Assembly: GCF_009914765.1 (NCBI RefSeq)
Contig: NZ_WYDS01000009.1
Location: forward strand, 62,001 to 126,000
Length of the DNA: 64,000 bases
Origin: Halodesulfovibrio sp. MK-HDV
GTDB taxonomy: Bacteria > Desulfobacterota > Desulfovibrionia > Desulfovibrionales > Desulfovibrionaceae
Direction of reading: 5' to 3'
Translations under genes and position numbers: made by a program
The notes under the pieces: generated by a model
The model's database searches: none
The model's input: the letters and a program-made list of their open reading frames with translations, nothing else
Told to the model about the DNA's origin: nothing
In this document: one piece after another, positions 1-64,000 of the stretch
Numbering within the stretch: the stretch's first letter is position 1
Layout: each line of letters opens with the position of its first letter

Positions 1-281
1 ATGTTGATAAAGAATTGAAGAACAGTCCCTGAAGGTCGTCCTTTAATCTTGCTTACAAGCAGTGTTACTGCCAAGTGTCCGCCCTCCCCCATAATGAGCG
101 CAGAACCTAGGAACACTACCCATACAAATAAAAATCGTGCGAGCTCTTCTGACCATTCATATGTATATCCAAACACATAGCGGGTAACTACTTGCATAAA
201 AATTATGCACAGCATTGCACTCATGCAACCTACCGAAACCCAATATAAAACAGTACGAAGACGTTTAAGCAAAGAATCCAT
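1..281 (-). CDS. TRAP transporter small permease (DctQ family), partial
   Basis: The first 93 residues are in the window; the gene continues past the left edge. They read as a TRAP small membrane subunit: a short basic N-terminus, a first membrane segment (about residues 13-33), a conserved region with TYEWSEELARFLFVWVVFLG around 40-59 and a second membrane segment. DctQ proteins bridge the periplasmic binding protein and the large DctM permease in sodium-driven uptake of organic acids. The start is the ATG preceded by GGAGGAAAG. The gene lies 75 bases downstream of the DctP gene on the same strand, so the two form one operon and DctM should follow outside the window. The substrate cannot be told. 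Confidence 0.9.
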   Translation of the reverse strand, partial: MDSLLKRLRTVLYWVSVGCMSAMLCIIFMQVVTRYVFGYTYEWSEELARFLFVWVVFLGSALIMGEGGHLAVTLLVSKIKGRPSGTVLQFFIN

Positions 282-302
282 CTTTCCTCCTAAATATATT
301 TA

Positions 303-334
303 TACCCCTGCGACGTATCGTGGTCACAGGGGTA
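303..334 (-). other. Intercistronic hairpin between TRAP dctP and dctQ
   Basis: Eight-base arms (TACCCCTG and its complement) surround a 16-base loop in the gap between the binding-protein and small-permease genes. No T-run follows, so it is not a classic terminator. By analogy with other binding-protein operons it may stabilise the upstream mRNA segment and so favour DctP over the membrane subunits; that role is inference. Confidence 0.55.
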
Positions 335-356
335 CAATGTGTAGAGGACGAGATAA

Positions 357-1331
357 CTACTGTAACGCTTCAATAGCGTCTAAGTTATCCTGACCGACTA
401 ATGATGCAAATTTTGCATATACTGGCTTTGTTGCTTCTTTAAAAACGCTGCGATCAACTTCGATTACAGATATTTTTCCGGAAGCCTGAATTTTATTCCA
501 GTATGCCTGATCTTTTTCTGCAGAAAACTTACGCTGCCAAGCGATTGCTTCTTTAGCGCTTTCAAGAATGATGTTCTGCTGGTCCTTATCAAGACGGCTC
601 CATGCAGCCATGGAAATCAGTACTGGCTCAGGAGAATATGCGTGAGCAGTTTTAGAAGCATATTTCTGAACTTCAAAGAAACGTTTTGTCCAAATATGAG
701 CACTCGGGTTTTCCTGACCATCAACAATTCCCTGCTGCATTGCAGAGTACAATTCACTGAAAGCCATAGGAGTTGGAGAGGCGCCGAGAGACTTCATCAT
801 TTCGATAAAAACCTTATTGTTCATGACACGAACTTTAAGGTCTTTCATTTCTTCCGGAGTGTTAACAGGACGTACGTTGTTGGTAAGGTGACGGATACCG
901 TTTTCCATGTAACCGAGCAGTTTAATACCTTTAGGTTCAAGCTGTTTACCAATTTTCATACCAACACTATCGAGAGATTTGTAGGCGTGGTCGCGGTTGG
1001 CAAAAAGGAAAGGAAGGTCAAAAATAGAAATTTGCGGCTGGAACTGACCAAGCACTGCGGTACCGACAAGAGCCATATCGACTGTGCCGAAAACAAGACC
1101 TTCAACCAGATCTTTCTGACTACCAAGCTGGGAGGAAGGGAAAACTTCTACTACAATTTCGCCACCGGATTTCTGAGTAACAAGTTCGGCAAACTTAGTT
1201 GCACCTTGTCCGTATGGATGAACAGGTTCCGCAATATGTCCTAATTTAAGAACAGTTTTTGCCTGAACAGAAGCAGCACCAAGCATACACACAAGCGCAA
1301 AGACCATAACTAAACAGCGTAAAATCTTCAT
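357..1331 (-). CDS. TRAP transporter solute-binding protein (DctP family)
   Basis: A 324-residue periplasmic binding protein that captures a substrate, usually a carboxylate or sulfonate, for the TRAP permease encoded just downstream. A signal peptide is visible (MKILRCLVMVFALVCMLGAA, cleavage after VQA). Family features are RVMNNKVFIEMMKSLGASPT (with the Arg that normally salt-bridges the ligand carboxylate), FSELYSAMQQGIVDGQENP and a C-terminal helical part. An ATG four codons upstream is possible, but GGAG lies at the right distance from the ATG used here and overlaps the upstream one. Length is normal for the family. The substrate is not predictable by eye. Confidence 0.93.
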   Translation of the reverse strand: MKILRCLVMVFALVCMLGAASVQAKTVLKLGHIAEPVHPYGQGATKFAELVTQKSGGEIVVEVFPSSQLGSQKDLVEGLVFGTVDMALVGTAVLGQFQPQISIFDLPFLFANRDHAYKSLDSVGMKIGKQLEPKGIKLLGYMENGIRHLTNNVRPVNTPEEMKDLKVRVMNNKVFIEMMKSLGASPTPMAFSELYSAMQQGIVDGQENPSAHIWTKRFFEVQKYASKTAHAYSPEPVLISMAAWSRLDKDQQNIILESAKEAIAWQRKFSAEKDQAYWNKIQASGKISVIEVDRSVFKEATKPVYAKFASLVGQDNLDAIEALQ

Positions 1332-1454
1332 AGTAGTCTCCATGTTTTTTATGGATATCTAGCACGCGGCAAAAATCTAACGCAATATTGTGGTCTGTTG
1401 TTGATAGTTTAGTTCATAATGTTCACGAAAATGTCATTTTCTTTTTTCATAAAG

Positions 1455-1488
1455 AAATCCCTGTGCTTTTTACACCACAGGGATTTTT
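1455..1488 (-). terminator. Rho-independent terminator after the activator gene
   Basis: Perfect 11-bp arms (AAATCCCTGTG and complement) with a 10-base loop, T-rich on both sides. It lies 44 bases past the stop of the upstream activator gene and ahead of the TRAP operon, so it separates the two transcription units. Confidence 0.75.
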
Positions 1489-1531
1489 CATTTCAATATC
1501 AGTTTAGTATAAAATGTTTTTTAGATGCTCA

Positions 1532-2299
1532 TCAACCGTTGTAGCACTTCTCCGCCCACAGGCTCGCGCCAAAAGCACCACACATGTCCGGCTCTTCAGC
1601 AACACAGATCGTTTCTTTTTTGCCAAAGTTTTCATGCAGCAACTTTCGAATGCATCCATTATTCGCAACACCACCAGAAAAAACCAAAGGAAAAACGAGA
1701 CCGACCCGTTTCAACATTGTGCTTGTCCGCCGAACAACGGACGCATGCAATGCCAACGCAATATCCTCTGGACGAGCACCTTGCGCCATCAGTGAAGTAG
1801 CTTCCGTTTCGGCAAAGACTGTGCACATGCTGTTAATCAGCGGTGGATTACTTCCTTGCAATGCATATGCACCGAATTCTTCAATCCCCACCTGAAAAAC
1901 ATTCGCGGTATACTCTAAAAATTTACCAGTACCCGCAGCACAACGGTCATTCATCTCAAATCGGACAATACCACCCTTGGCATTTAGCGAAATAGCCTTT
2001 GTATCCTGCCCGCCAATATCCAAAACGGTGCGTGCTTCTGGAAACAACGCATGGGCGCCCAAAGCATGAGCCTTAATTTCCGTTATTGCATCGACCTGAT
2101 ACGGTAATTCAAGAGTTTTAATTAACTCCCGTCCATATCCTGTTGCGACTAGGCAGTCAGGGGAGTGCCCACTGAGAAGTTTTTTACACTGCTCTAAAGG
2201 CGAAAAAGTTGTAGGCAGCTGAGCACGGTGTACTGCTTCACCATCCTTCTGCAACACAAACTCCGTAGACCGCGAGCCGATATCTATTCCGCCGAACAT
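1532..2299 (-). CDS. BadF/BadG/HgdC-type ATPase, activator of a 2-hydroxyacyl-CoA dehydratase-like enzyme
   Basis: 255 residues of the ASKHA ATPase fold: phosphate-1 loop GGIDIGSRSTEFVL near the N-terminus, DIGGQDTKAI in the middle, the cluster-binding Cys regions NDRCAAGTGKFLEY and NSMCTVFAETEATSL, and SGGVANN near the C-terminus. In this family a homodimer holds one [4Fe-4S] cluster and couples ATP hydrolysis to injection of a low-potential electron into the partner. Its ATG is two bases after the stop of the partner gene and lacks a strong ribosome site, indicating translational coupling. Whether the partner is a true dehydratase or a double-cubane protein decides the exact job. Confidence 0.9.
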   Translation of the reverse strand: MFGGIDIGSRSTEFVLQKDGEAVHRAQLPTTFSPLEQCKKLLSGHSPDCLVATGYGRELIKTLELPYQVDAITEIKAHALGAHALFPEARTVLDIGGQDTKAISLNAKGGIVRFEMNDRCAAGTGKFLEYTANVFQVGIEEFGAYALQGSNPPLINSMCTVFAETEATSLMAQGARPEDIALALHASVVRRTSTMLKRVGLVFPLVFSGGVANNGCIRKLLHENFGKKETICVAEEPDMCGAFGASLWAEKCYNG

Positions 2300-2301
2300 A
2301 T

Positions 2302-3579
2302 CTAGTCTAACATCTCAACAAAGGCTTCAACTCGTGTCTTCAGCTGTTCAACATCTTCCATGCTGTAGCCAGTTTCCACACTCAGCATTGGAATGCCTTT
2401 CTGGGACAACGCGTCCTGTAGCTTAATTGCTTCATGCGCATACGGCTGACAGAATGACAATGCATAATGAACCACACCATCAGCATGTAATTCTTTAGCC
2501 ATATTTTCCACATTAACCATGCGTTCGTCATTCGGGGTAAAACATGCACAGTCAATTTTCATGTAGCGATCTACAAGCGCATCAACCATTCCTTCGATGG
2601 TGTCGACGGATTCATCAACAAGGTCACGCATATTTCGGGAACCAATGCAAGACTCTTCGCCCACGATAACAGCATTAGAACTTTCCATTACATATGGTAA
2701 TTTCCAGTTCGGCACTGCCATTGGACAGCCGGAAAGCAATAGGCGTTTTGTGCCTGTAGGAACAACTCCATCGCCTTGTGCAATACGCTCTTCAATCTGG
2801 TCACAAAGAGCATTAATGGATTGTGTGAAGCGTTCTGGGTCATCATAAAATGATACCTGATTAATAAGTAAAGCATCACGGCCGGAAATAGGAGCAGGGT
2901 CTGCCGCTCTCAATCGTGAAAGCCTCTGAAGAGCTCTGCGTTTTTCATTCACAATGAAAATAGACTTTCGTAAATTTTCCACTGTGATTTCTACGCCGGT
3001 CATCTCTTCCAATGCTTCTTTGTAACGGAGCACTTCAGATTTAAAAAGCTGCTTCGCATCCGCTGTTTTTGTCTGCGGAACTTCCATCACATGCATCGGC
3101 ACAAGCTTTCCGAATGCTTCGTATGCTTTTTTCTTTCCGTCACAAGTTGTTTCACCAACAACAAGGTCACACGATTCAGTATACGGACAAATACGAGCAA
3201 GCTTAAATCCGATAAAGGATTTAATAAGTGCACAGGTATTACGCGGTACAATCTTTTCTGCTTCATCTGTACCGGCATCTGCACCGGAACAAAGCCCCAC
3301 ATGAATGGCATTAGCGGCAAGTGTCAGCTCTTCTGGAACAAACACGCAAAAAGTACCAATTACTTTCTTTCCACTCGCTTTTGCATCCTGAATCTCTTTA
3401 ATCCGTAATCCATGGACTTCTGAAAGAACAAAATCCAGATACTCCATACCCTTCAATCGATTTTCCTGTGAAAGGTATATATCCCCGTAGAATTTCCCCA
3501 GAACTTCCAATAAACCATCGTGTGCAGAAATATCTAAATTTAAATTTTCCCACATTTCTTTATGTGCAGAGTCACTCAT
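2302..3579 (-). CDS. 2-hydroxyacyl-CoA dehydratase (HgdB/FldB) superfamily protein, possibly double-cubane cluster protein
   Basis: 425 residues of the dehydratase D-subunit fold, with Cys-rich segments GTFCVF, GLCSGAD, RNTCALIKS, ICPYTESCDLVVGETTCDGK, LLSGCP, GEESCIGSRN and DCACF. True dehydratases are heterodimers; here only one such subunit is encoded, immediately before its activator. That arrangement is typical of the YjiM/YjiL and double-cubane cluster protein (DCCP) plus reductase pairs, which hold an [8Fe-9S] cluster and reduce small molecules. The natural reaction of that group is not settled. The second of two adjacent ATG codons is chosen because AGGAGG then lies five bases upstream. 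A promoter is visible ahead. Confidence 0.85.
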   Translation of the reverse strand: MSDSAHKEMWENLNLDISAHDGLLEVLGKFYGDIYLSQENRLKGMEYLDFVLSEVHGLRIKEIQDAKASGKKVIGTFCVFVPEELTLAANAIHVGLCSGADAGTDEAEKIVPRNTCALIKSFIGFKLARICPYTESCDLVVGETTCDGKKKAYEAFGKLVPMHVMEVPQTKTADAKQLFKSEVLRYKEALEEMTGVEITVENLRKSIFIVNEKRRALQRLSRLRAADPAPISGRDALLINQVSFYDDPERFTQSINALCDQIEERIAQGDGVVPTGTKRLLLSGCPMAVPNWKLPYVMESSNAVIVGEESCIGSRNMRDLVDESVDTIEGMVDALVDRYMKIDCACFTPNDERMVNVENMAKELHADGVVHYALSFCQPYAHEAIKLQDALSQKGIPMLSVETGYSMEDVEQLKTRVEAFVEMLD

Positions 3580-3606
3580 CATAACCTCCTAAAATTGAAA
3601 TGATTA

Positions 3607-3635
3607 TGTATACACATACGACATGGGATTAACAA
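3607..3635 (-). promoter_or_regulatory. Sigma-70-type promoter for the dehydratase/activator pair
   Basis: On the minus strand a -35 TTGTTA and a -10 TATACA are separated by exactly 17 bases, 25-55 bases upstream of the AGGAGG ribosome site of the dehydratase-like gene. Confidence 0.6.
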
Positions 3636-3905
3636 ATTGATAAAAACTATTCGTTTACAGAACGTAGATCGAAAAACCTAATACTTCATGCAATTACAAC
3701 ATCTCTACTTCATCATGGTCTCCTTCCCCCTCTTTCCGAACCTTCTTTCTACAGTTCTAGAATAAGGCACACCACGCGCAGGCATAGCCACGTAATCGTA
3801 CAGATTAATCAAAATAGAAAATCTACAATTCTGATAAAATGAAATGCACTGCTACGGCGCATTGCTCTGTAAAAAGCCCAACCATCTTAAACATCGAAGA
3901 AGGCC
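3636..3905. other. Divergent intergenic region without a recognised element
   Basis: AT-rich spacer between the dehydratase promoter and the decarboxylase gene. No credible ORF, RNA gene or riboswitch was recognised. The plus-strand decarboxylase promoter must lie here but no pair of hexamers stands out. Confidence 0.4.
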
Positions 3906-5591
3906 ATGAAAATTACAGTATCAGACTACATATTCTACAGACTAAAGGAACTCCATGTAGACACCGTATTCGGAATCCCTGGGGACTACGTACTTCCTTT
4001 TTTCGACAGACTGCTGGATGGAGAACATGGCATAAAGCATGTTGGAACCTGTAATGAACTAAATGCGGCATACTGCGCAGATGGGTATGCAAAACTTCAT
4101 GGACTTGGTGTGGCTGCAGTCACATTCGGCCCGGGGGCACTAAATGCCACCAACGCTGTTGCTGGTGCATATGCTGATGACACCCCAATACTCTTAATTG
4201 CCGGAGCACCGACCGTAGAAGTCATGCGAACGCCTACCCAAAGGCTTCTTCATCACGTTATCGACACAAATTTTTTAGCCAATATTGAGATCTTTACTCC
4301 CATCACATGCGCTGCAAAACAAATACTCCAGATAGAAACAGCCACATCAGACATTGACGATGTTATCCGGAAAATTTTCCAAACAAAAAAACCTGCGTAT
4401 CTGGAACTCCCATACGACATACAACTCTCGCTCGTTGATGCTCCTACACAGCCGCTCGACCTCTTGTTATTTCAGTCATCACAACAAAACTTAGCAGCAG
4501 CTGTAGAAAACTCGCTGGAATTAATCCAAAACTCATCATCCCGATCCGTTATCACCGGACATTTGTTACAACGTGAGAATCTAACCAACATTGTGAAAGG
4601 CTTTATTGAAGATATCGGCGCAAACGTGGCTACAACGTTCTGTGGTAAGATTCCCGACTTTGAGGGGCACCCAAATTGCGTTGGCATATACATGGGAGCC
4701 ATGTGCCAAAAATTCACTCGCGAAACAATTGAAGGCTCAGACGTGCTTATTAATCTGGGACGCACAAACAATGAGTTCGATACTGGAATTTTCACAGCAG
4801 AGACAGGCTCAGATCAAAACGTCATTCATGCACTGCATGACCACGTAATTGTAAACAATCAACGATTTGATAATGTCTACCTACGAGAATTTGTACCTAC
4901 TCTAGCAAACGAAAGTAACAAAATTACTCCTGTATCTGTGGTGGTACCTGATAATGCCAGAACGTTTGCATTTCAACGGAGTGACAAATTTACACCTACG
5001 GATAACAACTTAACCATCGATAAACTTTTTATTCAGTTTGCCAATTTCTTTAAGCAAGGAGACATCGTTTACGGTGACACCGGTGGTTACATTAACTGCT
5101 CACAAAGCGAATTCCCTTCCGGTGTATCACTCTTTGGTTGTGGAAATTGGGGTTCCCTTGGTTCCGGCTTCGGAATGTTTGTTGGCGGAACTCAAGCACC
5201 ACAGGCACATACAAAACGCTGCATATGCATAACTGGCGATGGTGCTTTCCAAATGACTGCACAAGAACTCTCCACGCTGATTAAAGAAAAGGTTAATGCC
5301 ATAGTTTTTATTTTGGACAATGCTGGATACGGTGCAGAACGAGCCATTTACCCCGGAAAATATCGTTCATACAATGACATCCAAGTATGGAACTACGAAC
5401 GACTTAGTGAGGCTTTTGGCGGGCAGGTTGGTGTAACCTGCGAACACTACGTTGTTCGAACAGAACAAGAAATGGACGATGTATTTGCACAACTTGATAG
5501 CCCGAAAGGACTCCACCTTGTCCGCATCCATCTTGAACCAAACGATTCAGCTTCATTTAATATTGAATTCAGCAAGGCTTTAAGACATTAA
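3906..5591 (+). CDS. ThDP-dependent pyruvate/indolepyruvate decarboxylase family enzyme
   Basis: 561 residues, full length for the family. The catalytic set of pyruvate and indolepyruvate decarboxylases is visible: Asp27 in GIPGDY, Glu51 in TCNELNAAYCADGYA, the adjacent His pair in QRLLHHVIDTNF (about 116-117), the ThDP motif from GDGAFQMTAQEL to LDNAGYGAE, and the late Glu in AERAIYPG. The enzyme should non-oxidatively decarboxylate a 2-oxoacid to an aldehyde in the cytoplasm. The His pair separates it from acetolactate synthase. AAGAAGG precedes the ATG. It is a single-gene unit closed by a strong terminator. Pyruvate versus an aromatic or branched oxoacid cannot be decided from sequence alone. 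Confidence 0.88.
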   Translation: MKITVSDYIFYRLKELHVDTVFGIPGDYVLPFFDRLLDGEHGIKHVGTCNELNAAYCADGYAKLHGLGVAAVTFGPGALNATNAVAGAYADDTPILLIAGAPTVEVMRTPTQRLLHHVIDTNFLANIEIFTPITCAAKQILQIETATSDIDDVIRKIFQTKKPAYLELPYDIQLSLVDAPTQPLDLLLFQSSQQNLAAAVENSLELIQNSSSRSVITGHLLQRENLTNIVKGFIEDIGANVATTFCGKIPDFEGHPNCVGIYMGAMCQKFTRETIEGSDVLINLGRTNNEFDTGIFTAETGSDQNVIHALHDHVIVNNQRFDNVYLREFVPTLANESNKITPVSVVVPDNARTFAFQRSDKFTPTDNNLTIDKLFIQFANFFKQGDIVYGDTGGYINCSQSEFPSGVSLFGCGNWGSLGSGFGMFVGGTQAPQAHTKRCICITGDGAFQMTAQELSTLIKEKVNAIVFILDNAGYGAERAIYPGKYRSYNDIQVWNYERLSEAFGGQVGVTCEHYVVRTEQEMDDVFAQLDSPKGLHLVRIHLEPNDSASFNIEFSKALRH

Positions 5592-5686
5592 CTTTCGAAG
5601 AAGTCCCTATGCTTCTACCTAGTAATACAACGCACGGGAAAAATACTCCGCTCCAAAAATTAGCTTATTTCTACACGAACAAAAAA

Positions 5687-5735
5687 CTCGGCAAATTCTC
5701 TGAAGATACTTCAGAAAATTTGCCGAGCTTTTTTG
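5687..5735 (+). terminator. Strong terminator after the decarboxylase gene
   Basis: Long near-perfect hairpin with CTCGGCAAATT and TCTGAAG arms and a four-base loop, followed by CTTTTTT. Confidence 0.9.
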
Positions 5736-6378
5736 CATCATTTATTCGACTGAACGTGTTTTTCTATTACATGTAACAGCCTAATTTCACCCTAATAACC
5801 AAAAAACAAAGCCCAACCCATCCGTTAATTGAAAAAAACATTCATTCTACGTAGATGAAGAGTTTTTTGGGAAACGGAGGCTACAATGTGCCACTTATAA
5901 ATCAAACTGTAACGATTAAAAACTGTAGTCTCACTCATTATACAAAATAAAATTCAGTAATCAGAATACCATTCACCATCACAGCTATATTTAAAAGCTA
6001 TTCTTACAATAAAAGCTAAGCAAAATCAAAAAATTTGAATTAGATTTAAGCAAAACACCCCTCGTTGCTTTGAATAACAATACAAAAGAAACCGTTTTCA
6101 CTACATTAATACAGAAGTACAACATATAGCAACATAACAGCACCTTGTTTTTCTTCTATTTTCTATAAACACAAGATGCAATGTATCCGGTTACACATTT
6201 ATTGTGAAAAAAGGAATGTTACAGCAATGTGACAAAGTGTTGACAAAAGCGTTGCAACATCGTTTTTTTTTTTAGTAGCTCCTCTTCTGCATTAACAGAA
6301 AAGTTAAATGCACACTTTAGTTGCCAACTATTGTTAATTAATTGCTGCTCTATAACTTTAACCAAGTGGAGAGAGAGG
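5736..6378. other. Long AT-rich region upstream of glpT with TGTnACA-like repeats
   Basis: No coding signal on either strand. Near the gene, three similar words TGTTACA (6217-6223), TGTGACA (6228-6234) and TGTTGACA (6238-6245) follow each other at 10-11 base steps, about one helical turn. TTACACA and TGTGAA form an imperfect inverted pair just before them. These could be regulator sites for glpT (a CRP/FNR-family protein would fit the wording); this is inference. Confidence 0.4.
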
Positions 6379-7728
6379 ATGATTGGTATCTTCAAGCCGG
6401 CACCGCACACTGAACGAGTGCCTGAAGAGCGAATCGATGAAGAATACAAAAGAAACAAAATGAAAGTTTTTCTTGGTATTTTCATTGGTTACGCTGCGTA
6501 CTACCTTGTGCGCAAAAACTTTGCCCTTGCAATTCCAGATATTCTTAAGGAATACCCGCAGTATTCTAAAGCGATGCTCGGTACTGCAATGACAGGTCTG
6601 TCTATTGCTTACGGTGTATCTAAATTCATCATGGGTTCTATTTCTGACAGAAGTAACCCCAAATACTTCCTCCCATGTGGCCTGCTCCTTTCCTGTGCCA
6701 TTCTCGCCTTTACCGGCCTGAACAAATGGGTATTTGAAAGTGTAACATTGCTTATAGTACTTATGACTCTGAACGGCTGGGTTCAGGGCATGGGCTGGCC
6801 TCCTTGCGGCAAAACAATGGTTCACTGGTACTCCACCAAAGAGCGCGGCATGACCGTTGCTGTTTGGAATGTTGCTCACAACATCGGTGGCGCTCTTGTT
6901 GCCAACCTCGCCTTCCTCGGTGTTATGATGTTCAACGACTGGGGCGCAAAATTTTACTTCAACGCATTCATCGCAGCAGGTCTTGCATTCGTTGTATTCC
7001 TTCTTCTGCGTGACACTCCACAGTCTTGTGGTCTTCCTAGTGTTGAAGAATACCGTGACGACTACCCTGAAGGTTACGATGCTAAGAAACATGAAGAAAC
7101 TTTTACTTTTAAAGAAATTTTCTTCGAACATATTCTTACCAACAAATACCTCTGGGCAATCGCTATTGCTAACGCGTTCTGCTACTTCGTGCGTTACGGC
7201 GTAGTTGATTGGATTCCTACATACCTTCAAGAAGTTAAAGGGTACTCCTTTAAAGAATCTTCCATTGCATGGTCACTCTTCGAATACGCAGCTATTCCTG
7301 GTACCCTCGTGTGTGGTTGGATGTCCGACAAAGTCTTCAAAGGCAAACGTGCTCCTGCAACAATGCTCTTCATGTCACTGACTTTGGTTTTTGTTGTTGT
7401 ATACTGGTTCAACCTCAGCGGTCCTAAATGGATCGATTATGTTGCACTCGTTGCTATCGGCTTCCTCGTATACGGCCCGATCATGATCATCGGCCTTCAC
7501 GCTCTCGACCTCGTTCCTAAGAAAGCTGCTGGTACAGCTGCTGGCTTTACCGGCTTCTTCGGCTACGTATTCGGTTCTGCAATCGCAGGCTCCGGTGTAG
7601 GTTGGATTGCTGACAACTTCGAATGGCGCGGTGTATTCATCACCATGGTAGCATGTTGTGTGCTTACCATTATCTTCAGCGCATTCACTCTTGGTCACAA
7701 AGCTGAGTCTAACGGCGCAGAAAAATAG
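6379..7728 (+). CDS. glpT: Glycerol-3-phosphate:phosphate antiporter
   Basis: 449 residues, matching the usual 450 of the organophosphate:phosphate antiporter family, with twelve predicted membrane segments. Family marks include the N-terminal IGYAAYYLVRKNFALAIP, with the phosphate-coordinating Arg, and GWVQGMGWPPCGKTMVHWYS. It imports glycerol-3-phosphate in exchange for inorganic phosphate across the inner membrane. GlpT rather than UhpT is chosen on length, wording and the presence of glpA, glpB and glpK in the window. The start is the ATG seven bases after GGAG; an in-frame ATG 48 bases upstream has no ribosome site. Monocistronic, with a terminator following. Confidence 0.9.
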   Translation: MIGIFKPAPHTERVPEERIDEEYKRNKMKVFLGIFIGYAAYYLVRKNFALAIPDILKEYPQYSKAMLGTAMTGLSIAYGVSKFIMGSISDRSNPKYFLPCGLLLSCAILAFTGLNKWVFESVTLLIVLMTLNGWVQGMGWPPCGKTMVHWYSTKERGMTVAVWNVAHNIGGALVANLAFLGVMMFNDWGAKFYFNAFIAAGLAFVVFLLLRDTPQSCGLPSVEEYRDDYPEGYDAKKHEETFTFKEIFFEHILTNKYLWAIAIANAFCYFVRYGVVDWIPTYLQEVKGYSFKESSIAWSLFEYAAIPGTLVCGWMSDKVFKGKRAPATMLFMSLTLVFVVVYWFNLSGPKWIDYVALVAIGFLVYGPIMIIGLHALDLVPKKAAGTAAGFTGFFGYVFGSAIAGSGVGWIADNFEWRGVFITMVACCVLTIIFSAFTLGHKAESNGAEK

Positions 7729-7785
7729 TTTGTGGCAGAAAAGCCCTTCTCTGTAATTGCTGACAGACAAGGCACAGTAGAAAAC

Positions 7786-7821
7786 AAAAAGCCCCGTTTC
7801 ATAATGAAACGGGGCTTTTTT
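7786..7821 (+). terminator. Bidirectional terminator between convergent glpT and pyrR
   Basis: Perfect long inverted repeat built on AGCCCCGTTTCAT, flanked by A-run and T-run, so it can stop transcription from both sides. Confidence 0.92.
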
Positions 7822-7859
7822 ATTCGTTCTGCAATCGAGAACAGCTGCGTGCTAAATAA

Positions 7860-8399
7860 CTACTCAGCATGCTTAAGCAAAACTTCATCTCGACCATCAA
7901 TCTCTTCAATCAATACATCGACCTGTTCAGCACGTGCAGTTGCAATCTGCTTGCCCACATAATTAGCTTGAATAGGTAACTCACGATGTCCACGATCTAC
8001 AAGTACCATCAATTCGATACGGCTTGGACGACCGTAATCCAGTACTGCTTCCAGCGCTGCTCTAATGGTTCGGCCTGTAAACAACACATCGTCTACTAAC
8101 AGCAGAGTCTTACCATCGACGCCCGCAGGAATATCAGTTTTGTTGATCATTGGCTGAACATCCAACGTCGTCCAATCATCACGATATAAGTTAATATCCA
8201 GCGAACCGAACTTCACGGTTTTACCCAGCTGCTCTTTTAGAACAGTACGAAGCCGTGCTGCAATATCAACGCCCCTTCTCTGGATACCGACCAGAACAAG
8301 GTCTTCGCACTCGCCGTGATTTTCTATTACCTGAAACGCAAGGCGATCGATTGTGCGCCGCACTTCGTCTTCAGTCATAACAGTTTTAACGTTTCCCAT
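7860..8399 (-). CDS. pyrR: PyrR: bifunctional pyrimidine regulator / uracil phosphoribosyltransferase
   Basis: 179 residues, the normal PyrR length. The PRPP-binding loop LLLVDDVLFTGRTIRAAL is at about residues 92-109, preceded by VGIQRRGVDIAARL, and the C-terminal VLVDRGHRELPIQANYVGK is characteristic. The family converts uracil and PRPP to UMP, and in many bacteria binds pyr mRNA leaders to cause attenuation; no pyr gene is adjacent here. The ATG used has AAAGGA seven bases before it; an upstream in-frame ATG lacks a site. It is convergent with glpT. Confidence 0.92.
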   Translation of the reverse strand: MGNVKTVMTEDEVRRTIDRLAFQVIENHGECEDLVLVGIQRRGVDIAARLRTVLKEQLGKTVKFGSLDINLYRDDWTTLDVQPMINKTDIPAGVDGKTLLLVDDVLFTGRTIRAALEAVLDYGRPSRIELMVLVDRGHRELPIQANYVGKQIATARAEQVDVLIEEIDGRDEVLLKHAE

Positions 8400-8795
8400 A
8401 TTTATGTCCTTTGCTCTGCTTTTTTCCACGAGGAACTAATACCGTGCATAATATCTTTTTTCTTTCATAAAAGAAACATCATCTACGTGCATTCTGTGAC
8501 CTATGTCATGGGAGTTTTATCGTTTTTTTATTATCAATGGCTACCGGTTGACTTTAAGTGCCACGAACTTACTTATTGAATCCTAAGCAGTTGACAACCG
8601 GAACGGTACCCTTTTGAAGTAGTACATTCGTAGCGGTTACTAAAAGCCTTGTCTGTGGTACTATGAGATACTGTAAATCGACTCAGCACCCCACCCTTTT
8701 GGGAAGGCTTCGAAAACACAGCAAGGTATGCTTAAACACCCGTAGAGAGCCAGACTTAACACATCTGAAACTCTGATACGCGGGCTCCATTTCTA
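8400..8795. other. Unassigned 400-bp region between divergent pyrR and the HesB selenoprotein gene
   Basis: No ORF with coding character is seen. The stretch from about 8590 to 8790 has higher GC content than the neighbouring spacers and several short self-complementary blocks, for example CCTT-TTGGG-AAGG near 8695 and GTCTG/CAGAC near 8651 and 8751. A TTGACA sits at its left end. It could encode a structured RNA, but it matched no tRNA, tmRNA, SRP RNA, RNase P RNA or riboswitch pattern I know. Confidence 0.35.
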
Positions 8796-8824
8796 TTGAC
8801 AAAGCTAATAACTGTCTTTACTTG
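8796..8824 (+). promoter_or_regulatory. Possible promoter of the HesB-like selenoprotein gene
   Basis: A perfect -35 TTGACA is followed 17 bases later by a weak -10 (TACTTG). A TGATAT overlaps it at a longer spacing. The strong GGAGG ribosome site of the selenoprotein gene begins 17 bases further on. Confidence 0.4.
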
Positions 8825-8852
8825 ATATGAACAACCTAGTGGAGGAAATTCA

Positions 8853-9167
8853 ATGTTTACATTGACTGAAAACGCCCATAAAGAACTTGCGGCGTACTTT
8901 GCAGATAAGGACAAATCTCCTATCCGCATCTATCTGGCTCCGGGCGGCTGAAGCGGCCCAAAATTGGCATTGGCTCTGGATGAGCCAAACGAAGAAGATT
9001 CCGTATTTGAAGAGAAAGATTTCACTTTCTGCATCAATAAAGACCTCATTGAAAAGTCTGGTAAAATTACCATCGACCTTTCTTACATGGGCTTTGTTGT
9101 AGAGTCTGAGAACCCTCTTGGCGGCGGCAGCTCTTGCGGCAGTTGCTCCAGTGGTTCTTGTGGCTAG
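8853..9167 (+). CDS. HesB/IscA-like selenoprotein with in-frame UGA (Sec33)
   Basis: 104 residues if UGA at 8949-8951 is read as selenocysteine. GGAGG precedes the ATG by seven bases. Residues 1-32 run to IYLAPGG, then Sec, then SGPKLALALDEPNEED and DFTFCINKDL, ending in a Gly/Ser/Cys tail (GGGSSCGSCSSGSCG). The neighbouring paralog has the same length and reads PGGCSGPNLALAMDEPN at the same place, so UGA stands exactly for Cys. HesB/IscA proteins bind or transfer iron-sulfur clusters; HesB-like selenoproteins are a known group in bacterial selenoprotein surveys. The frame stays open and similar to the paralog after UGA, and a SECIS-like hairpin follows, so this is not a pseudogene. selA, selB, selC and selD are not in the window. 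Confidence 0.9.
8970..8988 (+). promoter_or_regulatory. Bacterial SECIS-like hairpin
   Basis: Perfect 7-bp stem TTGGCTC/GAGCCAA with five-base loop TGGAT, beginning 18 bases after the UGA. Bacterial SECIS elements lie inside the coding region just downstream of UGA and usually carry a G among the first two loop bases; here the second loop base is G. The paralog with Cys lacks this perfect stem (GCAATGGATGAGCC instead), which supports the assignment. Confidence 0.78.
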
Positions 9168-9183
9168 ACGAGCTTAGCTTATT

Positions 9184-9217
9184 AAAGGCGACTTCATTTT
9201 TGAAGCCGCCTTTTTTT
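9184..9217 (+). terminator. Terminator after the HesB selenoprotein gene
   Basis: Hairpin AAAGGCG-A-CTTC / GAAG-C-CGCCTTT with a T7 tract, so the two HesB-like genes are separate transcription units. Confidence 0.88.
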
Positions 9218-9290
9218 GTGCCTTATCTATAAAGAGAACTGATAGTAACAAGGAAAAGTTGCGAGACCTATCTATCTGTTACACATCTAT

Positions 9291-9320
9291 TTGACTTTTT
9301 TTCCCCCTGACAGGTATGTT
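9291..9320 (+). promoter_or_regulatory. Promoter of the Cys-containing HesB-like gene
   Basis: TTGACT and TATGTT hexamers with 18-base spacing, 16 bases before the GGAGG ribosome site of the second HesB-like gene. Confidence 0.55.
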
Positions 9321-9351
9321 TCTCTATATAAAACTCGGAGGAACACACACT

Positions 9352-9666
9352 ATGTTCACAGTAACTAAAGACGCTCGAAAATCACTTGATGCACATTTTG
9401 AAGATAGAGAACTTGCATCCATACGTATATACCTTGCTCCCGGCGGTTGCAGCGGCCCAAACCTTGCGTTAGCAATGGATGAGCCTAACGACGACGACAC
9501 AGTTCTTCCTGCTGATCCATACACTTTTTGTATCAACAAGGAACTGCTCGACAAAACAGGTGCTCTTACTGTAGACATCCGCTACGAGGGCTTTGTAATT
9601 GAGTCCGCAAATCCACTTGGTGGTGGCGGAGGCTGCAGCGGTTGTGGCGGCGGTTGCAGCAGCTAG
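9352..9666 (+). CDS. HesB/IscA-like protein, Cys paralog of the selenoprotein
   Basis: 104 residues, the same length as the upstream selenoprotein and alignable without gaps. Cys33 in IYLAPGGCSGPNLALAMDEPN replaces Sec; YTFCINKELLDK and the tail GGGGGCSGCGGGCSS also match. Likely an iron-sulfur cluster carrier or related redox protein, cytoplasmic, by family. The start is the ATG after CGGAGG rather than the in-frame ATG 36 bases upstream, because it aligns with the paralog's start. It has its own promoter and terminator, so the pair may be expressed under different conditions, for example selenium supply (inference). Confidence 0.9.
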   Translation: MFTVTKDARKSLDAHFEDRELASIRIYLAPGGCSGPNLALAMDEPNDDDTVLPADPYTFCINKELLDKTGALTVDIRYEGFVIESANPLGGGGGCSGCGGGCSS

Positions 9667-9687
9667 TCTGATAGGTAAAAATAACCA

Positions 9688-9717
9688 AAGCGGCTTCGTA
9701 AGAAGCCGCTTTTTTTT
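9688..9717 (+). terminator. Terminator after the Cys HesB-like gene
   Basis: Perfect AAGCGGCTTC / GAAGCCGCTT hairpin, four-base loop, T-run. Confidence 0.9.
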
Positions 9718-9737
9718 ATACGTATAGGAGATCTACC

Positions 9738-9953
9738 ATGACATTCAAAGAGTCTGTATTGTACGCAATCAAAATTGCACACAAAGAAAAGAAAGAATTT
9801 GTGGTAGGCAAAGAAGACGGACGATGGGAAGTGCGCGAGCTTGCAGACCCTAGCTCTGATCAAATGTCACCAAGCATTATCGTTACGGGTAAAGGTATCA
9901 AATACCCGGATGATGAATATCTATATGCCCAGCTCATTGAAGAAGGTGCATAA
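9738..9953 (+). CDS. Small conserved-looking hypothetical protein (71 aa)
   Basis: Not recognised. A charged, cytoplasmic-looking 71-residue protein: lysine-rich first third (KIAHKEKKEFVVGKEDGRWE), then a short acidic end. There is no signal peptide, membrane segment or cysteine. TAGGAGATCTACC gives a good ribosome site. It starts just past the HesB terminator and has its own terminator, so it is a real small transcription unit or depends on read-through from the HesB gene. The pattern VGKEDGRWEVREL suggests a small beta-strand fold, but no function can be given. Confidence 0.7.
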   Translation: MTFKESVLYAIKIAHKEKKEFVVGKEDGRWEVRELADPSSDQMSPSIIVTGKGIKYPDDEYLYAQLIEEGA

Positions 9954-9995
9954 ACGAGACGCCATTAAACAGATTTCCCGCATAAACCAAATGGA

Positions 9996-10037
9996 AAAGA
10001 CTGGTAAACACCATACAGTAATTTACCAGTCTTTTTT
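9996..10037 (+). terminator. Bidirectional terminator between the 71-aa gene and the convergent hypothetical
   Basis: AAAAGACTGGTAAA and its complement form a perfect stem with a 12-base loop; T-run on plus, A-run for the minus strand. Confidence 0.9.
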
Positions 10038-10056
10038 ATTACCAAAAGCTCTGCGA

Positions 10057-11007
10057 CTACTTTATAGACTCAAAAACAGCAATTTGCTTGGTTACCCCAA
10101 GAACTGTCTGGGCTTCAACAAATGTAAGGAACTTATAATGCCCCTGCAGCTTGGTTCCTTCCATATAGACACCATTTCTTTCACGTTTAACAGCAATTTG
10201 TTTTACCTTAAAATTGTTGTCGACATAGGAATAAAATACAACTTCAGAGTTAAGGCTTTGTACTTCATACTTATCGTCGTAGGTAGGCTCAATTGCATAA
10301 GTTCTAGCTTGGTCAACCGATATGGAACGGCGTGCAATATTGCTAAGTAGGTTTTCAATTCCTAAAAAGTACTCAGATAGTCCTTTAGATACAGCATAAT
10401 CATGCATTGCTTTAGCGCGTTGCTCTCTTAATGCGTTAGCTTCTCGCTCTTTTTGGGCTTTAGCTTCAGCTCTTTCTTTCGCTCTTTCTTTCGCCTTTTT
10501 TTCCTTTATTTCAGCATATTTTCTTTCATACTCTTTATACGGTGCTAAAAAGTTCCTATCACAAATTTTAAGCTCTTTTTCAAAAAGATCATTCACTTTT
10601 TTATCAGTCTCAACTGAGGAATTGAAATAAAGCGTTACGTCGTACTTAATTTTGGATATTTTTTCGTAATACGCTTCTGTGTACGAAATATCTTCTATCG
10701 ACTCGGCACCTCTTAAGCAAAATTTTAGAGAATTTTTCATGGCGCCTACTGCCATTGCATCATATGTGACCTTGTTAAACTGCTCCTCATTTTGAGCAAT
10801 AATTTTTTTTGCACGAGCTATGTGTTCAGCAAATGACTTTCCATAGATATCTAGGGTTGAGGATTCGTAATCAGGAACAGTTTTAGCAAGCTTAGCGCAT
10901 CTAGCTTTAAGATCCTTAACAGAGCCGTAAAAATCGTCTTGAGAGCGCTGATCTGGCTTATAAGAATAGACTCTGAAGCCCTCAATCAGCATTGCAATTC
11001 TTTCCAT
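10057..11007 (-). CDS. Hypothetical protein, second copy of a duplicated module plus coiled-coil region
   Basis: 316 residues, function not recognised. Residues 1-80 form a module (RIAMLIEGFRVY ... AKLAKTVPDYESST ... SFAEHIARAKKIIAQNEEQF) repeated almost exactly in the upstream fragment at 11030-11260. A middle part follows, then a Lys/Glu/Ala-rich helix about 165-200, probably coiled coil, and a C-terminal beta-rich segment. The reading frame stays open upstream of its ATG through the end of the first copy, and no good ribosome site precedes that ATG (it is inside a Ser/Arg linker). The true start is therefore probably further upstream and lost through a frameshift. Treat as the 3' part of a broken or frameshifted gene. 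Confidence 0.6.
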   Translation of the reverse strand: MERIAMLIEGFRVYSYKPDQRSQDDFYGSVKDLKARCAKLAKTVPDYESSTLDIYGKSFAEHIARAKKIIAQNEEQFNKVTYDAMAVGAMKNSLKFCLRGAESIEDISYTEAYYEKISKIKYDVTLYFNSSVETDKKVNDLFEKELKICDRNFLAPYKEYERKYAEIKEKKAKERAKERAEAKAQKEREANALREQRAKAMHDYAVSKGLSEYFLGIENLLSNIARRSISVDQARTYAIEPTYDDKYEVQSLNSEVVFYSYVDNNFKVKQIAVKRERNGVYMEGTKLQGHYKFLTFVEAQTVLGVTKQIAVFESIK

Positions 11008-11029
11008 CTGGCCACGGGATCGGTTTTTG

Positions 11030-11260
11030 TTAAACAGCTCTTCGTTTTGAGCAATAATTTTTTTTTGCGAGAGCTATATGTTCAGCGAATGGCTTTCCCA
11101 TAATCTTTACGGTTGAGGATTCGTAATCAGGAACAGTTTTAGCAAGCTCAGCGCACCTAGCTTCATGTGCTTCAGCAGAAGCTTGAAAACTGTTTTGCGA
11201 ACTTTGATTTGGACTATCATACACTCTGAAGCCCTCAATCATTATTGCAATTCTTCTCAT
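11030..11260 (-). pseudogene. First copy of the duplicated module, frameshifted in an A9 tract
   Basis: 76 codons reading MRRIAIMIEGFRVYDSP ... AELAKTVPDYESST ... HIALAKK and then garbage (NYCSKRRAV). The A9 run (11058-11066, T on the plus strand) is A8 in the second copy (10803-10810). Removing one A restores IIAQNEELFNK and joins this copy in frame to the 316-residue ORF. Upstream, the same frame is open for 30 further codons without any start codon and reads as a Ser/Gln/Glu linker, then meets TAA. So this is a middle fragment of a larger protein, not an independent gene. Confidence 0.65.
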
Positions 11261-11264
11261 CTGC

Positions 11265-11603
11265 TTAAGAGATTGTTCGTCTACAGTCGAACTTGGCTGT
11301 CTTTCTCTTGATGAACTTTTTTCTACAGACTGCGTTGATTGCCTTTCGACTTACTTTTTTTCTTTCTACAGGCTTTGGCTGCCTTTTGACTGCTGGCTTT
11401 TTTTCTACAGGCTGAATTTTCTTTTCTGCAACTGCAGGCTTTGAGTGTCCCTTGTCTTGTTGAAGAACTTTAGAAGTATCACTTATAGCTGTTGTAACTT
11501 CTTGAACGCCACTGGCTATATCTGACAGTGAATCAAGTCCAAATCCGTAGCATGGGGAGCACGTCAAGAGAAATACAAGGAGAGTGAAGATCGGTCGATT
11601 CAT
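11265..11603 (-). CDS. Exported low-complexity hypothetical; probable 5' part of the broken duplicated-module gene
   Basis: 112 residues. A signal peptide (MNRPIFTLLVFLLTCSPCYG) is followed by a short mature part and a Lys/Pro/Val/Glu repeat region (PVEKKPAVKRQPKPVERKK). AAGGA lies eight bases before the ATG. From about residue 85 the sequence becomes Cys/Arg-rich (NAVCRKKFIKRKTAKFDCRR), unlike what precedes it, while the next frame there reads VERQSTQSVEK, continuing the low-complexity pattern. I infer that the genuine protein shifts frame near 11350 and continues into the module fragments downstream. Function unknown; the location would be periplasm or envelope. Confidence 0.6.
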   Translation of the reverse strand: MNRPIFTLLVFLLTCSPCYGFGLDSLSDIASGVQEVTTAISDTSKVLQQDKGHSKPAVAEKKIQPVEKKPAVKRQPKPVERKKVSRKAINAVCRKKFIKRKTAKFDCRRTIS

Positions 11604-11856
11604 TGTCCAATTCCTTATTGCTTAGAATGATAAGATAAATTTTCTACTTGAAGTTCTATGACTACCAAATATTACTTGTCAAATAGTTACATCGAAAATG
11701 TATAATTTTGTTAACATTTGCGTGCATATCTTTCAAAACGACAAAAATGTATAGCCTTACTTCCAATATGTTGCCGTTGTATTTCTACTGTAACTGGCAA
11801 TAAAGAATCAAATGCATTCAAATGATGTGCTGATAAAAAATATCGATTTCTGACAC
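11604..11856. other. AT-rich spacer, nothing recognised
   Basis: Contains the presumed promoter of the minus-strand exported hypothetical. No ORF, RNA gene or clear repeat was found. Confidence 0.35.
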
Positions 11857-11886
11857 AAAAAAAAGGGTAGATCAACGATCTACCCT
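11857..11886 (-). terminator. Terminator after the isochorismatase-like gene
   Basis: AGGGTAGATC/GATCTACCCT stem with a three-base loop, followed on the minus strand by a run of at least eight T. Confidence 0.88.
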
Positions 11887-11940
11887 CCTTCTCATTTATC
11901 TAATCAGAATAGCGTTCTTAGAACGCCCCGCCCTGACCCC

Positions 11941-12600
11941 TCAGAAATGCTCTACGAGCTCCAACCAGTCAGAACAGTCACACACGCCACATTGAATTTT
12001 TGCAAGATCTGCTTCGCCGTCCGGATGTATTCCGGCAATTGCATCACGTAGAGCAACAGTACGGTAATCACGAGCTGTTGCTTCATAAATTGTGGTGCGA
12101 ACACAGTTTGCAAACCAAGTTCCGGCAATCACCGCAGTAGTAACGCCTCGTTCTCGCAACATCACATCAAGTTGGGTTTCATAAAAACAACCCCAACGTG
12201 GTTTATATAAAATTTGTTCATTTTTTGAGATAAACTGCGGTTCACCAGTCAGAAGAAATTCGCCGTCTGCAACGACACCTTCAGGAATTATCTCAGCCAC
12301 CGGCTGCATTCCTTCTGTTCCAGATAGAACCAGCTGCAAGCCATTTTCTATTGCTTCACGTCGACTCACATCTACTTTTATTGCATTATCTTTAGCAGAG
12401 TAGACTCGAACCACATGAATAATAGGTAGATCGTGCTCACGATAAAATTGCACCATCCTGCCCGTCATAGTTGCAGCACGCGCTGCTCCCACACCTTCCG
12501 CTGATGCTCCAGGGAGGACAAAGTCATTTTGTAAATCAATAGTAACAAGCGCGCTACGCTTTGGCTCTGGGCGAGTATATTTTGAAAAATGACTGAACAT
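11941..12600 (-). CDS. Isochorismatase-family cysteine hydrolase
   Basis: 219 residues with the Asp-Lys-Cys triad of the family: Asp in LVTIDLQNDFVLP (about 23), Lys in ILYKPRWGCFYET (about 134) and Cys in VIAGTWFANCVRTTIYEA (about 167), plus the cis-peptide region before it. Such enzymes hydrolyse amides such as nicotinamide, ureidoacrylate or N-carbamoyl compounds, or vinyl ethers; this sequence does not identify which. The C-terminal end (IQCGVCDCSDW) is Cys-rich and atypical. Soluble, single gene, weak ribosome site (AAGGATG), own terminator. Confidence 0.88.
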   Translation of the reverse strand: MFSHFSKYTRPEPKRSALVTIDLQNDFVLPGASAEGVGAARAATMTGRMVQFYREHDLPIIHVVRVYSAKDNAIKVDVSRREAIENGLQLVLSGTEGMQPVAEIIPEGVVADGEFLLTGEPQFISKNEQILYKPRWGCFYETQLDVMLRERGVTTAVIAGTWFANCVRTTIYEATARDYRTVALRDAIAGIHPDGEADLAKIQCGVCDCSDWLELVEHF

Positions 12601-12836
12601 TATGGCAACATCCTTACATAAGCTTTAATTCAAATAAATATGAAATGTATTCCAAAACAACTTCGGAAAAGATAATTTTTCCAGTTTGTTCAGTCAAGAA
12701 AAGTGACACTTAATCAATACAATACGAATCTTTTGTAAGATGACCCAAAAGCAAGGAAATTAACCTCGCTGAGAAGATCGTAAACCTCATCGTTAGCAGA
12801 TATGCGGTTACCAGAGATCCGTTTAACAGATGGCAT

Positions 12837-12868
12837 AAAAAAAGCCGCACTAGGTGCGGCTTTTTTTT
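12837..12868 (-). terminator. Terminator downstream of ilvC
   Basis: AAAGCCGCAC/GTGCGGCTTT hairpin with T-run on both strands, 14 bases past the ilvC stop. Confidence 0.9.
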
Positions 12869-12881
12869 ATTATAAGACTGC

Positions 12882-13907
<1,026 letters not shown>

Positions 13908-13926
13908 TTAGGTTGTAGTTATATAT

Positions 13927-13961
13927 AAAAACCCCCGCCTGAGGAAAATCACAAGCGGGGG
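13927..13961 (-). terminator. Terminator or attenuating hairpin between ilvN and ilvC
   Basis: On the minus strand GCCCCCGC/GCGGGGG arms with a 16-base loop, followed by GTTTTTATATA. It would end or reduce ilvBN transcription before ilvC, implying a separate ilvC promoter or controlled read-through. Confidence 0.78.
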
Positions 13962-13980
13962 CATGCCAAGCGAATGATTC

Positions 13981-14469
13981 TTATTTCTCAGGTTGCATGG
14001 AGCGTCGTAGTGCGACGGTACCAGTGCGTGCGATTTCTTTAATGCCAAAACGGTCTAGTAGGGCAATGACAGCCTCTACTTTACCATGATCGCCAATGAC
14101 TTCCAGCGTTAGTTCATCTAGGCTGACATCAACGACTTTGCATCTAAAAATATCTACAATACGTAGAATTTCTGCGCGGCTAGATTCGGTTGCATTGAGT
14201 TTTATCAACGCCATCTCGCGCTCTACAGTTGTGCTGTCCTGCATATCAGTCACTTTAATGACTGTAACAAGCTTGCGCAATTGCTTAACAATTTGCTCAA
14301 TAATCTGCTGATCACCGCGTGTTACAACGGTCATCAAAGAGACACCCTCTTCAAGCACTGGTGCTACGTTCAGAGAATCGAGGTTAAAACCGCGACCGCT
14401 GAACAAGCCGGAAATACGGGATAAAACGCCCGGTTCGTTTTCTACAAGTACGGATAATACATGTCTCAT
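13981..14469 (-). CDS. ilvN: Acetolactate synthase regulatory (small) subunit
   Basis: 162 residues, the IlvH/IlvN length. The N-terminal ACT domain reads VLVENEPGVLSRISGLFSGR, the valine-feedback site region; FNLDSLNVAPV and the second domain (KVVDVSLDELTLEVIGDHGK) match the family. It binds the IlvB catalytic subunit, activates it and confers inhibition by branched-chain amino acids. It begins 11 bases after the ilvB stop. Confidence 0.96.
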   Translation of the reverse strand: MRHVLSVLVENEPGVLSRISGLFSGRGFNLDSLNVAPVLEEGVSLMTVVTRGDQQIIEQIVKQLRKLVTVIKVTDMQDSTTVEREMALIKLNATESSRAEILRIVDIFRCKVVDVSLDELTLEVIGDHGKVEAVIALLDRFGIKEIARTGTVALRRSMQPEK

Positions 14470-14480
14470 AACGTTATCCC

Positions 14481-16172
14481 CTACACCAGCAACATTTCTT
14501 CAAGAGAGGCTCCAGCAGGAACCATTGGGTACACATTCTCTTCTGCCTCTACACGCACATCCACAATACATGGAAGTGGTGATTCAAAAGCAGCCTTCAG
14601 CGTTTCTTTCAGTTTAGCAGGGTCAGTTACTCTGTACCCTTCCGCACCGTACGCTTCAGCAAGCTTAACAAAATCAGGTTGTGCATCCATGCATGTTGAA
14701 CAGTAGTTTCTATCATAGAACAGTTCCTGCCATTGGCGAACCATTCCGAGGAAACAGTTATTCAACACAACAATTTTTACTGGCAATTTATGGCTTACAG
14801 CAGTCATAAGCTCCTGACTATTCATTTGAATAGACCCGTCGCCAGCAATATCAATTACCAGTTTATCAGGGAAGGCCATCTGTGCACCAATGGCAGCAGG
14901 AAAACCATACCCCATTGTGCCAAGACCGCCTGATGTCAGCAAAGTTCTCGGCTGACGGAACTGATAGAACTGTGCTGTCCACATCTGGTTCTGACCAACT
15001 TCAGTACTGATGATGGCATCACCTTTGGTCAGCTCAAAAATTGTTTCGACAACATGCTGCGGCTTCAAAGAGTCCTCTTTGTGGTACCGCACTGGGTGCG
15101 TACCAGCCCACTCTTTGATCTGCTCATTCCAATCATGGTATTGAGCCGCCCAGTCAACATCGGCGAATTCTGTCTGCTGCACCTTAACAAGACCCTGCAA
15201 AGCAAGTTTGCAGTCCCCTACTATCGGCACTTCAACTTCAACATTTTTCCGAATTGAAGTCGGATCAATATCAATATGAATAATCTTTGCCGCTGCCGCG
15301 AACGAAGAAAGTTTACCTGTAACCCTGTCATCAAAGCGTGCTCCCACAGCTAAGATAACATCTGCATTACTCACAGCCTTGTTTGCTGGGTACGTGCCGT
15401 GCATGCCGACCATACCAAGCCATAACGGATCATCTCCCGGAAACGCGCCTAAGCCCATAAGGGTACCTGTTACCGGTACCTGCATAGAACGAGCAAGTGT
15501 TCCCAATTCTTCAGCAGAATTAGAGGAAATAACGCCGCCACCAGCAAAAATTAACGGACGTTTTGCTTCGCTTAAAAGCTCAATTGCCCGTCGAACCTGG
15601 TTATTGTTCGGCTTATACGTTGGGTTGTAACTACGCATCTTAATACGTTCCGGATAATGGAACGCGTGCATCTGGCTCTGAACATCCTTTGGAATGTCAA
15701 CGAGAACTGGCCCCGGTCTGCCGGAACGAGCCACGTGAAATGCTTCCTTGATAGTTGCTGCAAGTTGAGACACGTCTTGCACCAAGTAGTTATGCTTGGT
15801 GCAAGGACGTGTTATTCCTACAATATCAACCTCTTGGAAAGCATCGTTTCCAATAAGAGGAGTTGGAACCTGACCTGTTAGAACCACTAACGGAATAGAG
15901 TCAGCATACGCAGTTGCAATACCGGTAACAGTGTTTGTTGCTCCCGGTCCTGATGTTACAAGGCATACACCGACTTTGCCGGTAGCTCTTGCAAATCCAT
16001 CAGCTGCGTGTACTGCACCCTGTTCATGGCGAACCAGCACGTGTTTCAAATCGTGATGATTGGACAGTTCGTGATAAATATCAAGAACCGCACCGCCCGG
16101 ATACCCGAAGAGAACGTCTACATTCTCTTTTTTTAAACTTTCTAACAGGATTCTGGCCCCAGAATACTCCAT
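14481..16172 (-). CDS. ilvB: Acetolactate synthase catalytic (large) subunit
   Basis: 563 residues, full length. Glu50 in [14 protein letters not shown] is the ThDP proton donor; [20 protein letters not shown], the FAD region and the ThDP motif [15 protein letters not shown] with [12 protein letters not shown] are all present. It condenses two pyruvates, or pyruvate and 2-oxobutyrate, in the first common step of branched-chain amino acid synthesis. The ATG directly abuts the DUF465 stop (TAAATG), and GGAG for ilvB lies within the end of that gene, so translation is coupled. Confidence 0.97.
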
Positions 16173-16403
16173 TTACATCTCCAATTCCCTGTATCGATCA
16201 AGCATTATTTGAATCTTAGTTTTACCGTCTAATTTCTGTTTCTTAAGCTCACGCAAAGAAACTTTTTCTTGTGAGGTTAAAATTGATTTGCTCTCAAGTT
16301 GATCTAACTGCTTTTCAAATAAGACGTGCTCATCCCAAAGCGCCTTGAGGGTATCATCATGGGGCAAGTGTTTCTCGAGTAATTCTACGTCACGTACTTC
16401 CAT
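16173..16403 (-). CDS. DUF465 (YdcH-like) small helical protein
   Basis: 76 residues, almost wholly helical and charged. The second half, LDQLESKSILTSQEKVSLRE followed by KKQKLDGKTKIQIML, is typical of DUF465, a family of short hairpin-like coiled coils with unknown job. AAAAAAGGAG precedes the ATG by eight bases. It is the first gene of the ilvB-ilvN unit with its stop touching the ilvB start. The arrangement suggests it may tune ilvB translation or simply share the promoter; neither is proven. Confidence 0.8.
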   Translation of the reverse strand: MEVRDVELLEKHLPHDDTLKALWDEHVLFEKQLDQLESKSILTSQEKVSLRELKKQKLDGKTKIQIMLDRYRELEM

Positions 16404-16738
16404 GATTGCTTCTCCTTTTTTGGAGGTTATCGGTAGCTTTCTTGGTTAAAAACTACCCATAGGGATCGAATACCGTCACATCACGCGTAACGGGATTCAT
16501 TTATATTGTCAGAGTGTAAGGACACTCGTAACAGCATTCTCCAAGCGTTACTTTTGAGCTTTTTTTTGTGCTTAATCGATTTTGTAGGTTAATTTTTCTA
16601 CTTTTTCCAACTCTCCTGCTGCGAATATTCGTCAGGTTTTTACATCCTGCTGCCTTCATGGTGATAAAGCAGCCTCTTTTTTCGTCTCCAACCACGTCGC
16701 TGTCAGGCGCGTGGTTGGCTCTGACAGAGACTGCCAGG
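16404..16738. other. Upstream region of the DUF465-ilvBN unit with a 6-bp inverted repeat
   Basis: No credible gene. GAGTGT-AAGG-ACACTC at 16512-16527 is a perfect short inverted repeat suited to an operator or hairpin. CCAACCACG and CGTGGTTGG (about 16689-16719) form another hairpin downstream of yggT. I looked on the minus strand for a leader peptide rich in Val/Leu/Ile codons, as in classical ilv attenuation, and for a T-box, and saw neither. Confidence 0.4.
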
Positions 16739-17044
16739 CTAGTGAATAGCTCCGGCAAGTTGGTACATGGAACGGATAACAAAAATCTGTACAAACTGAA
16801 TTGCAAGCAACAATACAACGGGAGATAGATCTAGCCCGTTGAAATAGGTAAACGGCAACCACTTACGAATGCGGTAAAATGCCGGTTCTGTAAGATTATG
16901 TAACATACGCACTATTGGGTTGTACGGATCAGGATTGACCCATGATAGAAGTGCAGAAATGATAACGACCCAAAAATATATACTTAAGACTGCATTTAAA
17001 ACTTCAGCAATCCCTACTATAAAATTCATAGCAACAATCTCCAT
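16739..17044 (-). CDS. YggT family membrane protein
   Basis: 101 residues with two YGGT-type membrane segments: FIVGIAEVLNAVLSIYFWVV and LSPVVLLLAIQFVQIFVI. Between them is the family signature ISALLSWVNPDPYNPIVRML followed by LTEPAFYRIRKWLP. The inner-membrane function is not well defined; homologs are linked to cell division or osmotic roles. The start is the ATG after GGAGGCTTA; an upstream in-frame ATG is possible but has no better site and would make the protein too long. Confidence 0.9.
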   Translation of the reverse strand: MEIVAMNFIVGIAEVLNAVLSIYFWVVIISALLSWVNPDPYNPIVRMLHNLTEPAFYRIRKWLPFTYFNGLDLSPVVLLLAIQFVQIFVIRSMYQLAGAIH

Positions 17045-17178
17045 TAAGCCTCCGGTTACACGTCCGAGATAAAGTACCTCGGGGAGTTCCACTAAGTTCT
17101 ACTTAACCATTATGACGGATTACTTATCAAGTAAAAAATTACGAAATTGGCAATTTTTTTTATTTTTTTGTAACAAGT

Positions 17179-17850
17179 CTATAATTTAGGCTGGTTACAC
17201 CACTCGATAAGCGTTTCTTTAACTCTGTCAAAATCATCGATATGAATACCACGTAACTTAGCGTTTTTATACGCCCAAAATGGAATTCCGGCTCTTTTTG
17301 CCGCTTCTTCATCGACGATACTGTCACCAATGAATACAACCCTGTCAGAAGTTTCGTGCCACACTTTCATAATTTCAAGTGCGCCCTCAGGGTGTGGCTT
17401 GCTCTCCACCTTAGCAGCAGTCATCACAGGATGAAAGAACTCATTCATATCATGCTGTTCTAGTACCATTTCCATGGTGTTAGAACGGTTTGTAAATACC
17501 GCAAGCTTAATACCAAGCTCTACAGCCGTCTCTAAAAGCTCATATAAGCCGAGTTCCGGCGTCATAAGCGGTAGGACAGTCTTGATGTAGTTAACCTGCT
17601 TTTGTGCCTCAGGAATCAGATGATGCTTCTCTTTCGGCACTATGGCTTCATAAAATCCCATCACTGAGGAATAATGCGCCACATCTTCCTGTTCGGCGGT
17701 CAACGGAGGCATATCTAAAACATCAAGTACCTGATTATAGTATCCAATATTACAAGCACGTGTGTCAAACATCACTCCGTCACAATCAAAGATGAGACCA
17801 CCAAGCCCGTTCGGAAACATGTCGTCTAATAATTCTGGCGTAAAATTCAT
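17179..17850 (-). CDS. HAD-superfamily phosphatase (phosphoglycolate phosphatase-like)
   Basis: About 223 residues with all four HAD motifs: FDCDGVMFDT (nucleophile and acid Asp), FTNRSN (motif II), Lys in VESKPHPEGAL (motif III) and FIGDSIVDEEAAKRAG (motif IV). A helical cap domain lies after motif I, as in Gph/PGMB-like enzymes. It should hydrolyse a small phosphorylated metabolite in the cytoplasm; the substrate is unknown. Start uncertain: this ATG, or a GTG nine bases upstream, neither with a strong ribosome site. Likely monocistronic. Confidence 0.85.
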   Translation of the reverse strand: MNFTPELLDDMFPNGLGGLIFDCDGVMFDTRACNIGYYNQVLDVLDMPPLTAEQEDVAHYSSVMGFYEAIVPKEKHHLIPEAQKQVNYIKTVLPLMTPELGLYELLETAVELGIKLAVFTNRSNTMEMVLEQHDMNEFFHPVMTAAKVESKPHPEGALEIMKVWHETSDRVVFIGDSIVDEEAAKRAGIPFWAYKNAKLRGIHIDDFDRVKETLIEWCNQPKL

Positions 17851-18133
17851 TCTCGTCACGTCCGCTCTTCGCGCATCTTATGGCTGACAGCAAAAATTCG
17901 AAATCTGCAAGCTAACCTGTGCACCCTGCTACCGTTTGGCAACAAAATAATGCTATGGTTATAGAGAAAATTACGGCTCGAAAAAACACTAGATCAAAAT
18001 ATACTTAGAAGTATGTGAGAATCTGACATCATTAGATAAATACCATATTTCAACAGCCAATATATCAAGTTTTTTCGATGCTAGCCCTTTAAAGATAAAG
18101 ATCACAGGCAAATTCTTTTTTGCTATTAGTCCG

Positions 18134-18994
18134 TTACGCTACTGTAAAAATTTCTAATGTGCGATTCAGATTGTCTCTGCCTTTCGGCGCACGTGTGTGT
18201 CCCAATAATGCATATGCCTTTACAGAGTACAACTTCCAACCGTTTTCTTGGGAAAGTGAAAACCCGTACTCTTCAACAGCTACAGAATCTGGAGTGATAT
18301 CCTTACCAACTTCGGTAAGTACATCCACAAGTTCTTTCTTTACCGCAATAAACCGAGCGTGCTCCGGTGCAAACTCAACGATTGCACTTGCCACAGCACG
18401 CCACGGCACCCCTAAATCTTCTTCCACATCACCCGACAAGGCTGCCTTGGGATCAATCCCCGGGAGTTCTTCCAGATCATCCTCATCAGTGATACCAAGA
18501 ATCGCATCCATGTTGGCGCTGGATGCTGTAAATTTGTCTTTTAGCGCTGCAAGCTCAGCCACACGACTTTCCATGTCCCATGCTAGCAGTAGTGTTTTTT
18601 GTGCTGCAATACGCACTTGTAATGCCATGTCCACAACAGGCTCATCTTTCTTTGCCGGTGCGAAAACACCTGTCGCTACAAAAGCATCAAGGTCTGCAAA
18701 TTCGTCTGCTAGTGGTTTGGGAGTTTCTTTCTTTGTAGACTTCTCCGCGAGCACCACACCGGACATATCGCGGGCACTTCGAAATGAGAACCCGTACTGA
18801 AGCAACTCATGCAACTGGCCGCGTGCATCCGCCGGACTCATCGGAAGTTCCGGAGATACAAAGAAGGAGGCACCGGTAGCTTCGCGTAGCCCAGGCGAGC
18901 AAAACAGCACTCCCTCAGGTAACGCAGTCGCCACGTGCTGTGGCTGAACTGCCGGAATAACAAGAGTAACTTTTTTCGATTCAGATGCGCTCAT
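18134..18994 (-). CDS. Hypothetical protein, last gene of a three-gene operon
   Basis: 286 residues, not recognised. It is soluble and Ala/Glu-rich. An N-terminal beta-like part (VTLVIPAVQPQHVATALPEG) contains the only clear cysteine (VLFCSPGL); a helical middle (VDMALQVRIAAQKTLLLAWD, then an acidic loop DEDDLEELPGID) follows, and the C-terminus ends with AYALLGHTRAPKGRD. AGGTGA precedes the ATG. It starts 12 bases after a Cys-rich gene, which itself starts three bases after the flavoprotein-rhodanese gene, so it probably serves the same unknown redox or sulfur-linked process. Confidence 0.75.
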   Translation of the reverse strand: MSASESKKVTLVIPAVQPQHVATALPEGVLFCSPGLREATGASFFVSPELPMSPADARGQLHELLQYGFSFRSARDMSGVVLAEKSTKKETPKPLADEFADLDAFVATGVFAPAKKDEPVVDMALQVRIAAQKTLLLAWDMESRVAELAALKDKFTASSANMDAILGITDEDDLEELPGIDPKAALSGDVEEDLGVPWRAVASAIVEFAPEHARFIAVKKELVDVLTEVGKDITPDSVAVEEYGFSLSQENGWKLYSVKAYALLGHTRAPKGRDNLNRTLEIFTVA

Positions 18995-19006
18995 TAAGTC
19001 ACCTAA

Positions 19007-19423
19007 TTATCGTGAACAGCCAGAGACTGCTCCAGAGGTTTGAGAATGTTTGTACCGGCGGCAAACGCCGGTACAAACAGGTAAAGTCAATACACAAATC
19101 AGGTTCAATTCATAACAACAGTCTGTAAGATTGCTATCATTCGCACATTGTTTACACGCGTCTGAACAATATTCAGAACAGAGTGTTCCCGCCGGAGGCA
19201 GCTCGGCCTCGTGGACATCCCACAAAGTTGCAGCCTGATCATCATCCAGAGAAAACCGATCCGCCCGGTCAACGAATTCATCGTATGCCTGCAGAAAACG
19301 AGTAATCTCAGAACACGTCCACTCAATGTGATCTCCGGGATTCACATGCTCTTCATACAGGCAATGCCCCTGTTGATAAAAAGCACAGTTTATTCCGGGT
19401 AATTTTTGAACCTGAGCGACCAT
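19007..19423 (-). CDS. Cys-rich hypothetical protein, middle gene of the three-gene operon
   Basis: 138 residues with over a dozen cysteines in two groups: an N-terminal C-x7-C-x16-C set (GINCAFYQQGHCLYEE ... WTC) and a denser C-terminal set (TLCSEYCSDACKQC, CCYEL, ICVLTLPVCTGVC). The spacing suggests metal or iron-sulfur binding, but no named family is recognised. Its ribosome site AAAGGA overlaps the stop of the upstream oxidoreductase gene. A 13-bp perfect hairpin lies within the last 25 codons. The change in composition of the C-terminal 20 residues leaves open a frameshift near the end. Confidence 0.7.
   Translation of the reverse strand: MVAQVQKLPGINCAFYQQGHCLYEEHVNPGDHIEWTCSEITRFLQAYDEFVDRADRFSLDDDQAATLWDVHEAELPPAGTLCSEYCSDACKQCANDSNLTDCCYELNLICVLTLPVCTGVCRRYKHSQTSGAVSGCSR
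19048..19078. repeat. Perfect 13-bp stem hairpin inside a coding region
   Basis: GTTTGTACCGGCG and its exact complement are separated by GCAAA, inside the 3' end of the Cys-rich gene. There is no T-run on either side, so it is unlikely to terminate. It may affect mRNA stability or translation of the last gene of the operon, which starts 54 bases downstream. Confidence 0.7.
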
Positions 19424-19426
19424 AAG

Positions 19427-21052
19427 CTATCCTTTAACGAGATCGTACGGCCATAATTCCATGCCGCCATCAAGTACATAAAGGCTTTTTGCGCCGAGAC
19501 CATAAAGGTAACAGGCTATGGAATACGGAATATCAGAGTTATGGCTTACAATCACCAATGGGGTAAAGCGCGGAACTTCGTCCTGCAAACGCTTTTTAAG
19601 CTGAGTGAACGGTATGTTGTAAGCATCTTCAATATGTCCGTTACGCCATGCAATCTGGTCACGCAGATCAAGAACGAAGAACTTAGCCCCCGCCTCACGT
19701 GAAGCAATCAATTCGGCAGGAGAAATGCCAAAAATACGCTCTTCAAGCTTGTTAGAAAGCATTGAAGCAGCCTTATTCAACATCATACCGCCAGCGGCCA
19801 TATCAACGCAGGAAAGCGCCTGTACGGTCATATTGCTGGCAAGTGCTACAGCTGTGCCCGCGGCTACACCATCTATCCAACCGGCATCAAGTGCGCCGCA
19901 AACCTGTGCACCAAGCACGACACCGGTCGCCTTGTCACAGACCATCTTAACAACAGCTTTAGCAGCAATACCTGCAAGAACTGGAGCTGCGTCAAACATA
20001 ACGAACTCCGGATCGTAACCGGCAACAGTTGCTTCATTCTGAGTAAGACCAGTACGGAAAACAACGCAGTCTGCTGCCTGATAGCGGGAAGTAGCACAAC
20101 TACCAGTCCATGTTACAGGCTGTTCCAGTGCAATAGCACTCAGCACACGCCCCTGAGCGATAAGGGAATCCACAGAGCTCGCTTCGAAAGGAGCATTTGA
20201 CTTCCCAGCCACTTCAGTACGTTTAACAGCAACAGCTGAACCGAAAAGATGTACCCCATCAAGTCCGCATGAAAAATCTTCATTAACAGAGATGAAACCG
20301 GAAGGATCAAGGTCAATGCCCTGCTCTGCAATAATTGGATGCACAGCACGAGGAGTATCGGCCCAGAAGAAAACATCGCCTTCAACAACTTCAGAACCGC
20401 AGGCTAATGCACGAACATCACCTTCTGCGTTTAATTCCGGAGTCACTGCCGTCTCTGTCATAGGGACAACACGAACTTTGCCCTCTGCACCAGCTTCAAC
20501 TTTGTTGCTCACCACATGCCAGAATTCCGGATCGAACTCTGCACATTCGGAGCGAGCCCACGTTACAGATACGCCAGCAGCAACAAGCGGATCAATAAGG
20601 GACATTGCATGAGCGCCGCCGTAGACTACAGCAGTCTTCGGCTTGTAGCTTTCCAGCCATTCATCCACGAGACCTGCTTGTTCAAGTGGCCAAGGAATAA
20701 CATTCTGTGCTCCACGAATAGCACGAGGCAATCTTGGTGCCGCATCAATTTCCATAATCAGCGTAGTGTAGCGGATTGGAATACTGCCCTGCGGGGAAGA
20801 AGCGTGAACGGTTTTGTTTTCAAAATCTAATTCCATGGAAGCCATCGGAAGCACGCTAAGCTGTTTAGCATCAAGCAAAACAGATGAAACGTGTACCATA
20901 GGGTTGCATTTTCCAAATACACCCTCTTTGGAACCTTCTTCAACTTCAATAGGAACAAGTAGGTTTACCTCAGCAGACGGAGCCTGCCTTTTAATGCGCG
21001 CAGCGGTCTTTGCACCTGCAAGACCAGAACTTATAATAACAATACGTTCCAT
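19427..21052 (-). CDS. FAD/NAD(P)-dependent oxidoreductase fused to a rhodanese-like domain lacking the catalytic Cys
   Basis: 541 residues. An N-terminal pyridine nucleotide-disulfide oxidoreductase part (dinucleotide loop IISSGLAGAKTAARI, a single redox-type Cys at about 49 in VFGKCNPM) has the size and order of coenzyme A disulfide reductase-rhodanese fusions. A C-terminal rhodanese domain (about 455-541) reads FFVLDLRDQIAWRNGHIEDAYNIP and VLDGGMELW, but its active-site loop is IVSHNSDIPYS, with no cysteine. The rhodanese domain should therefore bind rather than transfer sulfur. Head of a three-gene operon; GAGGAAG precedes the ATG. A sulfur or thiol redox role is likely, not proven. Confidence 0.85.
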   Translation of the reverse strand: MERIVIISSGLAGAKTAARIKRQAPSAEVNLLVPIEVEEGSKEGVFGKCNPMVHVSSVLLDAKQLSVLPMASMELDFENKTVHASSPQGSIPIRYTTLIMEIDAAPRLPRAIRGAQNVIPWPLEQAGLVDEWLESYKPKTAVVYGGAHAMSLIDPLVAAGVSVTWARSECAEFDPEFWHVVSNKVEAGAEGKVRVVPMTETAVTPELNAEGDVRALACGSEVVEGDVFFWADTPRAVHPIIAEQGIDLDPSGFISVNEDFSCGLDGVHLFGSAVAVKRTEVAGKSNAPFEASSVDSLIAQGRVLSAIALEQPVTWTGSCATSRYQAADCVVFRTGLTQNEATVAGYDPEFVMFDAAPVLAGIAAKAVVKMVCDKATGVVLGAQVCGALDAGWIDGVAAGTAVALASNMTVQALSCVDMAAGGMMLNKAASMLSNKLEERIFGISPAELIASREAGAKFFVLDLRDQIAWRNGHIEDAYNIPFTQLKKRLQDEVPRFTPLVIVSHNSDIPYSIACYLYGLGAKSLYVLDGGMELWPYDLVKG

Positions 21053-21206
21053 TTTAACACTTCCTCTTTTCTTAAAAACTTAACAAACGGAGTACTGCCG
21101 TTTTTCCGTTTGTTATTCGACATATTACGGGAAACAGCACGAGAACAACCCCTTGACCTTGCTGGCCCCCGTGTGTATAGCGGCTTCATATCCTATGGAG
21201 GGAACT

Positions 21207-21395
21207 ATGTTCGGTATCGGTATTCCAGAATTATTAGTTATTCTTGTCCTCGTCCTACTCGTCTTCGGAGCGAATAAGCTTCCTGAGATCGGTGGCGGAC
21301 TTGGCCGTGCCATTAAAAATTTCAAAAAGGCGACTAATGAGCCTGATGAAATCGATGTCACTCCATCTTCCGAAAAGAAGAAAGACGAAGACTAG
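21207..21395 (+). CDS. tatA: Twin-arginine translocase subunit TatA
   Basis: 62 residues: the short membrane helix [26 protein letters not shown] with the FGxxKLPEIG hinge, the amphipathic helix [12 protein letters not shown] and an acidic tail. TatA oligomers help form the pore that exports folded, RR-signal proteins. GGAGGG is four bases before the ATG; an in-frame upstream ATG would add a non-TatA extension. tatB and tatC are not adjacent. Confidence 0.95.
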
Positions 21396-21416
21396 CAAGC
21401 TGTTTTTAAGCTTACA

Positions 21417-21451
21417 AAAAATCCCGAAGTACTCAGTACTTCGGGATTTTT
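21417..21451 (+). terminator. Bidirectional terminator between tatA and a convergent gene
   Basis: Near-perfect inverted repeat of 17 bases around one central base (AATCCCGAAGTACT and complement), with A-run and T-run ends. Confidence 0.92.
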
Positions 21452-21465
21452 GTATTTAAAAGAGC

Positions 21466-22395
21466 CTACTCGGCAGCTGGCTGAAACTCGTATGTCAACC
21501 CGCGTCCATTTACGTACTCAGATAATTTTGAAAGAACCAGATCAATATTTTTGGATTCCACGACCCAGCGTGCTGACACCGAGTCTGACTGAACCACCAC
21601 CGCCTCTAATCGTGCGCCAGCAGCAGAGCCTACCCAGCCTCTCAGCACCCTGTCGAAGGCTTCGACTCCGTCAGGGAATAACCAGCCACGAACTTGAAGA
21701 ACACCGCGTTGGGCATTCCCCACAGGTTGCGGGTTTGAGCTTTGTGAAAAATATTGTCCCCACACACTGTACCATGCTGCATCCAAATCTTTGGATTCAG
21801 CAGATATAGGGGCACCTGCTCCCTGTAAAGACAGCTCCCACTTATTTCCAACGGTATTCATTACTAGAATAAGCGAGGAATTGTAGTCTGGACGCAAACC
21901 ATACAACTGGTGAAGACGTCCTAACTGTTCCCATGTCTCACTCTGTACACCGGAGTACTGTGGGTTATACACAACAGGGGTAGTCTTGGTGTTAAAGAAA
22001 CCAAGACGCTTTATCACAGATGTTAATGAAGAACGGTTTACAGAAACTTCCACGGACATTTCCTGCCCATATCCATCTGCCATATGCGTGGACCCCAACT
22101 CACGATAGCTTAAAACATATGTTTTTGCTTTCGGAGCCAGAAACTTACGCAGCTCTTCTTTTCGGACATCCGTAATGGGATAGCCTATAATTTCAAGCGA
22201 TTCGTCAAACACAGCATTTACAAAGACTCTCTGTAACGCAACAGAACGAGACCGAACTGTATACGCGCCTTCCTCAGCACCATCAGGAACTGATTCATAC
22301 CAGACAGACTGCGCAACACGAGCCTGAACAAGCGAACTAAACATAAGCACAGTCGCTAACGCTATACCAACAAGAACTAATTTTTGTTTTATCAT
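21466..22395 (-). CDS. Exported hypothetical protein, DUF2066-like
   Basis: 309 residues. A signal peptide (MIKQKLVLVGIALATVLMF, cleavage near VQA) is followed by a domain with SRSVALQRVFVNAV, YVLSYREL and VSVNRSSLTSVIKRLGFF. This spacing is loosely like DUF2066, whose members are periplasmic and of unknown role; the match is tentative. Only the exported nature is firm. It is the gene upstream on the minus strand of the tatA-convergent terminator and is separated from purM by another terminator, so it stands alone. Confidence 0.7.
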   Translation of the reverse strand: MIKQKLVLVGIALATVLMFSSLVQARVAQSVWYESVPDGAEEGAYTVRSRSVALQRVFVNAVFDESLEIIGYPITDVRKEELRKFLAPKAKTYVLSYRELGSTHMADGYGQEMSVEVSVNRSSLTSVIKRLGFFNTKTTPVVYNPQYSGVQSETWEQLGRLHQLYGLRPDYNSSLILVMNTVGNKWELSLQGAGAPISAESKDLDAAWYSVWGQYFSQSSNPQPVGNAQRGVLQVRGWLFPDGVEAFDRVLRGWVGSAAGARLEAVVVQSDSVSARWVVESKNIDLVLSKLSEYVNGRGLTYEFQPAAE

Positions 22396-22477
22396 ATTGA
22401 ATCTACTGTATGCCTTACAATTTCAGTTGTCCAAATGTACTGTATCGTGCTGTAAAACACCAGAGTTATATATACAG

Positions 22478-22514
22478 AAAAAGGCCGGACACCTAAAAGG
22501 AGTCCGGCCTTTAT
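22478..22514 (-). terminator. Terminator after purM
   Basis: AAAGGCCGGAC/GTCCGGCCTTT stem, 11-base loop, T-run on the minus strand. Confidence 0.9.
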
Positions 22515-22540
22515 TGCAATAGCTAAAAAGCTAACATTGC

Positions 22541-23596
22541 TTATGCAAAAACTATATTAACCTGTTCTGCTTCCAGATCATCGCGCTTTTCAATGCTGCC
22601 GATAACCCAGGCATCCTGATTCATTGCTTCAAGACGGGACATAACTTCATCCTTCTCTTGAGCACTGACAATAATCGCATATCCGATACCACAGTTAAAT
22701 ATCTGCAGCATTTCCGGCCAGCTCAATTCGCCCTGTTCTTTCAACCAGTTAAACACTGGAAGAATATCCCAAGAACCAAAAGAGATAGATGCACGTACGG
22801 ACTTTGGAAGCACACGTGGAATGTTATCGTAGAAACCACCGCCGGTCACATGTACCATACCCTTGAGATTGAAGTCCCTCATGAGCACGCCTACAGCTTC
22901 TGTATAAATTGCGGTTGGTTTAAGCAAAACTTCAGAAACGGGCTCTTCTGTACCCGGCATCATATCGTCGCCGGAAAGTCCACTTTCTTCAAAAATTTTA
23001 CGTACGAGAGTGTATCCATTAGAATGGACACCGGTAGAGCCAATACCAATAATCGCATCACCGACACGAATATTGGATCCGTCTACAATGTTAGCATTGT
23101 CTACAATACCAACACAGAATCCAGCAAGGTCGTACTCGCCTTCTTCATACATATCCGCCATTTCTGCGGTCTCACCGCCAAGCAGTGCCATTTTAGACTT
23201 ACGACAACCAGCCGCAACGCCCGCTACTACCTGCTCGGCTTTATCCACATCGAGTTTACCTGTGGCGAAATAATCAAGGAAAAAGAGTGGCTTTGCACCC
23301 TGAACCAGAATATCATTAACGCTCATGGCAACAAGGTCGATACCTACAGTATCATGCTTGTCGAACATGAAGGCTAACTTGAGCTTAGTTCCAACACCAT
23401 CGGTTCCGGACACGAGTACTGGTTCTTCCATACCCGACAGATCCGGTTTGAATAAGCCACCGAAGCCGCCAATATCCGAAAGCACACCTTTCGTATGGGT
23501 ATCAGCTACAACGTGTTTAATTCTATCAACAAGGGCGTTTCCTGCATTAATATCAACACCTGCTTCGGTATACGCTCTTGAACGATCTTCAGACAT
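22541..23596 (-). CDS. purM: Phosphoribosylformylglycinamidine cyclo-ligase (AIR synthetase)
   Basis: 351 residues, standard length. N-terminal YTEAGVDINAGNALVDRIK, the ATP-binding VSGTDGVGTKLKLAF, VAMSVNDILVQGAKPLFFLDY, ALLGGETAEM and GIGSTGVHSNGYTLVRKI are diagnostic. It closes the imidazole ring (FGAM + ATP to AIR) in purine synthesis. AAGGAG is six bases before the ATG chosen; the longer upstream frame has no site. Monocistronic. Confidence 0.97.
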   Translation of the reverse strand: MSEDRSRAYTEAGVDINAGNALVDRIKHVVADTHTKGVLSDIGGFGGLFKPDLSGMEEPVLVSGTDGVGTKLKLAFMFDKHDTVGIDLVAMSVNDILVQGAKPLFFLDYFATGKLDVDKAEQVVAGVAAGCRKSKMALLGGETAEMADMYEEGEYDLAGFCVGIVDNANIVDGSNIRVGDAIIGIGSTGVHSNGYTLVRKIFEESGLSGDDMMPGTEEPVSEVLLKPTAIYTEAVGVLMRDFNLKGMVHVTGGGFYDNIPRVLPKSVRASISFGSWDILPVFNWLKEQGELSWPEMLQIFNCGIGYAIIVSAQEKDEVMSRLEAMNQDAWVIGSIEKRDDLEAEQVNIVFA

Positions 23597-23685
23597 TATC
23601 TGCTCCTTGATACTAGTATGATAACAAGATCCTTCGGGAAGCCCGTACATAGGTCTTTACGAAATAAAGAGCAAGGGAGAAACTC

Positions 23686-24006
23686 ATGCACCGTACCCCC
23701 ATTACAACCAATACCTCATTCATTATAAAACGCGCGCTATACATGCTTTTTACAGCCACAATATGTGTAATAGTGCTTGCACCTTCTCTCACTTTTGCCA
23801 AAAAATATCCTAATGTTCACAGAAAGGACAAAGTCATTGGCACGGACTCTTCCGGCATTATTATCAAAGAAGAGTCTCGCAGTGGTGATAGAATCATTCG
23901 AGTGAAGCCAGAAAAACAAAAAGAAGAAGATTGTAACAAATACACTGACGGTCAGTATCCAATCATTATTGAGCTGAAACCGGACATTTCAAATTACAAA
24001 AAGTAG
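23686..24006 (+). CDS. Exported small hypothetical protein
   Basis: 106 residues with a long N-terminal hydrophobic segment (ALYMLFTATICVIVLAPSLTFA) that looks like a signal peptide or anchor. A basic, Lys/Glu-rich mature part of about 65 residues follows, with one cysteine (KEEDCNKY). The family is not recognised. AAGGGAG precedes the ATG by six bases. It sits just before amrS with only a six-base gap and is likely co-transcribed. Confidence 0.7.
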   Translation: MHRTPITTNTSFIIKRALYMLFTATICVIVLAPSLTFAKKYPNVHRKDKVIGTDSSGIIIKEESRSGDRIIRVKPEKQKEEDCNKYTDGQYPIIIELKPDISNYKK

Positions 24007-24012
24007 GTGACT

Positions 24013-25053
24013 ATGCATCCTGCCAAACTATGGAGACCCCTGGGTGAATCAGACGGTTCTGCGCCTACCAATGTTCAGTGCAGACTATGCAGCCACTTTT
24101 GCAAAATCAAGCCGGACAATATCGGCATCTGCGGTGTGCGCAAGAACGTTAACGGCAAGCTGTACACCCTTGTATACGACAGAGTAGCAGCCGCCAATTT
24201 AGATCCTATTGAAAAAAAGCCTTTGTACCATTTCCTACCCGGAACCAACACGTTTTCATTCGGGACTGTAGGATGCAACTTGGCGTGTTCATTTTGCCAG
24301 AACTATTCGCTCTCAACAACGCCTCGACTAACAGGTAACATTACAGGGCAACTTACAAGACCAGAACAAATTGTGGCACTAGCACTTGAATCTGGCGCGA
24401 AGTCCATTTCGTACACGTACTCTGAGCCAACTGTATTTTTCGAACTCGTGGTCGAAACTGCAAAACTTGCTATTGATCATGGGTTAAAAAATGTTCTGGT
24501 ATCCAATGGGTTTCAATCACCTGAATGCCTTGCAGAGCTGAAAGACCTTATTCACGCCTGCAATATAGATCTTAAAGCCGCCACAGAATCCTTCTACCAT
24601 AACATTTGCGGAGCACATATTCGTCCAGTTCTGCGCAATTTAAAAACTATTCGTCAAATGGGTTGGTGGCTGGAAGTGGCAACCCTGCTTGTGCCAAAAG
24701 AAAATGATGCCAAAGAAGAACTCGAAACCCTTGCCTGTTTTATTAATGATGAACTCGGCAGTGACACCCCGTGGCACATCACCCGATTCCATCCGACATA
24801 TAAAATGCAAGACCACATTGCGACTCCAATAGAAACTTTAGAACAGGCCGCAGCTATTGGCAAAAAAGCCGGTCTCAATTATGTGTACGTAGGAAACATC
24901 CAAGGACACAACGGGCGCGACACACAATGCCCTTCGTGTGGCTGCACAGTCATACACCGCAAGGGGTACACTGCAGCCAAGAACGATTATTCTAACTGTC
25001 CGTCCTGCAAGGCACATATCGCAGGCGTATGGAGTACTCATGATTCTCGTTAA
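24013..25053 (+). CDS. amrS: AmmeMemoRadiSam system radical SAM enzyme
   Basis: 346 residues. The radical SAM motif CNLACSFCQNYSLS (C-x3-C-x2-C) is at about residues 90-97, preceded by the N-terminal Cys region CRLCSHFCKIKPDNIGICGV. The C-terminus carries a two-CxxC zinc-ribbon-like element (CPSCGC ... CPSCKAH). AmrS proteins are named for frequent linkage with MEMO1 and AMMECR1 domains; neither neighbour is present here. The reaction is uncertain. The ATG follows AGGTGA; a GTG two codons upstream overlaps that site. The 3' end overlaps the adenosyltransferase gene by 14 bases. Confidence 0.9.
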   Translation: MHPAKLWRPLGESDGSAPTNVQCRLCSHFCKIKPDNIGICGVRKNVNGKLYTLVYDRVAAANLDPIEKKPLYHFLPGTNTFSFGTVGCNLACSFCQNYSLSTTPRLTGNITGQLTRPEQIVALALESGAKSISYTYSEPTVFFELVVETAKLAIDHGLKNVLVSNGFQSPECLAELKDLIHACNIDLKAATESFYHNICGAHIRPVLRNLKTIRQMGWWLEVATLLVPKENDAKEELETLACFINDELGSDTPWHITRFHPTYKMQDHIATPIETLEQAAAIGKKAGLNYVYVGNIQGHNGRDTQCPSCGCTVIHRKGYTAAKNDYSNCPSCKAHIAGVWSTHDSR

Positions 25054-25543
25054 TACCGGAAACGGTAAGGGAAAAACAACAGCATCTGTCGGCCAGGCCA
25101 TTCGCGCACTGGGACAGGAACACACAGTGGCATTCGGTCAATTTATGAAGCGGGACAATCAGGCTGGCGAGCAGTACATGCTGCGCAAGCTATTGGGCGA
25201 TCTCTTCTTTGCACCGGGCGATGGCTTTTTGACTAAGCCGGAACAATTTCCAAAGCATCGGGCAAGTTCTGAAAAACTTATCTGGTGGGCAAAGGAACGG
25301 ATTCTGGACGTTGATATGCTTATTCTCGATGAAGCGCTCTACGCTCTTTCCTCTAAACTTATTACACGTGAAGAGCTGGAAGAATTAGTAGCATTAGCAA
25401 GGAATAACGACACCCACTTAGTACTTTCAGGTAGAAATGCTCCACAGTGGCTTATTGATGAAGCAGACCTTGTTACCGAGATGACAGAAGTTAAGCATCA
25501 TTATAAAGCGGGCATCCCAGCACAAAAGGGAATAGAATTTTAA
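25040..25543 (+). CDS. cobO: ATP:corrinoid adenosyltransferase (BtuR/CobO/CobA family)
   Basis: 167 residues with the unusual P-loop NTGNGKGKTTASVGQAIRA at the N-terminus, MLILDEALYAL and the family ending LVLSGRNAPQWLIDEADLVT followed by EM and AQKGIEF. It transfers the adenosyl group of ATP to cob(I)alamin or cobinamide to make coenzyme B12. It starts at an ATG five bases after GGAG inside the end of amrS, so the two are translationally coupled. Confidence 0.92.
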   Translation: MILVNTGNGKGKTTASVGQAIRALGQEHTVAFGQFMKRDNQAGEQYMLRKLLGDLFFAPGDGFLTKPEQFPKHRASSEKLIWWAKERILDVDMLILDEALYALSSKLITREELEELVALARNNDTHLVLSGRNAPQWLIDEADLVTEMTEVKHHYKAGIPAQKGIEF

Positions 25544-25564
25544 CATAAATTTATACATTTCCTC

Positions 25565-25593
25565 TTGCCAGCAAGAGAAGATTCCCCTAAAAA
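25565..25593 (+). promoter_or_regulatory. Promoter of tRNA-Pro copy 1
   Basis: TTGCCA, 17 bases, TAAAAA; 11 bases to the tRNA, with GC-rich CGCGA just before it. This upstream sequence differs most from the other five copies. Confidence 0.65.
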
Positions 25594-25604
25594 CTTCTTC
25601 GCGA

Positions 25605-25681
<77 letters not shown>

Positions 25682-25690
25682 CGAATATTT

Positions 25691-25719
25691 AGCTCACAGT
25701 GAAAACTGTGAGCTTTTTT
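25691..25719 (+). terminator. Terminator of tRNA-Pro copy 1
   Basis: 10-bp stem AGCTCACAGT/ACTGTGAGCT capped by tetraloop GAAA, then T-run. Confidence 0.92.
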
Positions 25720-25874
25720 CGTTTTCAGCCATGAAACACCTCGACTGCTCGATTCTTCACCTCAATTCTCTATAGTCCATGAACACTTCTCAACACATTC
25801 ACTCTATTTTTCTTTGAGCCTCAATCAAAAACAGTTCTAAAATGCACTAATTTGAACTTTTCTGCATTTTTTCC

Positions 25875-25903
25875 TTGCAAGTCGCATGAGTTTTCCTTAG
25901 TAC
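25875..25903 (+). promoter_or_regulatory. Promoter of tRNA-Pro copy 2
   Basis: TTGCAA, 17 bases, TAGTAC; preceded by a T-rich block (TGCATTTTTT) shared with other copies; CGCGA discriminator before the tRNA. Confidence 0.75.
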
Positions 25904-25914
25904 TTCTTTCGCGA

Positions 25915-25991
<77 letters not shown>

Positions 25992-26000
25992 CGATTATTT

Positions 26001-26030
26001 AGCTCACAGTGAAAGCTGTGAGCTTTTTTT
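26001..26030 (+). terminator. Terminator of tRNA-Pro copy 2
   Basis: Same hairpin with one T-G closing pair (AGCTCACAGT/GCTGTGAGCT), tetraloop GAAA, T7. Confidence 0.9.
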
Positions 26031-26178
26031 GTATCCAGTGCACGCAACTGAACATATCATCACTACAACAGCACTCCTTATTGTTATAGTAGCGCACATG
26101 GATAGAACTCGAATATAGTCATCTTCAGCAGAAAAAGAGCGCAAACAGCATTTATTTTGTATTTTCTGCATTTTTCAC

Positions 26179-26207
26179 TTGCACCGCCCGCTTCTTTTCC
26201 TTAGTAC
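26179..26207 (+). promoter_or_regulatory. Promoter of tRNA-Pro copy 3
   Basis: TTGCAC, 17 bases, TAGTAC; CGCGA before the tRNA. Confidence 0.75.
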
Positions 26208-26218
26208 ATCCTTCGCGA

Positions 26219-26295
<77 letters not shown>

Positions 26296-26304
26296 CGAAT
26301 TTAA

Positions 26305-26334
26305 AGCTCACAGTGTAAACTGTGAGCTTTTTTT
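26305..26334 (+). terminator. Terminator of tRNA-Pro copy 3
   Basis: AGCTCACAGT/ACTGTGAGCT with tetraloop GTAA, T7. Confidence 0.92.
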
Positions 26335-26466
26335 GTATCCAATCCTCTTCCCTCAAGCCCGACACGTTCCCCATTCATTTCTCCCGTAAATAACGCTTTC
26401 TTTTAGGCCAGATACGGCGTACCTAGCTCTTTATTTACAAACTTGTCATATTTACGGAGCAAAGCT

Positions 26467-27153
26467 GTGATTCTTCCACTCGGTTCACTTTTCAATGTTG
26501 CCTGCATTGTCATTGGGGGTACATGCGGACTTGCGATTGGCGGTCGATTACCTGAACGGGTACGCAATATTGTTTTTTCCGGTCTTGGGCTATGCACTCT
26601 CATCATTGGTGTTCAAATGGGTATGCAAAGCAAAAACCTTTTGGTTCTTGTATTCAGCATACTTCTTGGTTCCATCACCGGAGAATTGCTCAATCTAGAA
26701 AAGTTACTCACACGCGGCGCAGACAAACTAAAAAAAGTCGTCAAATCAAATAATTCAAAATTTACAGACGGCTTTGTTTCTACCTCAGTACTTTTTTGCA
26801 TCGGTTCAATGGCAATTCTTGGATCATTTGAAGAAGGGCTTCGCGGCGAACATACAATTTTATTCGCCAAATCCATTCTTGATGGATTCGCAGCCATGGC
26901 ATTTGCCGCTACCTACGGCGTCGGCGTGCTGTTTTCCGCTATTCCCGTTTTCATTTATCAGGGCAGCCTTACTGAGTTTGCTACATATTTACAGCCTATC
27001 ATGACAGACAGCATGATGACGGAACTCACAGCCACCGGCGGCGCGCTTATTATCGGCATTGGCATCAGCCTGCTTGAACTCCGCACCATCTCGTTAACAA
27101 ACATGCTTCCTGCTCTACTTTTTGCACCAATATTCGCTTACTTTTTTGGTTAG
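26467..27153 (+). CDS. DUF554 family membrane protein
   Basis: 228 residues with about six or seven membrane segments. The N-terminus, LPLGSLFNVACIVIGGTCGL, and the central FVSTSVLFCIGSMAILGSFE with GLRGEHTILFAKSILDGFAA are typical of DUF554, inner-membrane proteins of unknown, possibly transport, function. The start is a GTG seven bases after GGAG, because the family begins with this LPxGxxxN stretch; the upstream ATG has no site. It lies between tRNA-Pro copies 3 and 4. Confidence 0.85.
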   Translation: MILPLGSLFNVACIVIGGTCGLAIGGRLPERVRNIVFSGLGLCTLIIGVQMGMQSKNLLVLVFSILLGSITGELLNLEKLLTRGADKLKKVVKSNNSKFTDGFVSTSVLFCIGSMAILGSFEEGLRGEHTILFAKSILDGFAAMAFAATYGVGVLFSAIPVFIYQGSLTEFATYLQPIMTDSMMTELTATGGALIIGIGISLLELRTISLTNMLPALLFAPIFAYFFG

Positions 27154-27231
27154 CAGAAATAGTTCAACAAATTTTTAGTTACCGCGACATGCAAAGAAAC
27201 GTTCAAACTATCTCGGCTGCAATTATCCGAC

Positions 27232-27292
27232 ATATTTAAAAAGAAGGAGAAATTCACAATATGAATGTGAATTTCTCCTTCTTTTTAAATAT
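27232..27292. repeat. Perfect 26-bp inverted repeat (long hairpin) after the DUF554 gene
   Basis: Two exact 26-base arms (core AAGAAGGAGAAATTCAC) are separated by nine bases. The arms contain A5/T5 stretches, so it can act as a terminator on both strands between DUF554 and convergent pcp. The stem is far longer than the 8-13 bp stems of most terminators in the window. Confidence 0.85.
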
Positions 27293-27404
27293 CATCTAGT
27301 TACTCAGCAGAACACGTCCCTCATCAAACATGCAGGACGTCATCGAAGCCTCTACTGCCTATTCCCATAGTGACACAAGACACTTTACCGATATCCTTTG
27401 AGTA

Positions 27405-28073
27405 TCAGATCTGCCAGCAGGAACGCACAGGCATATCTACATCTAGTTTATGTTCAATTGCGGCCTGTATGGCAACCTTAAGACCGCCAACAGTGGTATC
27501 CAACGACATACTCGGGCTCCCAAGAAAAGCATCCGTAGCAGCCACTTCTGGCAGTGCAGGTAAATGTATCCACCCTGCCCTTATAGGGAGCTTATTCGAT
27601 TCGACATGATGTATTACACCATACATAAGATGATTACACATCAAGGTTCCAGCCGCATCAGAAATATCCGCAGGAAATCCCGCTTTACGCATTGCCAGCA
27701 CCATAGCCCGTAACGGCAGCGTGGCGTAATATGCTGCAGGTCCACCCGGCACGACTGGCTCTCCCTGTTGCGTCAGTCCGTCATTATCATGCAATCCATA
27801 CCGGGTAGAATCATTTATGTTCTGAGCGATTCGTTCAATCGTCAACATTGCCCTACCGCCAAATTCACCCAGCATTATGACCATCACTGGATTATGTTTT
27901 TCAATAGCACTGACTACTGTGTCGATGCATTTGAACCAGTAGCTCGGGGCTTCCACACCTACAACACGAACGCCAGCAATGATTTGACCATCTAAAGCCT
28001 CGGCTGATTGATTGGCGGGATTCACAGGCGTATTGCCGTAAGGCCCAAAGCCAGTCACCAAAATTGTATCCAT
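27405..28073 (-). CDS. pcp: Pyroglutamyl-peptidase I
   Basis: 222 residues, C15 peptidase. The Glu-Cys-His triad is visible: Glu in MLTIERIAQNIND, Cys in DAAGTLMCNHLMYG and His in GWIHLPALPE; the N-terminal ILVTGFGPYGNTPVNPA is diagnostic. It removes N-terminal pyroglutamate from peptides in the cytoplasm. GGAG lies eight bases before the ATG. Located between tRNA-Pro copies 3 and 4. Confidence 0.93.
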   Translation of the reverse strand: MDTILVTGFGPYGNTPVNPANQSAEALDGQIIAGVRVVGVEAPSYWFKCIDTVVSAIEKHNPVMVIMLGEFGGRAMLTIERIAQNINDSTRYGLHDNDGLTQQGEPVVPGGPAAYYATLPLRAMVLAMRKAGFPADISDAAGTLMCNHLMYGVIHHVESNKLPIRAGWIHLPALPEVAATDAFLGSPSMSLDTTVGGLKVAIQAAIEHKLDVDMPVRSCWQI

Positions 28074-28431
28074 GCAAAACTCTCCTTTCCTTGCCGGTCA
28101 ACATCACCGGTGTTCCAAATGTCCACACTGTGCCTCCCTAAAAACAGAGGCCTCTCAACAGTACTAACATTATGGCATGGAGAGTGTTGTTACAAGAAAG
28201 CCAATCATTCTATAAACAGTCCCCACCGCTTTCGAATACTTCCTATTTCTAAGCTTTGAACTTATGCGCTCGACTTGAGTGCTCCTACCAACGTATATTT
28301 TCAAAATTCTGCCAGTGGCAGTTTTTCATAGAAAAGCATCAAACTTGAGCTTAAAAACGTTTTTTTTGCATTGAAAGTCAAAATATTCACTTTTTTTTTC
28401 GCATAAACTTTACGTTTTCTGCATTTTTTCC
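28074..28431. other. Intergenic region upstream of pcp and tRNA-Pro copy 4
   Basis: No gene recognised. The right end carries the TGCATTTTTT block that precedes tRNA-Pro promoters; the rest has no clear element. Confidence 0.35.
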
Positions 28432-28460
28432 TTGCAAGTCACTCCGGTTTTCCTTAGTAC
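28432..28460 (+). promoter_or_regulatory. Promoter of tRNA-Pro copy 4
   Basis: TTGCAA, 17 bases, TAGTAC; ten bases to the tRNA including CGCGA. Confidence 0.75.
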
Positions 28461-28470
28461 TTTTCCGCGA

Positions 28471-28547
<77 letters not shown>

Positions 28548-28556
28548 TGAATTTAA

Positions 28557-28585
28557 AGTTCACAGTGAAAACTGTGAGCTTTTTT
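28557..28585 (+). terminator. Terminator of tRNA-Pro copy 4
   Basis: AGTTCACAGT/ACTGTGAGCT (one T-G pair), tetraloop GAAA, T-run. Confidence 0.9.
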
Positions 28586-28712
28586 CATATCCACTGCTTT
28601 GCATTTTTACACCTACAGTAGAAAATAGCGGAGCACAGGGAACCTCTATGCAGACTCAAAGAGCCTACATCAAAAAAATGTGACTAAATTTTAATAAAAT
28701 TGCATTTTTTAC

Positions 28713-28741
28713 TTGCAACTCCCGCCACTTTTCCTTAGTTA
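28713..28741 (+). promoter_or_regulatory. Promoter of tRNA-Pro copy 5
   Basis: TTGCAA, 17 bases, TAGTTA; T-rich block upstream and CGCGA before the tRNA. Confidence 0.75.
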
Positions 28742-28753
28742 CATTTCTCGCGA

Positions 28754-28830
<77 letters not shown>

Positions 28831-28839
28831 CGAATTTTT

Positions 28840-28869
28840 AGCTCACAGTGCAAACTGTGAGCTTTTTTT
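28840..28869 (+). terminator. Terminator of tRNA-Pro copy 5
   Basis: AGCTCACAGT/ACTGTGAGCT with tetraloop GCAA, T7. Confidence 0.92.
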
Positions 28870-29064
28870 ATGTCCGCTGCCTTGCTGCAAGCAGCTACGT
28901 CCAGAACAAAAGTCTATGGCGTCACCCTATCGTCATGGAACAGACAGCATCAAAGGCGCAACGCCAAGCACCCTTGCCTCATTCTCATTTCAAAAATTCT
29001 CCATAAAAAAACGCTTCTATGTTTTCACACAGAGGCGCTTTATATTTCTATCGCTATGCCCTTG

Positions 29065-29607
29065 CTAGCAACGTCCAAAAAGCACAGCATCAATAGCTGC
29101 TACTGCACATGTAAGGCGTTCCTGCCGTGTCCCTTGTACTTCTACAAAAGACACACACCGATTCTCCAACTCTTTCTTAAACAGCTTCTGCATACGCCCG
29201 CGTTCAAGAGGTCGATCCCGCTGTCCGTCATCTTCCCACGGAATGTCGATTCCACAAAGAACGTATAGAGTATAGACTCTTTCATCCATTGTCGTCTCAA
29301 TCCACTCAGGATTATTTTTGTAATAGTATTTGTTGTACACAGCCGAAGATAACATATTCGTATCGCAGAGCAGAAAGGGAGGACGCTTTGCTTCTACAGC
29401 CAATTCTGCCTCAAGCTGTCCTTTTGCAATAGGCAGAGCATCTTCAAGTGTGAGCTCTCCGTCATGCTCTACAAAGTACTTACGCAAGTACTCTTCAACA
29501 TACGGCACACCATAATACTTTGCTAACATGTCTGTTAACGTAGATTTCCCCGTACATTCAGACCCGGTAACAACAACACGAACAATCGGGGCAGCGTTAG
29601 GCGACAT
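29065..29607 (-). CDS. NadR-like nicotinamide riboside kinase-type ATPase
   Basis: 180 residues: P-loop VVVTGSECTGKSTLTDMLAKYY at the start, VPYVEEYLRKYF, LLCDTNMLSSAVYNKYYY and the lid region DDGQRDRPLERGRM. These match the kinase domain of NadR, without the repressor and adenylyltransferase domains. It should phosphorylate nicotinamide riboside to NMN in the cytoplasm. The pairing with pnuC supports this. The ATG after GAGGAAAAGATT is chosen; it starts 14 bases after the pnuC stop. Located between tRNA-Pro copies 5 and 6. Confidence 0.88.
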   Translation of the reverse strand: MSPNAAPIVRVVVTGSECTGKSTLTDMLAKYYGVPYVEEYLRKYFVEHDGELTLEDALPIAKGQLEAELAVEAKRPPFLLCDTNMLSSAVYNKYYYKNNPEWIETTMDERVYTLYVLCGIDIPWEDDGQRDRPLERGRMQKLFKKELENRCVSFVEVQGTRQERLTCAVAAIDAVLFGRC

Positions 29608-29621
29608 AATCTTTTCCTCGT

Positions 29622-30254
29622 TTAAGCAGTCTGGCATTTGGCTTCAGTATTCACGGTATCTGCCTGCATAGACTTGTACCAACTGTAAAGACCGGCAACT
29701 GCCATAATGGTGTACACAGCCATAAGACCACTGTACCCAGTCCACCCTTTAGCAAAGTAAATATAGATGTACATTGCGTCAGCAACAATCCACAGAATCC
29801 AGTTCTCCAGATATTTTCGTGCGAGCAAGTACTGAGCAATCAAACTGATGACTGTGGTAATTGTATCCAGCCACGGAAATGCAGCATGTAATATATTCTG
29901 AGAGATGTATCCAAAAATCATTATGCCCACGATGCCTACACCAGTGAGCTTTAAAGCAAGTGCCTTATCCACAGTGCGCACCGGCAACGGAGTATCATTT
30001 TCGCCACCGCGCATCCACTGCCACCAGCCATAAAAGCCGAGCACTACGTACACAAACTGGAGAAAGGCATCCATGTAGAGCCTTCCGTTAAAAACAACCA
30101 CCATCCAAATGCCAACACTGAGAATGCCAAACGGCCAGCATAATGGCTTTTGACGCACACTTAAAACAATATAAATAAGTCCAGTTGCAATCGAAATACG
30201 TTCAGGCCAGCTCATAGCTTCCACAAAGCCGAGAACGAAGTTAAGAAGTTCCAT
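29622..30254 (-). CDS. pnuC: PnuC-family nicotinamide riboside transporter
   Basis: 210 residues with about seven membrane helices. Family wording includes FGILSVGIWMVVVF, FVYVVLGFYGWWQWMRGG and the aromatic AKYLENW-like part ARKYLENWILWIVADAMYIY. PnuC moves nicotinamide riboside by facilitated diffusion across the inner membrane; trapping is by the kinase encoded next. AAAGGA lies six bases before the ATG. Other Pnu members carry thiamin or riboflavin, but the linked NadR-like kinase favours nicotinamide riboside. Confidence 0.92.
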   Translation of the reverse strand: MELLNFVLGFVEAMSWPERISIATGLIYIVLSVRQKPLCWPFGILSVGIWMVVVFNGRLYMDAFLQFVYVVLGFYGWWQWMRGGENDTPLPVRTVDKALALKLTGVGIVGIMIFGYISQNILHAAFPWLDTITTVISLIAQYLLARKYLENWILWIVADAMYIYIYFAKGWTGYSGLMAVYTIMAVAGLYSWYKSMQADTVNTEAKCQTA

Positions 30255-30806
30255 AGTATTTCCTTTAGAGCCGCCAACTTGAGCAGATGCAACCCGTATA
30301 AATAGTAAAATAAAAAAAAAGATTAATTACAAACAGCACGCCACAGCGCACCCGCAGGGTACTCATTCAGTACAGCTTGAAAGCTCGCCTACGGTTGATA
30401 CCGCTACTTCAAAAAACAAATCCACACACACCCAAGTATGCCTCAATCTCATTTTTTTATGCCGCTATACTCTCTTTATCCGTGAAGCTCGAAGACTTAC
30501 TAACGGCTAACGGCTGCGCAGCTCTTTTTTAATCTGTAAAAAAAGGCTTTGTACGCAATCTCAATCAGCACAGGATGCCTCGCCAGTAAAGAATCATGCT
30601 CTCTTCTATCGACACCCTCATGCGCATGAGCGTTTATGTATTGATTGAATGTACAAAGTCAACTCACCGTGCCCACCTATTTTTCTCATACGATGAAATC
30701 TAGCCGTAACCACATCGAGCGATAACAGTCACACAACAATGCATGAGTGGGCATCGCTATATCATGCGCAATATCAGAAAAAAAAATGATTTTTTGCATT
30801 TTTTAC
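30255..30806. other. Region between pnuC and tRNA-Pro copy 6, no gene seen
   Basis: About 550 bases without coding signal. It should contain the pnuC promoter. I looked for thiamin and NAD riboswitch-like patterns ahead of pnuC and recognised none. The last 20 bases are the T-rich block shared by the tRNA-Pro promoters. Confidence 0.35.
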
Positions 30807-30835
30807 TTGCATCTAACTCCAGTTTTCCATATCAC
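30807..30835 (+). promoter_or_regulatory. Promoter of tRNA-Pro copy 6
   Basis: TTGCAT, 17 bases, TATCAC; 11 bases to the tRNA with CGCGA. Confidence 0.72.
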
Positions 30836-30846
30836 TTCTTTCGCGA

Positions 30847-30923
<77 letters not shown>

Positions 30924-30932
30924 CGAATATTT

Positions 30933-30962
30933 AGCTCACAGTGAAAACTGTGAGCTTTTTTT
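30933..30962 (+). terminator. Terminator of tRNA-Pro copy 6
   Basis: AGCTCACAGT/ACTGTGAGCT with tetraloop GAAA, T-run. Confidence 0.92.
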
Positions 30963-31059
30963 GTGTCCTATTTTTCACCAGCACGTTCCATCGTCTGTCC
31001 CACCAGCGAAAAAGAGATCTATTCCCAAAAAAAACTCTCAGATTTATCAGTATACAAAA

Positions 31060-31091
31060 AAAGGAGCTTCAGATTACTCTGAAGCTCCTTT
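31060..31091 (-). terminator. Terminator after the cyclophilin gene
   Basis: AAAGGAGCTTCAG/CTGAAGCTCCTTT stem with six-base loop, T-run on the minus strand. Confidence 0.88.
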
Positions 31092-31146
31092 ACTATTCTA
31101 GGAATAAACGCCTCGCCGCAACAAGTGCAGCGAAGTGTACTACAAC

Positions 31147-31728
31147 CTATTCTACAACGTATGCTTTAACGATAGCAACCTGCTCAACAGGAACGTCCTG
31201 ATGGAAACCGAAGCTACCAGTTTTTACGCCCTTCATGATGTCGATGATCTCAGTGCCTTCTACAACTTTACCGAAAACTGCGTAGCCCCAGCCGCTCACG
31301 GATTTACCGGAGTGGTTAAGGAATGCGTTATCTTTAACGTTGATGAAGAACTGAGCAGTAGCAGAATCAGGATCCTGAGTACGTGCCATTGAGAGAGTGT
31401 ATTTATCGTTAGCGAGGCCGTTGTCAGCTTCGTTTTTGATTGGCTCACGAGTTTCTTTCTGTTCCATATCAGCGTCAAAACCGCCGCCCTGGATCATGAA
31501 GTTGTCGATTACGCGGTGGAAGATAGTACCATCGTAGAAACCGTCACGAACGTACTGTTCGAAGTTCTTAGAGCTTTCAGGAGCTTTTTCTGTATCGAGT
31601 TCAACAACAAAGTTGCCCATTGTAGTTTCAAATTTAATCAAAACGGAATCCTCTTTAGCCAGCGCACTGCTGGAAGTGAATGTTACTAAAAGAAGCGCTA
31701 CTGCGCCAAGTAAATGTAAAAGTCGCAT
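31147..31728 (-). CDS. Exported cyclophilin-type peptidyl-prolyl cis-trans isomerase
   Basis: 193 residues: a signal peptide (LLHLLGAVALLLVTFTSSSALA) and one cyclophilin domain with FHRVIDNFMIQGGGFDADM, the catalytic Arg in FHRV, SMARTQDPDSATAQFFINV and YAVFGKVVEG. It speeds proline isomerisation in proteins of the periplasm. The ATG chosen is nine bases after GGAG and starts the signal peptide; the longer frame does not. It follows clpB by 74 bases, so it may be the last gene of the chaperone operon. Confidence 0.92.
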   Translation of the reverse strand: MRLLHLLGAVALLLVTFTSSSALAKEDSVLIKFETTMGNFVVELDTEKAPESSKNFEQYVRDGFYDGTIFHRVIDNFMIQGGGFDADMEQKETREPIKNEADNGLANDKYTLSMARTQDPDSATAQFFINVKDNAFLNHSGKSVSGWGYAVFGKVVEGTEIIDIMKGVKTGSFGFHQDVPVEQVAIVKAYVVE

Positions 31729-31802
31729 ATGCACTCTCTCCATATTATGTAGATTGATTGTAGGTGCATTATCAAAAGCCGCTTGTATCTGCAATATTCG
31801 TC

Positions 31803-34415
31803 TTATGAAATCGTAAATTGCAAATCTTCGAAGTCGTCATCTTCCGTTACAACATCAATGACAACATGCTGACCTTCTCGTAACTCACCGCCAATAAGCT
31901 TGCGTGCAAGCGTAGTCTCAAGTCTCTGCTGTAGATAACGTCGCAGAGGACGAGCACCGTACACAGGGTCGTACGCGTTGTCTGCAATAAAATCACGCGC
32001 AGCCTCGGTGAGCTCCAAGGTGATCTTACGACCTTCCAGCCTTGCACGCAACCGGCCTAGAAGAAGTTCAATAATCTCTTTAATCTGTTCACGTAACAGA
32101 GGTTTAAAGAGTACCGTCTCATCAACACGGTTCAAAAATTCCGGCCTAAAGTGCTTGCGCAGCTCCTGCATAACAGTCTCACGAATACCATCTGCAAGAT
32201 GGCCGTCCGGAGAGATGCCCTCAAGCAACAACGGTGCACCGATGTTGGAGGTCATGATGATAATTGTATTTTTAAAGTTAACGGTGCGTCCCTGACTATC
32301 AGTCAAACGTCCGTCATCTAAAATCTGCAACAAGGTATTAAACACATCGGGATGTGCTTTTTCTACTTCATCAAAAAGCACTACACTGTAAGGCTTACGG
32401 CGCACAGCCTCTGTGAGCTGTCCACCCTCGTCATATCCGATGTATCCAGGAGGGGCACCGATAAGACGGGCAACAGTGTGTTTTTCCATGTACTCACTCA
32501 TATCGAGTCGTACAATATTATCTTCTGTGTCGAACAATGCTTCTGCCAGAGTCTTACACAACTCTGTTTTACCAACACCGGTCGGTCCCAAGAATATGAA
32601 GGAACCAATAGGCCGGTTTGGATCAGAAAGGCCTGCGCGTGAACGCAGAACAGCTTCAGAAACAGCCTCAACAGCTTCATCCTGTCCAATCACTCGTTCA
32701 TGTAATTCAATAGGCAGACGTAACAGTTTGTCACGCTCAGCCTCCACAAGACGTGTGACAGGAATGCCTGTCCAAAGTGCCACAATACTGGCTACGTCTT
32801 CAGGACGAACTTCTTCTTTCAGCAGACGCTCGTCTCCGCCCTCTTCATCCTGTTCTGGATTCAGGCGGTTCTCAAGATCATTCAGCACAGAATATTTAAG
32901 CTGTGCAGCCGTATTCAAATCATAATTACGTTCAGCTTCTTCAATCTTACGCTTGGTTTCTTCAATCTGTTCTTTCAACTGTCGCTGCGAATCAATGGCA
33001 CCCTTTTCTTTTTCCCATTTAGACATGAGGTCTGCATGAGTGCCGCGCAACTCAGAAAGTTCATTTTCAAGTTTTTCCAAACGCTCACGGGAAGCTTGAT
33101 CAGTTTCTTTACGAAGTGCTTCACGTTCAATTTCAAGCTGCATCATCTTGCGGCTGGCTTCATCCAGTTCCGCAGGCATAGAGTCAATCTCTGTACGAAT
33201 CATTGCCGCAGCTTCATCAATAAGGTCAATAGCCTTATCCGGCAGCTGACGGTCTGAAATATATCTGTCGGAAAGCATAACAGCTTCCACAATTGCGGAG
33301 TCGCTGATGCGCACACCATGGTGCACTTCAAAGCGTTCCTTCAAGCCACGCAGGATAGAAATAGTGTCTTCAAGCGTCGGTTGATCTACAACAAGCGGCT
33401 GAAAACGACGCTCCAGAGCAGGATCTTTTTCGATGTACTGACGGTATTCATCAAGTGTAGTGGCACCAATGCAATGCAGTTCTCCTCGAGCCAGCATAGG
33501 CTTGAGCAAGTTACCGGCATCCATTGCGCCTTCTGTTTTACCGGCACCTACAATAGTATGCAGTTCATCAATGAACATTAAAATACGGCCTTCAGATTTT
33601 TCAACTTCTGCAAGAACCGCTTTAAGACGCTCTTCAAACTCACCACGATACTTGGCACCAGCAATCAGCGCGCCCATATCAAGAGCAAACAAGCTTTTGT
33701 CTTTTAGACTTTCAGGCACATCACCGTTCAAAATACGATGAGCGAGCCCTTCAACAATAGCTGTTTTACCAACACCTGCCTCACCAATAAGCACAGGGTT
33801 ATTCTTAGTACGACGGGAAAGAATACGGATAGTACGACGAATCTCAGCATCTCGCCCGATAACAGGATCAAGCTTGCCTCTTCGGGCTTCATCTACAAGA
33901 TCACGACCATATTTGATCAAAGCCTCATAGGTATCTTCTGGATTCTGTGATGTTACACGCTGAGCACCACGAACTTCGTTCAGAGACTTCAAAACATCTT
34001 CATAAGTGAAGTTCATAGCCTTAACCACTGCCGCAACGGATGGAGCAACAGGTGGTTCCAGTGCTACACAAAACAGATGCTCAACGCTGACAAATTCGTC
34101 TTTCATGCGTTTTGCAAAATCCTGTGCGCGCACTAACAACTGGTTCAGCTGCTGAGTCACCATAATAGTGTCGTGACTGGCACCGGGGCCGCTCACGGAA
34201 GGTCTTTTACGAATTTCTTTTTCTAATGCAGACCCAAAACGGGCTGGATCAACATTCACGCGCTCTAAAATGCGCCGAACAAGACCCTGCTCTTGATCCA
34301 CCAATGCAAGCACGAGATGATCAACATCCACTTGCTGGTGCCCAAAACGAATTGCAATGTTTTGTGCCTCACTAATGGCTGCCTGAGATTTTTCAGTGAA
34401 CTGATTTAAATCCAT
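31803..34415 (-). CDS. clpB: ClpB disaggregase
   Basis: 870 residues, full length. N-terminal Clp-N repeat, first AAA+ module (Walker [21 protein letters not shown], with pore loop KYRGEFE), a long coiled-coil middle domain (about 410-530, rich in Glu/Lys/Leu), second AAA+ module ([18 protein letters not shown], pore loop GYIGYDEGG) and a C-terminal domain ([14 protein letters not shown]). No IGF/L loop for ClpP is seen, as expected for ClpB. With DnaK/DnaJ it rescues aggregated proteins. GGAG precedes the ATG; 54 bases after cbpM. Confidence 0.97.
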
Positions 34416-34469
34416 ATTGCACTCTCCGAATCATTGAACATACTGAAATATAAAATCGTAACTGCGATA

Positions 34470-34799
34470 TTATTCCGCGCCAGACTCAAGCTCTTCAACT
34501 TTACGTTCTAAATCCTGAACACGTTCGAGCAAATCAACAATGATCGAACCGCCTGTCGGAGTTAGACTAAAATCATCACAAATACGGATAAGCTTGCGGA
34601 CGCGAAAAACGTCCTTACGAGTAAACAAGTAATGCTTATCCGCAGCCTTCGCAGGAATAATCCATTCCATCTCAAGCAACTCGCCCAATTTAGAAGGATG
34701 AATTCCCGTAAGCTCTAAAAATTGAGCCCATGCAATGCGATCCGATTGAACAGGCAATTCTTCAGATATCATCTGTAACTCCAGAATAGTACGTGTCAT
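34470..34799 (-). CDS. cbpM: CbpM-like chaperone modulator
   Basis: 109 residues. A MerR-like helix-turn-helix (LELTGIHPSKLGELLEMEWI, then YLFTRKDVFRVRKLIRICDD) and a C-terminal coiled coil (IVDLLERVQDLERKVEELE) match CbpM, which binds the J-domain of CbpA and modulates its co-chaperone activity. Its place between cbpA and clpB supports this. 37 bases separate it from cbpA. Confidence 0.85.
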   Translation of the reverse strand: MTRTILELQMISEELPVQSDRIAWAQFLELTGIHPSKLGELLEMEWIIPAKAADKHYLFTRKDVFRVRKLIRICDDFSLTPTGGSIIVDLLERVQDLERKVEELESGAE

Positions 34800-34836
34800 T
34801 GCAAGCCTCCCGTATTTGCGAAGATATTATGCCATG

Positions 34837-35781
34837 CTAGAATTCACGAGGGGTAAAGTCTTCAAATTCTTTTGAAAGCTCTTCCCAAAGTTCTTTTTGC
34901 TTATCTGTAGTGGATTCAGGAACAACAACTTTAATACGCACAAATTGGTCACCTTTGTTCGAACCAGTTCCCAGACCTTTGTTACGCAGACGAAGTTTAC
35001 GACCGCTGCCGCTGCCGGCTGCAATACGCAGGCTTACGTTACCATCAAGCGTAGGTACGGTTACTTCTGCACCAAGAGCTGCTTCCCATGGGGATAATGG
35101 TAATTCGAGAAGAACATTCAAACCATCAAGGGTAAAACGATGATGTGCAGCGATTTTTACTTTAAGATACAAATCGCCTGATGCACCGCCACCATAGCCC
35201 TGATCACCCTGACCGGACAAACGAATACGTGCGCCATCCTTAATACCAGCAGGAATGTTAACTTCCAGCGCCTTTGTACCGCCGCCACCGTCTGAAAGAG
35301 TAATGGATTTACGACCGCCGTGGTATGCTTCTTCCAAAGTTAAGGACAAAGAAGCTTCGACATCACGCCCACGCTGCTGACGACTGCCGTAGCCGCCACC
35401 TTGTCCACCAAAGCCCTGAAAACCGCCTCCACCTTGGAAGCCACCACCGCCGCCACCAAACATGTTTTCAAAGAAGTCACTAAAATCGCCGCCACCACCA
35501 AAGTTCATATTCTGATAGCCGCCTCCGCCGCCACCATTAAAGTGCTGACCTTGCTGCCAGTTAGGGCCAAGCTGATCATACATGCGACGTTTTTCAGGAT
35601 CTTTAAGCACTTCATGCGCTTCGTTCGCTTCTTTAAATTTTGTTTCGGCTTCAGCATCATCCGGGTTCAAGTCAGGATGGTATTTTCGCGCAATTTTCTT
35701 AAACGCACGAGAAATCTCATCTTTCTCTGCGGTTTTGGAAACACCTAAAATTTTATAATAATCTTTATACTCAACAGACAT
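34837..35781 (-). CDS. cbpA: DnaJ-type co-chaperone of the CbpA class
   Basis: 314 residues: J-domain (residues 3-70) with HPD in ARKYHPDLNPDD, a very Gly/Phe-rich linker (about 78-135) and two C-terminal substrate-binding domains (SLTLEEAYHGGRKSI, IPAGIKDGARIRLSGQGDQG). The four CxxCxGxG zinc repeats of DnaJ are absent, so it is CbpA-like. It stimulates DnaK ATPase and delivers substrates. The ATG follows AGGGG; a GTG two codons earlier overlaps that site. First gene of cbpA-cbpM-clpB. No CIRCE element was seen upstream. Confidence 0.92.
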   Translation of the reverse strand: MSVEYKDYYKILGVSKTAEKDEISRAFKKIARKYHPDLNPDDAEAETKFKEANEAHEVLKDPEKRRMYDQLGPNWQQGQHFNGGGGGGYQNMNFGGGGDFSDFFENMFGGGGGGFQGGGGFQGFGGQGGGYGSRQQRGRDVEASLSLTLEEAYHGGRKSITLSDGGGGTKALEVNIPAGIKDGARIRLSGQGDQGYGGGASGDLYLKVKIAAHHRFTLDGLNVLLELPLSPWEAALGAEVTVPTLDGNVSLRIAAGSGSGRKLRLRNKGLGTGSNKGDQFVRIKVVVPESTTDKQKELWEELSKEFEDFTPREF

Positions 35782-36047
35782 GATCACCCCTATCTATATA
35801 TAAATACGTATTTTTTTATGATTATCAAATTCGATATGGGCGCCGTGCACACCGATTTAGTATTACCTAAAGCCCGTGCCGGGACTCTTATATTTTATCC
35901 CGTGGCGCAATCGATTCAAACATAAAGCTACTGTTACTCAGCGTCCTGAGAACCGTAGCTATTTTTTATATGCTTAACAAATTGATACAACACTACAATA
36001 GGTTCAAGATTGTTTGAGTCAACCCCGCGTTACTGTAATATTGACAA
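35782..36047. other. Upstream region of the cbpA-cbpM-clpB operon
   Basis: No gene. A CCCATAT on the minus strand (about 35834-35840) resembles a heat-shock sigma-32 -10 element, but no good -35 is at the right distance. No GAGTGCTAA-type CIRCE repeat is present. Confidence 0.3.
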
Positions 36048-36097
36048 TAAAAAACAGCACATTGCCCTCAAAAGCATTGCAGGCAACGTGCTGTTTC
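36048..36097 (-). terminator. Terminator after the threonine aldolase gene
   Basis: AAACAGCAC-A-TTGCC / GGCAA-C-GTGCTGTTT hairpin followed on the minus strand by T6. Confidence 0.88.
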
Positions 36098-36128
36098 GTA
36101 GTAACTTATTTATTTTTCGGACAAAACA

Positions 36129-37151
36129 CTATCCGCAAATAGCTTTTGCTGCGGCAACAAAACTATCCACATCCTGTTCACTTGTATCAAAAGAACAAAC
36201 TAGGCGAACCTCATGGGTGCATTCATCCCATTCATAGAATGCGAATTGCTTATGCAACTCTTCCTGATGCTCTGGGCTGATAATGGCAAATACAGAGTTT
36301 ACGTCTACCTTATTGCAAATCGTAACACCGGCAACATCCGCAAGACCTTCCGCAAGGCGTTTTGCCATTGCATTCGAATTACGAGCAGTTTCAAGCCACA
36401 AGCCGTCACACAGTAGTTCTTTAAACTGACAGGATGCGTAACGCATTTTGGAAAGCAACTGTAGATTCTGCTTACGCAGGTATTCAAAACCTTCCGCGAG
36501 TTTTGGATCGAAGAAGACAATGGCTTCACCAAACATCAGACCGTTTTTAGTGCCACCAAAAGAAAGTACGTGCACACCGGCATCACGAGTAAACGCGGTA
36601 ACATCTACACCTAGTGCTGCGGCAGCGTTCGCAATGCGGGCGCCATCCATATGCAAGTACATGTCGTGTTCACGAGCAAAATCACCCAGTGCTTTTACTT
36701 CTTCAGGCGTATACACAGCACCGTATTCAGTGGACTGGGTAATAGAAATAACTTTTGGCTGACTATGATGAACAACACCCTTTGCAAAAAGGAACTGCTC
36801 AACATCTTTCGGGGTAAGCTTACCGTCTTTTGACTCTACAGTAAGAAGCTTACTGCCAAGAACATTTTCGGGAGCGCCTGTTTCATCAACATTAATATGC
36901 GCCATGGCTGAACATACGACTGCATGATACGGTCTCATAAGGGCAGACAATCCGAGTACATTAGCGCCCGTTCCGTTAACCATTATATAAGAAGCAATAT
37001 TATCCCCGAACAATGCCTTAAAGGCAGAATCGGCATCTGCTGTATATGTGTCATCACCGTACGCACAGGCACAACCTTCGTTTGCAGCGGCAAGAGCCTG
37101 CATAATACGTGGATGCACTCCAGAATAGTTATCACTGGCAAAGTTAATCAC
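36129..37151 (-). CDS. ltaE: Low-specificity L-threonine aldolase family PLP enzyme
   Basis: 340 residues. The PLP lysine lies in VLSFGGTKNGLMFGEA; other marks are ASDNYSGVHPRIMQAL, NGTGANVLGL, MAHINVDETGAPE and YLHMDGARIANAA. The enzyme cleaves beta-hydroxy amino acids such as threonine or allo-threonine to glycine and an aldehyde. The start is a GTG seven bases after GGAG. It follows the glycosyltransferase gene by 108 bases. Whether threonine is the real substrate cannot be known from sequence. Confidence 0.9.
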   Translation of the reverse strand: MINFASDNYSGVHPRIMQALAAANEGCACAYGDDTYTADADSAFKALFGDNIASYIMVNGTGANVLGLSALMRPYHAVVCSAMAHINVDETGAPENVLGSKLLTVESKDGKLTPKDVEQFLFAKGVVHHSQPKVISITQSTEYGAVYTPEEVKALGDFAREHDMYLHMDGARIANAAAALGVDVTAFTRDAGVHVLSFGGTKNGLMFGEAIVFFDPKLAEGFEYLRKQNLQLLSKMRYASCQFKELLCDGLWLETARNSNAMAKRLAEGLADVAGVTICNKVDVNSVFAIISPEHQEELHKQFAFYEWDECTHEVRLVCSFDTSEQDVDSFVAAAKAICG

Positions 37152-37259
37152 GATCTAGCTCCTTTATCGCTATATCACACGAAGAACAGCCGCCTCACTA
37201 AGAAGCGGCCTTTTGAAATTTCTATACGAGCCCTTTTACAACTGAGAAATTTTATAACG

Positions 37260-38396
37260 CTACAATCTTGAGTATAAATCGAGCGTGTTCTCAAGGAAAT
37301 GCTGTCCGGAAAGTTCAGTAATTTCTTTCTGCTGTAAATCAAAAATACGTTGAAGATACACTTCGTCTTTCGCAGCACGTTCTATGGTGTCCACTAAGGC
37401 ATCCACATTACCTGCTTCAAACATAGCATCTTCATCCATAAAGTCCGGCATTACACCTACGCCTGTTGAAATGAGCGGGCGTTTGCACGCCATGATTTCA
37501 AAAGCAGCACGGGCGATGGTCTCTGACCACTTGGAAGCAATAACGCCTAAATCCATGGCTGAAATAGCTGCGGACACATCCGGCACTTTACCCGTAATGC
37601 AGGTAATATCTTGTAAATTATTAGCAGCAATCCATGATTCTACTTCAGCTTGAGTCGTGGCAGTTTCAAACCCGAGGAGCATAAGGCGTAGCTGCTTCAT
37701 GCCCTTCTCATGGTAGAGTTTTCCTACGGCTTCAATCAGCTCTTTTTGCCCTTTGACTTCATCGAAACGACCGAGCATGGAAACCACAAAGTGCGAGTCA
37801 TCATAGCCAAGTTTTTCACGAAATTCTGCACGTCCGGCACTATTAAACACAAACTTTTCTGTATCTACCCCACCAAAGATGGTAGAGACTTTATATTCCG
37901 GCACGTTCAGCTTAGAAATAAAGTGGTTTGCCATTACGCTGTTTGTCGCAATAACAGCATCTGCAACGTTGGTATGCAGCCACCGGTTCGGGAAATTATT
38001 CTTAGGAAGACGCTGGTCTCCCCTTGTTCGTACAAGCTTAAACGATCCAAGACACTTGCGTAACAATCCCCAGAGAATAAAGCCTTCTCCACGATGACAA
38101 TTGACTATATCTGGAGTAAAATCTGTAATAAGCTTATGGAGTTGGGTATATGCACGCAGCAGTTTAAGCGGATTTGAAGAATTCAGATCAAAATGAAGCG
38201 GAGTAAAACCCCATTCTTTTGCTTTATCGTCTGCCTCTGTACCCGGTTCTGTAATGACCAATGTCTCGTGCCCTGCGTCACGCAGCAAACGGGCGAGATA
38301 CAACCCGTACCAGGCTGTGGCATTAAACCAGCGTACATTTATTATCTGTATCGTTTTCATGTGTGGACTCATGACAGCAACACGTTCAGAAAGCAA
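37260..38396 (-). CDS. Glycosyltransferase, GT4-like (GT-B fold)
   Basis: About 378 residues. The N-terminal acceptor domain (VRWFNATAWYGLYLARLLRD) and C-terminal donor domain (VVSMLGRFDEVKGQKELIEA, LMLLGFE, EIMACKRPLISTGVGVMPD with the nucleotide-sugar Glu region) fit family 4, the type seen in lipopolysaccharide heptose or hexose transfer. It probably adds a sugar to a cell-surface glycan at the inner membrane face. The start is taken as TTG eight bases after AAAGGA; ATG codons 24 and 36 bases downstream have no ribosome site. Sugar and acceptor unknown. Confidence 0.88.
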   Translation of the reverse strand: MLSERVAVMSPHMKTIQIINVRWFNATAWYGLYLARLLRDAGHETLVITEPGTEADDKAKEWGFTPLHFDLNSSNPLKLLRAYTQLHKLITDFTPDIVNCHRGEGFILWGLLRKCLGSFKLVRTRGDQRLPKNNFPNRWLHTNVADAVIATNSVMANHFISKLNVPEYKVSTIFGGVDTEKFVFNSAGRAEFREKLGYDDSHFVVSMLGRFDEVKGQKELIEAVGKLYHEKGMKQLRLMLLGFETATTQAEVESWIAANNLQDITCITGKVPDVSAAISAMDLGVIASKWSETIARAAFEIMACKRPLISTGVGVMPDFMDEDAMFEAGNVDALVDTIERAAKDEVYLQRIFDLQQKEITELSGQHFLENTLDLYSRL

Positions 38397-38625
38397 GTGC
38401 GCTGTCCTTTTTCATAATTATTATGACTGGTCAGATCGATAAAACCGTGCGCACTATCGCGTCAACAAGTCTCATTCCGAGTATTTTATAAGCGTTGTCA
38501 AAACGCAATACGATTTAAAAATCGATTTGTTAAGGGAGCCTGAGTAGACTCATTGTAAAAAACAGGCTACCACACGAGCAGATTATACACATTAACCTTT
38601 CCGAAAGGATGCGGCCAGAACGTAT

Positions 38626-39624
38626 ATGACAAACACATCTGTGACGAAGACATTGGACTTTGATGACATTCAACTCGCGAACGCCCTTTTTGGCCCGCAA
38701 AATAAACATCTCACGCTCATATCCAAGCAAAGTGGCGTACAGCTGGGCACAAAAGGCACTACTCTACATGCCAGCTCCACTAATCCAGATGCACTGCAAA
38801 CAATTCTAAATCTCCTCACGCAGCTATACGGTCTGCTTAAAGCAGGCAACACTGTATATCCTAAAGACATCACCTATGCCTACGGTATGCTGCAACGCGA
38901 ACCAAGCATAAATTTGCAAAAACTGTTTAAAGATTCAGTTTTTGTTGTTTCGCCTAAAAAAACCATTGCTCCAAAAACATTAAACCAGCGCGACTACGTT
39001 GCTTCATTACGTGAAAACGAAATGGTGTTTGCGATAGGGCCAGCTGGTACAGGTAAAACGTATCTAGCTGTTGCAATGGCATTATCAATGTTTCTCACAA
39101 AGAAAGTACAAAAAATCATTCTTACCAGACCGGCTGTTGAGGCGGGTGAGAAATTAGGATTTTTGCCGGGCGATCTTGTGGAAAAAGTTGATCCATATTT
39201 ACGTCCACTTTACGATGCTCTGCATGACATGCTGGATTCTGAAAAAGTAACTCACATGATTGAAACTGGAGAAATTGAGATAGCCCCGTTAGCATTCATG
39301 CGCGGTCGCACTCTCAATAACGCATTCGTTATATTGGATGAAGCACAAAATACTACACCTGAACAGATGAAAATGTTTTTAACACGTATGGGATACGGTT
39401 CCCGTATGGTAGTTACCGGAGATGTTACACAAATTGACTTGCCAGTATGTGGAAAATCAAACACACATCGCTCCGGTCTCATAGAGGCACAAAGAGTCTT
39501 GACAAATATCAATGGAATCCGTTTTCTACACTTTCACCATGATGATGTTGTTCGTCATCCATTGGTTGCAAAAGTTGTTAACGCGTACGAGCGTTATACA
39601 GCAGAACTGACAAACAAAGATTAA
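38626..39624 (+). CDS. phoH: PhoH-like ATPase (YbeZ)
   Basis: 332 residues. Walker A in FAIGPAGTGKTYLAVAMAL and Walker B in NAFVILDEAQNTTPEQMKMF; the N-terminal KH-like part and GYGSRMVVTGDVTQIDLP complete the PhoH/YbeZ pattern. The family is an ATPase or helicase-like partner of YbeY in RNA metabolism. First gene of the conserved phoH - HD phosphodiesterase - ybeY set, 11 bases before the next gene. Confidence 0.94.
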   Translation: MTNTSVTKTLDFDDIQLANALFGPQNKHLTLISKQSGVQLGTKGTTLHASSTNPDALQTILNLLTQLYGLLKAGNTVYPKDITYAYGMLQREPSINLQKLFKDSVFVVSPKKTIAPKTLNQRDYVASLRENEMVFAIGPAGTGKTYLAVAMALSMFLTKKVQKIILTRPAVEAGEKLGFLPGDLVEKVDPYLRPLYDALHDMLDSEKVTHMIETGEIEIAPLAFMRGRTLNNAFVILDEAQNTTPEQMKMFLTRMGYGSRMVVTGDVTQIDLPVCGKSNTHRSGLIEAQRVLTNINGIRFLHFHHDDVVRHPLVAKVVNAYERYTAELTNKD

Positions 39625-39635
39625 CCGAGCAGGCT

Positions 39636-41927
39636 ATGACTTCTAAAAGTAAAGCGCGCGGTTCAGCACAAAAGGGATCTGCTAAAATACGTAATGCCAT
39701 TTCGTCTTATCCAAGACTTGGCATTTTTGTGTTCCTTATTACGCTGATCAGCCTTGCGATTCTTAGCGGAACCAATCTGCGCCCCCCACTTCCCTTGTAT
39801 GTTGCAGGAGAAGTTGCGGCACAAGATGTACTCGCAACCCAAAACCTACTCTTTGAAGATACCAGTTCCACCCTCGCCAAGCGCAGACAGGTTGCAGCAC
39901 TACAACCGCCTATTTATGACCTGGACCGATCTCCTATCTCCAAGATTCAAGACAAATTCCGTGTGATTTTTGATCTGATCAATTCTCCCATGGCTTCCTC
40001 CAGTGACGAAGATGCTGTTCGCTGGCAAATTGAGGAACTTCTCAATGTTGAAGTATCCCGTCAAACTTACAGCCATTGGAAGGAAGAGCGCTTCCAGACA
40101 ATTTTTTACACACAGGCGTTGCCCTATATTGTAGATATACTCAATAAAGGCATCGTGGCGGACAGAACGCTGTTGCTGCAAAACAGAAACGGATACCTTA
40201 TCCGCGACCTTGAGCAGAAAAACGAAACGCTTCACTCTGTAGCCTTTAAGGTTGATGATCTTTCAACTACAAAAAAGGGACTGCTCAAAGAGCTACGTAA
40301 GAAAGGTAAAGCACTGCTTCGTACGCGAAACGCTATCCTCTCTCTCATTTCTCCTGTCCTTACCCCGACGATTACGCCGAACAGGGTGGAGTCACAGCTT
40401 CGTGAACAACTGGCAATAGATGCAGTTGATCCCGTGTATTACAGCATTAAAAAAGGCGAGAGCATTGTTCGCAAAGGCGAACGTGTGACCTTGCCTATCC
40501 AAATTAAGTTACAAGCACTGCTCGCACATAAGAATCAGCGCTTTTTCCCGTATCAAATGCTGGGTGTGTTTATGACCGCCTTACTTCTCGGTGCCGGATT
40601 AGCCTTTGAACGCAGGGGGCGCAGACTCTGTTCATTGCGTAACGAAGACCTGCTTTTCACCTCTTTGCTAATCATTTTATTTGCCGGTGGCGCAAAAGCC
40701 TTCATGCTTCTACAAGGTAACCTTGACGGAGCACCACAAGCCGCAGACCTACTCCCTATCCTTTACCCTGTACCGGGTGCACTGGGATTAGTAGGACTCA
40801 TCTTCGGCATAAGACGATGCAGCGTAACCGCACTTATCACCAGCTTTCTCTGTACAGTAATGATGGGTGGAACTATTGCACTCTTCTTATTCTATTTCAT
40901 CGGCGGAATGATTAACGTCTGGCTCGTGCAACACGCAGAAAGCCGTAAAGACATTGCGTTAAGTGGTCTTCCGCTCATGGGCGGACTCCTCATTACGTGG
41001 GTTGCCTTAGCACTTTACCAACAATTGGATATGCCTGACATCGCTGTCGGCGCTGCCTTTGCAGCGGCAAATGGCTTAATCTCCTTGCTTGTTGTGTTTG
41101 CTCTCAGCCCGATTATCGAACTAATTTTCAACTACACCACCCGCTTCAAGTTGATGGAATTAATGAACCTTGAGCAGCCTTTGCTTCAGGAACTGATGAT
41201 GAATGCCCCGGGCACATATCATCACTCACTTATTCTCTCCAACCTTGTAGAAGCCGGTGCTAAGTCAATTGGTGCCAACAGCCTGCTATGTAAAGTAGCG
41301 GCGCTCTACCATGACATCGGTAAGTTAATTAAACCACAATACTTTATTGAGAATCAGGGACGAGCAAAGAACCCTCATGACAAGCTTACTCCAGCCATGA
41401 GCACGCTCATTCTTATTTCTCACGTTAAGAAAGGTGTCGGGCTTGCCCGTAAATTCCGTCTTGGTCATGAAATTGAAGATATTATCCAGCAGCATCACGG
41501 CACATCTGTCATCCGCTACTTCTACACTAAAGCAGCGGAACAAGATGAAAGCCTGTGCAAAGACGACTTCCGCTACCCGGGACCTAAACCGAAAAGCAGA
41601 GAAGCCGCTATTGTTATGCTGGCTGACGCTGTTGAGGCTTCTAGCCGTGTACTTGCAGACCCGACTCCAAGCCGTTTGCGCGGACATATCGACACTATCA
41701 TTAAGGGTATCTTCTCTGAGGGTCAGCTTGATGACTCTGAGCTTACATTCTCCGACTTAACCAAAGTCGGCGAAAGCTTCCATCGTGTGCTTACCGGTAT
41801 TTTCCATCGAAGAATTGAATATCCCGAAGATCAGCGCGCAGGATGCGTCAAAAATAATGAAGAGAAAAAGAAGCATCAAGACAAGCCTGAAAAACCAAAA
41901 AATGGACCTGCTCCTGAAGCAGCGTAG
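39636..41927 (+). CDS. 7TM-HD family phosphohydrolase (PgpH-like)
   Basis: 763 residues. One N-terminal membrane segment, a large extracytoplasmic 7TMR-HDED domain (about 60-300), seven membrane helices (about 305-490), then a cytoplasmic HD domain: NAPGTYHHSLILSNL, KVAALYHDIGKLIKP with the HD pair, IQQHHGTSVIRYFY and ADAVEASSRVLADPT. PgpH of Gram-positive bacteria degrades cyclic di-AMP; by family the same may hold here. The C-terminal 30 residues are Lys-rich. It lies between phoH and ybeY, the usual order. Confidence 0.92.
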   Translation: MTSKSKARGSAQKGSAKIRNAISSYPRLGIFVFLITLISLAILSGTNLRPPLPLYVAGEVAAQDVLATQNLLFEDTSSTLAKRRQVAALQPPIYDLDRSPISKIQDKFRVIFDLINSPMASSSDEDAVRWQIEELLNVEVSRQTYSHWKEERFQTIFYTQALPYIVDILNKGIVADRTLLLQNRNGYLIRDLEQKNETLHSVAFKVDDLSTTKKGLLKELRKKGKALLRTRNAILSLISPVLTPTITPNRVESQLREQLAIDAVDPVYYSIKKGESIVRKGERVTLPIQIKLQALLAHKNQRFFPYQMLGVFMTALLLGAGLAFERRGRRLCSLRNEDLLFTSLLIILFAGGAKAFMLLQGNLDGAPQAADLLPILYPVPGALGLVGLIFGIRRCSVTALITSFLCTVMMGGTIALFLFYFIGGMINVWLVQHAESRKDIALSGLPLMGGLLITWVALALYQQLDMPDIAVGAAFAAANGLISLLVVFALSPIIELIFNYTTRFKLMELMNLEQPLLQELMMNAPGTYHHSLILSNLVEAGAKSIGANSLLCKVAALYHDIGKLIKPQYFIENQGRAKNPHDKLTPAMSTLILISHVKKGVGLARKFRLGHEIEDIIQQHHGTSVIRYFYTKAAEQDESLCKDDFRYPGPKPKSREAAIVMLADAVEASSRVLADPTPSRLRGHIDTIIKGIFSEGQLDDSELTFSDLTKVGESFHRVLTGIFHRRIEYPEDQRAGCVKNNEEKKKHQDKPEKPKNGPAPEAA

Positions 41928-41932
41928 AATAT

Positions 41933-42355
41933 ATGATTACAATAAAAAAAAGCCAGTCTGTTGACTGGCTTCTTCCCTTTTCCCGCACGGAACTGACACG
42001 TGTAATGGAAGCAATGCTTTCTGCCATCAAGCAGGAGGATAAAGACGTTGAGATCAATCTTGTGGACGATGCCACAATTGCCGATCTAAACGCATCCTTT
42101 CTCCAATGCGATGGACCTACTAACATCCTGTCGTTCCCTTCCACAGAAGACGGAAGCGCACAGAGCATTGGCTGGCTGGCTTTGTCCATGGATACTCTCG
42201 AGCGAGAATGTCTCTTGTACGGACAGGATAGAGCAGAGCACGCGTTGCGCCTTATCGCTCACGGAATGCTTCATCTTGCAGGCTACGATCATGGAGACGA
42301 AATGTTTGCACTGACCGATGTTGCTGTTGATGCGGGGCTTAACACCATTAAATAA
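41933..42355 (+). CDS. ybeY: Endoribonuclease YbeY
   Basis: 140 residues with the zinc motif AHGMLHLAGYDH and the upstream INLVDDATIADLNASFL and PTNILSFPS blocks. It acts in 16S rRNA 3'-end maturation and ribosome quality control. It begins five bases after the phosphohydrolase stop; no clear ribosome site precedes it, so coupled translation is likely. A terminator follows. Confidence 0.95.
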   Translation: MITIKKSQSVDWLLPFSRTELTRVMEAMLSAIKQEDKDVEINLVDDATIADLNASFLQCDGPTNILSFPSTEDGSAQSIGWLALSMDTLERECLLYGQDRAEHALRLIAHGMLHLAGYDHGDEMFALTDVAVDAGLNTIK

Positions 42356-42433
42356 CTGTACCGTTACAATCAAACCGCTCTATATTTTTAAGAAAATTCT
42401 AGAAATAAAGAAACAATGCAATATACTAAAACT

Positions 42434-42466
42434 AACACCATGCAATATCTATTGCATGGTGTTTTT
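42434..42466 (+). terminator. Terminator of the phoH-ybeY operon
   Basis: AACACCATGCAAT/ATTGCATGGTGTT perfect stem, four-base loop, T5. Confidence 0.92.
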
Positions 42467-42670
42467 ATTTAATACAACTACAAGCACCGCGAACTGCCCA
42501 TACAAATGGGACTTCCTTCCTATCATGAATTTTATTTCCATCAAAACAATGAATTAGCAACACTACTACCGTTTAGTATATGCAGTTTAACATAAAAGAT
42601 TATTGCCCAATGGCGTTTCTACTGTATAGTAGAACACTCGCACACTATACTTTTATCTACATGAGTAATA

Positions 42671-43273
42671 ATGAAAAACTGCATCTACTTACTTATATCA
42701 CTCGCTGCTGTAATATTCATAATTCAGCATCAGCGTGAGATACGACAGCTTAGGCAATTGATTGATTCTCAAAATCAATCAATACATGCCATGCAAGTAG
42801 TGTTGCGCAATAATTCAATTCAAACAGAACTTGCCCTCGAACTGGGGCGTAATACACAGAAATCGTTACATGACTCACGATCCAAACGATTGGTAAAAGT
42901 TACAGCATACAGCCCCCGTATTGAAGAAACAGATTCCACACCGTTTATCACTGCATATAACACCAAAGTTCGCCCGGGCATCATCGCGGTATCCCGTGAC
43001 CTTTTTGCAAAAGGCTGGACGTTTGGAAGAAAAGTTTACATTAAATCACTTGGAGTTTTTACCATTGAAGATTTGATGGCAAAACGGAAAAGAAACCAAG
43101 TTGATGTGTTCATTCCTGAGACTACAAAAGCTCTCTCATTCGGTAGAAGGAATCTTGAAGTTCACCTGCTTGCACCGCCTACAATTCCGGCGCAAACATA
43201 CACCCAACTGTATCGTACTCCTCACAGAGATTTTCTCCTTGCTACCGACGACATCTGCCGACGCACGAACTAA
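42671..43273 (+). CDS. Membrane-anchored 3D-domain protein
   Basis: 200 residues. An N-terminal signal anchor (CIYLLISLAAVIFII) is followed by a short coiled coil (about 20-60) and a 3D domain: VKVTAYSPRIEETDSTPFIT, then GIIAVSRDL, FTIEDLM and QVDVFIP, carrying the acidic residues that name the domain. 3D and related double-psi barrel domains occur in peptidoglycan-acting proteins, some with lytic transglycosylase activity. Likely anchored in the inner membrane facing the periplasm. Monocistronic with its own terminator. Confidence 0.82.
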   Translation: MKNCIYLLISLAAVIFIIQHQREIRQLRQLIDSQNQSIHAMQVVLRNNSIQTELALELGRNTQKSLHDSRSKRLVKVTAYSPRIEETDSTPFITAYNTKVRPGIIAVSRDLFAKGWTFGRKVYIKSLGVFTIEDLMAKRKRNQVDVFIPETTKALSFGRRNLEVHLLAPPTIPAQTYTQLYRTPHRDFLLATDDICRRTN

Positions 43274-43311
43274 CCCACGTTCACACACCCTAATTGAACG
43301 CATCGGGTATA

Positions 43312-43357
43312 ACAAACAAAACGCCGCTGGAAGTATTTCCAGAGGCGTTTTGTTTGT
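43312..43357 (+). terminator. Terminator after the 3D-domain gene
   Basis: ACAAACAAAACGCC and CTGGAA arms pair with their complements around a short loop; one mismatch; T-rich end. Confidence 0.88.
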
Positions 43358-43383
43358 GGAAGTGAAATTGAGAGCAACAGGTA

Positions 43384-43536
43384 CTAGCTAGGACTATCAA
43401 CCATGTCTTTTTTCAATATCAACTTCTCTTTACAATAGGGACAACTTAAATCGATAACTCGCCCTTCGCCATTAATTGAGCGAATTCTGCATCGAAATAC
43501 TTTGGTGCAATAGGGACATCGGATCTTCTTTTCCAT
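43384..43536 (-). CDS. Tiny zinc-ribbon protein (50 aa)
   Basis: Two CPYC pairs, KIRCPYCTKVF and DLSCPYCKEKLI, spaced 21 residues apart, form a probable zinc ribbon. The protein starts at the ATG eight bases after GAGGAG; the longer upstream frame is not supported. No catalytic part is present. Such tiny ribbons may bind nucleic acid or another protein; the function is unknown. Confidence 0.75.
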   Translation of the reverse strand: MEKKIRCPYCTKVFRCRIRSINGEGRVIDLSCPYCKEKLILKKDMVDSPS

Positions 43537-43731
43537 AAATATATCTCCTCTATCCCCCCCGCTTCCCACAGTATATAGGAATAATAGCGGATGCAACTCT
43601 AAAAAAAAGTCACAGAATGAGAGTGTCACCCTTAAAGACAACCGATGCTCCCTCCGCAGTGCTCCTTGACCTTATGCATCTCAAGAACTAAACAAGTCAG
43701 GCATTAATTATTTTTCACCCGCGAGCACTGC

Positions 43732-44373
43732 ATGAAATCCCCCTTAAAAGATAAAAATTTACTTTTACTCTTCGGCATCACCCTTTTTGTTGTTATGGGT
43801 GTATCCAGTATCCTTCCAGTACTGCCATCTGCTGGACGCTCATTAAATATTCCGATGGCGGAAATTGGTTTACTCCTCACAAGCTTTACGCTTCCAGGTA
43901 TTTTTCTTACGCCATTTGCGGGAATCCTTGCAGACAGATACGGCAGGAAGGCTGTACTTATTCCGGCACTTGTAATCTTCGGAATCGCCGGTTTTTCATG
44001 CGCATTCGCAACTGACTACAAAACAATTCTTTTTCTTCGTGCCTTACAGGGTGTTGGGGCAGCACCAATCAGCCTGCTCTATACAACCATCACCGGCGAC
44101 CTGTACTCTGGTACAGAGCGCCTTAAAGTTATGGGCTACAACGCAAGCGTACTCAGCCTTGGCACTGCAATTTTTCCATTCTTTGGCGGATTACTTGGTG
44201 AAATAGGCTGGCAATATCCATTTATGCTGCCAATATTAGCCCTTCCACTTGCTGTACTTTGTGCAATTCATCTAGATTTACCGAATCCGAAATCTAAAGA
44301 AACAATGGCTGGCTACTTCAAAAATACTGCGCAAATTGTTTCTTCAAAAAAGCACTTGTCCTTTTCGGGATGA
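43732..44373 (+). CDS. MFS transporter, N-terminal half (TM1-6)
   Basis: 213 residues with six membrane segments and the MFS motif A in GILADRYGRKAVLIP between TM2 and TM3. It ends in SSKKHLSFSG, just past TM6, where a full MFS protein has its central loop. The next frame carries TM7-12. The A6 run at 44346-44351 would restore one continuous 12-TM protein if it were A7. Stop and the next ATG overlap as ATGA, so coupled translation of two half-transporters is also possible. It resembles drug or metabolite exporters; the substrate is unknown. Confidence 0.8.
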   Translation: MKSPLKDKNLLLLFGITLFVVMGVSSILPVLPSAGRSLNIPMAEIGLLLTSFTLPGIFLTPFAGILADRYGRKAVLIPALVIFGIAGFSCAFATDYKTILFLRALQGVGAAPISLLYTTITGDLYSGTERLKVMGYNASVLSLGTAIFPFFGGLLGEIGWQYPFMLPILALPLAVLCAIHLDLPNPKSKETMAGYFKNTAQIVSSKKHLSFSG

Positions 44374-44903
44374 CGCTTTGCACCTTCACAATTCTGTACG
44401 GTCCGATCATTACATATGTACCAATTCTCTCCGATACGGTTTTTGACGCAAGTCCATCCCGTATTGGTTTTATGTTTGCCATATCTTCCCTGTTTACAGG
44501 AGTTGCAGCCTCACAGTTAGGACGCATACGTCAAATCCTGTCCGTTCGAACCATGCTATGCCTTGCCGCTGTATGCTTCTTTGCTTCAATGGCAACCATG
44601 TCTATTCCTGACAATTTCTGGCTGTTAGCTATCCCAGTAGGCTTCTTCGGCATGGGACAGGGTCTGTCCTTTCCGAACCTTGCCGCCAAGCTTACCGGCA
44701 TCGCATCCATTGAAAAACGTGGCGCAGTTATGGCAGTAAACGGTACGGTGCTTCGTATTGCACAAACCATCGGGCCATTAATATTTTCGATTCCTCTTAT
44801 TATGGGAGGCATTTCAGCTGTATTTTACACGGCAACAATCATTGGTGTTGCCATGTTTATTCTGGCGCTGAACTGTCCTTCAGACGAGCAGACAAAAAAC
44901 TAA
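44370..44903 (+). CDS. MFS transporter, C-terminal half (TM7-12)
   Basis: 177 residues with six membrane segments (TYVPIL, FMFAISSLFTGVAA, LCLAAVCFFA, LLAIPVGFFGMGQGLSFP, IGPLIFSIPLIMGG, IIGVAMFILAL). Upstream in this frame KKALVLFG continues the N-half sequence, so the two were once, or are in other isolates, one gene. There is no independent ribosome site except read-through at the ATGA overlap. Either a frameshift (real or a sequencing artefact in the A tract) or a genuine split transporter. Confidence 0.75.
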   Translation: MTLCTFTILYGPIITYVPILSDTVFDASPSRIGFMFAISSLFTGVAASQLGRIRQILSVRTMLCLAAVCFFASMATMSIPDNFWLLAIPVGFFGMGQGLSFPNLAAKLTGIASIEKRGAVMAVNGTVLRIAQTIGPLIFSIPLIMGGISAVFYTATIIGVAMFILALNCPSDEQTKN

Positions 44904-44944
44904 TTTTGCCTGCTTAATAATGCTGCCTGTGCAAATTCAGACAT

Positions 44945-44984
44945 AAAAAAGCCCCCGTGAACTAATGTTCACGGGGCTTTTTTT
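44945..44984 (+). terminator. Bidirectional terminator between the MFS genes and the PfpI gene
   Basis: AAAAGCCCC-GTGAAC / GTTCAC-GGGGCTTTT hairpin with A- and T-runs. Confidence 0.92.
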
Positions 44985-44995
44985 CACCCGTTCGT

Positions 44996-45526
44996 CTAAT
45001 TTTTATTGCTCTCTACTTCGATAATTGCTTTACAAAAAGCAGGAAGATCATCCGGAGCCCTACTGCTGATAAGATTGCGGTCCACAACAACAGGTTCATT
45101 TACCCATTTTGCTCCAGCATTCTCAAGGTCATCAGTAATACCCCGTGTAGATGTACAAGTGTATCCATCAAGGATACCGGCTGAGATTGGAATCCACCCA
45201 GCATGGCAAATAAATGCTATTGTTTTACCCTGCTGATGCATCGCGCGAGTTATCTTTTTTACATCCATATCGCGACGTAATTTATCAGGTGCAAACCCAC
45301 CTGCAATGACAAGAATATCAAAATTATCAGGATTCACATCAGAAAGTAAAATATCTGCCTTTGTTGGATACCCATGATACCCCTTGTACACCGTCTCTGT
45401 ATCCGTTCCGGCGAGAACTACTGCCGCGCCTTCTTCAATAAGACGCAACTTAGGATACATGAGCTCAAGATCTTCAAAAAGATCTCCTACAAACATCAAA
45501 ACTTTTTTACCATTCAACAAGCCCAT
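44996..45526 (-). CDS. DJ-1/PfpI family protein
   Basis: 176 residues. The nucleophile elbow IAFICHAGWIPISAGIL carries the conserved Cys followed by His; DLFEDLELMYPKLRL has the conserved Glu. Members act as deglycases, chaperones or peptidases in stress. AGGAGG lies six bases before the ATG. Monocistronic between glp genes and the MFS locus. Confidence 0.92.
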   Translation of the reverse strand: MGLLNGKKVLMFVGDLFEDLELMYPKLRLIEEGAAVVLAGTDTETVYKGYHGYPTKADILLSDVNPDNFDILVIAGGFAPDKLRRDMDVKKITRAMHQQGKTIAFICHAGWIPISAGILDGYTCTSTRGITDDLENAGAKWVNEPVVVDRNLISSRAPDDLPAFCKAIIEVESNKN

Positions 45527-45600
45527 AGCGTGCCTCCTACGTTACTATCTACTTTACCATGAGGAGGTAATTATTCTGTTATTTCCTGCTTGCTGAACAT

Positions 45601-45637
45601 AAAAAAAGCGCACAGAGCATATGCTCTGTGCGCTTAT
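45601..45637 (-). terminator. Terminator after glpK
   Basis: Self-complementary AAGCGCACAGAGCAT repeat (30-base palindrome, 45606-45635) followed on the minus strand by a T-run. Confidence 0.88.
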
Positions 45638-45659
45638 AATTACGGATGATGAATAAAGA

Positions 45660-47171
45660 TTATTCAACCCAGTCGAAAGTACGCGTAATCGCTTTCTTCC
45701 AACCAGCATAACCTTTTTCACGTTCTTCTTTGCCAAATGTAGGTTCCCAAGTTTTGTCGATTGCCCAGTTAGCACGAAGGTCATCAATGCTAGTCCAGTA
45801 ACCAACAGCAAGGCCAGCAGCATATGCAGCGCCAAGACAAGTGGTTTCTGTAACCTGAGGACGGATAACTGGAACACAAAGACTATCAGACTGGAACTGC
45901 ATAAGCAGTTCGTTCATTACCATACCACCATCAACTTTGAGAGTAGTAAGGTCAACGCCGGAATCTTTGTTCATAGCTTCAAGAACGTCACGGGTCTGGT
46001 ATGCTACGGACTCAAGACAAGCACGTGCAATGTGACCTTTGTTAGCGAAGCGGGTAAGACCTGCGATTACGCCGCGAGCGTCGGAACGCCAGTACGGAGC
46101 AAACAAGCCCTGGAATGCAGGAACAACGTAAACGTCGCCATTGTCTTCCACGGACTTAGCAAGTTCTTCGACTTCAGGTGCTGAATTGATAAGGTTGAGG
46201 TTATCACGCAGCCACTGAATGAGAGCACCAGCAATAGCAATGGAGCCTTCCAGGCAGTATACAGTTTCTTCGTTACCGAATTTGTAACCAACGGTAGTAA
46301 GAAGACCCTGTTTAGACTGGATAGGTTTGGTACCGGTATTAAGGAGCATAAAGCAACCTGTACCGTATGTGTTTTTCGCTTCACCAACATCAAAGCAAGC
46401 CTGACCAACGAGTGCTGCCTGCTGATCGCCAAGAGCGCCACAAACAGGAATACGTGCGCCGAGAGGACCATGTTCTTCAGTAGTACCCCAAGTGTCATTG
46501 TCAGAAGAAGACACGATACGTGGGAGAGCTGCTTCAGGAACATCCATGATCTTAAGGATATCTTTGTCCCATTCGAGACTAGCAAGATCCATAAGCATAG
46601 TACGGGAAGCGTTAGTTACATCAGTTACATGTGCGCCGCCTTTTGCGCCACCTGTAAGGTTCCAGATAATCCAGGTTTCCATGGTACCGATAAGAGCGTC
46701 ACCATTACGTGCAGCAGCTCTTACGCCCGGTACGTTATCCATGATCCATTTCATTTTAGGACCAGAGAAGTAAGTCGCAATCGGGAGACCGGTTTTTTCA
46801 CGGAAACGATCCTGACCACCTTCAGCCATCAACTCTTTACAAATTTTGTCAGTACGGGTGCACTGCCAAACAATTGCGTTGTAGTAAGGCTTACCAGTTT
46901 TTTTATCCCAGATAACAGTAGTTTCACGCTGGTTAGTAATACCAATAGCAGCGATGTCTGTACCTTTAAGGCCGGTTTTCTTTAAGGCGCCCTGAATAAC
47001 TTCCTGAGTATTTTCCCAAATTTCCATTGGGTTATGCTCTACCCAGCCTGGTTTAGGGAAAATCTGCTCATGCTCTTTCTGATCCATGCCAACGATCTGG
47101 CCTTTCTTATCAAAAATAATGAAACGTGAGCTTGTAGTTCCCTGGTCAACAGCGCCGATGTACTTAGACAT
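45660..47171 (-). CDS. glpK: Glycerol kinase
   Basis: 503 residues, standard length. [17 protein letters not shown] at the start, [40 protein letters not shown] and [19 protein letters not shown] are all diagnostic FGGY glycerol kinase segments. It phosphorylates glycerol to sn-glycerol-3-phosphate in the cytoplasm, which GlpA/GlpB oxidise. TGGAG is seven bases before the ATG. Last gene of glpA-glpB-glpK, 61 bases after glpB. Confidence 0.97.
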
Positions 47172-47232
47172 AGTGATTCTCCACTTTTAAGGTAAGGCTA
47201 CAATAAAACTGATTACTACTTAAACAGTAAGC

Positions 47233-48516
47233 CTACTGCTGAGCTACAAAAGCTTCAACAGCACGAAGTGAACTAGCAACCGCAATGCCAGTTCCACACT
47301 TCATTCGCATCCAATCCTGATGAGCTAACAGAGAGCCAACAGCGAATACACGCTCGTGTACAACTTTTCCGTTTTCATCAATCGGGCGGAATGAAGAATC
47401 GACCTCAACACCTGCGGAACTAACTTTGTGTCCACGCGGGTCAAGCAGGTCGGTACGATGCCACTCTTCACGGTCAGCTGGCTGAGATACTGGCAGGCCC
47501 ATCACAGTCTCCACAATGTGATGTCTGTCAGCGAACAGTCCGCCGCCGAGGAAACGACCGGTGGCAAGCACAACGCCTTTGGCAACTACTTTTTCGGTTG
47601 GTGCTTGTACACCGAAGGTCACTTCATAGCGACCATCGTTGAGTGGGGTTATGGAAAATACCTTATGTTGTAACTTTAAATCAACACCTAAGGTACCAAT
47701 TCTTCCTTCAAAAAGGCTTTTTAAGCGCATTCCCGGCACGGAAGCCGGTAAAGTCGGTAGTTCGAAGACTTTTACGCCAAGCTCTTTTTCCATTTCTTCC
47801 AGAATCTCATCGGTAGTGTAGATACCCAGAATAGCAGGCACGCCAACAGCCTCCACACCGTTAAGGTGAGGCTTAATGAGGGCATACAGCTTATCGCGGG
47901 TTTCTTTAAGTTCCATGGACTGCGCCATGATACCGGTAAGGATAGGCTTCATTGATGCAGAATCCGGAAACTCAAGACGCATTGTTTTAAGGTTAGACCA
48001 CTTATCACCAATGGTGGTGGCAACCTGTTTTGCGCTGAATTCACGGAGGCCTTCGAAGTCAATCAGCAATGCAGGGGCATTGTTTTTGAGAGCTTCTACG
48101 CCTGCCCACATGGTAACTGGAACAGCCCATGTGGTTTTTTCTGTACCAATTGGGGTAAGCACCTTGCTGTTCGCTTCTTTCTCCATACGGTACTCAAGAC
48201 CGAATTCAGAAAGAAAATCGAACAGTTCGCCATATGCTTTTTCTACATCTTCACGAGACACATGCGCGTAAGGATGATTAGGCATATCGGCAGCAACTGC
48301 CGCCATGGCTTCCCAAGGATTTTCCCAAAGCTTTTTTTCTTCCACAGGATGGACGGCCATTATATCGAACAGGCCGCTAGAAAACACGATTTCACCGGTA
48401 CTGCCTGCCTGAGAGACAGACAATCCGCGTTTTGCTGCGTACACAGCAGCGGACATACCAGCGATACCGGTACCTACTACAAAGAGATCACGTTCAGTGA
48501 CTGGCAAGTTGCTCAT
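47233..48516 (-). CDS. glpB: Anaerobic glycerol-3-phosphate dehydrogenase subunit B
   Basis: 427 residues; flavin-binding N-terminus LFVVGTGIAGMSAAVYAAKR and C-terminal GKVVHERVFAVGSLLAHQDW with GIAVASSLRAVEA. GlpB binds flavin and works with GlpA in oxidising glycerol-3-phosphate to dihydroxyacetone phosphate. It starts eight bases after the glpA stop with GAGGG as ribosome site. The membrane-anchoring FeS subunit GlpC that normally completes the complex is not encoded nearby. Confidence 0.93.
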   Translation of the reverse strand: MSNLPVTERDLFVVGTGIAGMSAAVYAAKRGLSVSQAGSTGEIVFSSGLFDIMAVHPVEEKKLWENPWEAMAAVAADMPNHPYAHVSREDVEKAYGELFDFLSEFGLEYRMEKEANSKVLTPIGTEKTTWAVPVTMWAGVEALKNNAPALLIDFEGLREFSAKQVATTIGDKWSNLKTMRLEFPDSASMKPILTGIMAQSMELKETRDKLYALIKPHLNGVEAVGVPAILGIYTTDEILEEMEKELGVKVFELPTLPASVPGMRLKSLFEGRIGTLGVDLKLQHKVFSITPLNDGRYEVTFGVQAPTEKVVAKGVVLATGRFLGGGLFADRHHIVETVMGLPVSQPADREEWHRTDLLDPRGHKVSSAGVEVDSSFRPIDENGKVVHERVFAVGSLLAHQDWMRMKCGTGIAVASSLRAVEAFVAQQ

Positions 48517-48524
48517 ATCACCCT

Positions 48525-50069
48525 CTAATCCATTTCCAGATTAAGAAGACCGAAGTACAGTGCTTCTTTAAGTTCTGCCTGATTGAACTGAGCATCCCAA
48601 AGGATAGGACGCTGACCCTTCCAGCGTTTGGAAAGGAACTCGCGCAGACTGTCCACACCATCACGGCCTTCGAAAAGGTCACGATCATACATGTGCGCAG
48701 CAATACGCGCACCACAGAATGCGCCCTGACAAGACCCTTTACCTACACGGCTACGCAGACCAACCGCCTGAATACGCGGCTTTTCGTCTGGACCGAAGGA
48801 ATCAAGGATAGCGTCAACAGCACTCTTAGGTACAATTTCACATTCACAAAGGAGGTGGTCATCAGAATTATGGCGACGCATCCACTCACGCTTGGTGAGA
48901 ATGGAAGGCTCCGCCCATTCTGTCTGAACATAATCAGGGAGAACAGTACCGCGGGTGAGACAAGGGGCATCAACCTTAAGTCGGTTACAGACAAGGTCAG
49001 CGCACCGCTCTGCCATAAGGCGGTAGGTAGTAAGTTTACCACCGGTGATGGTGATAAAGTTATCAAGGCTTTCAGATTCGTGATCAATCAGTGCGTAGCC
49101 ACGGCTTGCGGCACGGTCACTGGAAGATTCACCAAGCTGAACCAGCGGGCGAACGCCAGCATATGCACGAACGTAACGACAGGTATCTAAGGCAGGTACC
49201 ATCTGGGCGCCCTGGTCGATGTTGCGGTTGATCTCTTCGATGGACGGAGCCACGTTATCAAGATCTTCAACACGAACAGAAGTGGTACCTAATATAGAGA
49301 CCGTGCCGCCAGGAACGAGAATATCGCCGTCTCCCGGAGGACGCAGTCGGTTAATCACACGATGGTTCAGTCGAGAAAGGGTTACTAGCAGGCTACCTTT
49401 TGCATATGTCATGCGAATGTTAGCACCTGCCATTTCTGCGACGTTAGCTGCCCATGCTCCGGTTGCGTTAATAAACTGATCAGCTTCGATAACAGACTTT
49501 TTACCGGTGCGGGTATTAACCACGCGGGCGCCGGTAATTGTGTCGCCATCTTTGCTAAAACCAAGCAGTTTCATGTAACGCTTATACACACCCCCGTGTG
49601 CTTCAGCGTCTGCAACGTTCTCAAGGGAAAGCTTGAACGGATCAATTGATGCATCTTCAACTTCATAAGCTGCTATTACATCAGGGTTAAGGTTAGGCTC
49701 GAGTTTTAAGGCCTCTTCAGGGCTAATTTCCCTGCACGGCACTCCAGCTTTCTCACAGTTAATAGGGAACTGTTTGACATATGCTTCATCATCGCCTTTC
49801 ACTGCTACAAACAAACCGCCTGTATTTTCAATGCAGTGAGGAGCAAATTCTTTGATGATGTCCCCTTCAACCTTACACTCATTTGCAGAATGCGGGTCAG
49901 TGGTCACATAACGGGCACCACTGTGGAGCAAACCGTGGTTGCCGCCGGAAGCTCCGGCGTTCACGTCGCGTTGCTCAATAAGCATGCATTCTACGCCCCG
50001 AAGGGCTAAGTCTCTAAAAATACCGGTACCTGTTGCACCTGCACCGATAATAAGTACTTGAGTCTGCAA
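48525..50069 (-). CDS. glpA: Anaerobic glycerol-3-phosphate dehydrogenase subunit A
   Basis: 514 residues. FAD loop VLIIGAGATGTGIFRDLALR, GASGGNHGLLHSGARYV, NATGAWAANVAEMAG, GGKLTTYRLMAERCADL, and a C-terminal BFD-like [2Fe-2S] site with CECEIVP and GKGSCQGAFCGARI. This is the catalytic subunit that oxidises glycerol-3-phosphate. The start is a TTG five bases after GGAGG. A promoter with TGTTATAAT and a palindrome upstream is visible. First gene of the glp operon. Confidence 0.95.
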   Translation of the reverse strand: MQTQVLIIGAGATGTGIFRDLALRGVECMLIEQRDVNAGASGGNHGLLHSGARYVTTDPHSANECKVEGDIIKEFAPHCIENTGGLFVAVKGDDEAYVKQFPINCEKAGVPCREISPEEALKLEPNLNPDVIAAYEVEDASIDPFKLSLENVADAEAHGGVYKRYMKLLGFSKDGDTITGARVVNTRTGKKSVIEADQFINATGAWAANVAEMAGANIRMTYAKGSLLVTLSRLNHRVINRLRPPGDGDILVPGGTVSILGTTSVRVEDLDNVAPSIEEINRNIDQGAQMVPALDTCRYVRAYAGVRPLVQLGESSSDRAASRGYALIDHESESLDNFITITGGKLTTYRLMAERCADLVCNRLKVDAPCLTRGTVLPDYVQTEWAEPSILTKREWMRRHNSDDHLLCECEIVPKSAVDAILDSFGPDEKPRIQAVGLRSRVGKGSCQGAFCGARIAAHMYDRDLFEGRDGVDSLREFLSKRWKGQRPILWDAQFNQAELKEALYFGLLNLEMD

Positions 50070-50101
50070 AAAAACCTCCAGACATCATGTATCACTAAAC
50101 G

Positions 50102-50143
50102 ATTATAACAACATAAACCAATGCAAAGAGTAGTACCCTTTGC
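50102..50143 (-). promoter_or_regulatory. glpABK promoter with a GCAAAG-N9-CTTTGC operator-like repeat
   Basis: On the minus strand TGTTATAAT (extended -10, TATAAT at 50102-50107) lies 32 bases before the TTG start. The perfect inverted repeat GCAAAG-N9-CTTTGC (50123-50143) covers the -35 position, a suitable place for a repressor. Which regulator binds is unknown. Confidence 0.6.
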
Positions 50144-50470
50144 TAACTGACGGCACAAATACAATTGTCTACCGTACAGTCTCACATTGAAACTAGCCGA
50201 ACTATCACAGATATAAGACAGCGCAAAAAACATTTTGTCAGCCAGTATTAAGCCTACAAAACAGTAAAAAACACCCCTCGACTAGTATCGACTATATGTA
50301 TGCAATTGAACCTATAATGTCCAGTCTGACTATCCATCCCCCAAAACTCTAAGGAACCTAGAAAGTAGTTTTTTAGGTTAGCGAACACCGTTCACCTTGC
50401 TTAAATGACATTTGTCACTTATAGGTGATTGGCTAATGCGCTTTTTATAAGGCCGCTTAAGGAGATAAGC
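50144..50470. other. Divergent spacer between glpA and the DAK2-DegV gene
   Basis: No gene recognised. It contains TGACA-TT-TGTCA (50406-50417), a small near-palindrome upstream of the plus-strand gene. Confidence 0.35.
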
Positions 50471-51915
50471 TTGAAGTCATCAACGACAAGAATTCAATAT
50501 TTAGACGGTATTCGCTTCAAACGAGTTATCAACGCTGCAGCGAAGCGTCTCATTGAAAAACATGGTCATCTTAACGACATTAATGTCTTCCCCGTACCAG
50601 ACGGAGACACCGGCAGTAACATGGCCGGTACTATGGATAATGTTGTTAAAAAATCTGCCAACGCACTTGACCAGTCAATCGGCAAAATGAGTGAAGTTAT
50701 TGCGGAGAGCGCCCTTCTAGGTGCCCGTGGTAACTCCGGTGTTATTCTTGCTCAATTCCTTTGCGGTTTTTCTGAAGGTGTAAAAGGTCTACAACGAGTC
50801 ACGCTCAAAGACTTTTCCGATGCTGCTTCCAATGCATCACAGCGTGCTCTTGAAGCTATATCCGAACCTAAAGAAGGAACTATCCTTACTGTTATTCGTG
50901 ACTGGTCTGATCACCTGTCTGCGAATCATCAGAACTACAACAACTTTCACGATCTGTTGTACGATTCTCTCGAACATGCGAAAGTATCTGTACGTGCCAC
51001 AAAAGAAAAACTTGCTGCACTGAAAGCTGCTGACGTAGTTGATGCTGGCGCTCTTGGTTTTGTATATCTACTCGAAGGCATTGTAGAATTTACAGAACGC
51101 GGCAACTTGAACAGACAGGAAGAACAAAGCATTATTCCTGAACCTTCAGGAGCCGTACACGACCGTGTCGCTGTTGACAGCCTTACATTCTCTTTCTGTA
51201 CAGAATGTATGATTTCCGGTGAAGATATTGACCGCGATGCTCTTCGCGAAGAAATTGGTGCACTTGGCGACTCACTAGTTGTTGCAGGTACATCTGCTAA
51301 AATTCGTGTGCATGTACATACGAATGAGCCTGAAACCGTTTTCGAAATTGCTGAAAAATACGGCGAAGTCTCTCATCATAAGAAAGAAGATATGCTCGAG
51401 CAGCATAGAAATCTTCTTGCCGCCAAAGAGCAACGTACCGGCATTCTTACTGACTCAACCTGCGATCTACCAGACGAGTTACTAAAAAAATATGACATCC
51501 GTGTCGCACCGCTTAAGCTGTACATGGATGACAAAGAAATGCTGGATAAAGTGGATGTATCCACTGAAGAATTTAACAAAATGCTTCCGGATTCCAAGTC
51601 TGTAAAAACATCACAGCCGTCTCCGGGACATTACAAAGCACTCTACAAAGACCTTAACGAGAGCTATGAAGAAGTTGTGGCATTCGCCATTCCGAAGCAC
51701 GTCTCATTAAGCTGCTCAAAAAACGTGTTCACGGTAAAACGAATCTTCGCTTTGCCATCACTCATGTTGAAGCACCGGAAAAGGCAAAACGCCTTGCTGC
51801 TATGATCAAAAAAGAATTTCATTCCGACATCGAATTTGTACTACAAGCATCTCCAGTTCTTGGCTGCTATAGTGGGCCGGGAGCATGTGGGGTATCAGTA
51901 TTATGTGATTCCTAA
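50471..51915 (+). pseudogene. DAK2-DegV domain protein with internal deletion and frameshift
   Basis: The N-terminal DAK2 (FakA-like) domain is intact: VFPVPDGDTGSNMAGTMDNV with the metal-binding Asp pair, LLGARGNSGVILAQF and DVVDAGALGFVYLLEGI. A FakA middle part and the first part of a DegV lipid-binding domain follow (GILTDSTCDLPDELLKKYDI, TSQPSPGHYKALY, VAFAIP). At about 51695 the frame departs into a nonsense tail ending at 51805. From there the other frame reads EARLIKLLKKRVHGKTNLRF and ends SPVLGCYSGPGACGVSVLCDS, the DegV C-terminus. Roughly 100-120 codons between are missing. The start is a TTG six bases after AAGGAG. DAK2-DegV proteins act in fatty-acid or dihydroxyacetone phosphorylation. 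Confidence 0.75.
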
Positions 51916-51937
51916 TCACCACTAGATAAAACACACC

Positions 51938-51970
51938 AAAAAAGCCGCTTAGTTTTCTAAGCGGCTTTTC
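51938..51970 (+). terminator. Terminator after the DAK2-DegV gene
   Basis: AAAAGCCGCTTAG/CTAAGCGGCTTTT perfect stem with TTTT loop; works on both strands. Confidence 0.92.
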
Positions 51971-52037
51971 TTATGTCAAATCGTATTCAGCAAAATCAAA
52001 CAGTACGATACAAGTCCCTACTAGCCAGCGCAAAATA

Positions 52038-52697
52038 TTACACTGAGCAGCGTATTCTGTCATACGCTTCACCAACAAGTCCAAGCCCGCCTTGAATATT
52101 TACTTTGAGCAAAGAAGTAAGAACCTCAGCATCCTTTTCACGTAGTGCCTTTATGATTCTCGCATGTTCTTCATTAAAGCGTACGCAGTCATTAGCTTTG
52201 TACTGATATAAGCTTAAGAACATCTCGATAAACTCCAGAAGTTTTTCAAGAATTGAATACAAGTGAGATAACTCAGCCCTACCTGCAATATACAGATGAA
52301 ACTGACGATCTAACGCAAAGAAACCTTCATTGGTGGATTTCAGTTTAACCATCTGCGCGTGCAATTCCTCAAGCTCTTGAAAATCTACTTCATTCATATT
52401 TTCCATTGCAATGAGAGCTAGCTCAATTTCAATGTCGGCACGCATCTTATATATATACTCAATCTCTTTTTGCTTCGGTGGACTTGCAACGACTGCCCCT
52501 TTGTAAGGCACATTCCGAACAAGACCAGACCGGTCAAGGCGGAGCAAAGCTTCCCTGAGTGCTCCACGGCCTATCTGCAGTTCTGCCTCCAGATCTGCAA
52601 GTACAAGCCGTGTTCCGGGCAATTTTTTTCCTGACAATATTAAATCGCGAATTTTTTCATACGCTTTCAGATACTTCATATTTTCTGATTTCTTCAA
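52038..52697 (-). CDS. GntR family (FCD-type) transcriptional regulator
   Basis: 219 residues. Winged helix-turn-helix at the N-terminus (KIRDLILSGKKLPGTRLVLA, then ELQIGRGALREALLRLDRSG) and an all-helical FCD ligand domain with Asp/His metal-site residues in FALDRQFHLYIAG and FNEEHARIIKAL; the usual last His is Asn (LLKVNIQGG). Such regulators sense small acids, often substrates of the adjacent operon. TTG with GAGAGG upstream is taken as start; ATG six codons in is an alternative. Divergent from the catabolic operon, whose promoter contains a 30-bp palindrome. Confidence 0.9.
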   Translation of the reverse strand: MKKSENMKYLKAYEKIRDLILSGKKLPGTRLVLADLEAELQIGRGALREALLRLDRSGLVRNVPYKGAVVASPPKQKEIEYIYKMRADIEIELALIAMENMNEVDFQELEELHAQMVKLKSTNEGFFALDRQFHLYIAGRAELSHLYSILEKLLEFIEMFLSLYQYKANDCVRFNEEHARIIKALREKDAEVLTSLLKVNIQGGLGLVGEAYDRIRCSV

Positions 52698-52915
52698 GAG
52701 GCCCTCTCTTTATATGAAAGCACAACGAGTACCCCCTCGTCACGCAAACACCATTCTACACAGTTCGATAACGATCAAAACAACAATTCGTATCTCTTTC
52801 TCACTAGATCGCCCGATCAAATAGCCCAATTTTCTTCGACGGGACTATGTAGCCTTTTTTACACAAGATCAATACTAAAAAACACGCAGCATATTATTTA
52901 TGTATTATTTTATGA

Positions 52916-52945
52916 AAGATTTTATGAAATATTTCATAAAATCTT
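52916..52945. promoter_or_regulatory. 30-bp perfect palindrome, probable operator of the GntR regulator
   Basis: A fully symmetric sequence of 30 bases whose half is AAGATTTTATGAAAT. It contains TTATGAAATATTTCATAA, and a further TTTTATGAAAG word lies just before it. Its right end runs into TTGACG (52944-52949), a possible -35 of the catabolic operon, so binding would block polymerase. Assignment to the adjacent regulator rests on position. Confidence 0.78.
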
Positions 52946-53034
52946 GACGTATGAAAAAACTCCACTTAGTGTCCTCTTCAACACGTTGCATTTATGCCGC
53001 ATTTCAACATGCACTAACCACTTTTGGAGTTCAT

Positions 53035-54345
53035 ATGGAATTTATCAAAAAGGCTCAAAAAACAGCTGAATCAAACAGTCAAAAAACACGTGAAATTGTA
53101 AAAAATATTTTAGACGACGTTGATGCTAGAGGCGAACAAGCTGTTCGCGAATTGGCAAAGAAATTTGATGGATGGGAAGGCGATTTCATTTTGAGTGATG
53201 AAAAAAAAGAACGTCTCATCAGCACTCTTTCTCAACGCAAAAAGGATGATATTCAATTCGCTCACGAGCAAGTTTCAAAATTTGCTTTGGCGCAGCGCGA
53301 AAGCCTAAAAGCATTTGAAGTAGAAACCCGCCCCGGCGTTCGGCTCGGACAGCGAATCACACCTATGGATGTTGCTGGTTGTTATGTACCGGGGGGACGT
53401 TTTGCCCATGCATGTTCTGCAGTAATGAGTGTTGCCACTGCTAAAGCAGCAGGAGTTCCATTCGTTATCGCGTGTTCCCCACCACGAGGTGAAAGCATTG
53501 ATCCGGCAGTGGCATATGCCATGGATATTTCCGGTGCAGACATCATTCTAGAAATGGGAGGAGTTCAGGCAATCGCGACAATGGCTAACGGTCTTTTCAC
53601 CAACCGCCCTGCCAATATACTTGTTGGTCCGGGTAACGGATTTGTTGCAGAAGCAAAAGCCATGCTTGCAGGCTCTGGAAAATGCGGCATTGATGTTTTT
53701 GCAGGTCCTACTGAATCTGCAATTATCGCAGATAAAACAGCTGATCCTATAACTCTTGCAATTGACCTCGTATCACAGGCTGAACACGGATACGATTCAC
53801 CGGTATGGCTCTATACTGATAGCCGCATAGTTGCAGAGCAAGTTCTGACACTCATGCCGAAAATTATTGCTCAGCATCCAGATCCAGACGTTGCAGGCTC
53901 CGCATGGCGCGACTATGGAGAGATTATTTTATGCAAGGATCGCGAAGAACTCTGCAAAGTGAATGATGAATATGCTGCAGAGCATGTACAGGTTATTGCA
54001 GAAGATCTCGACTGGTGGCTCGACAACCTCATGTCTTACGGCTCTCTCTTCCTCGGGGAAGGCAGTACGGTAGCCCACGGCGACAAATGCTCCGGCACAA
54101 ACCACATCCTCCCGACCAAAAAAGCTGCTCACTTTAGCGGGGGCTTGAACGTACATAAATTTTTGAAAATTTTGACATATCAAGAGCTTGATAAAGAAGC
54201 GAACAAAACTTTCAGTGCAATCGCTTCACGTCTTTGCCGCGTGGAAGGTATGGAAGGGCACGCAAGAGCTTGTGACTGGCGCTTAGAAAAATATTTCCCT
54301 AATGAAGAGTGGGACTTTGAAGTCTACAAACACAAATTAGACTAG
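53035..54345 (+). CDS. HisD-superfamily NAD-dependent dehydrogenase (HpsN-like rather than histidinol dehydrogenase)
   Basis: 436 residues. Zn-site residues of the superfamily are present: Gln and His in VSQAEHGYDSP, Asp in HGDKCSGTNHILPT, and His in GMEGHARACDW; GCYVPGGRFAHACSAVM and GPTESAIIADKTADP are conserved. The HGDKCSGTNHILPT and SGGLNVHKFLKILTY wording differs from true HisD (ASGPNHVLPT) and resembles sulfopropanediol dehydrogenase HpsN and relatives. It should oxidise a primary alcohol to an acid in two NAD steps. Context (transporter, regulator, PLP enzyme, racemase) argues for catabolism, not histidine synthesis. The ATG after TTTGGAG is chosen; an upstream ATG lacks a site. Confidence 0.85.
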   Translation: MEFIKKAQKTAESNSQKTREIVKNILDDVDARGEQAVRELAKKFDGWEGDFILSDEKKERLISTLSQRKKDDIQFAHEQVSKFALAQRESLKAFEVETRPGVRLGQRITPMDVAGCYVPGGRFAHACSAVMSVATAKAAGVPFVIACSPPRGESIDPAVAYAMDISGADIILEMGGVQAIATMANGLFTNRPANILVGPGNGFVAEAKAMLAGSGKCGIDVFAGPTESAIIADKTADPITLAIDLVSQAEHGYDSPVWLYTDSRIVAEQVLTLMPKIIAQHPDPDVAGSAWRDYGEIILCKDREELCKVNDEYAAEHVQVIAEDLDWWLDNLMSYGSLFLGEGSTVAHGDKCSGTNHILPTKKAAHFSGGLNVHKFLKILTYQELDKEANKTFSAIASRLCRVEGMEGHARACDWRLEKYFPNEEWDFEVYKHKLD

Positions 54346-54375
54346 TCTTTCAAATCTTCTGAAAAGGAAATTTCT

Positions 54376-55572
54376 ATGACAAAAGTATTCACAAAAGATT
54401 TTACACTGCAAGAAGCAATTCCTGAAGAAAGTATTGAAAACGCTATTGCCGTAATGCGCAGCGGAAAATTGCATCGCTACAATGTTGCAGAGGGCGAAAA
54501 AGGTGAAACCGCTCTTCTTGAAGAAGAGTTTGCACAATATATAGGCAAAAAATATTGCCTTGCATGCTCTTCGTGCGGAGCAGCTCTCTATCTTGCGCTG
54601 AAAGGACTTGGAGTTGCGGCAGGAGACAAGGTACTTTGCAATGCTTATACACTTGCTCCTGTTCCCGGTGCCATTGAAAATGCCGGCGCTAAAATTGAAC
54701 TCGTAGAAATAACAGATGATTATACGATTGATTTGAAAGATCTGGAGCGTAAAGCTGCTGACTCAAAATCAAAATGGTTCATGCTGTCTCATATGCGCGG
54801 GCATATCGCAAATATGGATAGAATCATGGAAATCTGCCGCAAGTACGATCTCAAACTCATTGAAGACTGTGCACACACAATGGGCGGCACATGGGATGGC
54901 ATCAAAAGTGGGTCTCTGGGACATGTAGCCTGCTACAGTTCACAAACCTACAAGCATATCAACTCCGGCGAAGGCGGACTTCTCGTAACAGACGACGAGC
55001 AACTTATCGCCCGCGCTATTATCCATTCTGGCTCATACATGCTGTATGAAAAACATACTGCCCGTCCTGACATGGAAGTATTTGAATCCATTAAAAAGAT
55101 GGTTCCAAATTACAGCTCACGTATGGACAACCTGCGAGCAGCCATTCTTCGCCCGCAAATTCGCACCTTGGATGCCCAATGCGAACGCTGGAACACGCTC
55201 TACAGCGCCTTTGAGTCAGGGTTATCCAACATTGACGGTCTATCCTGTCCTACCCGAGACCCGCGTGAATATTACGTGGGAAGCTCAATTCAATTTAGCA
55301 TTCCTTCTGCATCTGGTGATCAGATTCAGAAATTTCTTTCAGAAAACGAAAAACGAGGCGTCCAGATCAAATGGTTCGGAAGCGTTGAGCCTGTCGGCTT
55401 TACAAGCGCATACCATAGCTGGCGGTACTTTGGTGCCCTTCCGGAACTTCCGGAAACAAACCGTATCCTCGCTACAACATTTGATATCCGCGTTCCACTT
55501 ACCTTTAATACAGACGATTGTGCATTAATCACGGAGATTATCCGTGAAGTGTATACCAAAATTTTCGGATAA
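54376..55572 (+). CDS. DegT/DnrJ/EryC1/StrS family PLP aminotransferase-like enzyme
   Basis: 398 residues. The PLP Lys is in CYSSQTYKHINSGEGG (about residue 195), the cofactor Asp in LKLIEDCAHTMGG, and CSSCGAALYLALKGLG starts the large domain. DegT enzymes usually transfer amino groups to keto-sugars; here, outside any sugar cluster and inside a TRAP-linked catabolic operon, it more likely handles a small amino or hydroxy compound. It follows the dehydrogenase by 30 bases with AAGGAAATTTCT before the ATG. Confidence 0.85.
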   Translation: MTKVFTKDFTLQEAIPEESIENAIAVMRSGKLHRYNVAEGEKGETALLEEEFAQYIGKKYCLACSSCGAALYLALKGLGVAAGDKVLCNAYTLAPVPGAIENAGAKIELVEITDDYTIDLKDLERKAADSKSKWFMLSHMRGHIANMDRIMEICRKYDLKLIEDCAHTMGGTWDGIKSGSLGHVACYSSQTYKHINSGEGGLLVTDDEQLIARAIIHSGSYMLYEKHTARPDMEVFESIKKMVPNYSSRMDNLRAAILRPQIRTLDAQCERWNTLYSAFESGLSNIDGLSCPTRDPREYYVGSSIQFSIPSASGDQIQKFLSENEKRGVQIKWFGSVEPVGFTSAYHSWRYFGALPELPETNRILATTFDIRVPLTFNTDDCALITEIIREVYTKIFG

Positions 55573-55769
55573 ATCCGGAGCGACTGAGGCACTAAAATCC
55601 CGTCTCTATAACAATTTAACGTAATGTTTTTTGGTACTTGAGTATCTTTCTATCATTTCACTTCTGTTCATCAAGAGTGCTACCAACACTGGCATAAACA
55701 GAAGCCGTAGAAGATAAGTATTCGATTTATATGAGGTTTAAATTAACTATGTAATTTGGAGGAGAATCG

Positions 55770-56765
55770 ATGAAAAAATTTTTAACTCTCGCACTGATAA
55801 TCAGCATGTGTACTTTCTTCAGCTTTGCGGATGCATCCGCCAAGCAGGTACTTAAGCTCGGCATGGGAGACCCGATTGATTCAGATCAGGGCGCACTTGC
55901 CACTCGATTCAAGGAAATCCTTGAAGGTCTCTCCAATGGTGAAATTCAGGTAGATTTATTTCCAAACGGAGCCATCGGAACCGAAACAGAAATGCTACAG
56001 AACGCCCGTGCAGGCACACTGGATTTCGCCATTATCGGTATCGGCAACGCAGTACCGTTTGTTAGAGAGCTTGGCACGCTAACTATGCCGTACCTTATTG
56101 AGAACTCGTATGATGCTGTAAAAGTTACTACTGGTAAACTTGGCAAATTCTGGAACACAGTAGCCAGCGAAAAAGGCGGTTTCCGCATTGTTGGCTGGAC
56201 ATATTCCAACTTCCGCCATCTCACAAACTCAGTACGCCCAGTTACATCACTTAAAGATGTTAAAGGGTTAAAAATTCGTATTCCACAAAACAACATTATC
56301 CTTTCCACACTCAAGGCATGGGACGCTAACCCAGTTCCAATGGCTTGGTCTGAAACATTCACTGCATTACAGCAGGGTGTGGTTGACGGACAGGATAACC
56401 CTTACATTGTTAACTACACCTCAAAGTTTCATGAAGTACAAACTCACTTAACTGAAATCCATTACCAATATTCCTTGCAACCACTTATTATGGGTACAGT
56501 AACCTTAGATAAGTTCTCCCCTGAAATGCGTGACATGGTGCTACGCGCGGGTATTGAAGCACAACAGTACTGTATTCTCTTCCAGACTTTGGAAGCTGAA
56601 AAAGCCAAACAGGCCATGCAGGCTAACGGTGTAAAGGTGAGCTACCTTACCGATGAAGACGAATGGAGAAAGAAGGCTGTCGAAAATGTATGGCCACAAT
56701 TCTACGACTTCATCGGCGGCAAACAAAACCTCGATCTCGTTCTGAAGGCACTGGGTAAATCGTAA
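55770..56765 (+). CDS. TRAP transporter solute-binding protein (DctP family)
   Basis: 331 residues with signal peptide (LTLALIISMCTFFSFADASA). LKIRIPQNNIILSTLKAWDA carries the ligand-binding Arg, and MAWSETFTALQQGVVDGQDN follows. It should deliver the operon's substrate to the DctQ/DctM permease encoded next. GGAGG precedes the ATG. It is clearly divergent in sequence from the DctP at the left end of the window, so a different ligand is expected. Confidence 0.94.
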   Translation: MKKFLTLALIISMCTFFSFADASAKQVLKLGMGDPIDSDQGALATRFKEILEGLSNGEIQVDLFPNGAIGTETEMLQNARAGTLDFAIIGIGNAVPFVRELGTLTMPYLIENSYDAVKVTTGKLGKFWNTVASEKGGFRIVGWTYSNFRHLTNSVRPVTSLKDVKGLKIRIPQNNIILSTLKAWDANPVPMAWSETFTALQQGVVDGQDNPYIVNYTSKFHEVQTHLTEIHYQYSLQPLIMGTVTLDKFSPEMRDMVLRAGIEAQQYCILFQTLEAEKAKQAMQANGVKVSYLTDEDEWRKKAVENVWPQFYDFIGGKQNLDLVLKALGKS

Positions 56766-56822
56766 TTTGTGTTGAAGAGGGAGGTGGTAACATCTCCCTC
56801 GTTTCAAGAGAGGGGACCATAT

Positions 56823-57365
56823 ATGAAGATAAAGCAAATTCTCCACATTGCTGACAACGTGGAAAGCATTTTATGCCAATGTCTCTTAAGCTTTTTTGTA
56901 GTAGTTCTTTTTTCGCAGATCATGCTACGCATGTGTTTTAACTACGTTCTTCCATGGAGTGAAGAAATTTCACGCTTCACATTTGTCTGGTTTGTATTCT
57001 TAGGTGCTGCCTATGCCGCACGATTAAATGCGCACAACAGGGTTTTAATTCAATTCAAATTGTTCCCCCCTATTGTGCAGAATATCTCTACTCTGTTTGC
57101 TGACCTTATTTGGATTGTTTTCAACATAGTCATGGTTATTAAAAGCGCTGAAGTTATTCAGCAGCTTACAAAATACACTTACTACTCTCCTGCATTAGGA
57201 GTCTCCATGGCATATGTTTACTGGATTTTTCCTATCAGCTTCTCACTTATGACCATACGTATCATTCAAGTTAACTACATTAAGTACATCTTGAAGCAAG
57301 AAATCGTAGATGTAGATAAAGTAGATATCAACGACCACACTTCTTTAACAGAATCTGAAGGATAG
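56823..57365 (+). CDS. TRAP transporter small permease (DctQ family)
   Basis: 180 residues, four membrane helices, with the conserved LPWSEEISRFTFVWFVFLGA segment. It forms the membrane bridge between binding protein and DctM. The ATG after GAGAGGGG is chosen over an in-frame upstream start that lies in the spacer after dctP. It is nine bases before dctM. Confidence 0.93.
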   Translation: MKIKQILHIADNVESILCQCLLSFFVVVLFSQIMLRMCFNYVLPWSEEISRFTFVWFVFLGAAYAARLNAHNRVLIQFKLFPPIVQNISTLFADLIWIVFNIVMVIKSAEVIQQLTKYTYYSPALGVSMAYVYWIFPISFSLMTIRIIQVNYIKYILKQEIVDVDKVDINDHTSLTESEG

Positions 57366-57374
57366 GAGTTTAAA

Positions 57375-58658
57375 ATGTCCGCTGCATTCGTTTTATTCTC
57401 CGCATTTGTCTTTCTGCTCTTAATCGGTGCACCTATCACTGTGGCATTAGGCGTCGCATCAATGAGCGCTTTCCTTGTGGTGGGACAAGACCTTAGTACA
57501 CTAGTACAAATTGCCTTCAGTTCAGTTAACTCTTTTCCCATTATGGCGTTACCTGCTTTTGTTCTTGCAGGTGCACTTATGGAATGTGCCGGTGTTTCCC
57601 GCCGACTTGTAAAAGTTGCTGAATCTATGGTTGGTACCATTGATGGCGGACTTGCCATTTCCACCACACTGGCATGCGTATTCTTTGGAGCTATTTCAGG
57701 TTCCGGCCCTGCTACAACTGCTGCTGTAGGCATGCTCATGATCCCTGCTATGTTCAAGAGGGGATATGACCATGGTTACGCTGCCGCAGCAACAGCAACA
57801 GCTGGCGGTATCGGAATCATCATTCCCCCTAGTATTCCAATGGTTATTTACGGCGTAACCGCCCAGGAATCCATTACAAAAATGTTTGTGGCCGGAGTTG
57901 TTCCAGGCTTGCTTATCTCACTTGGCTTAATTGTTCTTCACTATGTCCGGTGTCGTGGCAAGTCTCTTACTTTGGGTGCGGAACCTTGGTCTTTTACCAA
58001 TATGAAACGATCCTTCCGCGAAGGCTTCTGGGCAATTCTTGCTCCTGTTGTTATCCTTGGCGGAATATATTCCGGTCTATTTACACCAACAGAAGCTGCT
58101 ATTGTTTCAATTTTTTACACCCTCATTATCGGTATATTTGTCTACAAAGAAATGACTATCTCCGGCCTTATGAAGTCCTTGCAGACAACATCATGGCTTA
58201 CCGGCCGCGTGCTGGTAATCATGTTCACTGCCTACGCGTTCGGTCGTCTTCTGGTGCAATATCATATTCCGGCCATGATTGCAGAAACGCTCCTGAGTGT
58301 AACAAGTGATGTCCATATCATCTGGGCTCTTGTTATCCTGTTTCTGCTTTTCATGGGAATGTTCATGGAAACTCTTGCTATCATTATGTTAGTAACACCT
58401 GTTCTCTTACCGGTAATGACCTCTCTTGGCGTAGACCCTATCCACTTCGGGGTTGTACTTGTATGCTGCTGTGGTGTGGGCTTTTCTACCCCGCCTCTGG
58501 GTGAAAATATGTTCATCGCTTCCGGCATTGCGGACATCTCTCTTGAAGAGATTTCCTACAAAGCGTTACCATTTTGCGCTGTTACGGTGGGGGCTATTTT
58601 CCTTATGGCATACTGCCCTGCCATAGTCCTATGGTTACCAAAACTCATGGGCTACTAA
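57375..58658 (+). CDS. TRAP transporter large permease (DctM family)
   Basis: 427 residues, about 12 membrane helices. FVLAGALMECAGVSRRLVKV, AISGSGPATTAAVGMLMIPA, YAAAATATAGGIGIIIPPSI and GVGFSTPPLGENMFIASGI are typical DctM signatures. It is the sodium-coupled channel part of the uptake system. GGATAGGAG precedes the ATG. Confidence 0.96.
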   Translation: MSAAFVLFSAFVFLLLIGAPITVALGVASMSAFLVVGQDLSTLVQIAFSSVNSFPIMALPAFVLAGALMECAGVSRRLVKVAESMVGTIDGGLAISTTLACVFFGAISGSGPATTAAVGMLMIPAMFKRGYDHGYAAAATATAGGIGIIIPPSIPMVIYGVTAQESITKMFVAGVVPGLLISLGLIVLHYVRCRGKSLTLGAEPWSFTNMKRSFREGFWAILAPVVILGGIYSGLFTPTEAAIVSIFYTLIIGIFVYKEMTISGLMKSLQTTSWLTGRVLVIMFTAYAFGRLLVQYHIPAMIAETLLSVTSDVHIIWALVILFLLFMGMFMETLAIIMLVTPVLLPVMTSLGVDPIHFGVVLVCCCGVGFSTPPLGENMFIASGIADISLEEISYKALPFCAVTVGAIFLMAYCPAIVLWLPKLMGY

Positions 58659-58697
58659 CTAGCAAACCATTACCATCAGCATACTGCCAAGTCCCAC

Positions 58698-58739
58698 GAT
58701 GAACCGCAGCGTTGAAGTCAACGGCGCTGCGAGTTCATC
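58698..58739 (+). other. Long intercistronic hairpin between dctM and the racemase gene
   Basis: GATGAAC, GCAGCG and TTGA blocks pair with their complements around a two-base centre, giving a stem of about 17 pairs with small mismatches. No T-run follows (AGGCAGTAATGC), so it more likely protects the upstream mRNA or reduces downstream expression than terminates. Confidence 0.65.
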
Positions 58740-58820
58740 AGGCAGTAATGCAACTCTTTATTTGCTACAACGAATCGTTCTCTGTGTACTATCCCGCAAC
58801 TCGAAACAGATGGTGTACAA

Positions 58821-59528
58821 ATGAAAAACTCAACATACGAAAAAGTGGCTGGCATTCTAGGTGGCATGGGGCCGGAAGCTACGGTTGATCTGCTTAACCG
58901 CATTATTCAGCTAACACCTGCAACAGACGATAATGATCATGTCCGATGTATTATCGACAATAATCCCAAGGTGCCCTCCCGCATCAAGGCGTTAATCGAG
59001 CACGTTGGCGAAAACCCCGGGCCTTGTATGGCTGAGATGGCACAGAAGCTGGAGGAATGGGGAGCAGATTTTTTATGTATCCCCTGCAATACAGCACATT
59101 ATTATTACGACTATGCGAACAATGCTGTTTCCATCCCAGTGGTAAACCTCATTGACTTAACCGTAAAACATGTTCTTGAAACAAATCCGGAAATCAAGCG
59201 GGTCGGCGTTCTTTGTTCAACTGCCGTCATTTCCACGAAGCTATATGAAAATGGATTCGGTGAAATGAATGTTGAAGTCATATATCCGGAAGAGTCATTT
59301 CAAACCAGCCTGCTCGAAGTCATAAAAAGCATAAAAGCTGGTGATACAGGCGCGGAAGTTCAATCCTCATTTGCAAATATTGTTACCAATGTAATTGAGC
59401 AAGGATCTGAACTTATAGTCATAGCTTGTACTGAGTTAGGAATCATCAGTAATAATGTGTCATTTCCATTAGCAGACGCTACTAAGATATTAGCAGAAGA
59501 AATTATTGCGCGGGCTAAACACGTTTAG
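58821..59528 (+). CDS. Aspartate/glutamate racemase family protein
   Basis: 235 residues. Both catalytic cysteines are visible: CIPCNTAHYYYDY (about 90) and VIACTELGII (about 198); the start ILGGMGPEATVDLLNRII is typical of the aspartate racemase subgroup. It inverts the alpha carbon of an acidic amino acid without PLP. Here it closes the HisD-like/DegT/TRAP operon. The substrate may be aspartate or a look-alike such as cysteate (inference). Its ribosome site is weak. Confidence 0.88.
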   Translation: MKNSTYEKVAGILGGMGPEATVDLLNRIIQLTPATDDNDHVRCIIDNNPKVPSRIKALIEHVGENPGPCMAEMAQKLEEWGADFLCIPCNTAHYYYDYANNAVSIPVVNLIDLTVKHVLETNPEIKRVGVLCSTAVISTKLYENGFGEMNVEVIYPEESFQTSLLEVIKSIKAGDTGAEVQSSFANIVTNVIEQGSELIVIACTELGIISNNVSFPLADATKILAEEIIARAKHV

Positions 59529-59582
59529 TTTTACTACCCACGAATTGTTCTACTAAACACTCATACTTCTCCCACGCTTTAC

Positions 59583-59620
59583 GAAAAGGGCTGCCCACAT
59601 CTGTGAGCAGCCCTTCTTTA
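59583..59620. terminator. Bidirectional terminator between the racemase and RND genes
   Basis: AAGGGCTGC-C-CACA / TGTG-A-GCAGCCCTT hairpin, with T-run on the minus strand and a T-rich end on the plus strand. Confidence 0.85.
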
Positions 59621-59627
59621 TTATTCA

Positions 59628-62600
59628 TTATGCTTTTTGTTCTTGTGGTGGAATTCGCTTTATCCTGAAAAAGAGCGTGTACAACACCGGAACAATGACA
59701 AGTGTAAGTACCGTCGCAAAGGTCAGACCGAAGCAGATAGTTACAGCCATGGATGCCCAGAACCTATCAATAACAAGTGGGAGCATCCCGAGAACTGTTG
59801 ACATAGCTGCCATAAGTACAGGACGAATACGACTGACGGATGATTCCAGTACGGCTGTATATGGTTCTTTTCCGCCTGCAATCTCCGCATCAATCTGATC
59901 AATCAAAATTACCGCATTCTTAATCAACATACCGGACAATGACAGGAAGCCCAACAGCGCAAGGAAGCCGAATGGCTGGCGCGTCAACAACAAGCCGGTC
60001 GTTACGCCAATAATAGAAAGCGGAACCGTAAGTGCAATAATCAACGGCTGGCGGTATGCGTTAAACAACATAACCACCACAAGAGCCATAATCAGAAACG
60101 TTACAGGCAATCCTTTCGCAACATATGAGCGCGACTCATTGGACTTATCCCAGTCTCCGCCCCACTCCAGAGAGTATCCGGCAGGCAAAACAAGAGACTC
60201 AATTGCCGGTTTAATTTTGCGACGCAATGTTTCAGCGGTTCCGACCCGTGGATCGCACTGCACTGTGATTGCACGTTGATGGTCTCTTCTACGAATGGTG
60301 GATTCTTCCCATCCTGTCGTAACGTCAGATACAAGCTGCCCCATCGGGATACCTTGTGTAGATTTTGTATTGTACACTTGAAGCATACGCATATCTTCTA
60401 CGCGGTGGCGTTCATTCTCCGGTGGACGAAGAATTATCGGAAGCAACTTGTTCCCTTCACGATAGACTCCCATCGGCACGCCGTCATAGCCGCGCTTCAT
60501 TGCCAATGCGACATCTTCACGGGTAACGCCAACACGAAGACCTCGAGCCTGAGAGTACTCAGCTTCAATCACTTTCACAGACTGACGCCAATCATCCCGC
60601 ACATACTTTGCGGTAGGTTCAGCATGCATTACAGACTTTGCCTGCTCTGCGAGCTCATGAAGAACAGCGCGATCTGGACCTCTAAACCGTGCTTCAACTT
60701 TAAATTTAGCAGCAGCACCGAGTGGGAATTTGCGTACTCGCGGTTCAGCATACAAGAATTTCTCATCCAACTCTTTCTGAACAAAATCGATAGTCTCATC
60801 AAGACGCTCGGCACTGTTCATATTAAGAATCAACTGACCGTATGATGAGTTCGTAAACTCAGGCTCCAATGAAAGATAAAAACGTGTTCCACCGCCACCA
60901 ACGAACGATGCCACACCTTCAATTGTGGGATAGTCCAGCAGGGTTTTTTCTAATTTTTGCAAATCATCAGAAACAATTTCAACATTGGTTCCTTCCGGCA
61001 ACCAATAATCAACAATCAGCTGAGGGCGACGAGACTCTGGAAAAAATGTTTTATCAATATACTTAAAGTTAACAATAGCTGTCACCAACAGAACACCCAT
61101 TATTGCAAGAGTTACCCAGCGGAAATGAATGCAGAGATCGAGTAACTTTTTATACGTAGTAAAAAAGACACCTGCATAGGGATCTTTGCCTTGCATATTT
61201 TCGGGTATTTTCAAACCAATGTAGCACCATAGTGCAGAGACCGTCATCGCAAGCAACCAGCTCACTAACAGTGACACGCCAACTACAACAAACAGCGACT
61301 CGCAAAACTCACCGGTGTTGTTGTCTGCAAGGTACACTGGCAAAAAGGCCAATGCTGCAACAATCGTTGCCCCGAGCAGCGGCCACGCGGTTTCTGAATA
61401 TGTTTCCTTAGCGGCCTGCATCCGATTTTTACCGATCTGCAACTTAATCAACATACTCTCAGTCACAACAATGGCATTATCCACCAGCATGCCCAGTGCG
61501 ATAATGAGTGCACCAAGTGAAATTCGCTGCAAGTCAACGTGAAGCCCGCGCATGATAAGAAAGGTTGTTGCAATGGTCAGCAATAGACCAAGTCCGATGA
61601 GAATCCCGCTTCGCATTCCCATGAAGATAAACAACAGGGCAACAACAATAAGCAGTGCAGCGCCAAGGTTCATCATAAATTCATCAATGGATTTTTGAAC
61701 AAGGTCAGACTGCATTGCAACGACAGAAATTTCCATACCGATTGGCAAAAATTCCTTCAGTTCTTCAATACGCGCCTTAACCGCCTCACCCATCTCAATA
61801 ACGTTGCCGCCTGAAACAGTTGAAGCCGCTATACCAAGTGACGGCAGACCGTTAAAACGCATCTGCTTTGAGACAGGCTCAACATACCCCTTACGTATGG
61901 TTGCAATATCGCGCAGAAGCACCATTTTATCAGAGGCACCGTGACTTACAATCAGATTGCCGACTGCCTCGACACTGTTAAACTCACCATTTACAGCAAG
62001 GCGTACGCGCTCTCGACCAAGGTTCACGCTACCTGAATCGACAACGAGGTTCTGTTTATCCAAAGCATTAAAAACCGATGCCGGAGGAATGCCACGTTCT
62101 GAAAGTGATGTGCTTGAAACATCAACGTAAATGCATTCCTGCTGTGCACCCCAAATTTCAACTTTTGCAACGTTCTTAACCAGCAAGAGTTCTTTGCGAA
62201 GCTCATCAACTTGATCTTTTAATTCGGCATACGAAAAACCATCACTGGTAACAGTAAGAAATACGCCATACACGTCACCAAAGTCATCACGAATGATAGA
62301 CGGCTTTACTCCCGGAGGAAGCGTCGGCGCGACGTCGCGCATTTTCTTACGCAAGTCATCCCATATCTGCGGCAATTCTCGAGCGCGTTTACTTTCCTGA
62401 ATATCAACCCAGACGACAGAAAGCCCGGGACGGGACATAGATCGGACATGCTTTAAGCTCTCCATCTGCTGAATCGCAGTTTCAAGCACATCCGTCACTT
62501 CATCTTCAACCTGAATAGTACTGGCACCAGGGTATTGGGTGATAACGATGGCGGTTTTTAACGTAAACTCAGGATCTTCAAGTTTGCCCATTTGAAAGTA

Positions 62601-62684
62601 AGAATACGCACCGGCAATAAAAAGAAGCAGTACAATAAACTGTGTTATCGCGCGTTTTTTAATAGATAATTCTGCTAAGTTCAT
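59628..62684 (-). CDS. RND-family efflux pump, inner-membrane subunit
   Basis: 1018 residues, AcrB/MexF-like: 12 membrane helices in two halves, two large periplasmic loops. GALIIALGMLVDNAIVVTES carries the paired acidic residues of TM4, and GFLALLGFLSLSGMLIKNAV with IDQIDAE marks the second half. It uses the proton gradient to export substrates through an outer-membrane channel. The ATG after AGGTGG is used; an ORF start nine bases upstream (GTG) overlaps that site. It follows the adaptor gene directly. No outer-membrane factor gene is in the window. Confidence 0.95.
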   Translation of the reverse strand: MNLAELSIKKRAITQFIVLLLFIAGAYSYFQMGKLEDPEFTLKTAIVITQYPGASTIQVEDEVTDVLETAIQQMESLKHVRSMSRPGLSVVWVDIQESKRARELPQIWDDLRKKMRDVAPTLPPGVKPSIIRDDFGDVYGVFLTVTSDGFSYAELKDQVDELRKELLLVKNVAKVEIWGAQQECIYVDVSSTSLSERGIPPASVFNALDKQNLVVDSGSVNLGRERVRLAVNGEFNSVEAVGNLIVSHGASDKMVLLRDIATIRKGYVEPVSKQMRFNGLPSLGIAASTVSGGNVIEMGEAVKARIEELKEFLPIGMEISVVAMQSDLVQKSIDEFMMNLGAALLIVVALLFIFMGMRSGILIGLGLLLTIATTFLIMRGLHVDLQRISLGALIIALGMLVDNAIVVTESMLIKLQIGKNRMQAAKETYSETAWPLLGATIVAALAFLPVYLADNNTGEFCESLFVVVGVSLLVSWLLAMTVSALWCYIGLKIPENMQGKDPYAGVFFTTYKKLLDLCIHFRWVTLAIMGVLLVTAIVNFKYIDKTFFPESRRPQLIVDYWLPEGTNVEIVSDDLQKLEKTLLDYPTIEGVASFVGGGGTRFYLSLEPEFTNSSYGQLILNMNSAERLDETIDFVQKELDEKFLYAEPRVRKFPLGAAAKFKVEARFRGPDRAVLHELAEQAKSVMHAEPTAKYVRDDWRQSVKVIEAEYSQARGLRVGVTREDVALAMKRGYDGVPMGVYREGNKLLPIILRPPENERHRVEDMRMLQVYNTKSTQGIPMGQLVSDVTTGWEESTIRRRDHQRAITVQCDPRVGTAETLRRKIKPAIESLVLPAGYSLEWGGDWDKSNESRSYVAKGLPVTFLIMALVVVMLFNAYRQPLIIALTVPLSIIGVTTGLLLTRQPFGFLALLGFLSLSGMLIKNAVILIDQIDAEIAGGKEPYTAVLESSVSRIRPVLMAAMSTVLGMLPLVIDRFWASMAVTICFGLTFATVLTLVIVPVLYTLFFRIKRIPPQEQKA

Positions 62685-62693
62685 GGCACCCAC

Positions 62694-63779
62694 CTACTTA
62701 CCGGAACTAAGCAGACGTACTTTCTGACCAGCAGACAAATAGTGTGCTCCCGCAGTAACAACCCACTCATCTTTTTTAAGACCACCAGTCACTTCAATTC
62801 CATTGGAATAAACCAGTCCAATGGTGACTGAACGGCGTTCAACCGAAGACGTCGAAGCATCAAACACCCAAACAGCAGACTGTCCTTCAGCATTTGCCAC
62901 AACTGCTGTTTCCGGCAGAATGTAGTGAACAGTTACTCCTGTTTCTGCGAAATGTAATGTAACATTCGCAGCCATTCCCGGTAAAAAGCTTATGCCTTTA
63001 GGGCGCTTAAATTGAACAGTTAGTGGATATGTGCGAGTTTCCGGCTCTGCATCAAACGCAAGCTCTTTGACCTTAGCTGCGATGTGTTTACCCGGAAACG
63101 CTTCGAGCTCCACCGTGATGTTCTGGAGTTCTTTTTGACGGATAACGAGATTATCAGGAAGCCCGATGGTGATTTCAAGATTCTCAATATCCTGTAATTT
63201 CACGACAGGCTGTCCAGCTTGAATTGTCTGATAGTTATCCATATATTTTGCTGAAATGTGTCCACTAAATGGAGCTTCAAGCGATGCATAATCCAGATCA
63301 ATTGTCGCTTTGTTAAGCTTTTCGGTCAGTGACTTCACTTTTGCCTGTGCACTCTTATAAGCAGCTTCTGCCTGATCAAAAGACGCCCTTGCTGCATTAT
63401 TGTCTGCGACAAGCGTGCTATAGCGTGAGTAGCTCAACTGGGCTTCTGTGAGAGCAGCATGAGCGCCGAACAACTGCGCCTCAAGTCCGCGAACCTGAAT
63501 TTTGTAATCCACAGTATCAAGAGCAGCAATCAGGCTGCCTTTTTTTACAAACTGTCCCATAACAATTGGGTAATTTGTAAGTTGCCCACTCACACGAAAA
63601 GCCAATGCCACCTCTGAAGTAGCCTCAACCTTACCCGGGAAAACACGGGTGGACACCTGATCCGCTGGCGCTACTTTCATTGCTTTTACGGGGCGAATAA
63701 CTTCTGTAACTTTTTCTTCTTCACAGCCCGTTAGCAGCGGCACAAGACACAAAGCAATAATCACAATTTTCCGAAGCAT
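62694..63779 (-). CDS. RND efflux adaptor (membrane fusion protein), lipoprotein
   Basis: 361 residues. Lipoprotein signal IALCLVPLLTGCEEE with lipid-attachment Cys19, a lipoyl-like half (VALAFRVSGQLTNYPIVMGQ), a helical hairpin (about 90-160) and beta-barrel parts (SAKYMDNYQTIQAGQPVVKL). It links the RND pump to an outer-membrane channel in the periplasm. AGGTG precedes the ATG; the stop directly adjoins the pump gene region. Confidence 0.94.
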   Translation of the reverse strand: MLRKIVIIALCLVPLLTGCEEEKVTEVIRPVKAMKVAPADQVSTRVFPGKVEATSEVALAFRVSGQLTNYPIVMGQFVKKGSLIAALDTVDYKIQVRGLEAQLFGAHAALTEAQLSYSRYSTLVADNNAARASFDQAEAAYKSAQAKVKSLTEKLNKATIDLDYASLEAPFSGHISAKYMDNYQTIQAGQPVVKLQDIENLEITIGLPDNLVIRQKELQNITVELEAFPGKHIAAKVKELAFDAEPETRTYPLTVQFKRPKGISFLPGMAANVTLHFAETGVTVHYILPETAVVANAEGQSAVWVFDASTSSVERRSVTIGLVYSNGIEVTGGLKKDEWVVTAGAHYLSAGQKVRLLSSGK

Positions 63780-63787
63780 GTAAACAC

Positions 63788-64000
63788 CTACTCAGCTAAT
63801 ATACCATTTAGAAACAGATCATTGATAGAAGCAATCGTCTCATCGTCGAACTCACCTCTTGTAGCCTCGCTTCGGACAATCGTCTGACAAAAATCGAGGA
63901 ACAATCGAGCAAGCACCTCTACATTTACCGGCTTAAACAGCCCTGACTCTATCCCGCGGGTAAACTGAATTATTAAATTTTTTTCAGCCATCTTTTGCCG
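63788..64000 (-). CDS. TetR-family regulator, C-terminal part
   Basis: The last 70 codons of a gene that enters from the right edge. The helical sequence ARLFLDFCQTIVRSEATRGE and the ending DDETIASINDLFLNGILAE are typical of the ligand domain of TetR regulators of RND pumps. The DNA-binding N-terminus is outside the window. It stops eight bases before the adaptor start, so it is probably the first gene of the efflux operon and its own repressor. Confidence 0.7.
   Translation of the reverse strand, partial: RQKMAEKNLIIQFTRGIESGLFKPVNVEVLARLFLDFCQTIVRSEATRGEFDDETIASINDLFLNGILAE

Follow-up and report, generated by a model that had tools for sequence, protein, structure and literature searches.

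HesB-like selenoproteins (NF038090; TIGR01911) are an established family, exemplified by DVU_1382 of D. vulgaris and MMJJ_08070 of M. maripaludis, and carry selenocysteine in the motif GGU-S/A-GP. Members from Desulfovibrio have been published (PMC1794560, PMC1914089), and the portions of those two papers that were available do not describe a tandem pair of selenocysteine (Sec) and cysteine (Cys) forms. Sec and Cys forms of one protein do occur within one genome in the Methanococcus HrsM system (PMC11097638, in excerpt), and excerpts of PMC1794560 report a Cys-type HesB-like protein with a remnant SECIS in Desulfitobacterium hafniense, a Cys form that descends from a Sec form. Here, we describe a Sec gene followed by its Cys paralogue in Halodesulfovibrio sp. 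MK-HDV, together with the distribution and history of such pairs.

The DNA analyzed (the window) is a stretch of 64,000 nucleotides (contig NZ_WYDS01000009.1, positions 62,001 to 126,000, forward strand), and all coordinates count from its first letter. The features of the locus are as follows.

7860-8399, minus strand: pyrR (pyr operon regulator/uracil phosphoribosyltransferase), divergent neighbour used as synteny marker (NF003549, 231.6 bits; cut-off, 138)
8781-8852, plus strand: conserved stretch, probable promoter and 5' leader including a ribosome-binding site (61/72 positions invariant in six genomes)
8853-9167, plus strand: Sec copy, HesB/IscA-like selenoprotein gene of 104 codons (NF038090; IscA-type fold)
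8949-8951, plus strand: in-frame UGA (TGA), codon 33, almost certainly read as selenocysteine (TGA in 93/93 distinct Sec copies)
8970-8988, plus strand: SECIS-like hairpin of 7 bp with loop UGGAU, 18 nt 3' of the UGA (conservation; frozen codons 41, 42, and 44)
9184-9217, plus strand: terminator hairpin 3' of the Sec gene (z, −4.79 for 9183-9222)
9240-9276, plus strand: TGATAG...ATCTATC inverted repeat 5' of the Cys gene, possible operator (5/6 genomes of the Sec-Cys clade)
9352-9666, plus strand: Cys copy, paralogue with Cys33, 104 codons (NF038090, 100.5 bits)
9687-9720, plus strand: terminator hairpin 3' of the Cys gene (z, −5.61 for 9680-9720)

The Sec frame runs from ATG at 8853 to TAG at 9165-9167, and the Cys frame runs from ATG at 9352 to TAG at 9664-9666. 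A first-pass annotation, made from the letters of the window, had read the two as 104-residue paralogues aligning end to end, with a UGA in the first opposite Cys33 of the second; the alignment bears this out (58% identical, position 33 aligned, TGA at codon 33 of the Sec copy and TGC in its paralogue), and an in-frame UGA aligned with the cysteine of homologues is the mark of a bacterial selenoprotein. The perfect 7-bp stem that it had placed 18 nt after the UGA was reproduced at that distance (8970-8976 paired with 8982-8988, loop at 8977-8981), and, again as it had claimed, no hairpin forms at the equivalent place in the Cys copy. In bacteria, the SECIS element is a hairpin directly downstream of the UGA with a G in its loop, and the hairpin seen here has both properties.

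Support for this hairpin comes from conservation, not from folding energy, which is unremarkable (z, −1.61, with 12/200 shuffles equally good; equivalent Cys-copy segment, z, −1.00, with 29/200). Its five inner pairs form in 93/93 distinct Sec copies, and the outer two form in 38% and 58% (full 7 bp, 29/93); among 104 Cys copies, the inner pairs are found at frequencies of 21% to 86%. Across the 81 loci with both forms, pairing was better in the Sec copy in 73, equal in 3, and worse in 5. Codon 42 is CTG in 93/93 Sec copies, codon 44 is GAG in 91/91 Glu codons, and codon 41 is GCT in 91/93; all three vary among Cys copies, and the silent freezing is confined to Sec copies. Codon 33 is TGA in every Sec copy, and 93 TGC and 11 TGT were counted among the 104 Cys codons extracted (104/105 Cys rows; L119 was left out). 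The 93 Sec copies share descent and are therefore not 93 independent events, but the contrast with their neighbours in the same genomes holds.

The genome of the window (4.17 Mb, 97% complete) encodes tRNA-Sec (84.6 bits; gathering score, 47) together with SelA (630.3 bits), SelB (385.6 bits), and SelD (344.4 bits), all over their cut-offs, and its SelD gene also contains an in-frame TGA. The two ways in which the first-pass reading could have failed, absence of selA/B/C/D and a sequencing error in the UGA, are thus ruled out by the genome and ruled against by the TGA in all 93 Sec copies, respectively. With the machinery present and the inner pairs formed in every Sec copy, Sec insertion at UGA 33 of the first gene appears close to certain.

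Both copies belong to NF038090 (IscA_HesB_Se; cut-off, 85 bits), with 118.1 bits for the Sec copy and 100.5 bits for the Cys copy, and both fall below TIGR01911 (HesB_rel_seleno; cut-off, 66.35 bits; 49.3 and 35.7 bits, respectively). PF01521 (Fe-S_biosyn; gathering score, 26.3) was matched by the Sec copy at 30.0 bits and by the Cys copy at no E value up to 1, and neither copy reached the equivalog cut-offs of IscA, SufA, or ErpA. Among the 193 Foldseek matches listed for the predicted structure (pLDDT, 83.6; tail 92-104 uncertain), 10 had an E value of ≤0.001, with IscA first and SufA and DsrR included. Position 33 aligns with the cysteine of the IscA GCSG motif, which we take to be its conserved Cys35. 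Near the C terminus, Cys95 is invariant, and Cys98 and Cys103 are nearly so (40 rows). The A-type iron-sulfur proteins (IscA, SufA, ErpA) and DsrR thus share their fold with the present proteins, but the Gly/Ser-rich tail here spaces its cysteines as CxxC...C and does not match IscA, which has three conserved cysteines in the pattern C...CxC. On the structural model, binding of an iron-sulfur cluster or a metal may be expected.

To describe the spread of the pair, 114 distinct loci were collected with queries from one taxonomic family (one search kept 80 of its 88 matches), so the counts speak for that family and not for other taxa; most named locus records carry names of the family, and a few bear other labels (e.g., L059, L071, and L109). 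The two forms occur together in 81/114 loci, with either one first: 51 Sec-Cys, 21 Cys-Sec, and 9 with both forms plus a third copy (position 33 being Glu in 3, Ala in 3, and Cys in 3). The remainder are 5 Ser-Sec, 7 Sec alone, and 21 Cys alone. All 10 genomes of the genus that were searched have one TGA copy and one stop-less copy side by side (6 Sec-Cys, 4 Cys-Sec). Across the pair, loci of the genus match named Halodesulfovibrio records with full identity (L047, L048, and L049, grouping with G142, G108, and G149), which places them in Halodesulfovibrio. In the taxonomic family as a whole, 139/149 genomes have a match (136 over the cut-off) and 130/149 have tRNA-Sec; counted by hand, a TGA copy of ≥80 bits occurs in 115/130 genomes with tRNA-Sec and in 4/19 without it, all four of these being ≤75% complete. 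Among the 13 genomes without tRNA-Sec that are ≥85% complete, by the same hand count, such a TGA copy occurs in 0/13 and a stop-less copy over the cut-off in 11/13. A Sec copy is the sole one in several genomes (e.g., G017, G037, G011, and G020), and in others (G117 and G140), the copies are widely separated on a single contig.

A divergent pyrR lies upstream in 76/93 distinct Sec-bearing loci, in both gene orders, and 2 others are too short to judge. It adjoins 2/21 lone Cys loci; of the 11 loci from genomes without tRNA-Sec, 9 have a stop-less match, and 1/9 is beside pyrR. With so few pyrR neighbours, the Cys copies kept in genomes without tRNA-Sec may belong to another lineage and need not be survivors of pairs.

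Several loci carry extra copies beside the Sec gene in which position 33 is Glu, Ala, or Ser. They are third copies at L034, L036, L037, L039, L042, and L046 and first copies at L052 to L055 and L058; lacking Sec or Cys at the key site, these proteins probably have another role. One genome of 2.5 Mb (G001) has nine family matches, of which one is over the cut-off and three contain an in-frame TGA. In the window, a 71-residue frame at 9738-9953, 3' of the Cys gene, reaches no family cut-off (one Pfam match below cut-off; E, 0.23) and occupies the same place in four further Halodesulfovibrio loci (L047, L048, L129, and L131). Beyond it, the minus-strand frames 10057-11007 and 11030-11260, neither with a family over the cut-off, share nearly the same first 68 residues, the second ending after about 67 residues and resembling a tandem copy cut short. 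Between 25605 and 30923 (5.3 kb), a tRNA-Pro(TGG) gene occurs six times with a single sequence; all six have comparable upstream boxes and comparable GCTCACAGT...ACTGTGAGC terminators, an unusual amplification of a single tRNA. Rfam at gathering scores reported only six tRNAs in the 64-kb window and no known RNA family near the pair.

Silent-site constraint was measured in six Halodesulfovibrio genomes with the Sec-Cys order (15 genome pairs). Invariant positions number 89/351 at 8430-8780, 61/72 at 8781-8852, 286/315 in the Sec frame, 23/34 in the terminator of the Sec gene, and 181/312 in the Cys frame, and third positions are invariant in 79/104 Sec codons versus 22/104 Cys codons. Synonymous differences per site are 0.07 to 0.19 for the Sec gene, 0.32 to 0.68 for the Cys gene, and 0.54 to 0.78 for pyrR; for EF-Tu, they are 0.13 to 0.26, with 272/397 third positions invariant. 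Within the clade of the window, silent sites of the Sec gene are thus as constrained as those of EF-Tu. Few amino acid changes separate its versions between species (pN, 0 to 0.025), and the Cys gene is under purifying selection (dN, 0.04 to 0.11, versus dS, 0.45 to 1.15).

High codon adaptation was rejected as the cause of the frozen Sec gene: the codon adaptation index relative to EF-Tu is 0.460 for the Sec gene and 0.467 for the Cys gene, and the Sec value was reached by 18/127 length-matched background pieces. With indices so similar, the contrast between the copies is not accounted for by codon choice alone. A stable fold of the whole Sec mRNA was likewise set aside as weak (z, −2.14, with 3/100 shuffles as good; Cys mRNA, z, 0.12). 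The freezing could stem from high expression, from constraint on the mRNA, or from a recent spread of this block; the limits of the freezing fall near the promoter and the terminator, which favours constraint as the probable cause. Outside the clade, synonymous differences were lower in the Sec gene than in the Cys gene in 140/175 genome pairs and lower than in pyrR in only 73/127, so that a family-wide rule was unsupported against pyrR and the strong freezing is local. Silent constraint like that of EF-Tu, reached without comparable codon adaptation, suggests that the mRNA or its expression may matter unusually there.

The history of the pairs was followed in a careful tree of 79 rows, built from 39/81 paired loci after exclusion of six long rows, of the Ser/Ala/Glu copies, and of loci with a Sec copy >88% identical to that of a locus already included. 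This tree, whose bootstrap was incompletely settled, has 15 changes between Sec and Cys, at least 10 of them forced by well-supported branches; a single Sec/Cys split appeared in 0% of 200 bootstrap trees, and enforcing one Sec clade cost 279 log-likelihood units (p-AU, 2.9e-66). With 209 rows, a quick tree gave 18 changes, 6 to 7 of them forced. The trees are unrooted and span 92 columns, so repeated change is visible in them and its direction is not. Judged by these trees, the Sec and Cys copies do not descend as two ancient sister families, and the pairs appear to have been remade repeatedly, by duplication or gene conversion, both of which fit.

Copies at one locus can be nearest kin (85% identical at L072 and 82% at L017). 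In Halodesulfovibrio genomes with the Sec-Cys order, the Cys copy groups with the Halodesulfovibrio Sec copies (99/86), and in those with the Cys-Sec order, the Cys copies form another group. Sec-Cys distance is smaller within a genome than across genomes in 180/246 comparisons and larger in 55, and exact runs reach 44 nt, with a median longest run of 13 nt. In 69/81 pairs (66/81 with Cys outgroups only), the Cys copy lies at the greater distance from other loci, the pairs not being independent. From locus and rate, the direction would be from Sec to Cys. In the available part of PMC1794560, Cys-to-Sec events are said to outnumber Sec-to-Cys events, and an excerpt of PMC13188914 describes the change from Sec to Cys as rare.

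Each gene had also been assigned a promoter and a terminator of its own in the first-pass annotation. The terminators stand, as both hairpins fold well, although a terminator consensus scan listed only the one after the Cys gene; the separate promoters are less secure, with 3 promoter-like sites found versus 3.1 expected. Among the six species, 25/63 bases before the Cys gene are invariant versus 61/72 before the Sec gene. Terminator-like hairpins were found in 48/81 gaps between Sec and Cys genes, with about 8 expected from shuffles (36/58 Sec-Cys gaps, 5.5 expected; 12/23 Cys-Sec gaps, 2.5 expected; the table of 81 includes L118 with an erroneous length of −333), a pattern in keeping with the two genes being transcribed separately in many lineages. 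In six Cys-Sec pairs, the gap is 16 to 19 nt and contains no terminator.

Upstream of the Cys gene, the inverted repeat may belong to a promoter under local control. A search for the TGATAG/ATCTATC pattern in the window's own genome found 1 site, the known one, and the reversed control found 3, so the pattern alone is near chance; two further matches lie elsewhere in genomes G057 and G149. The search of the genomes returned no regulon and no link of the repeat to selenium, and a selenium-responsive regulator or regulon for the pair was looked for and not found. In 11/114 loci (L101, L109, L114, L115, L118, L120, L121, L122, L124, L125, and L126), a divergent TetR-type gene (PF00440, 59.9 bits) separates pyrR from the Sec-Cys pair and is a candidate regulator of the pair there.

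We think it rather probable that the locus encodes a selenoprotein of IscA/HesB fold as the main form and a derived Cys paralogue as its backup. The UGA at codon 33 of the first gene would be decoded as selenocysteine via the hairpin directly downstream, and the Sec gene would be the old, slowly changing occupant of the locus beside pyrR. Cys copies would have arisen next to it repeatedly, either by local duplication with change of UGA to UGC or UGU or by gene conversion, and, once made, would evolve faster. The Sec form would do the main work, and the Cys form would supply that function, or one close to it, in cells limited in selenium or in Sec decoding. The conservation of the Sec gene and its SECIS, the machinery, the repeated formation of pairs, and the purifying selection on the Cys gene are observed; we infer the direction from Sec to Cys, the backup role, an iron-sulfur or metal function, and any selenium-dependent control, and the several genomes with a Sec copy alone indicate that a backup is not always needed. 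That translation really ends at this UGA, or that the codon is a sequencing error, the first gene then being a pseudogene, has nothing in its favour but the stop codon itself; the invariant TGA, the frozen SECIS codons, the low pN, and the full Sec machinery rule it out with a negligible residue of doubt. The repeated birth of pairs would be unnecessary if a single ancient duplication had been masked by later gene conversion, to which tandem neighbours are prone and for which the smaller distances within genomes and the longest exact runs could speak. Both gene orders at the pyrR locus, a median longest run of just 13 nt, and the failure of the two Halodesulfovibrio Cys groups to join in the tree make us doubt such a history.

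How the two forms are used admits further readings. The selenium-dependent swap of isoforms suggested in the first-pass annotation is possible: a selenium-repressed Cys promoter would let the Cys form replace the Sec form under selenium shortage, as in methanogens. We rate this as less likely than not, since the terminator of each gene in the window, the excess of terminator-like hairpins in the gaps, the repeat in 5/6 clade genomes, and the selenium-controlled Sec and Cys forms of Methanococcus (excerpts of PMC11097638) are offset by the six closely spaced pairs without a terminator, by the regulon and regulator that were not found, and by a repeat rarer in its own genome than the reversed control. 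Close spacing in several lineages would instead suit two proteins made together, with different or joint jobs or in mixed Sec/Cys oligomers like those of other A-type pairs, as would the faster divergence of Cys copies and the third copies with Ser, Ala, or Glu. We regard joint production as unlikely, given that aligned Cys copies retain Cys33 and the C-terminal cysteines and that genomes without tRNA-Sec retain the stop-less copy alone. Very improbable, to our mind, is a scheme with the Sec transcript as a selenium sensor, its whole length between promoter and terminator being frozen in the window's clade because how efficiently UGA 33 is decoded alters its fate (stability, termination, or an RNA product) and thereby controls the neighbouring Cys gene, the Cys copy being re-created adjacently because only neighbours could be controlled. 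A main Sec form with a Cys backup remains our preferred account.

That HesB-like selenoproteins were already known, as the first-pass annotation had noted, is confirmed by DVU_1382 and NF038090; compared with these proteins, the present locus adds a neighbouring Cys paralogue and stays under the TIGR01911 cut-off. The Methanococcus system likewise keeps Sec and Cys forms in one genome, but it concerns other proteins, and HrsM represses the Cys genes there (PMC11097638, in excerpt), whereas no such regulator was identified here. Desulfitobacterium hafniense is a case of replacement (PMC1794560, in excerpt), and here the Sec and Cys copies stand together. Among the matches listed, no description of a tandem Sec/Cys HesB pair was recognized in the open literature; HesB-like selenoproteins and the selenium-controlled isogenes of methanogens are known, and a widespread, re-formed tandem pair was not met in the parts of that literature searched. 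Why cells retain costly selenocysteine where cysteine often suffices is an open question. Many separately formed Sec/Cys pairs would offer natural replicates for comparing the fitness, kinetics, and regulation of both forms, and, coming from free-living sulfate reducers, they bear on when selenium is preferred over sulfur.
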